Assembly: GCA_026414725.1 (NCBI GenBank)
Contig: JAOAIL010000004.1
Span: 43,857-81,635, forward strand
Direction of reading: 5' to 3'
Source: a bacterium
GTDB taxonomy: Bacteria > Ratteibacteria > UBA8468 > B48-G9 > JAFGKM01
Length of the DNA: 37,779 nucleotides
The notes under the pieces are model-generated. The model was not told the origin of the DNA, searched no databases, and saw nothing but the letters and a program-made list of their open reading frames with translations. Position numbers and translations under genes: made by a program. This document shows, piece by piece, positions 1 to 37,779 of this stretch. Every line of letters begins with the position of its first letter. Within the stretch, counting starts at the first letter, position 1.

Positions 1-625
1 AAAGTCCCGCAGTCCAGCCGGTGGCAGTCCCCTCCACATCTAACTTTCCATTAAGTTCCAGTGGCGGTACAGGCGGCATTACAGGGATAAGGTATTTCAT
101 ATTCAGTTTGCTGTTATATATATTGAGTCCGGCACCTGCAGATAAGGAAGGAGTAATTCTGTATGCAACTACAGGAGATATATTCATTGTATACATTGAT
201 GAGTAATAAGGGACTGAATACATCCAGTTTCTTACAGCGGACTTACTCCATTCAGTACTCTGTCCATAAGGGAATGTTATACCTAATCCGAATCGTAATG
301 GACTATTATTTCCGATGTCAGTTGAAAAAAATAGATAGGGTAGATAGGTAATAGATTCTTTCATATCTCCATCATAGGTAGTTGTTTTACATTCAGTTAC
401 AGGATAGAGTATAGCACTCCCGATTATGAATTGTTGTCCTTCTATCTGAATGAGTCCTGCAGGATTATGTGTAACTGCGGAAGCATCATCACACTGTGCA
501 ATAAAAGCACCTGCCTGTGAAAGTGCAGATGCCCCTTCAGGTGGATTTTTGAATGCCTGTGAAAATAGAGAAGAAGCAGTAAGAATTATAATACTGCAGA
601 AACAAACAATAGGTGTATTTTTCAT
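1..625 (-). CDS. FadL/OmpP1/TodX-family outer-membrane transport protein (5' part; runs off the left edge)
   Basis: The minus-strand reading frame opens at an ATG at 625-623 and stays open to position 1, giving 208 codons of a longer protein. A perfect Shine-Dalgarno (AAGGAGG, reading leftward from 637) sits five bases before the ATG. The first ~23 residues (MKNTPIVCFCSIIILTASSL...) look like a signal peptide. The mature start carries the family hallmark: AFKNPPEGASALSQAGAF, then DDASAVTHNPAGL. The Asn-Pro-Ala-Gly-Leu motif in the N-terminal plug region is typical of FadL/OmpP1/TodX channels for hydrophobic compounds. The following residues are rich in aromatic and alternating polar positions, as in a beta barrel. 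Family role (known): passive uptake of fatty acids or hydrocarbons across the outer membrane. The substrate here cannot be inferred. The gene is divergent from the radical SAM gene at 698. Confidence 0.85.
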   Translation of the reverse strand, partial: MKNTPIVCFCSIIILTASSLFSQAFKNPPEGASALSQAGAFIAQCDDASAVTHNPAGLIQIEGQQFIIGSAILYPVTECKTTTYDGDMKESITYLPYLFFSTDIGNNSPLRFGLGITFPYGQSTEWSKSAVRNWMYSVPYYSSMYTMNISPVVAYRITPSLSAGAGLNIYNSKLNMKYLIPVMPPVPPLELNGKLDVEGTATGWTAGL

Positions 626-643
626 TGTTTCCTCCTTCGTAAT

Positions 644-690
644 TTATTATAACATATATTTTGCAAATAGGTATTATAACATTGTATAAT
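644..690. promoter_or_regulatory. Divergent promoter region between the FadL gene and the radical SAM gene
   Basis: Only 72 bases separate the two divergent starts. On the minus strand there is an extended -10 element, TGTTATAAT (654-646), 20 bases before the FadL-type ATG. A second TGTTATAAT lies at 681-673. The two sit in an 11-base direct repeat, tattataacat, at 645-655 and 672-682. On the plus strand TTGCAA (661-666) and TATAAT (685-690) are 18 bases apart, which resembles a sigma-70-type promoter. The plus-strand -10 ends only seven bases before the ATG at 698, so its transcript would have almost no leader. These are sequence matches in A+T-rich DNA and not proof of activity. Confidence 0.5.
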
Positions 691-697
691 AAGTGAT

Positions 698-2335
698 ATG
701 ACTGGAAACTTCTTGCTCATTTCAGTTGCAGGACTTCCCAAGATATTGTCTGATTTTATACCTGATATAGGGCTTGGAGTTCTTGCATCATCGCTTATCA
801 ACGAAGGATGGAGGGTGAAAATTCTTGATTTTAACCAGCCCTCACTATTTTCAGAGGTATTTACGGATGAAATAAGCAGTTTCCTTGAAAGATTTTCCCA
901 TAAGGTATTTATTGAAGGGAAAAGCCCTTCTTTAATAGATATAGCAAAACTCAAACTTATAGATAAACGGTTAGAAAAAAATAAAGAAGTTTTTTCTGAA
1001 AAACTGCAGGGTTATATTGAAAACTTTGTTGAGAAAGAAAAGATTGATTGTGTGGGATTTAAACTCTGGGCTGGTGATGGTTTCAGATGGTCGCTCAATG
1101 CAGGAGGATACCTTAAGAAGAAGCATCCTGAATTAAAAATTATAGGAGGTGGACCACAGGTTGATATATTTGGAGAGGAGATTTATAAGGTTGGAGGGTT
1201 TTTTGATGCACTATGTTATGGTGAAGGGGAAGAAACAATTATCCATCTTGCTGATTATGTAGCAGGAAAAAAGAGAAGAGAAGATATCCCTAATATCATA
1301 TTTCGTAAAGAAGAAACATTGATAAAAACACCCAGAAAATTTATAGAAGACCTTGATAATCTTCCTATTGCTGTATATACACCGGATGTCTATATCAATA
1401 TAAATGAAAAACTAAAAATACTGGTTCTGGATGAAAGCAGGGGATGTCCTAACAGTTGTTTTTTCTGTATACATCCTGTAAAAAGTGGCAGGAGGAGAAC
1501 AAAAAGTCCTGAAAAGGTGATTTATGAAATTAAGGAATACAGAAAGAGATATGGGGTGTCTACTTTTAAGTATGCTGGTTCAAGTACACCAGGTAGTTTT
1601 ATAATGGATGTTGCAAAAAAAATTCTTGAAGATAAGATTGAGGTTAAATACACAAGTTTTGGACATTTAAATGAATTTGAGGTGGACTTTTCTATATTAA
1701 AAAATTCTGGTTGTGAATCCATATTCTTTGGACTTGAATCAGCGGATGAGAAGATTTTGAAAGAGGGTATGAATAAAGAGATAAATATAGATAAGGCAAA
1801 GAAGGTTCTTATAGAATGTAAGAGAGCAGGGATATTTACTGTGGTAAGTGTAATCTACCCAGCACCATTTGAGACAAGAGAAAGCAGAAAGAAAACGATG
1901 GAATTTATAAAAGAGGTTAGCCCTGACTCTGTTCTTGTACAATTTGCAGGAGTATATCCACAGACAGTATGGTTTAAATATCCTGAAAGGTTTAACTTTA
2001 TAATAGAAGATAAGGAAACATACTCTTTAAAAACTATGACATATAAGATAAAAAATTTATTTCCCCCTACATACTGGGAACCATTGCCCTATAGAATAAA
2101 TGGTATGTCTTTTAAGGACTATGCGAGAGAAACATTTATTTTTCAGAAGGAACTTCAGGAAGAGGGTATTGAAACATCCATATCGGATGAGGCATATCTG
2201 ATTTATAAAGTCAGTGGGTTCTCCACCCTCAGGGACTTTTTGAATACCAATAGATATTATTTCTATTCAGGAAATAGAAAAAAACTTGAGGAAGAGATAA
2301 TTTCTGTTAATAGTAGAATCACAAGGAAAGAATAA
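698..2335 (+). CDS. B12-binding-type radical SAM protein
   Basis: The 545-residue protein has an N-terminal region of about 190 residues that resembles the cobalamin-binding Rossmann fold (GLGVLASSLINEGWRVKILD, later IIGGGPQVDIFGEE and CYGEGEETI). The DxHxxG cobalamin signature is not visible, so actual B12 binding is open. The radical SAM core follows, with cluster cysteines C250-x3-C254-x2-C257 (RGCPNSCFFC) ligating a [4Fe-4S] cluster that cleaves S-adenosylmethionine. The stop codon overlaps the next start by one base (TAATG), so it is co-translated with the ketosynthase at 2335. That pairing suggests, but does not show, a role in modifying a lipid or polyketide-like product. There is no Shine-Dalgarno before the ATG, and a -10-like TATAAT ends seven bases upstream. 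The substrate is unknown. Confidence 0.85.
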   Translation: MTGNFLLISVAGLPKILSDFIPDIGLGVLASSLINEGWRVKILDFNQPSLFSEVFTDEISSFLERFSHKVFIEGKSPSLIDIAKLKLIDKRLEKNKEVFSEKLQGYIENFVEKEKIDCVGFKLWAGDGFRWSLNAGGYLKKKHPELKIIGGGPQVDIFGEEIYKVGGFFDALCYGEGEETIIHLADYVAGKKRREDIPNIIFRKEETLIKTPRKFIEDLDNLPIAVYTPDVYININEKLKILVLDESRGCPNSCFFCIHPVKSGRRRTKSPEKVIYEIKEYRKRYGVSTFKYAGSSTPGSFIMDVAKKILEDKIEVKYTSFGHLNEFEVDFSILKNSGCESIFFGLESADEKILKEGMNKEINIDKAKKVLIECKRAGIFTVVSVIYPAPFETRESRKKTMEFIKEVSPDSVLVQFAGVYPQTVWFKYPERFNFIIEDKETYSLKTMTYKIKNLFPPTYWEPLPYRINGMSFKDYARETFIFQKELQEEGIETSISDEAYLIYKVSGFSTLRDFLNTNRYYFYSGNRKKLEEEIISVNSRITRKE

Positions 2336-3561
2336 TGGGTAAACGAAGAGTTGTAATAACGGGTATAGGTGTGATTGCTCCGAACGGAATTGGGAAGGAT
2401 GATTTCTGGTATGCATTAAAGACAGGAAGGTGTGGCATAAAAAATATAAGTTTTTTTGATACAACAGATTTTCCTGTAAAAATTGCTGGAGAAGTGAGGG
2501 GTTTTATTCCAGAGGAGTTTGTGGAAAAGAAAAAGGCGAGAAAGATGGCAAGGTTTTCCCAGTTTGCAGTTGCCTGTTCAAAAATGGCTCTGGAGGATGC
2601 AAAGATAATTTCTAAAAATTGTTCAGGGCGTAAAATTGGTATAGTTATGGGTGTTGCAAGTACGGATATAAGAACAGTAGAACATCAATGTAAAGGACTT
2701 TATTTAAAAGGTAAAGAGAGAGTCCAAGCATTTGCTTCTGCTGTTGGATTACCAAATGCACCAGCAGGTGCAATAGCGGAAGTTTGTGGTATCAATAATT
2801 GTAATCTTACTGTTTCTACAGGTTGTGCTGCAGGTCTTGATGCTTTAGGTGTAGCATATCAATTAATAAAAGAAGGGAGTATAAATATTGCTTTATCAGG
2901 AGGTTCTGATAGTCCTGTCACTCCTGTTATGCTTGCTTGTTTAGAAGCCGCTGGAATGGTTACAAAAAGTATGGATCCTGTTAAGGCAAGTCGTCCTTTT
3001 GATAGATATAGGGATGGAGGAGTCCTTTCTGAAGGGGCAGCAGTTGTTATTATGGAAGAGTTGGAGAGTGCTTTATCAAGAGGTGCTAATATCTATGGAG
3101 AAATTGTAGGGTATGGGCAGAGTATAGAAAGTAAGGAGGAGATGATGGGAGCAGGTCTAAAGAGAGCGATAGAAAAATGTTTTTCTGAGGCAGATATCAG
3201 TCCTGATAAGGTGAGTTACATTTCTGCTCATGGCCCTTCTGATAGGATTTTAGACCTTTGTGAGACAAACGTGTTAAAAGATGTATTTGGTTCTTACATA
3301 TACAGGATTCCTGTAAGTTCAATCAAAGGACATATAGGCAATCCTTATTCTGCAGCAGGTGTGATGCAGGTGATATCTGTGTTAATGGGTATGAAGGAGG
3401 ATGTTGTGGTTCCGACAATAAACTATGAATTTCCAGACCCTGATTGTGACCTTGACTATGTTCCTAACTATCCGAGACAGAATGAGATAAATATTGCTCT
3501 GGTTAATTCGCATGGACTAGGGGGTAGTAGTTCATCACTTTTAATAAGGAAAGTTATATGA
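2335..3561 (+). CDS. Beta-ketoacyl synthase (FabF/KAS II-like)
   Basis: This 408-residue thiolase-fold enzyme has the usual length for FabF. It begins RRVVITGIGVIAPNGIG, typical of KAS II. The Cys-His-His triad is present: C164 in STGCAAGLDA, H299 in SAHGPSD and H333 in IKGHIGNPYSAAG. It would therefore catalyse decarboxylative Claisen condensation of an acyl thioester with malonyl-ACP in the cytoplasm. Around both histidines it departs from housekeeping FabF: HGTST is replaced by HGPSD, and the GHLLGAAG region has a two-residue insertion (GHIGNPYSAAG). No acyl carrier protein, ketoreductase or other fab gene is nearby. It overlaps the upstream radical SAM gene by one base and the downstream kinase by four (ATGA). 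I favour a specialised ketosynthase over the general fatty-acid elongation enzyme, with moderate confidence. Confidence 0.85.
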   Translation: MGKRRVVITGIGVIAPNGIGKDDFWYALKTGRCGIKNISFFDTTDFPVKIAGEVRGFIPEEFVEKKKARKMARFSQFAVACSKMALEDAKIISKNCSGRKIGIVMGVASTDIRTVEHQCKGLYLKGKERVQAFASAVGLPNAPAGAIAEVCGINNCNLTVSTGCAAGLDALGVAYQLIKEGSINIALSGGSDSPVTPVMLACLEAAGMVTKSMDPVKASRPFDRYRDGGVLSEGAAVVIMEELESALSRGANIYGEIVGYGQSIESKEEMMGAGLKRAIEKCFSEADISPDKVSYISAHGPSDRILDLCETNVLKDVFGSYIYRIPVSSIKGHIGNPYSAAGVMQVISVLMGMKEDVVVPTINYEFPDPDCDLDYVPNYPRQNEINIALVNSHGLGGSSSSLLIRKVI

Positions 3562-6047
3562 GTGTTATAACAATAATTTTAATTTTTACTCTATTACTCA
3601 ATGCTATGATTATGTATCTTGTATATAAGAGCAATCCAAAAAGATTGCCAAATAAAACTTTTGTTTTAGCGTGTGCAAATGTATGGCTATGGATTGCTTG
3701 TTTTTTATTTATTGTTAATGCTTCTTCAGTAAAATCTATAGAATCATGGGTGAAAGTTGCTTTTGCTTTGGGTAGTTTTATCCCTTTTACTTTTTTGATT
3801 TTTGTTGATTCTATAGTTGGTAATAAGAAATTTAGAAGAAAAGAATATTTAATGGTTATGTTTTTTTCAATAGCCGAATTTTTTCTTTCTTTTTCACCAA
3901 ATCTTTTTACTGGTTTTAAAAAACCAGCAAGTCCAATGCAAATGATTCCTGAAGCTACATATGGATGGCCATATCTTTTATGGTATTCCTTATTTTTCCT
4001 TGCTATAATATTTGACTTTATTATTTTGTCAAGAAGTATGAAAAACGAAAAAGGACTTAAGAAGGCAGAATTGCAGTATATATTATTTGGATGGTTCTTT
4101 GCTGCGATTTTTATTGTCTTTTCTATGGTTATTTTCCCTATAATTTTTAAAACATCTTTTTTAGTCCAGTTTACTCCTATATCAGTATTAATAATGAATG
4201 GTTTTATTGGTTATGGGATAGCAAGATACAAGATAATGGATGTTTCTGTACTGATGCAAAAAGTCCTTTCTTATTCTTTCCTTATCCTTTCTATCTTCTT
4301 GCTTTATAATCTCTCTCTTTTCTCTTTAAGATGGTTTTTACTTCCTCGTCTTCCAGAAGCATCTATTCTGCCTGATACACTTGCACTTCTTCTTATTGTT
4401 TTTATCTTTGAACCTGCAAGAAAGAGAATAAGCAATTTTGTCAATTTTAAAATTTTTAACCTTGAATATTCACCAGAGGATATCCTTAGAGGATTGGAAA
4501 AGGTTCTTTATACAGTGGGAGATATAAGAATATTTCTTGAAAGGTGTTTGAAGGTAGTTCTTGAAAGCACAGGCATAAAAGAAGGGAAGATATTTTTTAT
4601 TCCTGTAGAAGGGCACAGTAAAAATTTTGTTATTTCTATATCTTTACAGGGACAAATCACATCTGATATAGATATATATCCTGAAAAAATTGAACAGGTG
4701 ATGAGGATAAAAGCAATTCCACTTATAAAGGGAGAACTGGAACGGAAAATTCCAGAAGAGACAACTACTGCCATTATAGAAGAGATGAGAGAAATAAATG
4801 CAGAGATAGTGCTGCCTCTTTTAAGTGATGATAAACTTTTAGGAATTTTGTGTTTTGGGGAGAAGGTTTCAGGTAAATTTTTTTCTCCTGAGGATGAAGA
4901 GGTTTTTTCTCGTCTATCATATTATCTCTCATTAAAAATGCAAAACTTTCTTTTCTATCAAGAGATTGAGAGAGAAAGGATATATCAGGAGACACTTCTT
5001 GAAAATCTCCCTATAGGAGTTATAGGGACAGATGCAAGTGGTTATATCAATATCGTAAATAGAGAGGCAGAAAATATTACAGGACTTAATAAAAAAGATA
5101 TTGAGAGAAGATATTTCAGTGAGGTACTACCAGAAGAGATAAGAAAAATTCTTACTTATTCTATACAGAATAAAAAAGATGTAAGGTATCTACACTTTAA
5201 AATGAAGAAAGAAGGCAGGGATATATCTTTAAATGCTAATGCTTCTTTATTCTATGATAAAGATGGAGGACTTTTAGGTGCACAGATAATATTTTCAGAT
5301 GTCACACACTTGGAAGAATTGGAAGAGGGGATAAAAAGGGCAGAACGACTTGCATCTTTAGGTGTTATGGCAACAGGTATTGCCCACGAGATTAAAAATC
5401 CACTTGTCTCTATAAAAACCTTTGCACAACTTCTTCAGGAGAAGTATAATGATAGTGATTTTCGGGAACAATTTTCTTCTCTTGCTATAAAGGAAGTGGA
5501 CAGGATAAATGCACTGGTAGAAGACATCCTGATGTTTGCAAAACCGAGAGGTATTGTATGGGTAGATGTTGATATAAAGGAGTTAATAAGAGCAACGAAG
5601 GTTCTGCTTACTCCACAGTTCCCCGACAAAAAGATTGAGATAAAAGAGGACCTTTGTGATGAACCGGTTGTTATAAAGGGAGATGCTGATAGACTCAAAC
5701 AGGCATTGCTCAATTTATGTATTAACAGTGCCCAGGCGATAGATAAAGAAGGAACTATAAATATCAAGGTTAGTAAAGGATATGAAATAGTAAGGATAGA
5801 AATAAAAGATGATGGTTGTGGAATAAAAGAAGATATATTGAGTAAAATATTTGAACCATTTTTTACAACAAAGACACAAGGGACAGGTCTTGGACTTTCA
5901 ATTGTAGCGAGGATAATAGATGAACATAACGGAAATATCAAGATAGAAAGTATGGAAGGAAAAGGAACGACAGTATGTATCACTTTACCTGTTAGACAGA
6001 AGGAGAATGAAGGGGATGAATTATTTGCTTCTTATAACAGAAAATAA
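3558..6047 (+). CDS. Membrane sensor histidine kinase (7TM-GAF-PAS-HisKA-HATPase)
   Basis: The 829-residue protein starts with about seven hydrophobic helices (residues ~1-265), like the histidine-kinase N-terminal 7TM input module. A GAF-like region (~300-470) and a PAS domain (~480-590) follow. The transmitter is intact: H-box ATGIAHEIKNPLVS with H610, N-box LNLCINSAQAI, G1 box DDGCGI, F-box FEPFFTTK and G2 box GTGLGLS. It should autophosphorylate on H610 in response to a membrane or cytoplasmic signal. The overall architecture recalls PrsK-type kinases. It overlaps the ketosynthase by four bases (ATGA) and the next kinase-like gene by about 41 bases. The nearest response regulator is the HD-GYP protein at 8013, and the receiver of the 6007 gene is another possible target. 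Confidence 0.9.
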   Translation: MSVITIILIFTLLLNAMIMYLVYKSNPKRLPNKTFVLACANVWLWIACFLFIVNASSVKSIESWVKVAFALGSFIPFTFLIFVDSIVGNKKFRRKEYLMVMFFSIAEFFLSFSPNLFTGFKKPASPMQMIPEATYGWPYLLWYSLFFLAIIFDFIILSRSMKNEKGLKKAELQYILFGWFFAAIFIVFSMVIFPIIFKTSFLVQFTPISVLIMNGFIGYGIARYKIMDVSVLMQKVLSYSFLILSIFLLYNLSLFSLRWFLLPRLPEASILPDTLALLLIVFIFEPARKRISNFVNFKIFNLEYSPEDILRGLEKVLYTVGDIRIFLERCLKVVLESTGIKEGKIFFIPVEGHSKNFVISISLQGQITSDIDIYPEKIEQVMRIKAIPLIKGELERKIPEETTTAIIEEMREINAEIVLPLLSDDKLLGILCFGEKVSGKFFSPEDEEVFSRLSYYLSLKMQNFLFYQEIERERIYQETLLENLPIGVIGTDASGYINIVNREAENITGLNKKDIERRYFSEVLPEEIRKILTYSIQNKKDVRYLHFKMKKEGRDISLNANASLFYDKDGGLLGAQIIFSDVTHLEELEEGIKRAERLASLGVMATGIAHEIKNPLVSIKTFAQLLQEKYNDSDFREQFSSLAIKEVDRINALVEDILMFAKPRGIVWVDVDIKELIRATKVLLTPQFPDKKIEIKEDLCDEPVVIKGDADRLKQALLNLCINSAQAIDKEGTINIKVSKGYEIVRIEIKDDGCGIKEDILSKIFEPFFTTKTQGTGLGLSIVARIIDEHNGNIKIESMEGKGTTVCITLPVRQKENEGDELFASYNRK

Positions 6048-7968
6048 AACAATAGCAGTATCTCTGAAAGCGATATTTAAAGGGGATTATTTTATAGAGG
6101 ATATTACACCAGAGTATGCATTAAAGGTTATATCAGAAAGAAGACCATGTATTATTCTACTTGATTCTCAGTTTAACAAGGTAAACTCTCTGGAACTCCT
6201 TACGGAATTACTTTCCTATGACCCTACACTTACAATAGTGAAACTCGTTCCGTCTTTCGATAAAGTTGCTAAACAATCTCTTGAATTAGGTGCTTTTGAA
6301 GTATTAGAAAAGCCATTTGATACCGAGAGGATAAAACACATCATAAAAAGGGCAATGGAAAGAGAAAGGTTTATAGAAGCAAAGGAAAAGGATATAAAAA
6401 GAAAAGAAAAACGAGAACAACTGAAAGAAGAGATGTCTTCTGAACCGGAAAGAGAGACATTCTTTCAGTCGTTTCTGGAGATAGTGGCTGAGAATTTCTC
6501 GGATATTGACAGGACAGGTTTAGAGGTACTTAAAATAATAAAAAAGAGATTTCAGATTAGCAGAATGCTTATTCTTCTAAAGAAAGGAACATCTTTTGTT
6601 CCATCAGTGTCTCTCGGAATGGGAGATGTTTTTACAGGGTTAGAACTCAAACAGAACCATCCATTTATACTCTGGTTTCTCAATAAAAATCGTATTCTCA
6701 ATTTTGAATCTGAAAACGAGATACCTTTTGAGTGTAAGAGTTTTATGAATACCATTAACTGCCGGTTTGCTTTTCCATTAAAGACATTGAAGGGAGAACT
6801 TATAGGTGTCTTTTTTGCTGGAGATAAAGTAACCGGAGATGAAGTAACTTCTAAAGATATAAGCTCTTTAAGTATGATAATGGATTATCTGAGCACGGTT
6901 TTTGAAAATGCCTTTTTATATAAAGAGATATGTTTCCGTAAGGAATATCAGGAAGCGATATTTTATAACATTCCCACAGGTATTATTGCTGTTGATAAAA
7001 AGGGAAAGATAGTTGTGTTTAACCCATACGCAGAGGAGATTTTCAGGATAAAATTTGAAGAGGTGAAGAACGAACCGATAGAAAAAGTTGGTTCTCAGAT
7101 AGCGGACTTTATAAGAAGGGCATTGAATACAGGGGAGACGTTTAACAGGGTGGAGATTGAATATATACCTACAAGGGTTATATTAGGATTAAGTATAAAC
7201 ATTCTGAAAGAAGCAGATGGAGGTGTCAACGGAGCGGTTGCCATATTCCAAAATCTTACTGTTATTAAGGAGATGGAAAAGAAGGAGAGAGAAGCAGAGA
7301 GAGATAGATACTGGAGTTTGCTCGCTTCACGGTTATCCCATGAACTTAAAAATCCACTTGTTGCAATCAAGACATTCGCTCAGATGTTACCTGCAAAATA
7401 TGATGATGAGGAATTCAGAATTAAGTTTTCAGAAGTAGTGCAAACTGAGGTCCAAAGGATAAATGAAATAATAGAAAGGATAAATAAGATAGCAGATAAG
7501 ATGGAACTCAAAACAGTTTCTGTGGATGTTGTAGAACTTTTTAAGAAATGTGTGGATGAGATGAAAAGAAAGGATGGTATAAGATTCAGTTTTTCCGGTG
7601 ATGAGAAGGTTTTTATTCCGGCAGATGAGGATAAAATAAAAGAAGCAGTGAATTATATTATGGATTTTATATATGATGATACAGGGGGAGATGGGGCTGT
7701 ATTTATTAACTTTAAGAAAGATGGGGAAAATATAGAGATAGATATAATAGAAAAGGGTGGTAAAATAAATCTACAGAATGGAGATGAAATTTTTCTTCCT
7801 TTCAGTCCCTCGGTAAGAAGTAATGTTTCAATAGGCATTATGCTTTCAAGAAAGATATTTGAATCCCATGGTGGATGTTTTAGATGTAACCTGCATCCTG
7901 CAGGAAAGAATTTTATAATTACCCTTCCCATTAATATTCCTGCAAGAGAGAGGAATTTGGTTCTATAA
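6007..7968 (+). CDS. Receiver-GAF-PAS-histidine kinase-like protein with degenerate ATP-binding domain
   Basis: Domain order in 653 residues: receiver-like (1-115, D53 in ILLDSQF, K102 in LEKPFD, but the usual acidic pair replaced by ITEN), GAF-like (~150-300), PAS (~310-420), HisKA (~435-500) and a catalytic-domain remnant (~500-645). The H-box LSHELKNPLVAIKTFAQ is intact with H445. It is closely similar to the H-box of the neighbouring 829-residue kinase. In the ATPase part, the conserved N-box Asn aligns with a Phe (EAVNYIMDFIYDD), the DxGxG box reads EKGGK, and the glycine-rich G2 box reads SNVSIGIMLS. It is therefore probably not an active kinase, but could be phosphorylated in trans or act as a heterodimer partner. 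An ATG at 6016 may be the true start, because the AAGGAG at 6000-6005 is only one base from the first ATG. Confidence 0.8.
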   Translation: MKGMNYLLLITENKTIAVSLKAIFKGDYFIEDITPEYALKVISERRPCIILLDSQFNKVNSLELLTELLSYDPTLTIVKLVPSFDKVAKQSLELGAFEVLEKPFDTERIKHIIKRAMERERFIEAKEKDIKRKEKREQLKEEMSSEPERETFFQSFLEIVAENFSDIDRTGLEVLKIIKKRFQISRMLILLKKGTSFVPSVSLGMGDVFTGLELKQNHPFILWFLNKNRILNFESENEIPFECKSFMNTINCRFAFPLKTLKGELIGVFFAGDKVTGDEVTSKDISSLSMIMDYLSTVFENAFLYKEICFRKEYQEAIFYNIPTGIIAVDKKGKIVVFNPYAEEIFRIKFEEVKNEPIEKVGSQIADFIRRALNTGETFNRVEIEYIPTRVILGLSINILKEADGGVNGAVAIFQNLTVIKEMEKKEREAERDRYWSLLASRLSHELKNPLVAIKTFAQMLPAKYDDEEFRIKFSEVVQTEVQRINEIIERINKIADKMELKTVSVDVVELFKKCVDEMKRKDGIRFSFSGDEKVFIPADEDKIKEAVNYIMDFIYDDTGGDGAVFINFKKDGENIEIDIIEKGGKINLQNGDEIFLPFSPSVRSNVSIGIMLSRKIFESHGGCFRCNLHPAGKNFIITLPINIPARERNLVL

Positions 7969-8012
7969 GTATAAAGGTGTATAATAATTTTGTGAAAAAA
8001 CAGGAAGACGAA

Positions 8013-9422
8013 ATGGATAAAAAGAAGGTACTTATAGTTGATGATGAACCAGAAATAGGACATCTCTGTAGGGAGTTTTTAGAAGGAGAAGGATATGCGA
8101 TTTCTTTCTATCAGGGGATAAGTGAAGCGTTGAGGCAATTAGAAAATGAAAGATTTGATGTTATATTACTTGATATCCAGATGCCAGAGATGGATGGTTT
8201 TACAGCCATTGATAAAATAAGGGAAAAAAATATACCTGTGATTATAATCACCGCTTTTGGAACGGTTGAGAATGCAGTAAGAGCATTGAGGTCTGGTGCT
8301 TCTGATTTTCTTGTAAAGCCATTTTCTCTTGAAGAACTTTCCTATGCTATTAAGAGAAATATTGAGAAGAATGATGGTGAATTGGAAATTTTTAGGTTGA
8401 AGATGATAAAAACGATATTAGAATTAAATCGTATAATTGTTTCTCTAACAGAACTTGATTTACTGCTTGATAAAATCATCAATATTGTTAACAATATATA
8501 TCAACCCGAACTCGCTGCTATATATATTGCTGGAGAGGAAGGGGAAAACTTTATTTTAAGGAAATATATTCCTGTGAAGAAGAAATTTCCTGAACAACTT
8601 TCTATAAGTTATAGATATGACCAAGTTAGAGATATTTTTAGTGAAAAGAAGGTAAGGATTGAGAAAGAAAAAAATTACATGATAACAATTCCTTTTACAG
8701 GAACAAAAAAAGAGATAGGATTTATGTATATAGAAATTCCAGCAACAAAAGAGATATCAGAAGAAGAAGTGAAATTTTTAGAGATTTTTGCACTCCAGGT
8801 CGGTATAGGTATAGAAAATGCCATCCTGTTTGATATGGTAAGAAATTCTTATATTAATTCTATAAAATCACTGGTTAATTCTCTTGAGGCAAAGGATGCA
8901 TATACAAAAGGACATTCAGAACAGGTTGCTTACTATTCATTGCTTATAGGAAAGCAGATGGGACTCAGCAACCATAATCTTGAAATATTAAAAAATGCTT
9001 CTTATCTACATGACCTTGGGAAATTAGGAATAAAGGACTCTATCCTTCTTAAACCCGGACCACTGAATGAAGAAGAACGTGATATTATAAAACAGCATCC
9101 ATCAATGACTGTCAAAATTTTAGAGCCACTCGGTCTTAAAAAAGAGGAGATTTCAGCATGTTTTCACCATCATGAAAAAGTTAACGGGAATGGTTATCCT
9201 GAGGGGTTGCAGGGAGAAGAAATTCCTTTACTTGCCAGAATTATTGCTGTAGCGGATGCTTATAGTGCTATGGTTTCTGAAAGACCTTACAGGAAGGCAA
9301 TGACAGAAGAAGAGGCAATTGCTGAATTGAGACGATATGTGGATATTCAGTTTGATAGAGATGTTGTAGAGACCTTCATCAAAATACTTAAAGAGGAGGT
9401 GAAGGGAGATGAAAGAGATTGA
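8013..9422 (+). CDS. Response regulator with HD-GYP domain (c-di-GMP phosphodiesterase type)
   Basis: I choose the ATG at 8013: AGGAAG at 8002-8007 precedes it with ideal spacing, and the protein then begins MDKKKVLIVDDEPEIG, the canonical receiver start. An in-frame GTG at 7977 would add 12 residues. The receiver (1-120) has the acidic pair, the phospho-acceptor D54 in LLDIQMPEMDG and the switch lysine in VKPFS. A GAF-like segment (~150-280) leads into an HD-GYP domain with H333-D334 (LHDLGKLG), a later histidine cluster CFHHHEK, and G394-Y395-P396 (GNGYPEGL). The family hydrolyses cyclic di-GMP to GMP or pGpG using a binuclear metal centre. Phosphorylation at D54 by the upstream kinase pair would couple the signal to c-di-GMP level. 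The next gene overlaps its 3' end by 14 bases. Confidence 0.9.
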   Translation: MDKKKVLIVDDEPEIGHLCREFLEGEGYAISFYQGISEALRQLENERFDVILLDIQMPEMDGFTAIDKIREKNIPVIIITAFGTVENAVRALRSGASDFLVKPFSLEELSYAIKRNIEKNDGELEIFRLKMIKTILELNRIIVSLTELDLLLDKIINIVNNIYQPELAAIYIAGEEGENFILRKYIPVKKKFPEQLSISYRYDQVRDIFSEKKVRIEKEKNYMITIPFTGTKKEIGFMYIEIPATKEISEEEVKFLEIFALQVGIGIENAILFDMVRNSYINSIKSLVNSLEAKDAYTKGHSEQVAYYSLLIGKQMGLSNHNLEILKNASYLHDLGKLGIKDSILLKPGPLNEEERDIIKQHPSMTVKILEPLGLKKEEISACFHHHEKVNGNGYPEGLQGEEIPLLARIIAVADAYSAMVSERPYRKAMTEEEAIAELRRYVDIQFDRDVVETFIKILKEEVKGDERD

Positions 9423-9669
9423 GATAGGAAGAGTTTCACACTATTTTAACCATATACAGGTTGCAGCAATGAAGGTGGAAAATGGAGAACTTAAAAAAGG
9501 CGATAAGGTACATATAAAAGGACACAGTGAGGATTTTTATCAGGAGATTAATTCAATACAGAAAGAACATCAAGATGTTGAAATAGCAAAAGCAGGGGAT
9601 GATATAGGATTTAAGGTAGCACAGAAGGTTCATGTAGGAGATATTGTGTACAGAGTAGTGGAAGAGTAG
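9409..9669 (+). CDS. Small EF-Tu domain-2-like protein
   Basis: The 86-residue protein (MKEIEIGRVSHYFNHIQVAA...) matches the free-standing translation-factor domain-2-like family, a single beta barrel. It has the typical pattern LKKGDKVHIKGHSEDF early and a closing segment VHVGDIVYRVVEE. There is no GTPase domain, signal peptide or membrane segment. A good ribosome site (GAGGAGGT at 9393-9400) lies inside the end of the HD-GYP gene. The 14-base overlap shows tight co-translation. The biochemical role of this family is not established to my knowledge. Its place directly behind a response regulator and before mreB is the only functional hint here. Confidence 0.75.
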   Translation: MKEIEIGRVSHYFNHIQVAAMKVENGELKKGDKVHIKGHSEDFYQEINSIQKEHQDVEIAKAGDDIGFKVAQKVHVGDIVYRVVEE

Positions 9670-9789
9670 TAGATATTTGTAAATTAACAGGTTCTATGAT
9701 GTAAGATTGAAAAGAGAGTTTATTTGTATATCTTGAAGTTGAATATATTTGTCTTATCAGTTTGAATTTTCTTAACAGAAGGAGAACAT

Positions 9790-10815
9790 ATGGTTAAACT
9801 TATGCGTTTTTTATCAAGTGATATGGGAATTGACCTCGGAACAGCAAATACATGTGTTTATGTTAGTGGTAAAGGTGTTGTTATAATGGAGCCGTCCATA
9901 GTTACGATGAATATTGAAACAAAGGAGGTTGTGGCTGTTGGGAATGAAGCAAAAAGGATGTTAGGGAAGACCCCTGCTAACATTATTGCAATGAAACCAA
10001 TGAAGGATGGTGTAATTGCTGATTTTGAGGCATGTGGTGCAATGCTTAAATATTTTATTGCCCGGGCAAAAACACCAAAACATAGATTTGTACTTCCCCC
10101 GAGAATAATAATTGCTGTTCCGTCAGGAATAACCAGTGTAGAAAGAAGAGCAGTGAGAGATACAGCTTTGAAGGCAGGGGCAAGGCAGGTGTATCTTGTT
10201 GAAGAACCTATGGCCGCTGCTGTTGGAGTGGGATTGCCTGTGGAAGAGCCCTGCGGTAGTTTTATCCTTGATATAGGTGGAGGTACAACAGAAATGGCAG
10301 TAATTTCTCTCGGTGGGATTGTTCTGACAAAAAGTTTAAGGGTAGCAGGAAATGAAATGGATGAGGCAATTATTGATTATATGAAGAAAAGATATAATCT
10401 GCTTATAGGTGAAAGGACAGCAGAAGAAATTAAAATTAATATTGGGTCCGCATTTCCACTTGAAGAGGAGTTGACAATGGAGGTTAATGGTAGAAGTTTA
10501 GTGGAAGGACTTCCCAAAATGGTAAAAATAACATCAGAAGAAATTAGAGAAGCGTTAAGAGATACGCTTTCTCAGATAATCAATGCTATAAGAAGTATCC
10601 TTGAAGAGACGCCTCCGGAACTGGCAAGTGACCTTATTGAAAATGGACTTACTATTGCTGGAGGTGGAGCACAGTTAAGAGGTATTGATAAACTTATATC
10701 TCAGGAGACCAAACTTCCTGTTGTTATTGCAGATGATCCGTTGAAGGCAGTGGTAAGAGGAACAGGTAAGATGCTGGAGGAGACAAAATACCTCAGAGAA
10801 TTTCCACAGGAATGA
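9790..10815 (+). CDS. mreB: Rod shape-determining protein MreB
   Basis: This 341-residue actin homologue polymerises on the inner face of the membrane and organises lateral wall synthesis. Visible signatures are phosphate-1 (MGIDLGTANTCVYV), phosphate-2 (LDIGGGTTEMAVISLGG) and the adenosine motif (TIAGGGAQLRGID). Length is normal for the family. A Shine-Dalgarno AAGGAG at 9779-9784 is five bases from the ATG. A second possible start is the downstream Met before RFLSSDMGIDLG, six codons in. The gene heads the classical mreB-mreC-mreD-PBP2-rodA order. A 120-base gap to the preceding gene could hold its own promoter, but I see no convincing -35/-10 pair. Confidence 0.97.
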   Translation: MVKLMRFLSSDMGIDLGTANTCVYVSGKGVVIMEPSIVTMNIETKEVVAVGNEAKRMLGKTPANIIAMKPMKDGVIADFEACGAMLKYFIARAKTPKHRFVLPPRIIIAVPSGITSVERRAVRDTALKAGARQVYLVEEPMAAAVGVGLPVEEPCGSFILDIGGGTTEMAVISLGGIVLTKSLRVAGNEMDEAIIDYMKKRYNLLIGERTAEEIKINIGSAFPLEEELTMEVNGRSLVEGLPKMVKITSEEIREALRDTLSQIINAIRSILEETPPELASDLIENGLTIAGGGAQLRGIDKLISQETKLPVVIADDPLKAVVRGTGKMLEETKYLREFPQE

Positions 10816-10816
10816 A

Positions 10817-10858
10817 AAGACATTTAGGAAATTAGTAGATTAACCAATTTAATGTCTT
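10817..10858 (+). other. Imperfect hairpin between mreB and mreC
   Basis: Immediately after the mreB stop, AAGACATT (10817-10824) is the exact reverse complement of AATGTCTT (10851-10858). Inside it, AAATT (10829-10833) pairs with AATTT (10846-10850). The result is an 8 bp plus 5 bp stem with a four-base bulge and a 12-base loop. A U-rich but mixed stretch follows (ATTTGTTAATTTTATATA). It could be a weak terminator or attenuator, or an mRNA-stability element that sets MreB above MreC levels. No run of pure T is present, so terminator function is uncertain. Confidence 0.45.
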
Positions 10859-10922
10859 AAGATTTGTTAATTTTATATATTATAGTTTTAAATTATTACC
10901 TTTGACCCTTGAGTTAACTAAA

Positions 10923-11594
10923 ATGTTATGGCGCTTCAGAAGAGAAGTTATATTTATAGTCGGACTTTTCCTCTCAATACTGATTGTAAAGCACCACTCT
11001 ATAAAAATTGATAGTATTGAAACTACACAGAAGGAAGGTATCAAGATTATAAACTATCAAGAGATGATTGCAGAGAATGTTAGATTGAAAGAAATCCTTG
11101 ATATTAAGAAAGATACCTCCATTTTGAGAAGGACAATTATAGGACAGATTGTATCAATCAAACCAGTTGTTTTCCCAGCTGAGATAGTTGTTAATAAAGG
11201 TACAGAAAACGGAATAAAAGAGAATATGGTAGTTCTTTCAAAAGATATGGCTCTTATAGGGAGAGTGACAAAGGTAGATACAAATTCTGCTTCTATTACA
11301 ACGGTCTTCAATACGAACTCAAAAATCAGTGTTATAATAGATAGTACAAGAGAGATAGGGGTACTTGAAGGAGGGAGTATTCCTTTTCTATCTTTAAAGT
11401 ATATACCTTCAGATAGTCAGGTAAAGAAAGGAGATAAGGTTATTACTTCCGGATATAGTGATTTTTATCCAAAGGGCATTCAGATAGGAGAGATAACAAA
11501 GATAGAGAAAAAGCCAGATACCTTGTTTTTGAAATTATATGTGAAACCGTTCAGTTGTATTTCAGATATGGAAGAGGTTTTAATAGGTGAATAG
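10923..11594 (+). CDS. mreC: Rod shape-determining protein MreC
   Basis: The start is chosen at ATG 10923 (MLWRFRREVIFIVGLFLSIL). A TTG at 10902 would add seven residues but has no ribosome site, and the chosen ATG has only a weak one. One N-terminal transmembrane helix (residues ~8-24) and a short coiled-coil stretch (ENVRLKEILDIKK) are followed by the beta-rich periplasmic domain. That domain shows the family features VVNKGTENGIKENMVV, LIGRVTKV and a terminal KKGDKVITSGYSDFYPKGI. MreC is the periplasmic scaffold that links MreB/MreD to PBP2 and activates it. The gene ends eight bases inside mreD. The length of about 223 residues is at the short end for the family. Confidence 0.9.
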   Translation: MLWRFRREVIFIVGLFLSILIVKHHSIKIDSIETTQKEGIKIINYQEMIAENVRLKEILDIKKDTSILRRTIIGQIVSIKPVVFPAEIVVNKGTENGIKENMVVLSKDMALIGRVTKVDTNSASITTVFNTNSKISVIIDSTREIGVLEGGSIPFLSLKYIPSDSQVKKGDKVITSGYSDFYPKGIQIGEITKIEKKPDTLFLKLYVKPFSCISDMEEVLIGE

Positions 11595-12078
11595 GAAAAT
11601 TATACTGTTGGGTGAACAGTTCCTGGTAGTGCTGGGATTAGAGATATTTTTTTTGAATTATTTTAAGTCAACGCTTACTCCTTCTTTTTTTCTTATATGG
11701 TTGCTTATCCTTGTATGGGAAGGGAATGTTGAACTGAGTTTATTTCTATCTTTTATTACGGGGCTTATTTACGACCTTATTTCAAAGGGATTTTACGGAA
11801 TGACAAGTGTTATTTTCCTTGTTATTATATATATAAACTCTTTTTTGAGAATAGAAAGTATGGCTGGACGGATTTCAGGTATATTCATATTCAGTTTAAT
11901 CTACTTCATAATGGGACTTTTTAAGTATACGGAAGGGTTCTTATGGAACTTCCGGACATTGGTCAGATATTCTTTTATATTTGCTTTATATAATTCTATA
12001 GTTGGGTTTTTTATTGAATATGGTATGAGAAGGTTGAGGTTAAAATGGAAGATGAAAAGAGATTATTTATCAATCTGA
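11587..12078 (+). CDS. mreD: Rod shape-determining protein MreD
   Basis: This 163-residue integral membrane protein begins with GTG (11587), overlapping the mreC stop by eight bases. A GAAGAGG ribosome site lies about nine bases upstream. About five hydrophobic segments cover most of the chain (for example FFLIWLLILVWEG and ISGIFIFSLIYFIMGLF). The pattern ITGLIYDLISKGFYGM matches the MreD family segment containing the conserved Asp after a glycine. MreD is a partner of MreC and PBP2 in the elongasome. The assignment rests on topology, this motif and the position between mreC and PBP2, because sequence conservation in the family is low. Confidence 0.88.
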   Translation: MNRKIILLGEQFLVVLGLEIFFLNYFKSTLTPSFFLIWLLILVWEGNVELSLFLSFITGLIYDLISKGFYGMTSVIFLVIIYINSFLRIESMAGRISGIFIFSLIYFIMGLFKYTEGFLWNFRTLVRYSFIFALYNSIVGFFIEYGMRRLRLKWKMKRDYLSI

Positions 12079-13763
12079 CAAAGATATTTTTCTCTATTAT
12101 TATACTGAGATGTTTTTATCTTCAGGTAATAAGATACCCTTACTATAGAAATCTTTCGTATAAAAATTGTATAAGGACTATTGAAACAGGTATTCCGAGA
12201 GGAGTCATATATGATAGAAATATGAGACCTCTCGCTAAAGATGTACCTGCCTTACATCTCGTGTTTGTGCCGTATGATTTAGAAAAAAGACCAGAGAAGG
12301 AGGCAGAGATACTAGCAGGTATTATATCTATGGATAAAAATGCGATATTAAAAAAGTTTAAAAGAAGATATGCAAATCCATTTGATAGGGTATATATTAA
12401 AAGACGACTTACCAAAGAAGAGGTTTCTCTTATAGAAGAAAATATGTCAGTACTTCCAGGTGTCTTTGTTCAAGAAGGACTTATCAGAGAGTATACATTG
12501 GGCAAGGATACCTGCCATATTCTCGGCTATACAGGTGAGATATCAGAGGAACAGTTAAGGATTTTGAAAGAAAAGGGTTACCAACAGGGTGATTTTATAG
12601 GACAGGAAGGCATAGAAAGGATGTATGATGACTATCTTAGAGGTATTCCTGGTGGTATTCAGGTAGAAGTAGATGCACTCGGTCATCAGAGAAGAGTTAT
12701 GGGTAAAAAGGAGCCATTACCAGGTAATAATCTTGTTCTTACCATTGACCAGACGATTCAGGAGATTGTTTCGGAAGAACTTGGGGATAGGAGGGGTTGT
12801 GTGGCTGTTATGGACCCGAGGAATGGGCAGATTCTGGCTATGGTGAGCAGGCCAGGATTTGATGCTGATAATATAAAGGAATTTCTGGGAAGAGAAGGAC
12901 ACCCTTTTCTTAACAGAGCAATAAAAGGGATGTATTCTCCGGGTTCTGTATTTAAAATTATAACAGAAACTACAGCACTTGAAACAGGAGCAATAGAGGA
13001 GTATGACAGAGTGGAATGTACAGGGGAGATTCAGGTTGCAGACAGGGTATTTCATTGCTGGAAAGAAGAAGGACATGGTTGGGTGGATATAAATCTTGCA
13101 CTGCCATATTCCTGTAATGTATTTTTTGGTACTATTGGGATGAGGGTAGGTGTATCAAAGATGCTTGAGTTTGCTTCTATGTTTGGACTTGGAAGTCCCA
13201 CAGGTATAGACCTTCCCGGAGAGAAGCCTGGATATCTTCCAGATAGGCGAGAGATAGACCCTTTAAACCTCTCAATAGGACAGGGACCTATACTCACAAC
13301 CCCTGTACAGCTCCTTTCTCTTATATCCACTGTTGCAAATGGTGGTAATATATGGAAGCCATATATAGTGAAGGAGATAGTGTCACCTGATGGAAAAAAA
13401 ATTAAGGAATTTACACCTGAACTTAAAAAATTTGTATATATAAGCGAAGGAACTTTGGATATTCTCAAACGTGGTTTGAAAAATGTCGTTGTGTTTGGAA
13501 CAGGTTCCAGAGCAAGAATAGATAGCATTGAAATTGCTGGTAAGACAGGAACTGTCCAGCGGGCAGCAGAGGAACTTGGACTTGGTACGCATGGTTTCTT
13601 TGTCTGTTATGCGCCTGCTGATAACCCTAAAATAGCAATGGTGGTTTTTTTAGATAATGCTTCAAGTTCAGAAGCAGCAGGGATTGCAGGTTCAGCAATT
13701 AGAAGGATTTTTATTCCCGAAACACATGATGATACCCGTACAGAGACAGAGGAGTTAGAATGA
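12045..13763 (+). CDS. mrdA: Penicillin-binding protein 2 (peptidoglycan transpeptidase)
   Basis: This 572-residue class B PBP has an N-terminal membrane anchor (LFINLTKIFFSIIILRCFYL), a pedestal/dimerisation region (including RGVIYDRNMRPLAKDVPALH and CHILGYTGEIS) and a C-terminal transpeptidase domain. All three catalytic motifs are present: S301-V-F-K304 (SPGSVFK), S356-C-N358 and K500-T-G502 (AGKTGTVQ). The motif GIDLPGEKPG is typical of the PBP2/FtsI family. It cross-links glycan strands made by RodA in the periplasm. It overlaps mreD by 34 bases and rodA by four (ATGA), indicating translational coupling across the morphogenesis operon. The length is slightly below that of E. coli PBP2, and no zinc-binding insert is apparent. 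Confidence 0.95.
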   Translation: MEDEKRLFINLTKIFFSIIILRCFYLQVIRYPYYRNLSYKNCIRTIETGIPRGVIYDRNMRPLAKDVPALHLVFVPYDLEKRPEKEAEILAGIISMDKNAILKKFKRRYANPFDRVYIKRRLTKEEVSLIEENMSVLPGVFVQEGLIREYTLGKDTCHILGYTGEISEEQLRILKEKGYQQGDFIGQEGIERMYDDYLRGIPGGIQVEVDALGHQRRVMGKKEPLPGNNLVLTIDQTIQEIVSEELGDRRGCVAVMDPRNGQILAMVSRPGFDADNIKEFLGREGHPFLNRAIKGMYSPGSVFKIITETTALETGAIEEYDRVECTGEIQVADRVFHCWKEEGHGWVDINLALPYSCNVFFGTIGMRVGVSKMLEFASMFGLGSPTGIDLPGEKPGYLPDRREIDPLNLSIGQGPILTTPVQLLSLISTVANGGNIWKPYIVKEIVSPDGKKIKEFTPELKKFVYISEGTLDILKRGLKNVVVFGTGSRARIDSIEIAGKTGTVQRAAEELGLGTHGFFVCYAPADNPKIAMVVFLDNASSSEAAGIAGSAIRRIFIPETHDDTRTETEELE

Positions 13764-14839
13764 TGAGATATTTCAGAAGACATATGTCAGAGAAAGGGGT
13801 TATATTCTGGGCTACTTTATTGTTATTTATAGGTACTCTCATACTCTTCAGTGTATCAAAAGGTGTCCTTGTGAAAGAGAGTATTTTCTTAAAACAGTGT
13901 CTATGGCTTATAGTTGCAATAATTGTAGGGAGTTTTATAAAGAAAATTGATTACAGAGATTTTCAACAGATAGCACCACTTCTTTACCTTATAATAGTAT
14001 TGTTATTAGTTGCAGTTCTCTTTATTGGTAGTGCAGGTGCTTCAAGATGGATAAAACTGGGTATTTTTAATTTTCAGCCATCTGAGTTTGCTAAACTTAT
14101 AACAGTTATAACACTTGCAGCATACCTTTCTGAAAAGGATATAAGAAGATTCCCTGTGTTGCTTGTTTCTTTATTTATTATCGGGATTCCGTTCCTTCTC
14201 GTATTAAAACAACCAAATTTAGGAACTGCTTTTATTTTTATAATAATATTTTTTGCAATTATATATCAGGCAGGTGCTACAAAAGGGCAGATGATAACAC
14301 TTTTTCTTATAGGTGCTCTATCAAGTCCGTTTATGTGGCTTATTATGAAACCATATCAGAGAGAAAGGATATTAACATTCCTTAATCCTATGAGGGACCC
14401 GCTCGGTAAGGGATATAATCTTATACAATCCATTATTACTATCGGTTCTGGAGGTTTTTTTGGCAAAGGTTTTTTAAGAGGAACTCAGACAAAATTAGCA
14501 TTTCTGCCTGAGTATCACACTGATTTTATATTCTGTGCCTTTGCGGAAGAATTTGGATTTATAGGGGTGTTGATTTTGCTCGGTATATATTTTATGTTTT
14601 TCAAGAGCATTGCAGAGATTATATATTACACGAGAGAAAGGTTTGCGAGATTATTAGCTACAGGTATTCTTGTTATATTTATTGCGCATGTGGTAATAAA
14701 TACAGGTATGACAATGGGGCTTTTCCCTGTAGTTGGTATTCCTCTTCCTTTTATAAGTTACGGTGGTTCATCCCTTATGGTTTCACTTATCTCTGTGGTT
14801 ATTCTCGCAAATATAAAGGATAATACCATTATGTTTTAA
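13760..14839 (+). CDS. rodA: RodA, SEDS-family peptidoglycan glycosyltransferase
   Basis: This 359-residue polytopic protein has about ten membrane helices. SEDS signatures include FNFQPSEFAKL, DPLGKGYNLIQSIITIGSGG, GTQTKLAFLPEYHTDFIF and the C-terminal GIPLPFISYGGSS. The catalytic Asp equivalent lies in the PEYHTDFIF loop region. RodA polymerises lipid II into glycan and works with the PBP2 encoded just upstream, whose stop it overlaps (ATGA). The ATG has a GGAG element eight bases before it. A second ATG follows immediately, so the exact first codon is ambiguous by one residue. It is the last gene of the mre-type block. Confidence 0.95.
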   Translation: MMRYFRRHMSEKGVIFWATLLLFIGTLILFSVSKGVLVKESIFLKQCLWLIVAIIVGSFIKKIDYRDFQQIAPLLYLIIVLLLVAVLFIGSAGASRWIKLGIFNFQPSEFAKLITVITLAAYLSEKDIRRFPVLLVSLFIIGIPFLLVLKQPNLGTAFIFIIIFFAIIYQAGATKGQMITLFLIGALSSPFMWLIMKPYQRERILTFLNPMRDPLGKGYNLIQSIITIGSGGFFGKGFLRGTQTKLAFLPEYHTDFIFCAFAEEFGFIGVLILLGIYFMFFKSIAEIIYYTRERFARLLATGILVIFIAHVVINTGMTMGLFPVVGIPLPFISYGGSSLMVSLISVVILANIKDNTIMF

Positions 14840-14858
14840 TCCCCGGGGCTGTATAAAG

Positions 14859-16466
14859 ATGGAAGAAAAGATATTAAAATTGCTACCTCATATCTCTGTC
14901 CCTTCTCGCTATACAGGGAATGAGATTAATGCTGTCCATAAAGAATTTGAAAAGTGTAAAATAAAATTTGCACTCTGTTATCCTGACCTATATGAACTCG
15001 GTATGTCTTCTCTCGGGATAAGGATTCTTTATGGATTTCTGAATGAGGATGAAGATATTGTCTGTGAAAGGGTATTCTCTCCATGGATAGATATGGAAGA
15101 TTTATTGAAGTCCTCTAATATACCTTTGTTTTCTCTTGAATCGAAAAGGCCATTAAAAGAGTTTGATGTAATTGGCTTCAGTATCTCTTCAGAACTTAAC
15201 TATACCAATGTTTTAAATATCCTTTCGCTTGCAGATATTCCTGTCCTCGTTTCAGAAAGAAGAGAAGATGACCCGATTATTCTTGCAGGTGGAAGTTGTA
15301 TATTTAATTTTGCTCCTCTTGAACCATTTATTGACTGTTTTGTGGTGGGAGAGGGAGAAAATGTAATTCTTGAGATAGTTGAGGTTTTAAAAGAAACCAA
15401 GGATAGAGGAAGAGAAAAAGTCCTTTCTGCTTTAGCATCTTTAGAAGGTGTGTATATACCTTCCTATCCAAAAGAAAGGGTTAAGAAAAGATTTGTAAAA
15501 GACCTTGACAATGTATATGTTCCATTGAAATGGATTGTCCCCCTTACGGAAATTGTGCATGACAGAATTTCTATTGAGATAATGCGGGGCTGTGGACAGG
15601 GTTGCTTTTTCTGTCAGGCAGGCAGGTGCTGGCGTCCTGTAAGGACGAAGAGCCCAGAGAAGATATTGGAGATAGCGAGAGAGACCTATAGGAATACTGG
15701 ATATGAAGAAATTTCTTTGCTTTCTTTTTCTTCAGGAGACCATCTCCAGATAGATAAAATTGTAGATAAACTTCTATCTGAGTTCAAAGAGAGAAAAGTT
15801 ACAATTTCCTTTCCTTCCATAAGGATAGACACATTCTCCTTTGAACTTGCAACAAAGATAAAGGAAATAAAAAAGACAGGTCTTACATTTGCACCTGAAA
15901 CAGGGGAGCGATTACGTGAGAAGATAGGTAAGAGAATTAAAGATAGTGAACTTATTTCCCTCGTTCAAAAAGCAAAAGAAGGTGGCTGGTATCAGATAAA
16001 ACTATATTTTATGCTGGGGTTACCAGAAGAAAAAGACAGTGACATTATTGATATAGCAAACCTTATCAATGAAATTTCTTATATTATAGGTGTTAAAGCA
16101 TCTTTCAATACATTCATACCAAAGCCACACACGATATTTGAAAGAGAAAGGTTTATTACAGAAGAAGAATATCTTCATAAAAAATCACTTATTGTGAAAA
16201 GTGTAAGAAGAAGCAACCGCATAAAACTTAATTTCCACTCCTATCATATGAGTTGTATTGAAGCAGTTTTAAGCAGAGGAGATAAAGTGCTTTCCTCTGT
16301 GATTAAAAAGGTGTGGGAAAAGGGTGGGAAAATGGAAAACTGGGATGAATATTTTAACTTCTCTCTATGGGTTGAAAGTTTTTATGAGAGCGGTACGGAT
16401 ATATCTTATTACCTTTCCGAAATCCAGATTGAAATGCCTTTGCCCTGGCATAGGCTTATTGTATAA
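14859..16466 (+). CDS. B12-binding domain radical SAM protein (TIGR03960-like)
   Basis: The 535-residue protein opens with a B12-binding-like region characteristic of the TIGR03960 family ([44 protein letters not shown]). The radical SAM core has C245-x3-C249-x2-C252 in [14 protein letters not shown], then [13 protein letters not shown] and [15 protein letters not shown]. Many relatives are followed by or fused to a TIGR03936 (DUF2344) domain and lie near ribonuclease E/G genes. Neither is present here: the chain ends soon after the core and lysC comes next on the other strand. The start lies 19 bases after rodA without a clear Shine-Dalgarno. The reaction is unknown; RNA or ribosomal modification has been suggested for the family on context only. 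Its 3' end overlaps lysC tail-to-tail by 11 bases. Confidence 0.85.
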
Positions 16467-16947
16467 ATTCCTTATGTAGTGCCTTGAGTGCTTTTGTTCC
16501 ATCGGCTTTTTTAACCACACAGGAGATTTTTATTTCAGATGTGCTTATCATCTCAATATTGATGTTTTCCCTCGCAAGGGTCTCAAACATCCTTCCTGCA
16601 ACACCAGGATGGTTCATCATACCTATACCAATAATTGAGACCTTTGCTATATCCCTATCACATATTACATCTTCTGCATGTAATTCCTTTGCAACTTCTT
16701 TTAGAATCTTTACTGCTTTTTCAACATCTGAGATATTTACTGTGAAGGATATATCGGCAAAATTTTCTTTACTTACATTCTGGACTATAACATCTACATT
16801 GATATTTTCTTTCCCGAGTGCACTGAAAATTTTTCCTGCAATACCAGGTCTGTCAGGTACTCTAAATATAGTGATTTTTGCCTGTTTTTCATCAAGGGAT
16901 ACAGAAGATACATCCGCACCTTCTTTCAGTTGTATCTCTTTTACCAT
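16456..16947 (-). CDS. Possible internal in-frame product of lysC (aspartokinase beta subunit)
   Basis: Inside lysC, in frame, an ATG at 16947-16945 (codon 238) is preceded by AAAGGAGGAGGA and then three bases, a nearly ideal Shine-Dalgarno. Translation from here gives 163 residues covering essentially the two ACT domains ([20 protein letters not shown] onwards). In Bacillus subtilis aspartokinase II and in Corynebacterium, lysC has an in-frame internal start making a small regulatory beta subunit of about this extent. The purine-rich run also encodes Lys-Gly-Gly-Gly-Thr, so part of the match is forced by the protein sequence. The assignment is inference. Confidence 0.5.
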
Positions 16948-17658
16948 TGTTCCTCCTCCTTTACCAAATGTGGATTTTACTGCAAATGGTACATTATACC
17001 TTTTGGCAAACTCAACTGCTCTGGATTGCATAACCTTTGCTCCAGCAGAAGCCATCTCAAGCATTTCATCATAAGAGATTTCAGGTATAAGTTTTGCTTC
17101 AGGGACTATATGAGGGTCTGTTGTAAAGACACCTTCAACATCTGTATATATCTCACACAGGTCTGCTTTTATTGCTGCTGCTATGGCTATTGCTGTAAGG
17201 TCTGAACCACCCCTTCCTAATGTGGTAATAGCACTTTCAGGACTTATTCCCTGAAACCCCGCTATGACTACAATGCTACCTTTATTCAATTCATCTATTA
17301 CTCGTGATGGTTCAATTTTCTGAATTCTTGCCTTTGTATGAAAACTGTCTGTCTGTATTCCTGCAAAATGTCCGGTCATACCTTCTGCTTTCTCTCCGAT
17401 ATTTTCAATTGCCATACATAGTAGTGCAACAGATACAATCTCACCTGTAGATAAAAGAAGGTCCATTTCTCTTTCAGGTGGGCTGGGATGAACCTCTTTT
17501 GCAAGTGTAATAAGGTTATCTGTGGTCTTCCCCATAGCAGAGACCACAACTACAACCTGATTCCCTGCCCGTTTTGTAGCCACCACTTTTTCCGCAACAA
17601 ACTTTATCTTTTCTGATGTTGCTACAGAACTACCCCCATATTTCTGTACTATAAGCAT
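16456..17658 (-). CDS. lysC: Aspartate kinase (monofunctional, two ACT domains)
   Basis: The 400-residue enzyme phosphorylates L-aspartate, the first step to lysine, threonine, methionine and diaminopimelate. The N-terminal amino-acid-kinase domain shows the signature [23 protein letters not shown] and [20 protein letters not shown]. The aspartate and ATP site region continues to [15 protein letters not shown]. Two ACT domains occupy the C-terminal ~140 residues ([18 protein letters not shown] and [19 protein letters not shown]), as in feedback-regulated enzymes of the Bacillus type. The start has a strong site, GGAGGAAGT then ATG. A promoter at 17854-17882 and a ~188-base leader precede it. 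No homoserine dehydrogenase or dap gene is nearby. A strong internal ribosome site suggests a second product (separate entry). Confidence 0.96.
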
Positions 17659-17846
17659 ACTTCCTCCACTTCCTTAAAAGTATAAATCAAAACGATAACT
17701 TAAAAACCCATTACAACTGTATCTTCACTACCAGCGGAGGGAGAAAAATAAAAAACACACCGTATGCTTATTCCTCTCTGTTTTACTCCCTCTTATAGGA
17801 AGAATTTTAAAGAAAACGCTCCTTCTCATTTTCAGAAAACGGTAAC
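17659..17846 (-). ncRNA. Long 5' leader of lysC, possible attenuator or unassigned cis-regulatory RNA
   Basis: The predicted transcript start near 17846 leaves about 188 bases before the lysC ATG. Pairing candidates are ACCGT (17843-17839, reading leftward) with ACGGT (17763-17759). This is followed directly by a U-rich tract (17755-17743), a layout that resembles a long terminator or attenuator. A small hairpin GAAAA/TTTTC lies within. I looked for lysine-riboswitch (GCCGAAG-type) and T-box (GGGTGG/ACCGCG-type) landmarks and found none. Stem lengths are modest, so structure and function are uncertain. Confidence 0.3.
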
Positions 17847-17853
17847 ATTATTT

Positions 17854-17882
17854 ATTATACTATAAGAAGTGGGGCTTGTAAA
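17854..17882 (-). promoter_or_regulatory. Sigma-70-type promoter of lysC
   Basis: On the minus strand TTTACA (17882-17877) and TATAAT (17859-17854) are separated by exactly 17 bases. This is a five-of-six -35 match and a perfect -10. It is the best promoter by consensus in the window and lies upstream of lysC in the correct orientation. The remaining gap, 17883-17980, shows no gene, no strong hairpin and no terminator for the upstream prepilin-like gene. Confidence 0.65.
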
Positions 17883-17980
17883 ATGTTATCTCGTTCAGGT
17901 TAACACAGATATGTATAGCCAGCAGATTATTGAAGACAGAATGGATAAATGTCTCTTGAGAATAGGACTTTATAACCAAA

Positions 17981-18658
17981 CTAATGAATGTCTTTTCCCT
18001 TTATACCATCTTTTGTAAGATTTATATCAGGCAGGTTATCATTTGCAGGCAAGATACTGCTGGCAGGTAAGAACTCAATATGCCCATCTACAAATAAATA
18101 GTTTCTGCTTCCATTCCAGTTCCACCAGTTATTAGTTCCTCCTGTATGGTTGTCAAGCCACTCTGCTACCAATACTTTTCTGTCAGGATATATAACACTG
18201 CTTAACTTCTGCGGAACAGATGGTACTATCTTACCTGTATCATATGTATATGTAGGGTCTGTCATCTGGTTTATCTGTTCTGGAGAATGATAAAAGCACA
18301 TAGAATATCCATAAGAAGTGGATTCCCATTTCTGCGGTGCTGTGCGGTCTGAAGGGCAGTATAGAACACGCAGGTTGTTTATATATGGTATAAGAAACCT
18401 TCTCCACCCCCTTCCCATCCATAACCAGTAGGTGGGGTTTGTATTTACAGGGTCTTGTGCACAGGGAAAATACTCATTATAGTCCTGAAGATATAACTGG
18501 AAGGAAAGATATATCTGTCTTAAATTATTTATACAAACCGTCTGCCTGCCTTTTTCCCTTGTTTTTGAAAGTGCAGGCAGAAGAAGAGAGGCAAGAAAGG
18601 TAATTATAGACATTACTACTAAAAGCTCTATAATTGTGAAACAATTTCTGTATTTCAT
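17981..18658 (-). CDS. Prepilin-like secreted protein with H-X9-DG-type C-terminus
   Basis: The 225-residue protein has a type IV prepilin-like leader: short basic start MKYRNC, then FTIIELLVVMSIITFLASLL with Glu at position +5, and then LLPALSKTREKGRQTVCINN. A C-terminal NYLFVDGHIEFL segment matches the region named H-X9-DG in Planctomycetes, Verrucomicrobia, Lentisphaerae and relatives. Those lineages carry many such proteins of unknown role. The residue before the cleavage-type Phe is Cys, not the usual Gly, so processing by a prepilin peptidase may differ. The central part is rich in Trp, Tyr and Pro (WLWMGRGWRRF, NNWWNWNGS), suggesting a surface or carbohydrate-binding function (inference). 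It starts 13 bases after the ceramidase-like gene with no clear Shine-Dalgarno, so it is probably co-transcribed with it. Confidence 0.8.
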   Translation of the reverse strand: MKYRNCFTIIELLVVMSIITFLASLLLPALSKTREKGRQTVCINNLRQIYLSFQLYLQDYNEYFPCAQDPVNTNPTYWLWMGRGWRRFLIPYINNLRVLYCPSDRTAPQKWESTSYGYSMCFYHSPEQINQMTDPTYTYDTGKIVPSVPQKLSSVIYPDRKVLVAEWLDNHTGGTNNWWNWNGSRNYLFVDGHIEFLPASSILPANDNLPDINLTKDGIKGKDIH

Positions 18659-18671
18659 TTTGAAAGGTGTG

Positions 18672-20045
18672 TTATTTTTTACCTGTGATAGCCCTTTTTA
18701 TAGCAGAGAGAATATATCTCTCTGCTTTTATATCTACATCACAGGCAAGAGGTGTTGTTTCATAACTACAGTCAATACCCATCGCCTCTTTCAAACTCTG
18801 AGTACCATATACGGGTGTTATCTCTCTGTTTCTCTCTTCCTGTCTGAATGCTTCCTCTGAAGGTATATATCCGAGGTATGTATTGGAATTCTGGGCAAGT
18901 AACTTATACCTGAAAGGGAGTAGCTCCTTTATTTTTATTCCTGTCTCAGTAAAGACCTCTCCAGGCAGTCCAAGAACCATTATCTCTTTCCCAAAAGAGC
19001 AACCAATTATTTCTAAAGTAATCTTTCTTTTTTTACGTTTACTAATCTCTATTATAGCGGATGAGACCATATATTGGAATGAATCAGAAAGGATATGTTT
19101 GTCTTTTAGAACCTCCTTTGCCTTTTTAAGTTCTTCATAAGATACATTCCTTAACGGTATTGAAAACTTTTTATAGTATGTCTTTAAGAAAGGGTTCTTT
19201 ATTGTCTCCATTCCGTCCAGTAAAGAGATTGTTTTTTCTTTTATTTGCTCTGCAATGTAAGATGTTATCTCAACTCCTGCCCTTCTTTCAGGGGCTTCGG
19301 GATTGATATGGTTTATATCTCCTGAAGGACCATTTAGTACCATCACCTCTGCTTCAGGAAAGGTATCTTTCATTTTAGTCCTTAACATACCAGGCCAATC
19401 AGCAGATATAAGGGTATCTCCCAATGTATCAGGATGGAGTGCAAAGTTTACTATAAGTCCTTTTATCTTATCTGTCTTTTTCTCTGTAATCTTTACTACA
19501 GAAAGTGTATCATCTAAAGGTCCAGCTACTTCCACTATATCATCAACCCTGTCCCATGGATTTGTAATAACTCTGCCATCCTTTAACAAATACCTTCTGT
19601 TAAACGCAATTCCTTCTACTCTATCTGCTCCTGCAGATATATATGCATCTGTCATCTGGTTGTAAGCCATCCTGATACTTCCAGCGATGTAAAAAGGTAA
19701 AATTTCTACATATGACTGCTCTATATAGAACCCTTTTTTATATGTCTCTCTACCTGAACTATCAGGGATAGGTCCGGTATGTGTATGGGTTGCATGGATA
19801 AGGATATTAGAAGATGGAATACCTGTCTCTTTGTTGACTATTTTTCTTATCTTGTTAATCTGTTCTTCTCCCAGCCAGATAAGGTCAACTGTTGTAATAG
19901 CAAATATACTTCCCCTGTCTTCTATTACACAGGAGATAGCATATAGTTCATCTCTGATACCAGTAGATCTCCTGTCGTTGAAATAACCCACCAGTGAAGA
20001 CCCAACAGGAGGTGTTATTACTGCCTTTCCAAAACCTATTTTCAT
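18672..20045 (-). CDS. Neutral/alkaline ceramidase N-terminal-domain-like hydrolase
   Basis: The 457-residue protein has the start KIGFGKAVITPPVGSSLVGYF and the metal-site motif HATHTHTGP, both hallmarks of the neutral/alkaline non-lysosomal ceramidase N-terminal domain. That domain is widespread in PVC bacteria in single-domain form. No signal peptide is seen. In true ceramidases the catalytic Ser lies in a GDVSPN motif. The equivalent here reads GPSGDINHIN, with Asn at the Ser position, so ceramide hydrolysis is doubtful and the substrate is unknown. The immunoglobulin-like C-terminal domain of ceramidases is missing. The ribosome site GAGGGG is seven bases from the ATG. Neighbours (arabinofuranosidase, prepilin-like protein) hint at glycan or polymer degradation, but that is inference. 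Confidence 0.75.
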   Translation of the reverse strand: MKIGFGKAVITPPVGSSLVGYFNDRRSTGIRDELYAISCVIEDRGSIFAITTVDLIWLGEEQINKIRKIVNKETGIPSSNILIHATHTHTGPIPDSSGRETYKKGFYIEQSYVEILPFYIAGSIRMAYNQMTDAYISAGADRVEGIAFNRRYLLKDGRVITNPWDRVDDIVEVAGPLDDTLSVVKITEKKTDKIKGLIVNFALHPDTLGDTLISADWPGMLRTKMKDTFPEAEVMVLNGPSGDINHINPEAPERRAGVEITSYIAEQIKEKTISLLDGMETIKNPFLKTYYKKFSIPLRNVSYEELKKAKEVLKDKHILSDSFQYMVSSAIIEISKRKKRKITLEIIGCSFGKEIMVLGLPGEVFTETGIKIKELLPFRYKLLAQNSNTYLGYIPSEEAFRQEERNREITPVYGTQSLKEAMGIDCSYETTPLACDVDIKAERYILSAIKRAITGKK

Positions 20046-20126
20046 TTTATCCCCTCAATAAATTTTTATTTGTAATCATAAAAATTTTATAATATTAAGA
20101 AAAAAAAACAAGTTTATGGGGAAATT
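20046..20126. promoter_or_regulatory. Short divergent intergenic region with a plus-strand -10-like element
   Basis: This very A+T-rich gap separates the divergent ceramidase-like and arabinofuranosidase genes. A plus-strand TATAAT at 20088-20093 lies 33 bases before the ATG at 20127. The -35 region 17 bases further upstream is poor. On the minus strand no convincing pair is seen. A run of nine A (20100-20108) lies downstream of the -10 in the would-be leader of the plus-strand gene. Confidence 0.3.
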
Positions 20127-21614
20127 ATGGAGAAAACAGATATCAATCTTCATACAAAGTTTCAGGTAGGCAGGGTGGAGAAAAGAATTTTTGGTGGCTT
20201 TCTTGAGCATCTGGGGAGGGCTGTATATGAAGGGATATATGAACCCAAAAATCCTTATGCTGATGAGGATGGTTTCCGTAAGGATGTTATGTCTGCGATG
20301 AAAAAATTAAATATGACTGTTATGAGATGGCCTGGTGGAAATTTTGCTTCTGGTTATCACTGGCTTGATGGTGTAGGACCAAAAGATAAAAGGCCTGTAG
20401 TTAAAGACCTTGCATGGCAGAGTATAGAACCAAACCAGTTCGGAACGGATGAGTTTATAAAACTGTGTAAGAAGATGTATTGGGAACCAATGATAACAGT
20501 AAATTTAGGGACAGGTACTCCTGAAGAGGCAAAAAATTGGGTTGAGTATTGCAACTCACCTTCAGGCACGAAGTATGCGGATATGAGAGTAGAAAATGGA
20601 AATAAAGAACCATATGGTGTAAGATACTGGTGTCTTGGAAATGAGATGGATGGACTATGGCAATTAGGACATCTACCTGCTGACCAGTATGCTATTAAGG
20701 CACAGCAGGCAGCAAAAATAATGAAAGATGTAGACAGGACAATAGAACTTGTGGTGTGTGGTTCTTGCTCTATAACAATGCCCACATATATGGAATGGGA
20801 CAGGATTGTTCTTGATTACCTCTGGGATTCTGTTGACTATGTGAGTTTACACCGATATGTTGGTAATTATAATAATGATTCTTCTGACTTTCTCGCTGTC
20901 ACAAATTCTATAGATAAACAGATAGAAGAGATGGCATCTGCCTGTAGATTTATTCAGGCAAAGAAAAAGAGCAAAAAGATGGTATATCTCTGTTTTGATG
21001 AATGGAATGTGTGGTATAAAAACTATGAGAATGATGGTAAAGGAAAGTTTGCACCACATCTACTTGAAGAGATATATACACTTGAAGATGCACTTGTAGT
21101 TGCTGGATTTTTAAACAGTTTTATAAGGCATTCAGATGTAGTAAAGATTGCCAATATAGCGCAGATAGTAAACGTTATTGCACCTGTATTAACAAAGGAT
21201 GATGATATACTCATCCAGTCCATATTCTATCCGTTTGAGATGGTATCAAAGAGAAGGGATGGTATATCTTTAAAAATTGCTGTAGAGGGACCATGTTATG
21301 AAAGTCCATCTTATGGCAGAACAAATTACATAGATGCCAGTGTTATACTTGGTAATGGGAAACTTCATATTTTCGCTACAAACAGACACCTTACAGAAAA
21401 AATGGAAGTTTTAATTAGCCCTGCTGATATAGAAATTTTATCATTAGAAAGTGCTGAAGTTCTTACAGGAAAAGACCCGAAAGCATCTAATTCCTTTGAA
21501 AAAAAAGATATGGTGGTACCAGAGGGATTTCAGGAAATAGAGGTTTCAAAAGGTAAGGCAGTGTGTGCACTTCCTCCTCTTTCCTTTGTAGCCATAACCT
21601 TTAAGGTGGAATAA
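20127..21614 (+). CDS. GH51 alpha-L-arabinofuranosidase
   Basis: This 495-residue enzyme has the length of bacterial intracellular GH51 proteins. The opening motif FGGFLEHLGRAVYEGIYEP and RWPGGNFASGYHW are diagnostic. The acid/base residue is E173 in WCLGNEMDG and the nucleophile is E292 in CFDEWNVWY, so both catalytic residues of the retaining (beta/alpha)8 barrel are present. A C-terminal beta-sandwich region follows (~residues 390-495). There is no signal peptide, so it probably acts in the cytoplasm on imported arabino-oligosaccharides, releasing terminal L-arabinose. GGGGAAATT before the ATG gives a moderate ribosome site. No arabinose transport or isomerase genes are in the window. The next gene begins three bases after the stop. 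Confidence 0.95.
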   Translation: MEKTDINLHTKFQVGRVEKRIFGGFLEHLGRAVYEGIYEPKNPYADEDGFRKDVMSAMKKLNMTVMRWPGGNFASGYHWLDGVGPKDKRPVVKDLAWQSIEPNQFGTDEFIKLCKKMYWEPMITVNLGTGTPEEAKNWVEYCNSPSGTKYADMRVENGNKEPYGVRYWCLGNEMDGLWQLGHLPADQYAIKAQQAAKIMKDVDRTIELVVCGSCSITMPTYMEWDRIVLDYLWDSVDYVSLHRYVGNYNNDSSDFLAVTNSIDKQIEEMASACRFIQAKKKSKKMVYLCFDEWNVWYKNYENDGKGKFAPHLLEEIYTLEDALVVAGFLNSFIRHSDVVKIANIAQIVNVIAPVLTKDDDILIQSIFYPFEMVSKRRDGISLKIAVEGPCYESPSYGRTNYIDASVILGNGKLHIFATNRHLTEKMEVLISPADIEILSLESAEVLTGKDPKASNSFEKKDMVVPEGFQEIEVSKGKAVCALPPLSFVAITFKVE

Positions 21615-21617
21615 GAT

Positions 21618-22742
21618 ATGTTTTTCGTCTTTCCTGTAAGGGATGAGTATGGTGTAAAAAGATTCCCTTTCTTTGTTGTCTTGATTATTATACTCAATGT
21701 GGTTATCTTCTTTCTTTATGGAACAAAACCTGAATATGAAAATATTGTAATGCAGTATGGATTTATCCCCTCAAGATTCTCACCGCTCACCTTATTTACA
21801 TCAATGTTTTTACATGGTGGAATTCTGCATCTCGGCTTTAATATGTGGTATCTGTGGCTTTTAGGAGATAACATAGAAGACAGATGGGGACACATACCTT
21901 TTATACTTTTCTATCTTTCAGGAGGAATTTTTTCTTCTCTCCTTTATTCTGTACTTATACCTGAAACAATGAGAAATATACCTACCATAGGAGCATCGGG
22001 TGCAATCTCAGCAGTTCTCGGTGCCTATGCTGTTTTGTTTCCTAAAAGTACCATTACCTTTAAATATTTTTTATTCGCAATTATTCTAAAATTTGGTGAG
22101 TTTGAAATTTATGCATGGGTATGGTTATTATTATGGTTTATACAACAGGCAATATCTACAATACTTATGGGAAAAGGAATAACCACAGATACTGTTGCTT
22201 TTGGAGCCCACTTTGCTGGATTTATCTACGGTATGCTTATAGGTATTGGAACAAAGATCTACAAAGAAGCGAAGTATAGAGAAAATGTTGCTATGGGTAA
22301 GAATATGCTATTTCAGGTTTTGGGTGATAAACAGATTATACAGAGAACAATGGAAGAAGATTCAGATATAAAGCAGATGAAAACAAAGATTGTAGAAACG
22401 ATGGAAGAAGAGAATAAATATGCTGCATCTGAAGTTTATGCCCAACTTATCCGAAAATACCCTGAGGTGGTTCTTCCAGAAAAACTCCAGTATGAAATTG
22501 CTCAGGTATTTGAAAAAAGGAATATGCTTCATCAGGCAGAAACAGCATACAGAAATTTTATTATCAACTACCCTTTCAGTAAACTTGCAGACAATGCCCT
22601 CCTTTCTCTGGGGAAAATCTTCAAACAGACAGGAGAAGAGGAGAAAGCGAGGTATGCATTTATGCAGATAGTTCTTTTTTACCCTTACAGCGATGTATAC
22701 GAAGAAGCAAAATCCTTACTTGAAAAGGATATCCGGAAATAG
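21618..22742 (+). CDS. Rhomboid-family intramembrane serine protease with TPR-like tail
   Basis: Residues 1-~215 form a rhomboid core: FPVRDEYGVKRFPF, first helix LIIILNVVIFF, HGGILHLGFNMWYLWLLGDN (loop and His/Asn helix), GASGAISAVLG with catalytic Ser127, and FGAHFAGFIYG with catalytic His198. Both members of the Ser-His dyad are present, so it should cleave transmembrane substrates. The C-terminal ~150 residues are soluble and helical with TPR-like repeats (SEVYAQLIRKYP, AETAYRNFIINYPFSKLADN, ARYAFMQIVLFYPYSD), probably for partner binding. Rhomboid plus TPR is a known combination. It lies three bases after the arabinofuranosidase stop with an AAGGTGG ribosome site, hence the same transcript, although the functional link is unclear. 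Confidence 0.92.
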   Translation: MFFVFPVRDEYGVKRFPFFVVLIIILNVVIFFLYGTKPEYENIVMQYGFIPSRFSPLTLFTSMFLHGGILHLGFNMWYLWLLGDNIEDRWGHIPFILFYLSGGIFSSLLYSVLIPETMRNIPTIGASGAISAVLGAYAVLFPKSTITFKYFLFAIILKFGEFEIYAWVWLLLWFIQQAISTILMGKGITTDTVAFGAHFAGFIYGMLIGIGTKIYKEAKYRENVAMGKNMLFQVLGDKQIIQRTMEEDSDIKQMKTKIVETMEEENKYAASEVYAQLIRKYPEVVLPEKLQYEIAQVFEKRNMLHQAETAYRNFIINYPFSKLADNALLSLGKIFKQTGEEEKARYAFMQIVLFYPYSDVYEEAKSLLEKDIRK

Positions 22743-22766
22743 GTTTATTAACTTTTTTATATTCAC

Positions 22767-23702
22767 TTAAGCCGGGTACTGATATGCAGGTAATACCCAT
22801 TCTCCTATCTTGCCTACCTCAATATTATAAAATTTCCCAAGTAATATCCTTCTTAAGTTATCAATCTCAATATTTTTTGCTGAAAAGTAGGCAAAAATTG
22901 GCTCTATCCCATACGGTATTACCCTTGCATACTTAAGGTAATTCATCAATAAACTGTATCCTACCATATCATATCCATCAACATCTATAGGGGTTTTTAA
23001 TCCAGGGTATACCATATTTACATAAGTCCACAGGACATCATCTCTTTCATATCTCTCTTTTTTAATATTCCCACCATCAGAAAGAACATTGATATCCAGT
23101 GGTAATCCTGATATCTTTTGCTGTAAAAATATACCGATATTGGAAAGGTCTATTTCTATTTTTATATAACCATTAATAAAATCAGAGTGCTGTGTCCTTA
23201 CAAGATTTTTTACTGTATCCCAGTATATCTTTCTTGCCATAAGTAATACATACTCATTATTCCTATTTTTATATCCAAACTCAACCATTGGTTTAAGATA
23301 CAGCGGTATATCCTTAAAGTTATTTTTCTCAAATGCCTCTTTAAGGATGAAATAGGCAATAAAAGAAAAAGGAATATAGTTTTTACTTTCTTTACCTTTC
23401 CTGTAATTATCAATAATAAGTTTAAGGTTGTGGAAATCATAAGGGAGGAGAAAGTAGTAGTAAAGTTCTTCTGGTAAAAACCGTCTCATATCTTTTATAA
23501 GGTTCTGTGTTATGCCATTAAAGAAATTATATATGTCATTCTGAGATATTATGTTCTGAGGAAATTGATATATTGTGCCATTAAGAATGGAAATCGCCTC
23601 GCTGAATGTCTTTGCATTTAATATCTTTGATATATCAGCCGCTGTAAGAGATGTTTTCTCCAGTGCCTTGACCTTGCCACTTGTACAAAAGACATCCATC
23701 AT
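22767..23702 (-). CDS. ntpC: V/A-type ATPase subunit C
   Basis: The 311-residue, mainly helical protein resembles the AC39/NtpC family. It shows the start MMDVFCTSGKVKALEKTSLTAADISKILNAKTF, repeated helical hairpins and the LPEELYYYFLLPYDFHNLKLII motif. In V/A-ATPases subunit C forms the funnel-like socket joining the central rotor shaft to the membrane ring. It is the last gene of an apparent operon etfB-etfA-ntpK-ntpE-udg-ntpC. In the usual ntp order K-E-C-F/G-A-B-D, the genes after C would follow, but here the rhomboid gene ends convergently 24 bases away. It starts two bases after the glycosylase stop (TAA-AA-ATG) with no Shine-Dalgarno, pointing to re-initiation. Sequence divergence is high in this family, so I rely partly on context. 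Confidence 0.8.
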   Translation of the reverse strand: MMDVFCTSGKVKALEKTSLTAADISKILNAKTFSEAISILNGTIYQFPQNIISQNDIYNFFNGITQNLIKDMRRFLPEELYYYFLLPYDFHNLKLIIDNYRKGKESKNYIPFSFIAYFILKEAFEKNNFKDIPLYLKPMVEFGYKNRNNEYVLLMARKIYWDTVKNLVRTQHSDFINGYIKIEIDLSNIGIFLQQKISGLPLDINVLSDGGNIKKERYERDDVLWTYVNMVYPGLKTPIDVDGYDMVGYSLLMNYLKYARVIPYGIEPIFAYFSAKNIEIDNLRRILLGKFYNIEVGKIGEWVLPAYQYPA

Positions 23703-23704
23703 TT

Positions 23705-24283
23705 TTATATATCTTTCAGAATCTGAAAGTCCTTTTTCAACAGTTCTAACTTATCAGGGTTATATACAGCGACAGCAGGATGATAGAGTGCTACAAGTTT
23801 TACATTCTGAAAAAGTCCTTCCTCTGTTTCTATAACCTTTCCGTGTAAAAAACTTATACTTCGCTGTTCTTTCAAAGAAAACCTGTTAATAAAATATCTT
23901 AAAGAGTGCCTTCCCAGACAGCATATAACAGATGGTTTAATAATCTCTAACTGCCTTTCAAGATAATGGGCACACTCTCTTATTTCTTCTTCTTTTGGGT
24001 CTCTGTTTTCAGGTGGCCTGCACTTTATTATATTTGTAATATAAACAGCATTTCTTTGGATATTAACAGAAGAGAGAAGTATATCAAGTACTTCACCTGC
24101 CTTGCCACAGAAAGGAATACCTTTTATATCTTCATTATAACCAGGTGCTTCTCCCACAAAGATAATCTTTGACTCAGGGCTACCTTCTCCAAAGACCACA
24201 TTCTTTCTTGTCTTACAAAGAGCACACTTTTTACAATGAACTACATTATTTCTAAACTCCTCAAGCAGTTCTCTCTTCTCCAT
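23705..24283 (-). CDS. Type 4 uracil-DNA glycosylase (Fe-S cluster)
   Basis: The 192-residue protein removes uracil from DNA, starting base-excision repair of deaminated cytosine. Motif 1 is GEAPGYNEDIKGIPFCGKAG and motif 2 is LYHPAVAV. Cluster cysteines are C17 and C20 at the N-terminus and a pair spaced 15 residues apart in IIKCRPPENRD...IREC, as in family 4 enzymes with a [4Fe-4S] cluster. An extra C23 is present. Family 4 is common in thermophiles and anaerobes. The gene overlaps the end of ntpE by 23 bases and is followed two bases later by ntpC. It is thus inserted inside an ATPase gene set with which it has no known functional tie. Confidence 0.93.
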   Translation of the reverse strand: MEKRELLEEFRNNVVHCKKCALCKTRKNVVFGEGSPESKIIFVGEAPGYNEDIKGIPFCGKAGEVLDILLSSVNIQRNAVYITNIIKCRPPENRDPKEEEIRECAHYLERQLEIIKPSVICCLGRHSLRYFINRFSLKEQRSISFLHGKVIETEEGLFQNVKLVALYHPAVAVYNPDKLELLKKDFQILKDI

Positions 24284-24818
24284 TATCTTGTGATAACAAA
24301 GATGATATCCTTTCTCTTAAATTATCTTCTATAGATGATTTAACATTATCCCAGTTAAATACAATATCCCAGTTGTCAGATACTATTATGAAAGTATTGT
24401 TTAATGAACTATCTTTTTCTATCTTTACACCATCTATTTTAATGTCTGCCCCTGCTGGTACCTTTATAACATATTCCTTTTCTTTTATATCCTTACAGAC
24501 AGATACAATAACATCTTTCATATTTTTCATCAGATAGTCATTGAACTTATCTTCTACATTTTTCAACACCTCATCTATAAAAGAATTCTTTATGGCGAGG
24601 AGTTCCTTATCTTTCTCCATAACAAAGGCAGTTATTTTTCTTTCCATCTCTCTGTCTACTTCTTCCTGGTATTTTTTTATTTTTATCTCGTACTCTTTTT
24701 CTATTGATTCTTTTTCTGCCTTATATCTTTCATCAATTTCCTTTTCCGCCTCTTCTATTATATTAAGCGCCTTATTCTCCGCATCCTCAATGACTTTTTT
24801 AATAAGTTTGTCTAACAT
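24261..24818 (-). CDS. ntpE: V/A-type ATPase subunit E (peripheral stalk)
   Basis: The 185-residue protein has a long charged N-terminal coiled coil (residues ~1-90, Lys/Glu rich, LDKLIKKVIEDAENKALNII then repeated EKE patterns) and a small alpha/beta C-terminal domain. This is the typical NtpE/AtpE stator architecture, which links the catalytic head to subunit I. No signal or membrane segment is present. Subunit I and the stalk partner (F/G/H type) are not in the window. The gene lies two bases after ntpK with the junction TAA-AA-ATG and no ribosome site, matching the junction before ntpC. Confidence 0.88.
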   Translation of the reverse strand: MLDKLIKKVIEDAENKALNIIEEAEKEIDERYKAEKESIEKEYEIKIKKYQEEVDREMERKITAFVMEKDKELLAIKNSFIDEVLKNVEDKFNDYLMKNMKDVIVSVCKDIKEKEYVIKVPAGADIKIDGVKIEKDSSLNNTFIIVSDNWDIVFNWDNVKSSIEDNLRERISSLLSQDNGEERTA

Positions 24819-24820
24819 TT

Positions 24821-25297
24821 TTATATTTTTACAGAGAAAAGTAAGAATATAGAAATTACCAGTGCCAGAACAGCATATGTCTCTACAAGTGCCCCATAGA
24901 CAAGCGCCCTCATACTCGCTTCAGGATGTTTTGAAGCAACGGAAATACCCGCAGCACATACCTTACCCTGATGTATAGCAGAGAAAAAACCAGAAACAGC
25001 AATAGGGAGTGTTGCTATGAGAATCTGCAATCCCTGAAAGTTAGTTATGGTAACGGTTGCTGCGCCACCTAAAATTCCTATCTTCATTAATACGAGAAAA
25101 CCAGTAAGGAAGCCATATATACCCTGTGTTCCCGGCAGAGCAACAAGTAGAAGCATAATCCCAAATTTGTCTGGTTCTTCAGATAAAACACCATTTGCTT
25201 CCCTTCCTGCATACCCAATACCTATACTGGAACCAGCACCACACAGAAATACAGCGAGTGCTGCACCGGTTAATGCGTAAATCATACCCATATCCAT
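24821..25297 (-). CDS. ntpK: V/A-type ATPase subunit K (proteolipid rotor ring), probable Na+-binding type
   Basis: The protein has four membrane helices, the duplicated c-subunit form of V-type rotors. I start at the ATG at 25297, because AAGGAG is seven bases from it but only one base from an ATG two codons earlier (25303). From the chosen Met the length is 158. Residues corresponding to the Na+ ligands of Enterococcus hirae NtpK are all present: L54, T57, Q58 and Y61 in LPGTQGIYGF, Q110 in SAIHQGKVCAAG, and the carboxylate E139 in LVETYA. Only the fourth helix carries the ion-binding Glu, as in NtpK. This predicts a sodium-translocating complex. The neighbours are etfA (upstream, 18 bases away) and ntpE. 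Confidence 0.94.
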   Translation of the reverse strand: MDMGMIYALTGAALAVFLCGAGSSIGIGYAGREANGVLSEEPDKFGIMLLLVALPGTQGIYGFLTGFLVLMKIGILGGAATVTITNFQGLQILIATLPIAVSGFFSAIHQGKVCAAGISVASKHPEASMRALVYGALVETYAVLALVISIFLLFSVKI

Positions 25298-25315
25298 TAT
25301 CATTCTCCTTTTATA

Positions 25316-26509
25316 TCAACATTTTTTTGCTTCTTTAATTTTTTTAATTAGTGCGGGGACTACTTCAAAAATATCACCTACAATTCCGAGATTTGCTACA
25401 CGGAATATAGGAGCCTCAGGGTCTTTATTTATAGCAATGATGTAGTCAGATGTCTGCATACCTGCGAGATGCTGAATTGCTCCTGATATTCCGCAGGCAA
25501 TATAAATTTTGGGTTTAACTGTTTTTCCTGTCTGTCCTACCTGATGAGGATATGGTATCCAGCCAGAATCAACAGCAGCACGTGAAGCACCGACAGCACC
25601 ATCTAAAAGGTCTGCAAGTTCCCTTATCATATCAAAATTTTTAGGGTCTTTAACACCTCTGCCCCCTGACACAATCACCTCTGCTTCCTGAAGGTCAATG
25701 ATGTTTTCTACCTTCTCTTTTCCAATTATACTTACTTTATGCTCCAGAATTTCTTCATCAAACTCTTCTATAATAACCTCTGGCATACCACCATTAATAA
25801 CAGGTGCTTCTTCAAACATCTTGGGTCTTATGGTAGCCATCTGTGGTCTATGGTTTTTACATATGATCCTTGCCATAAGGTTTCCGCCAAATGTAGGTCT
25901 GGTCTGAATAAGCAGTTTTGTTTCAGGGTCAATACCCACATCTGTACAGTCAGCAGTAAGACCTGTTTTTACCCTCGCTGCCACAGAAGGGATGAATGCT
26001 CTGCCCATCATGGTGGCTGCTGCAATAACAATATTTGGTTTATATTTTTTAATTAACTGAGCCATTGCAACTGCATAACTTTCTTCCTGAAAATGTTCAA
26101 GTAATGGGTTCTCTATCACATATACCCTGTCTGCGCCCCTTGCTCCAATTTCATTAGCGAGAGATTTCACATTATTTCCGATAAGAACACCCGATACCTC
26201 TTCTCCAAGGATTCCTTTCAGTTTTAGTGCAGCATTTAACATCTCAAAGGCAACAGGGCAGAGTTTATCACCTCTGCTCTCTGCAAAAAACCATATGCCT
26301 TTATATTTTGATAGGTCAGATACAGAAACCACCTTTTCTTCTTTCTCAAGGGCATTTTCAGGACAGGTGTTTACACATAATCCACATAGTGTGCAGTTCT
26401 CGTTTATAAATAGTTTCCCTTCCTTTACTTCTATTGCTCCAAAAGGACAGACATCTATACACTGCTTACATAATGTACACCTTCCATAATCTATTTTTAT
26501 CATAGCCAT
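25316..26509 (-). CDS. etfA: Electron transfer flavoprotein alpha subunit with N-terminal 2x[4Fe-4S] ferredoxin domain
   Basis: The 397-residue protein has two ferredoxin motifs at the N-terminus, C11-x2-C14-x2-C17-x3-C21-P and C39-x2-C42-x2-C45-x3-C49-P. A normal EtfA follows, with its FAD domain signature (VSGGRGVKDPKNF, GASRAAVDSGWIPYPHQVGQTG, CGISGAIQHLAGM). Ferredoxin-extended EtfA proteins are known from anaerobes such as Acetobacterium (caffeyl-CoA reductase and lactate dehydrogenase complexes). There they pass electrons between NADH, ferredoxin and a flavin dehydrogenase. The partner dehydrogenase is not in this window. It overlaps etfB at TGATG by one base and is followed 18 bases later by the ATPase genes. 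Confidence 0.95.
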   Translation of the reverse strand: MAMIKIDYGRCTLCKQCIDVCPFGAIEVKEGKLFINENCTLCGLCVNTCPENALEKEEKVVSVSDLSKYKGIWFFAESRGDKLCPVAFEMLNAALKLKGILGEEVSGVLIGNNVKSLANEIGARGADRVYVIENPLLEHFQEESYAVAMAQLIKKYKPNIVIAAATMMGRAFIPSVAARVKTGLTADCTDVGIDPETKLLIQTRPTFGGNLMARIICKNHRPQMATIRPKMFEEAPVINGGMPEVIIEEFDEEILEHKVSIIGKEKVENIIDLQEAEVIVSGGRGVKDPKNFDMIRELADLLDGAVGASRAAVDSGWIPYPHQVGQTGKTVKPKIYIACGISGAIQHLAGMQTSDYIIAINKDPEAPIFRVANLGIVGDIFEVVPALIKKIKEAKKC

Positions 26510-27294
26510 CAGACAACTCCCAGTCGCTTCAGTTCATTGAAAATCTCGTCCACAACCTTTTCTGTGTCACCTTCTACCTTTCTTCCTTCTTTCTTCATAT
26601 GTTCTGTCCATACATCAACAACCCTCGTAGGAGACCCATCCTGTCCATATGAAGAAGCATCACCTTCTATATCAGCACTTTTCCATACGTTAATCTGCAC
26701 CTTCTTTGCCTTCAACATACCTTTTAGTGAAGGTATACGTGGCTCATTTATTTCCTTCACAACAGTGATTAAAACAGGAAGGTTTACTTTTAATTCTTCA
26801 TAATGGTCTTCCATAAGCCGAACACATTCCATCATCCCATCGGAGACGTTTTTTATTTTACTTACATAGGTAATATAAGGGATATTAAGATGGTATGCTA
26901 TCTCCGGTCCAACCTGACCTGTGCTTCCATCAAGTGTTTCTCTACCACATACAATAATATCAAACTTACCAATTTTTCTTATCCCACAACTTAATATATA
27001 TGAAGTGGCAAGTGTATCACTGCCTGCAAATTTTATATCACTTAACAGCACTGCTTCATCAACTCCCACTGCTATAGCATCTCTCAATGCCTTATCTGCC
27101 TGTGGTGGTCCCATAGATATTGCTGTAACAGTTCCCCCAAAACGTTCTTTAATACGTACTGCCTCTTCTATTGCATAGTTATCATAGGGATTAATAATAC
27201 TTTCTACCCCTTCTCTCACAATCCTTTTTGTTTCAGGGTCTATTTTAACTTCAAAGGTATCGGGTACCTGTTTTATGCATACCACAATGTTCAT
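26509..27294 (-). CDS. etfB: Electron transfer flavoprotein beta subunit
   Basis: The 261-residue protein shows the EtfB signatures VCIKQVPDT at the start, NPYDNYAIEEAVRIKE, and the nucleotide-binding segment CGRETLDGSTGQVGPEIA. The family pattern CGR(x)3DG(x)TxQVGPxIA is typical of Etf groups that include electron-bifurcating members. Bifurcation here is possible but unproven. It pairs with EtfA to hold FAD and a second nucleotide. It is the first gene of the etfB-etfA-ntpK-ntpE-udg-ntpC run. The promoter element TGTTATAAT lies 25 bases upstream, and the ribosome site AGGAG is five bases from the ATG. Confidence 0.95.
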   Translation of the reverse strand: MNIVVCIKQVPDTFEVKIDPETKRIVREGVESIINPYDNYAIEEAVRIKERFGGTVTAISMGPPQADKALRDAIAVGVDEAVLLSDIKFAGSDTLATSYILSCGIRKIGKFDIIVCGRETLDGSTGQVGPEIAYHLNIPYITYVSKIKNVSDGMMECVRLMEDHYEELKVNLPVLITVVKEINEPRIPSLKGMLKAKKVQINVWKSADIEGDASSYGQDGSPTRVVDVWTEHMKKEGRKVEGDTEKVVDEIFNELKRLGVV

Positions 27295-27319
27295 AATCGC
27301 TCCTGTTTTTTAATTGATT

Positions 27320-27328
27320 ATTATAACA
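27320..27328 (-). promoter_or_regulatory. Extended -10 promoter of the etfB operon
   Basis: The element TGTTATAAT reads leftward from 27328 to 27320, an extended -10 (TGN-TATAAT). A TTGCAT (27346-27341) lies 15 bases upstream, closer than the ideal 17. The surrounding 16 bases (27318-27333) are identical to 644-659 before the FadL-type gene. The expected transcript start is near 27313, giving a short leader. Confidence 0.5.
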
Positions 27329-27380
27329 TATATATGCCGGATGCAATAGTATATAAAATGGTATATAGATATTTATTCTC

Positions 27381-27472
27381 TGCCTTAAGAGAGGAGAAGG
27401 CGCAGGAGGAGGGTGAGACATTCCTCGTAGTTCCACCCCTACCTATATCCTCCCCCCTCATATGGGGAGGAT
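27381..27472. repeat. Palindromic G/A-rich intergenic element, copy 1
   Basis: The intergenic gap 27295-27535 contains an element unlike its A+T-rich surroundings. It starts CCTTAAGAGAGGAGAAGG, continues GGAGGAGGGTGAGAC and ends in a 9 bp stem ATCCTCCCC/GGGGAGGAT (27447-27455 with 27464-27472, eight-base loop). It resembles the widespread dispersed intergenic repeats built on CCCTCTCCC/GGGAGAGGG and GGTGAGGG words. A related copy lies at 33496-33534. There is no T-run after the stem on the plus strand, so I do not call it a terminator. Confidence 0.5.
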
Positions 27473-27523
27473 TGTTCTATCTCTATATAGAGAAAAGGGT
27501 TTTCATAATTAGTTAGAATGGAT

Positions 27524-27529
27524 TAAAAT
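27524..27529 (+). promoter_or_regulatory. -10-like element abutting the radical SAM start at 27536
   Basis: TAAAAT at 27524-27529 is followed by AAGTGT and the ATG at 27536. The same arrangement, TATAAT-AAGTGAT-ATG, precedes the radical SAM gene at 698. Transcription would begin at or next to the start codon. The -35 region (TTTCAT, 27501-27506, 17 bases upstream) is a weak match. Confidence 0.35.
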
Positions 27530-27535
27530 AAGTGT

Positions 27536-28480
27536 ATGAAAAAAAGAATTGTATTTGGACCTGTACCTTCAAGACGGTTGGGACAGAGTTTAGGTATAAA
27601 TAATATACCACCCAAGATATGTAGTTATTCCTGTGTATACTGCCAGATAGGAAAGACAACAGACCTTTCTATGGGAAGGAGCCCTTTTTATACCATAGAA
27701 AGAATAGTAGAAGAGGTAGATAGGGTAATAAAACAATTAAGGAAAAAGAAAGAAAAAATTGACTACATCTCCTTTGTTTCTGATGGAGAACCAACTCTGG
27801 ATATCCATTTAGGAAAAGAAATAGAAGCACTAAAAAAGTTTAAAATTCCTATAGCAGTCCTTACAAATTCTACCCTGCTCTGGAGAGAGGATGTAAGGGA
27901 TGATTTAAAAAAGGCAGACCTCGTATCATTAAAGATAGATACTGTGGATAAGTATATATGGAAGCAGATTAATAAACCTGTAGAAGGGATCTTATTAGAA
28001 AATATACTTGAAGGAGTAAAAAATTTTTCTCAAAAATTTACTGGTATACTTATTACAGAAACGGTTTTAGTAAAGGATATAAATGACATGCCAGAAGAGA
28101 TAAGAAAGACCGCTGAGTTTATCTCTGCTATAAAACCGAAAAAGGCATATATAGGAATACCTACAAGACCACCTGCAGAAGTATGGGTAAAACAACCTGA
28201 AGAAAAGAAGGTACTATATGCTTATGAGATATTTACGGAATATGGACTTAATGCAGAACTTATTACTGAAACTGGTCCAGGAAGTTTTGGTTTCACAGGT
28301 GATATTGAAAGCGATATTGTAAGTACTATATCTGTACATCCTATGAGTGAACAGCAGATACGAGAACTTTTGAAGAAGGCATCTTCTGATTGGACTGTTG
28401 TTGAGAAACTTCTCTCAGAAAATAAAATCAGAGAGATTGAATATCAAGGTGAGAAATATTATATAAAAAGTTTTAAATAG
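27536..28480 (+). CDS. Radical SAM protein, COG0731 type
   Basis: The 314-residue protein starts KRIVFGPVPSRRLGQSLGIN, a hallmark of a widespread radical SAM group related to the tRNA wybutosine enzyme TYW1 (COG0731). Cluster cysteines are C29-x3-C33-x2-C36 (CSYSCVYC). Later motifs are FVSDGEPTLDIHLG, VLTNSTLL, and AYIGIPTRPPAEVWVKQP. The last ~60 residues (SEQQIRELLKK...VVEKLLSENKIREIEYQGEKYY) look like a winged-helix module, suggesting nucleic-acid contact. The true substrate is not known. There is no Shine-Dalgarno. It is a lone plus-strand gene between two minus-strand blocks and overlaps its convergent neighbour by eight bases. Confidence 0.85.
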   Translation: MKKRIVFGPVPSRRLGQSLGINNIPPKICSYSCVYCQIGKTTDLSMGRSPFYTIERIVEEVDRVIKQLRKKKEKIDYISFVSDGEPTLDIHLGKEIEALKKFKIPIAVLTNSTLLWREDVRDDLKKADLVSLKIDTVDKYIWKQINKPVEGILLENILEGVKNFSQKFTGILITETVLVKDINDMPEEIRKTAEFISAIKPKKAYIGIPTRPPAEVWVKQPEEKKVLYAYEIFTEYGLNAELITETGPGSFGFTGDIESDIVSTISVHPMSEQQIRELLKKASSDWTVVEKLLSENKIREIEYQGEKYYIKSFK

Positions 28481-29702
28481 AAATCCCTGCAATATAGCCA
28501 GTGGTGAATGCTGCTTGAAGATTATACCCACCTGTCTTCCCATCCACATCTATGACCTCTCCTGCAAAAAACAGCCCTGGAACAATTTTTGATTCCATTG
28601 TCTTTGGGTTTATCTCTTTTATACTTACACCACCACGGGTTACCATACTATCCTCAAATGGTCTTGTTGATTTTACCTTAAAAGAAAATTCAGTAAGTCC
28701 TTTTATTATTATTTTTCTCTCCTCTGTGGTTATCTGGTTCATTCTTTTTTCCCCATCCAGTTCTGCATACTCAAGAAAGATATCTATCATTCCAGAAGGC
28801 AGTAGATTTTTCATCATATTCTTCAGGTGTTTATTCGCATTTTCTTTTATTTCTCTAAAAATACGGTTTTCTAACTGTTGATATGAAAGTGCTGGTTTAA
28901 TGTTAATAGAAAGGCATATAGCCCCTTTATCAAGATTTTCTGATATATCACCACTTAAATTAAGGATTGCAGGGCCACTGAAACCATAATGAGTAAAGAG
29001 AACCTCTCCGAATTCTTCCCCTATATTATTTCTATTGCGAAAGGCAGAAACCATTACATTTTTCAGTGCAATTCCTGCACATCTTCTCGTAAGATGTCTT
29101 TCTTCTACTTCTATACCACATAATGCAGGGACTGGTTTTATTATTGTATGTCCGAATCTCTCTGCAAGTTTGTATCCAGAGCCATCTGAACCAGTAGAAG
29201 GAAAACTTCGCCCTCCTGATGCAATAACTACTCTGTCTCCGTAATACTTCTTGCCATTTGCTGTAATCACCTCAAAAGAGGTTTCTTTCTTTACTATCCT
29301 TGAAACTTCCCTTCTGAAATATACATCTACAGATGTCTTTTTAAGAAGGTTATTTAAGAGGGAGACAATATCTTCTGCCTTATCACTTTCAGGATAGACC
29401 CTGTTGCCTCTTTCTACCTTTAATGGCAATCCATTACTCTCAAAAAACTCAATCAGGTCTGTATTGAAAAACTTTGCAAAGGCATTTCTGAGAAACTGTC
29501 CGTTATGGTATTTTGTAATAAAAGTATCTATATCCTCAAGGTTTGTAATATTTCCTCTTTTATTACCTGTAAGAAGGAGTTTCTTTCCTGTTTCACTATT
29601 TCTATCAAGGAGAAGAACTTTTTTCCCTCTTTCTCCTGCTTTTATTGCACACATACATCCCGCAGGTCCTGCTCCTATTACAATAACATCAGAGTTTTCC
29701 AT
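28473..29702 (-). CDS. FAD-dependent oxidoreductase, HI0933/YhiN/BaiN family
   Basis: The start is placed at the ATG at 29702 so that the Rossmann motif lies at the N-terminus (DVIVIGAGPAGCMCAIKAGE). An earlier in-frame ATG at 29744 would add 14 residues of no evident function. Further family marks are GKKLLLTGNKRGNITN, VVIASGGRSFPSTGSDGSGY and the C-terminal FAD motif FAGEVIDVDGKTGGYNLQAAF. Length about 409, normal for the family. The biochemical role is largely unknown; some relatives act on bile-acid intermediates or in cofactor and redox metabolism. The start overlaps the Gfo/Idh/MocA gene by 14 bases with no clear ribosome site, suggesting coupling. Cytoplasmic. Confidence 0.9.
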   Translation of the reverse strand: MENSDVIVIGAGPAGCMCAIKAGERGKKVLLLDRNSETGKKLLLTGNKRGNITNLEDIDTFITKYHNGQFLRNAFAKFFNTDLIEFFESNGLPLKVERGNRVYPESDKAEDIVSLLNNLLKKTSVDVYFRREVSRIVKKETSFEVITANGKKYYGDRVVIASGGRSFPSTGSDGSGYKLAERFGHTIIKPVPALCGIEVEERHLTRRCAGIALKNVMVSAFRNRNNIGEEFGEVLFTHYGFSGPAILNLSGDISENLDKGAICLSINIKPALSYQQLENRIFREIKENANKHLKNMMKNLLPSGMIDIFLEYAELDGEKRMNQITTEERKIIIKGLTEFSFKVKSTRPFEDSMVTRGGVSIKEINPKTMESKIVPGLFFAGEVIDVDGKTGGYNLQAAFTTGYIAGISI

Positions 29703-30768
29703 ATATATGTCTGTTCTGTCTCTGACACTCCTCAATGACTGCAATCTGCTGGCGGACCTGCTCAGGTGTTATCTCCAGTGGTTTTCCATAGGCCAGTGTT
29801 CTGTAAAGCATTTCATAGAAAGAGGTTGTCATAAACATAAAAAAGTCCTTTTGCTCTTCAGGTAAGTCCCATTTTTCTTCATAGAATTTCAGTGTTTCAG
29901 TACAGTATGCTGGGGTTCCATTAGGATTTGTTATAGGGGCTGTCTGTAGTTTTCGCTTAGGTGCCTCCGATGGCTTATAATATTTCCACTCAAGATGTGT
30001 CATAGTTCCTATCAGCCCACCTCTGCTTGCCTGTATCTGGTAGTTAAATGGTTGATATGGTGCACAGGAAGATATCTCTATATCTATAAGCGGTCTTTCA
30101 GGAGCAGTCATAATCAGTTTTACATAGTCCTCTGCATCTCCATAAGTATTAACTCTATTCATCATACAGAATACCTCTGGCATCCTGTCAGTGTTAAGAA
30201 GGTTCAATGCCTGGTCAAGTGGATGAGGTCCTGTATTAAGTAAACTACCACCATAATACTTCTGAAGTGTCTGCCAGTCCCATCTTCTTGAGAATCCATT
30301 CCATACAATACTTATCTGAATTATTTTACCCAGAACACCGGATTTTATTATCTCTTTAATCTTGATGAAATATGGTGCATACCTTGACTGCTGGAATATA
30401 GCCAGAACCTTTTTACTTTTCTTTGCTGTATTTATCAGCATATCCACTTCCTTTACCTTCCTTGCGAGCGGTTTATCGCACAGCACATTAAACCCTGCCT
30501 TCAATATATCCTTTGTTACACTTACATGGAGATGACTTGGAAGTGCATTTACAAACAGGTCTATATCCTTTCTTTTGAGCATTTTTTTATAGTCATCATA
30601 CACATCACATCCATACTCCTTTACAGCACGGTCTCTCCTATCTTTCAAGGGGTCACATACAGCCACTATCTGATATTTATCTTTTGCTGTACTTAAATAT
30701 CTACCATGTATATCCCTGCCGCTTCTCCCCTGTCCTAAAATTGCCACTTTAACTATCTTTTTTGCCAC
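29689..30768 (-). CDS. Gfo/Idh/MocA-family oxidoreductase
   Basis: The 359-residue protein has an N-terminal NAD(P)-binding fold (VKVAILGQGRSGRDIHGRYL, VAVCDPLKDRRDRA), the family lysine motif in LCDKPLARK (normally EKP) and the C-terminal alpha/beta domain with GGSLLNTGPHPLDQALNLL, where a conserved His contacts substrate. It probably oxidises or epimerises a sugar or cyclitol. The substrate cannot be read from the sequence. It starts at GTG, with GGAGG six bases upstream deciding the start. A TATAAT (30798-30793) in the 34-base gap before it has no -35 partner. It is placed after a secreted propeller protein and before a flavoprotein on the same strand. Confidence 0.93.
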   Translation of the reverse strand: MAKKIVKVAILGQGRSGRDIHGRYLSTAKDKYQIVAVCDPLKDRRDRAVKEYGCDVYDDYKKMLKRKDIDLFVNALPSHLHVSVTKDILKAGFNVLCDKPLARKVKEVDMLINTAKKSKKVLAIFQQSRYAPYFIKIKEIIKSGVLGKIIQISIVWNGFSRRWDWQTLQKYYGGSLLNTGPHPLDQALNLLNTDRMPEVFCMMNRVNTYGDAEDYVKLIMTAPERPLIDIEISSCAPYQPFNYQIQASRGGLIGTMTHLEWKYYKPSEAPKRKLQTAPITNPNGTPAYCTETLKFYEEKWDLPEEQKDFFMFMTTSFYEMLYRTLAYGKPLEITPEQVRQQIAVIEECQRQNRHIYGKL

Positions 30769-30802
30769 TTTTTACCTCCTTTATTGCTTCCTATTATAAC
30801 TT

Positions 30803-32878
30803 TTATCTGTTTAAAAAGGAAGGAATTCCAAACTGATATACCTTTGCAGATGGCATATCTGTTACAAAATATACCCCTTCCTTTAAGTTGAAATAACAGT
30901 TACTGGGGATTGTTTTGCTCTTGTTTATCTTATATTTCTCAAGAACTGTATTGCTTCTTATGTCAACCAGCACCAATGTTTCTTCTTCACTCCTTTCAAT
31001 TCTGTTGCCATACAATATATTACCTTTTATATCTAAAACCCTGTGTACAGACCTGATGGGTACTCCTATCCTTAAAGGTTCTAAATATACAGGATAAGAA
31101 CCGAGATATATCTCTCCTGATGATGGTAAAACCCTGAATATCTCCTGATTATATGTTTTCGGTTTGAGTGATACTGGAACTGAAGCAATCTCCTTTCCTT
31201 TTGTATCATACTGAACCAGTTTACCCTGCTTATCTATATAAAGCAGGATGTACTTCCCGTCATTTGATATCTGTATATGCCACTGTCCAGGTCCCTCATC
31301 AAATAGTGGCTCTATCCCTTCTGGTCTTATCCTTTTTATCTCTTTTGTAGCCACATTGAGAATTACAAGGTCTGCTGTCTCAGGAAAACCAGCAGCAATA
31401 ATTTCTGATTTCTCGTTAAAAGCCATATAACTCATTGTATCTGACTTTGAACCAACAATCCCCAGAGATATACTATCAACAACCTCAAACTTTTCTGTAT
31501 CTACCACATAAACCTTTGCTTCATAATGACTCATTACATACAACTTTTTTCTTGAAGGAGAAAGAGCCATATCCACAGGCCATGTGCCAGCAATCAGTGT
31601 ATCAAAACTCCCTGTCTTCAGGTTGTATCTGTATATCTCACTGCCTCCGAGCCGGTTCATAATATAAACATCGTCTGTTGCCTTGTCATATATAACCTCT
31701 TCTGCAGAAGAGGCTACCCTGTAAGTATTTTTCAGTGTGCTGGTATTCCAGTCAATTAAAGAAACACTCGCATCCCCACCATTTCCAACACACAGACGGT
31801 TATGTACCCTATCAAGTACCATATTCTGTGCCTCAAATCTTACATAAACCGTAGATATGTATCTACCATCTTTCGCACCATAAAAATCCACACAGGATGG
31901 TTTACCACCTTCATTTATTCCTGCATGTCCGTCCTTAAATATCAGTGCAAGTGTACCGTTATAACATACCATAGCATCAGGTGTATCTTGTATTCTTACA
32001 CTCCACAATTCCTTACCTGTATTATCAATACAACTGAGTGCCTGCCCGAGCAGATAAAAATATCCCTTCTCATCTATTATAAAGTCCCTTTCTGGTTTTA
32101 TTCTTCTTAAAGAGAGTATCTCACTTATACTACCTGCATCTACATCTATTTTTGAGAATTTCAATACAGGGCTGCCCTTTTCACCGGATGATACAACAAC
32201 TGAGTTATAAAAATCAGACCAGCAAAAAGAAACAGGTGTCTCTGTAAACTTTATCTTTTTAACCAGACGCAGAATTTCATTAAACACATATATAGAACTC
32301 TCTTCTCTGCATAAAACCAGCAGTAGATGGGAATTTTTATCAACGAGTGCCTCAGGAAATATAAGTTTTTCAAATTTTTCTGGGGATTTTATTCCTGAAT
32401 AGGAATATGTGCCTTTCTTTCCACCTGTCTTCAGGTCAAAGGAAACTATCTTCCCATCGGTGGTTATATAAAAAAGTGTTCTGGAGACCGGTTCTACTGC
32501 CAATCTTACATAGTGTGTCCCTGAAAGTGTTGTATCAAAAGACCGAAGTACCTTACCCGTCTCACCAGAGACCTCATAAACATCATTGGTTAAAATTCCT
32601 GTAAGATAGATATTACCTGTGGTTTCATCTACAGTGATATACATCCCTTTCAGGATATTAGGAAAATTATGTCCTAATCGCAGGCGGTTTATATCAATGG
32701 TCTTTTTAACCACAAGTTCCTTAATTTTTTCAAATTGTGGTTGTGGAAACTGTAGCATTTCCACAGGCGGTCTCTTGTCTGGTGGTATTGGTGGCTTTTC
32801 TTTTTTGGGTGGTTTTGGTGATATCTGGGCAAAAAGAGAGGTGGATAATAAAAGGATAAATAATATTCTTCTTTTCAT
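30803..32878 (-). CDS. Secreted beta-propeller-like protein (YVTN/NHL-type repeats)
   Basis: The start is the ATG at 32878, fixed by GGAGG seven bases upstream and by a signal peptide (MKRRILFILLLSTSLFAQ). A Met ten codons earlier is less likely. The 691-residue protein continues with a proline/lysine-rich linker (PKPPKKEKPPIPPDKRPP). It then has many propeller-like blade units, for example TTGNIYLTGILTNDVYEV, RTLFYITTDGKIVSFDLKTG, DDVYIMNRLGGSEIYRYNLK and KKLYVMSHYEAKVYVVDT. No catalytic motif or membrane anchor is visible after the signal. It is probably periplasmic or surface-located and involved in binding (inference). It follows LemA by 13 bases, so the two are probably co-transcribed. 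Confidence 0.75.
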   Translation of the reverse strand: MKRRILFILLLSTSLFAQISPKPPKKEKPPIPPDKRPPVEMLQFPQPQFEKIKELVVKKTIDINRLRLGHNFPNILKGMYITVDETTGNIYLTGILTNDVYEVSGETGKVLRSFDTTLSGTHYVRLAVEPVSRTLFYITTDGKIVSFDLKTGGKKGTYSYSGIKSPEKFEKLIFPEALVDKNSHLLLVLCREESSIYVFNEILRLVKKIKFTETPVSFCWSDFYNSVVVSSGEKGSPVLKFSKIDVDAGSISEILSLRRIKPERDFIIDEKGYFYLLGQALSCIDNTGKELWSVRIQDTPDAMVCYNGTLALIFKDGHAGINEGGKPSCVDFYGAKDGRYISTVYVRFEAQNMVLDRVHNRLCVGNGGDASVSLIDWNTSTLKNTYRVASSAEEVIYDKATDDVYIMNRLGGSEIYRYNLKTGSFDTLIAGTWPVDMALSPSRKKLYVMSHYEAKVYVVDTEKFEVVDSISLGIVGSKSDTMSYMAFNEKSEIIAAGFPETADLVILNVATKEIKRIRPEGIEPLFDEGPGQWHIQISNDGKYILLYIDKQGKLVQYDTKGKEIASVPVSLKPKTYNQEIFRVLPSSGEIYLGSYPVYLEPLRIGVPIRSVHRVLDIKGNILYGNRIERSEEETLVLVDIRSNTVLEKYKINKSKTIPSNCYFNLKEGVYFVTDMPSAKVYQFGIPSFLNR

Positions 32879-32891
32879 ATTTATCCTCCGG

Positions 32892-33461
32892 TCATTTAGG
32901 AAATTCAAACTTTATATCCACATCTTTTTTCTCTTCAGGACTTGCCTCAAATAGTGGCCTATCTGTATAGTTAAGCATCCTGGCTACAATCATATCAGGT
33001 ATCTGATGGATTCTTATGTTATAGATATTAACACTATCATTATAGAGTTCCCGTCTGTCTGCTATCATGTTTTCTATCTCACTTATTCTGGTCTGCAATT
33101 GTATAAAGTTGTTGTTTGACTTCAGTTCAGGATAACTTTCAGCAACAGCAAATATGGTTTTGAGTGCACCTGTAATTGCAGTATCTATCTTCCCTTTTTC
33201 TTCCACTGTACCTGCTTTTAGATAATCTGTTCTTAATCCCACTATCTTTTCTAATGTCTCCCTCTCATACTTCATATACCCCTCACACACCTTTACCAGT
33301 TTAGTTATCTCATCATGTCTTTGCTTCAGAAGGACATCTATGTTAGACCAGTTCTTGTCTATATCCCTGCGGAGTTTTATCAATCCATTATAGATACTAA
33401 CAAAATACAACACAAGCCCTATCACAACAAATGCCATAAATCCAATTATCATTATTCCCAT
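32892..33461 (-). CDS. lemA: LemA-family membrane protein
   Basis: The 189-residue protein has one N-terminal transmembrane helix (IIGFMAFVVIGLVLYFV) and the conserved LemA helical core: YNGLIKLRRDIDKNWSNIDVLLKQRHDEITKLV, ALKTIFAVAESYPELKSNNNF, RISEIENMIADRRELYNDSVNIYN. Most of the chain would lie on the side with the helical bundle, membrane-anchored. The family is widespread but has no agreed function. A link to envelope stress or antigen presentation has been described in individual species. AGAGGAGGAAGAA before the ATG is a strong ribosome site. It lies downstream of the GIDE-domain gene, a pairing seen for other LemA proteins. Confidence 0.93.
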   Translation of the reverse strand: MGIMIIGFMAFVVIGLVLYFVSIYNGLIKLRRDIDKNWSNIDVLLKQRHDEITKLVKVCEGYMKYERETLEKIVGLRTDYLKAGTVEEKGKIDTAITGALKTIFAVAESYPELKSNNNFIQLQTRISEIENMIADRRELYNDSVNIYNIRIHQIPDMIVARMLNYTDRPLFEASPEEKKDVDIKFEFPK

Positions 33462-33495
33462 TTCTTCCTCCTCTTTAAATATCCTATCCTTTTTA

Positions 33496-33534
33496 CCTCT
33501 CCCTTAAGGGGAGAGGGTGGATGGTGAGGGTGTA
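33496..33534. repeat. Palindromic G/A-rich intergenic element, copy 2
   Basis: Between the GIDE gene and lemA, CCTCTCCC (33496-33503) pairs with GGGAGAGG (33509-33516) across a five-base loop. GTGGATGGTGAGGGT follows. This matches the widespread class of dispersed repeats with CCCTCTCC...GGAGAGGG plus CCCTCACC words found in many bacterial genomes. The relative at 27381-27472 shares CCTTAAG, the purine-rich arm and GGGTGAG. Confidence 0.55.
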
Positions 33535-33542
33535 CGGTTCAC

Positions 33543-34418
33543 TCATTTTATAAAAAACTTAAAGATATAAGAAAGTGCAATTCTCAAACATACCAGTGAA
33601 AGTACAGTTCCTCCAAAGATACTGAAAAATACAATGTATTTATAACCCTCAACGAGTTCTTTCTCGCTCTTGTTTGATATAAGAAAGTGCTTATCCAGTT
33701 CTCCCTTTCCTATAACTATATTTTGAAGATGGTCTGGTATATTATGACTGCTTTTCTTCAGATTATCTTCCACCCCTTCAAAGTCATTTCTTACCTGCTC
33801 CTTTATCCTCTCCCGTGCCTTCCTCCATTCTTCCTCATCTATCCACATATCCTTGTTTGTGTCTAATTTTATCTTTTCATCAGGGTTTTCTATAATCTTT
33901 CTTATCCTCGTTTCAACCTCTTCCTGAATTTTTTCCTCTATACCTTCAAGTCGTTTTGCTGTGCCTAATACATAAATGGGTTCCTTTTCCATTATATTCC
34001 ATTCCCTGTATATCCTTCCTCCTTCCATATTTGAATATCTTAAAGGAAGGTCTGTTTCTGCATCAGAAGGGTCTATCATCACAGTCCCTGTATCATCCTG
34101 AACAAAAAAAGGTATATCTGTCTTTACCTCAAGTTCCTTAACCCAGTATGTTGACTTCTCTGTCCTTACAAGTCGTTCCACGAGGATATGGTAAAAGACA
34201 CAGGGCATTTTTGTATAAGGACCTGTAAGTAAGACATCAGGAAGTGCAATACCATTAACTTCAACAAGCCCCATCGCTATGGAACGAATTTTTGAGGTGG
34301 GAATATTCTGGATGAGCCGTTTTGCCCATAACTTCCTAAAACCGGTAAAGAAAAAGTAAATACCCGCCACCAGCCCTACAACTGCCCATCCGAAAAGCCG
34401 TACCTCTGTCTTCATCAA
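33543..34418 (-). CDS. GIDE-domain (MUL1-like) membrane protein with EF-hand-like loop
   Basis: The 291-residue protein has a transmembrane helix near each end (~9-27 and ~257-285). Between them, SIAMGLVEVNGIAL, LTGPYTKMPCVFYHILVERL and FFVQDDTGTVMIDPSDAETDLPL match the GIDE/BAM domain of the mitochondrial E3 ligase MUL1, which also occurs in bacteria without a RING finger. No RING cysteines are present here. Residues 186-197 (DTNKDMWIDEEE) have all Ca2+-ligating positions of an EF-hand loop (D1, N3, D5, D9, E12, Ile at 8), with Met in place of Gly6. A charged helix follows. It starts three bases after purH without a Shine-Dalgarno. It is linked to lemA downstream. The function of bacterial GIDE proteins is unknown. 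Confidence 0.75.
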   Translation of the reverse strand: MMKTEVRLFGWAVVGLVAGIYFFFTGFRKLWAKRLIQNIPTSKIRSIAMGLVEVNGIALPDVLLTGPYTKMPCVFYHILVERLVRTEKSTYWVKELEVKTDIPFFVQDDTGTVMIDPSDAETDLPLRYSNMEGGRIYREWNIMEKEPIYVLGTAKRLEGIEEKIQEEVETRIRKIIENPDEKIKLDTNKDMWIDEEEWRKARERIKEQVRNDFEGVEDNLKKSSHNIPDHLQNIVIGKGELDKHFLISNKSEKELVEGYKYIVFFSIFGGTVLSLVCLRIALSYIFKFFIK

Positions 34419-34421
34419 TTG

Positions 34422-35957
34422 TCAGTGCCTGAAGTGTCTCATACCTGTAAATACCATAGCAATTCCATATTTATTACAGGTATCTATCACCTCTTTATCT
34501 TTCAATGCACCGCCTGGCTGTATGATAGCACTTATACCTGCTTCTCTTAAAACATCTATACTGTCAGAGAAAGGGAAGAATGCATCTGACGCAACTACCA
34601 GTGGTTTTATCTCTTTCTTAAAGTTGTCCTTCATCTTCATCACGGCAACTCTGGCAGAGTCATACCTTGACATCTGTCCTGCACCTATACCCACTGTCTG
34701 TCCTTCTGTAGCAATTACTATTGTATTGGACTTAACAAACTTACATACAGTCCATCCAAATTTTAAAGCAGACATCTCTTTATCATCAGGTGCTCTCTCT
34801 GTCACAACCTCAAGTTTCTCATATTCCTTATCATCCGGTGTCTGAACAAGAAATCCGTCATTGAGGGTTTTAAAGTCATATTTTAATGTTATATCTGCTG
34901 GACTTTTTATTATTCGTAAGTTCTCTTTTTTCTTAAATATAGCAAGTGCATCTTCATCATAGTCAGGCGCAATAATAACCTCATAGAATTTTTCAGTTAT
35001 CTTTTCTGCAACCTCCTTTTCCACTTTTCTATTAAAACCGATAATCCCGCCAAAGGCACTCAAAGGGTCTGTCTCAAGCGCCTTTTCGTAAGAGACCAGT
35101 ATATCCTTACCAGTAGCCACACCGCAGGGATTGTTATGCTTTACAATCACACAGGCAGGGACAGAAAACTGATTTACGAGAATATATGCTGACTCCATAT
35201 CAAGAAGGTTGTTAAAAGAAAGTTCCTTACCCTGAAACTGCTGGCGTGGAAATTCTTTATCAGAAAACCTGTACCAGCTGGCTAATTGATGCGGGTTCTC
35301 TCCATATCTTAAGTTCTGTGCCTTTATAAGCCGTATGTCCATCTCATCTGGAAGAATTTTTTCCCCTTCTACTTTCTTTGAGAAATATGAAGAGATTGCA
35401 AAGTCATAGGCAGATGTATGTCTGAATACCTCTCTGGCACACCTGAAAGAAAACTCTTCACTCACACAGCCATTGTTTTTCTTCATCTCCTCCATAAACT
35501 CCTTATACATCTCCGGTTTAACGAGGACACAGACATATTTATAATTTTTTGAAGCAGCACGGATCATTGTGGGTCCACCTATATCTATGTTTTCAATAAT
35601 CTCCTCATGGGATGCGCCTTTTTTCAGTGTCGCCTCAAAGGGGTAGAGATTACATACAATAAGGTCTATGGGGACGAGATTGTTTTCCTTCATCTGCCTC
35701 TGATGTTCTTTGTTGTCTCTTATAGCAAGCAGTCCACCATATATTTTAGGATGTAGTGTTTTTACCCTTCCATCAAGGATTTCAGGGAAACCTGTAAAGT
35801 CAGAGACATCCATAACTTTAATCCCGTTTTCCCTTAATGTCTTTGCTGTCCCGCCTGTGGATAGAATTTCCACTCCTTTTTCACTTAAAAACCCTGCAAG
35901 TTCCACAATACCACTCTTATCAGAAACACTCATTATTGCCCGCCTTATCTGTATCAT
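34422..35957 (-). CDS. purH: Bifunctional AICAR formyltransferase/IMP cyclohydrolase
   Basis: The 511-residue enzyme catalyses the last two steps of de novo purine synthesis. The N-terminal IMP cyclohydrolase domain (IRRAIMSVSDKSGIVELAGFL, STGGTAKTLRENGI, VKTLHPKIYGGLL) is followed by the formyltransferase domain. Its active-site Lys-His pair lies in VKHNNPCGVATG, with further motifs FGGIIGFNR and KFVKSNTIVIA, and it ends DAFFPFSDSIDVLREAGISAIIQPGG. Length is normal. GGGAGGGAAGAAA before the ATG is a good ribosome site. No other pur gene is nearby. The purine gene sits between a methyltransferase pair and the GIDE/LemA group, probably by operon drift. No purine-riboswitch-like sequence is visible in the 26-base gap upstream. 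Confidence 0.97.
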   Translation of the reverse strand: MIQIRRAIMSVSDKSGIVELAGFLSEKGVEILSTGGTAKTLRENGIKVMDVSDFTGFPEILDGRVKTLHPKIYGGLLAIRDNKEHQRQMKENNLVPIDLIVCNLYPFEATLKKGASHEEIIENIDIGGPTMIRAASKNYKYVCVLVKPEMYKEFMEEMKKNNGCVSEEFSFRCAREVFRHTSAYDFAISSYFSKKVEGEKILPDEMDIRLIKAQNLRYGENPHQLASWYRFSDKEFPRQQFQGKELSFNNLLDMESAYILVNQFSVPACVIVKHNNPCGVATGKDILVSYEKALETDPLSAFGGIIGFNRKVEKEVAEKITEKFYEVIIAPDYDEDALAIFKKKENLRIIKSPADITLKYDFKTLNDGFLVQTPDDKEYEKLEVVTERAPDDKEMSALKFGWTVCKFVKSNTIVIATEGQTVGIGAGQMSRYDSARVAVMKMKDNFKKEIKPLVVASDAFFPFSDSIDVLREAGISAIIQPGGALKDKEVIDTCNKYGIAMVFTGMRHFRH

Positions 35958-35983
35958 TTTCTTCCCTCCCTTCTGGTTTAGTC

Positions 35984-36541
35984 TTACCTTAACCTTTTCA
36001 AAACTGCCTTCTGGATAACTGAAAACCTATCCTTTGTTCCAAAATCTTTATAAAGATTTTCGGTTAAAGACCCTTCTGGATAGTTCGTTTTCTCCTGTAT
36101 AGCCATCAATTCTGTAACAACCAGAAGAAATTCTACAGTAAATTCTCCGACCCTATCTAAATCTTTAAATAATTCAACATGGTCTGGTTTAAAAAATTGC
36201 AGAGTGGGTGGGAATTTATCTACAGGCTTTACTGAGTTTAACATTGTTATAATATGTTCCTTCAGTTTTAAAGTAAGATGTGGATTATACGCATACTTAA
36301 CATACATCTCCACAATTAAATGTATATGTGCAGGTGTACGTCTTCGTTTATTAGGTTCTTTAAATCGTACAATGAAATCGTGAGGAGATTCGGGCTTCTT
36401 CCCGGGATAAACTTCAATTTGGATATTAGTTGTGGTTGTATATATAATATCGTCCTCTTGAAAACGATGTACCTTCCACATTTTATAAGCAACTCTTATA
36501 TAGTAATAGATTGTTCTCCAGAAACTGAAAAATCTGCTCAT
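35984..36541 (-). CDS. Unrecognised protein paired with the DNA methyltransferase
   Basis: I do not recognise this 185-residue protein. It starts with an aromatic/basic stretch (SRFFSFWRTIYYYIRVAYKMW), followed by beta-like segments (NIQIEVYPGKK, HDFIVRFKEP) and a basic patch KRRRTPAHIHLIVEMYVKYA. A helical C-terminal half follows (TLKLKEHIITMLNSV, VEFLLVVTELMAIQEKTNYP). There is no signal peptide and no cysteine-based or clear PD-(D/E)XK, HNH or GIY-YIG nuclease motif. It overlaps the methyltransferase stop by four bases (ATGA) and has its own site GAGGTGA. The coupling suggests a restriction, specificity or control partner of the methyltransferase, but that is inference from position only. 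Confidence 0.7.
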   Translation of the reverse strand: MSRFFSFWRTIYYYIRVAYKMWKVHRFQEDDIIYTTTTNIQIEVYPGKKPESPHDFIVRFKEPNKRRRTPAHIHLIVEMYVKYAYNPHLTLKLKEHIITMLNSVKPVDKFPPTLQFFKPDHVELFKDLDRVGEFTVEFLLVVTELMAIQEKTNYPEGSLTENLYKDFGTKDRFSVIQKAVLKRLR

Positions 36542-37779
36542 TTTTTCACCTCATAAACAAGCAGGTAGTGATGAGCTATTTTTAGATATTCTTTAAAATC
36601 CTGGGTTTTGAAATTTACTCCTTCTTCTGCTACAACAACTACTTCTTTAAGATATAAATTCTTATTATTTGACAAAATATCTATAATTTTTTTCCCAAGT
36701 GGCTCTATATATCCACCAATCCTTACATCTCTTGTCTGAACTACCAGAAATCCCTGATTCTTTAAAAAAACCATTTTCTTTTCCACAATCTCCTTTATCC
36801 TCTGAAGATATCCTTCAAATGCTGAAAGAAAAGGAGTAATATTTTCTAAAAAATGAGATTTTATGAAAAGCAGATCTTTCTCTTTTTGTCTATTATGCCC
36901 TCTAACCTGATTGACATTCCTACCGGAAACAAGGGTTATTATAGAATAATTATTACCTCGTGAATATCTCTTAACAACATTTTTATTCAATTTCTCTTCA
37001 AATTTTTTTTCAGGAAATAACCAGACGGTGGTACTTTCAAGTCCATCTGATTTTCTTTTTATCCGGACATTTGTTGGTATATAGGAAATAGTATTGTATT
37101 TTATCTCCTGTTCTTTTATTCCTTTTATACTTATAGACATGGGCTTTTCAAAAACAAGCAAATACTCATGTGCCAGAAGTAAAAAGTTGTATTTTATACT
37201 ATTTTTATACCAGAAACCTGTTGTCTTACAGTTATGTTGCCTCTTGATAATAAGTTCTCTCAACTTAAACCCTGCATTTAGATAAACGTCTATAAGTTTG
37301 AACCCTAGTGGAATAACATGTTTTCTCTTACGGAGGTCTCCAATTAAAATAGCACACTGCCGTCCTCTTTTTAGCACCCTGAAACTCTCTTTTGCAACTT
37401 TTGACATTTCTATCAAAAAGTCATCTACTTCTAAAAATGAAAGGTCTCCTTCTGTTGAATTCGTATAATGGATCACATTAGCATAGGGTGGATGAGCGCA
37501 GATTAAATCTACAGAATTATTGTTCAAAAAGGACAGATTTCTTGCATCTCCTACAAACAATTCTGGTTCATAACTTTCAACCTGTTCTTTTTCTCTCCAT
37601 AGAGATAGTTCTTGTTTTTCTATACTAAAAGATACATTTCTTTTTGCCAGTTCAATCGCCTCTTTATTTATGTCTATACCAATGCACCTTCTTCCTGAAA
37701 TCTTACACTCAATAGCAGTTGTTCCTGCACCACAGAAATAATCTAATACCAGTTCACCTGGCTTTGAATATTTCAAGAT
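36538..37779 (-). CDS. DNA methyltransferase (N4/N6 amino-type), 5' end beyond the right edge
   Basis: The reading frame is open to the window edge, and the sequence begins inside a conserved block, so the N-terminus is outside. Counting from the TTG at 37776, motif I is VLDYFCGAGTTAIE (residues 10-23), an acidic ribose-binding segment IGIDINKEA follows, and motif IV is ICAHPPYANVIHYT. The first residue of the PPY motif is His, where Asp, Asn or Ser is usual. The segment GRQCAILIGDLR...HVIPLGFKLID...LLLAHEYLLVFEKP follows. A similar segment (FLVVQTRDVR...YIEPLGKKIID...LKIAHHYLLVYE) recurs at the C-terminus, an internal duplication without a second motif I. It probably methylates adenine-N6 or cytosine-N4. 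The target sequence is unknown. It is translationally coupled to the next gene. Confidence 0.85.
   Translation of the reverse strand: MLKYSKPGELVLDYFCGAGTTAIECKISGRRCIGIDINKEAIELAKRNVSFSIEKQELSLWREKEQVESYEPELFVGDARNLSFLNNNSVDLICAHPPYANVIHYTNSTEGDLSFLEVDDFLIEMSKVAKESFRVLKRGRQCAILIGDLRKRKHVIPLGFKLIDVYLNAGFKLRELIIKRQHNCKTTGFWYKNSIKYNFLLLAHEYLLVFEKPMSISIKGIKEQEIKYNTISYIPTNVRIKRKSDGLESTTVWLFPEKKFEEKLNKNVVKRYSRGNNYSIITLVSGRNVNQVRGHNRQKEKDLLFIKSHFLENITPFLSAFEGYLQRIKEIVEKKMVFLKNQGFLVVQTRDVRIGGYIEPLGKKIIDILSNNKNLYLKEVVVVAEEGVNFKTQDFKEYLKIAHHYLLVYEVKK

Follow-up and report, generated by a model that had tools for sequence, protein, structure and literature searches.

The HK2 gene, which lies in the stretch of 37,779 nucleotides analysed here (contig JAOAIL010000004.1, hereafter the window), encodes a pseudo-histidine-kinase that has kept its phospho-accepting histidine and lost its ATP-site motifs, as confirmed by motif reading and orthologue alignment. 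It stands beside HK1, a paralogous kinase with intact motifs. Tentatively, and at somewhat less than an even chance, we read HK2 as part of a two-kinase sensor, in which it would be a non-autonomous phospho-carrier, phosphorylated by HK1 and feeding a response regulator. Annotating such HK2 genes as active kinases would be a misreading for a whole order of uncultured bacteria.

Table 1. Genes, domains and motifs of the locus, in window coordinates.
Feature	Position	Strand	Remarks
FadL/TodX-like outer-membrane transporter gene (start only)	1..625	-	divergent; runs off the window
B12-binding radical SAM protein	698..2335	+	opens the cluster in the order to which the window belongs
FabF-like beta-ketoacyl-ACP synthase	2335..3561	+	precedes HK1 in almost all related loci whose flank is long enough
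HK1, intact HisKA_7TM-GAF-PAS-HisKA-HATPase kinase	3558..6047	+	His610 at 5385-5387; overlaps HK2 start
HK2, REC-GAF-PAS-HisKA-degenerate HATPase pseudo-histidine-kinase	6007..7968	+	653 aa; translated probably from the ATG at 6016
HK2 receiver domain	6007..6360	+	Asp53 at 6163-6165; Lys102 at 6310-6312
HK2 GAF-like domain	6502..6906	+	residues about 166-300; alignment to HK1 and predicted fold
HK2 PAS domain	6940..7266	+	residues about 312-420; Pfam
HK2 HisKA/DHp domain	7294..7497	+	phospho-acceptor His445 at 7339-7341; ExxN motif retained
HK2 degenerate HATPase (CA) domain	7516..7941	+	
HK2 N-box, Asn replaced by Phe554	7666..7668	+	Phe in 20/20 same-order orthologues
HK2 DxGxG replaced by EKGGK	7750..7764	+	residues 582-586
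HK2 G2 box replaced by SNVSIGIML	7819..7845	+	residues 605-613
REC-GAF-HD-GYP response regulator	7977..9422	+	probable start ATG at 8013

The 5' end of HK2 overlaps the 3' end of HK1, and since the aligned homologues begin at M4, translation probably starts at the internal ATG (Table 1). Pfam recognised Response_reg at residues 35-113, PAS at about 315-418 and HisKA at 438-493 (E 4e-10), while the HATPase_c match was weak (28.8 bits at 540-642, against 100 bits in HK1); none of the NCBIfam models listed reached its cut-off with HK1, with HK2 or with the HD-GYP protein. Between the receiver and the PAS domain Pfam alone makes no call, and the GAF-like domain placed there was absent from the preliminary description. 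Like a canonical HisKA kinase, HK2 has the H-box histidine (SHELKNPLV, invariant in the clade), and its H-box, SHELKNPLVAIKTFAQ with an intact His445, is nearly the same as AHEIKNPLVSIKTFAQ of HK1. The N, G1 and G2 boxes of a canonical kinase are missing, and Phe554, EKGGK and SNVSIGIML were found exactly as the preliminary description had reported them. Judging from these motifs, we infer that productive ATP use by HK2 would be impossible.

An altered acidic pocket had also been proposed for the front receiver, and this holds in part: the domain begins with TEN in place of DD, its acidic pair is reduced to one acid and the Thr/Ser switch is gone, but the damage is smaller than supposed, the phospho-acceptor Asp53 and Lys102 being invariant within the clade. 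The structure prediction proposed at that stage gave an AlphaFold2 model of the 653-residue protein with a mean pLDDT of 87.9 and a predicted CA fold, in which ten-residue blocks scored about 81-95, the last blocks lower. Foldseek searches of the PDB with this model matched ordinary histidine kinases and phytochromes, and the closest solved relatives of the receiver include Spo0F.

The loss of the ATP site is a property of the order. All three motifs were lost and the histidine retained in 20/20 same-order orthologues covering the region, which rules out a sequencing error or the local lesion that orthologue alignment was meant to detect. In a second sampling the H-box was retained in 18/18 clade members and was the most conserved 12-residue stretch of HK2. 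The tree places a single CA loss at the clade base (SH-aLRT 96), and HK2 ORFs are nearly all full length across the clade. Mean entropy over the 18 members was 1.02 in the HK2 DHp domain versus 1.95 in its CA domain, the HK1 CA domain of the same genomes having 1.43; between the two closest genomes, dN/dS was 0.06 in the HK2 DHp and 0.27 in the degenerate CA domain, and the HK1 CA gave 0.16. Both measures therefore indicate a CA domain that is relaxed yet constrained, with purifying selection continuing to act on the region.

HK1 is immediately upstream of HK2 in 84 of the 87 loci examined, the other three likely reflecting contig ends, and its H, N, G1 and G2 motifs are present wherever the region was covered, with the exception of a weakened G1 in locus L025. 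The intact paralogue already described beside the pseudokinase of the window is a recurrent neighbour of HK2. The two proteins are homologous from the GAF domain to the C-terminal end (30% identity, E 8e-45); by domain, DHp is the most alike, at 43-51% versus 20-27% in GAF, PAS and CA. Both kinases have 28 residues between the PAS DxT motif and the histidine in 80/81 measurable pairs, and the GAF-to-PAS spacing is 19/19 in 77/78. This equal spacing permits a parallel mixed dimer and, being the same everywhere, is permissive only, with no covariation to be read from it. We also compared DHp similarity within genomes (0.489) and between genomes (0.470); there was no real excess, and same-genome similarity was dropped as evidence of co-evolution.

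A scan of named genomes gave 80 loci from Omnitrophota-labelled MAGs (the group of the window, probably equivalent to GTDB Ratteibacteria), Verrucomicrobiota, Kiritimatiellota and Lentisphaerota; it used H-box patterns, one of them containing the histidine, and was thus biased against further His-lost HK2s. In a tree from an alignment that left out the CA domain and the His column, HK1 and HK2 formed separate groups (support 99 each), both spanning phyla. The origin by duplication that had been suspected is thus upheld, and judged from this tree the duplication is ancient, older than several phyla; a recent duplication of HK1 is ruled out. HK2 is intact in the Verrucomicrobiota, Kiritimatiellota and Lentisphaerota (PVC) loci, apart from four cut or frame-broken copies (L105, L110, L113, L116) and one with an altered G1 (L087), and also in the same-class relatives L021 and L024, which indicates that HK2 was formerly a complete kinase. 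The L021 protein carries an extra C-terminal stretch of ~90 residues that by eye looks like a Fis-type DNA-binding region. The receivers of the PVC HK2s, unlike those of the window's clade, look like pseudo-receivers, with the conserved Lys gone and the region after the Asp shortened.

In two further phyla the mirror change was found, with the HK2 histidine replaced by Gln and the ATP site intact (L022 and L118; L023). Relatives of these proteins keep the histidine (L119, L120, L121; L136), and the tree needs three separate events, in what is a small sample of His-lost lineages. An exact-pattern search that counted only His-to-Gln H-boxes, in 388 genomes of Pontiella's phylum, returned none, a result that says little. 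The partly decayed CA domain of the L025 HK2 is a further, separate event on the tree. In its genus (G049; L025, L150-L152), HK2 has partly decayed G1 and G2 with His and Asn kept, as read only in L025; this may be another CA loss, independent of the first and still under way.

The order ketosynthase-HK1-HK2 recurs in PVC phyla, Omnitrophota-labelled MAGs and other phyla, and many of these loci include divergently transcribed genes for a FadL/TodX-like channel and a REC-HisKA-HATPase kinase; in the window's genome this kinase gene lies beyond the FadL/TodX-like gene, just outside the window. Gene content suggests a lipid or hydrophobic-compound theme for the locus. In six loci of Kiritimatiellales type this third, divergent kinase has its H-box His replaced by Arg (LVRDLRNPLT) and keeps the N, G1 and G2 boxes intact, whereas the REC-kinase of L100 keeps the H-box His. 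On the other side, the REC-GAF-HD-GYP regulator, likely the cognate output, is followed by mreB and apparent rod-shape genes. Most families of the order have an NtrC-type regulator between HK2 and the HD-GYP gene, which is absent there from the window (7968-7977) and its nearest relatives; a search of the window's own genome with one NtrC-type protein gave receiver matches and no convincing sigma-54 activator. Scans for sigma-70 promoters and terminators did no better on the window than on shuffles, and a literature search on the ketosynthase-HK1-HK2 locus found no report.

The homodimer is the usual picture of a histidine kinase; to our knowledge, few mixed kinase dimers have been described, conserved ones being rarer still. 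We propose that HK1 and HK2 would form a parallel mixed dimer, with their GAF, PAS and DHp helices side by side, inside which the ATPase domain of HK1 would phosphorylate His445 of HK2. In the window's genus the phosphate would pass from His445 to the adjacent REC-GAF-HD-GYP protein; elsewhere in the order, the NtrC-type regulator would probably be a second recipient in most families. HK1 would supply the membrane (7TM) input, while the N-terminal receiver and the GAF and PAS domains of HK2 would serve as inputs tuning the dimer. Loss of either the CA function or the histidine leaves an HK2 homodimer dead as a kinase, but of the two trans reactions possible with HK1 each loss spares one: where the CA is lost, the HK1 CA could still phosphorylate the HK2 histidine, and where the histidine is lost, the HK2 CA could still phosphorylate that of HK1. 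Both losses therefore fit an HK2 working with HK1, and the comparative evidence favours such coupling. Against the phospho-carrier reading, HK2 cannot carry phosphate on this residue in the His-lost lineages, so that carriage by the histidine would not be universal to the locus.

HK2 might instead act as an allosteric or phosphatase partner, controlling HK1 or dephosphorylating the regulator with its own histidine unphosphorylated, in which case His445 and the ExxN motif would be kept for binding or dephosphorylating the regulator's receiver. We consider this unlikely, although it has precedents: the transmitter core of Caulobacter DivL serves to sense phosphorylated DivK (PMC4211667), RetS of Pseudomonas aeruginosa inhibits GacS within a heterodimer (PMC12189002), and, by analogy, the DivL and ChrS pseudokinases count against the phospho-carrier reading by acting without using the phospho-accepting residue. 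The ExxN residues beside His445 (E446 and N449) are invariant in the clade, and the histidine was dispensable in three other lineages. It is nevertheless the same in all of the 18-20 clade members compared, across a long tree; in DivL it has been replaced.

A fused relay of the Spo0F/Spo0B kind, in which an HK1 homodimer would phosphorylate Asp53 of HK2 and the phosphate would move on to His445 and the response regulator, the degenerate CA serving as scaffold, appears improbable to us. It would account for Asp53 and Lys102 being invariant in the CA-lost clade and for the Lys being gone from PVC receivers, whose HK2s keep the ATP site; the invariant H-box and the resemblance of the receiver to Spo0F also agree with it. 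No Hpt domain was matched in the genome (controls were positive in 8/14 genomes), which is in line with such a relay as well as with the mixed dimer, and led us to set aside an Hpt-mediated relay. The receiver, however, is without one metal-binding acid and the Thr/Ser switch, and the scheme is impossible in His-lost lineages, which would confine it to the present order.

Non-standard ATP binding by the degenerate CA, allowing weak autophosphorylation, is very unlikely: most orthologues have the acidic Glu for Asp at G1, and the PF of the F-box and the G1 glycine (584) are largely kept, but three separate motifs are gone together in every same-order orthologue covering them. We give hardly any credence to ordinary decay, with HK2 a dying kinase, its CA irrelevant and erosion of the H-box still to come, because its elevated CA dN/dS is set against a loss dating to the clade base, nearly always full-length ORFs, a uniform Phe in the N-box and a CA fold predicted with high confidence.

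More broadly, the pair may represent a widespread obligate mixed-dimer sensor, linked to a locus of lipid type with its FabF-like synthase and FadL-like channel, whose second kinase repeatedly lost its ATP site or its histidine across phyla, a generalisation that we hold as possible and rather doubtful. If true, it would provide a natural series of complementary half-kinases directly showing division of labour in kinase dimers. One ancient pair in any case offers three natural HK2 states, complete, without ATP site and without histidine, which make the sharing of catalysis between kinase partners directly testable, and an intact homologue occurs in the cultured species Pontiella sulfatireligans.

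Among known systems, HK2 belongs to an established type, the histidine pseudokinase with an active partner, and the mechanism proposed for it is a reasoned inference. In Bacillus, Spo0F and Spo0B are separate proteins, respectively a receiver and a DHp phosphotransferase with a degenerate ATPase-like domain. HK2 combines the same parts, a DHp histidine next to a degenerate ATPase-like domain included, but has them fused with GAF and PAS domains, and its receiver is atypical. The RetS and GacS genes are not known to form an adjacent conserved pair. RetS/GacS resembles HK1/HK2 in the control of one output by mixed kinases, and differs in that both proteins also form homodimers and RetS is inhibitory (PMC12189002). 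In the CA-frameshift pseudokinase ChrS of Corynebacterium glutamicum, as may be the case for HK2, loss of CA function alters signalling via a paralogous kinase, although that mutation was laboratory-evolved and its histidine is unneeded (PMC9491836). DivL is likewise a pseudo-histidine-kinase, without kinase activity, acting with another kinase (PMC4211667). Its histidine is replaced by Tyr, however, whereas HK2 keeps His445 and has lost the ATP motifs instead. In FasB/FasC/FasA of group A Streptococcus, two kinase genes and a regulator share one locus, two-hybrid assays detected the FasB-FasC interaction and no homodimers, the kinase domain of FasC is dispensable, and His246 of this proposed pseudokinase is the likely residue phosphorylated by its partner (PMC12675982). 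HK2 similarly has a conserved histidine, a kinase domain predicted to be non-functional and an adjacent paralogous kinase with intact motifs; unlike FasB/FasC, it has another architecture, with receiver, GAF and PAS domains, and its ATP motifs are gone throughout an entire order. FasB/FasC is the experimental precedent for the proposed phosphorylation of HK2 by HK1.
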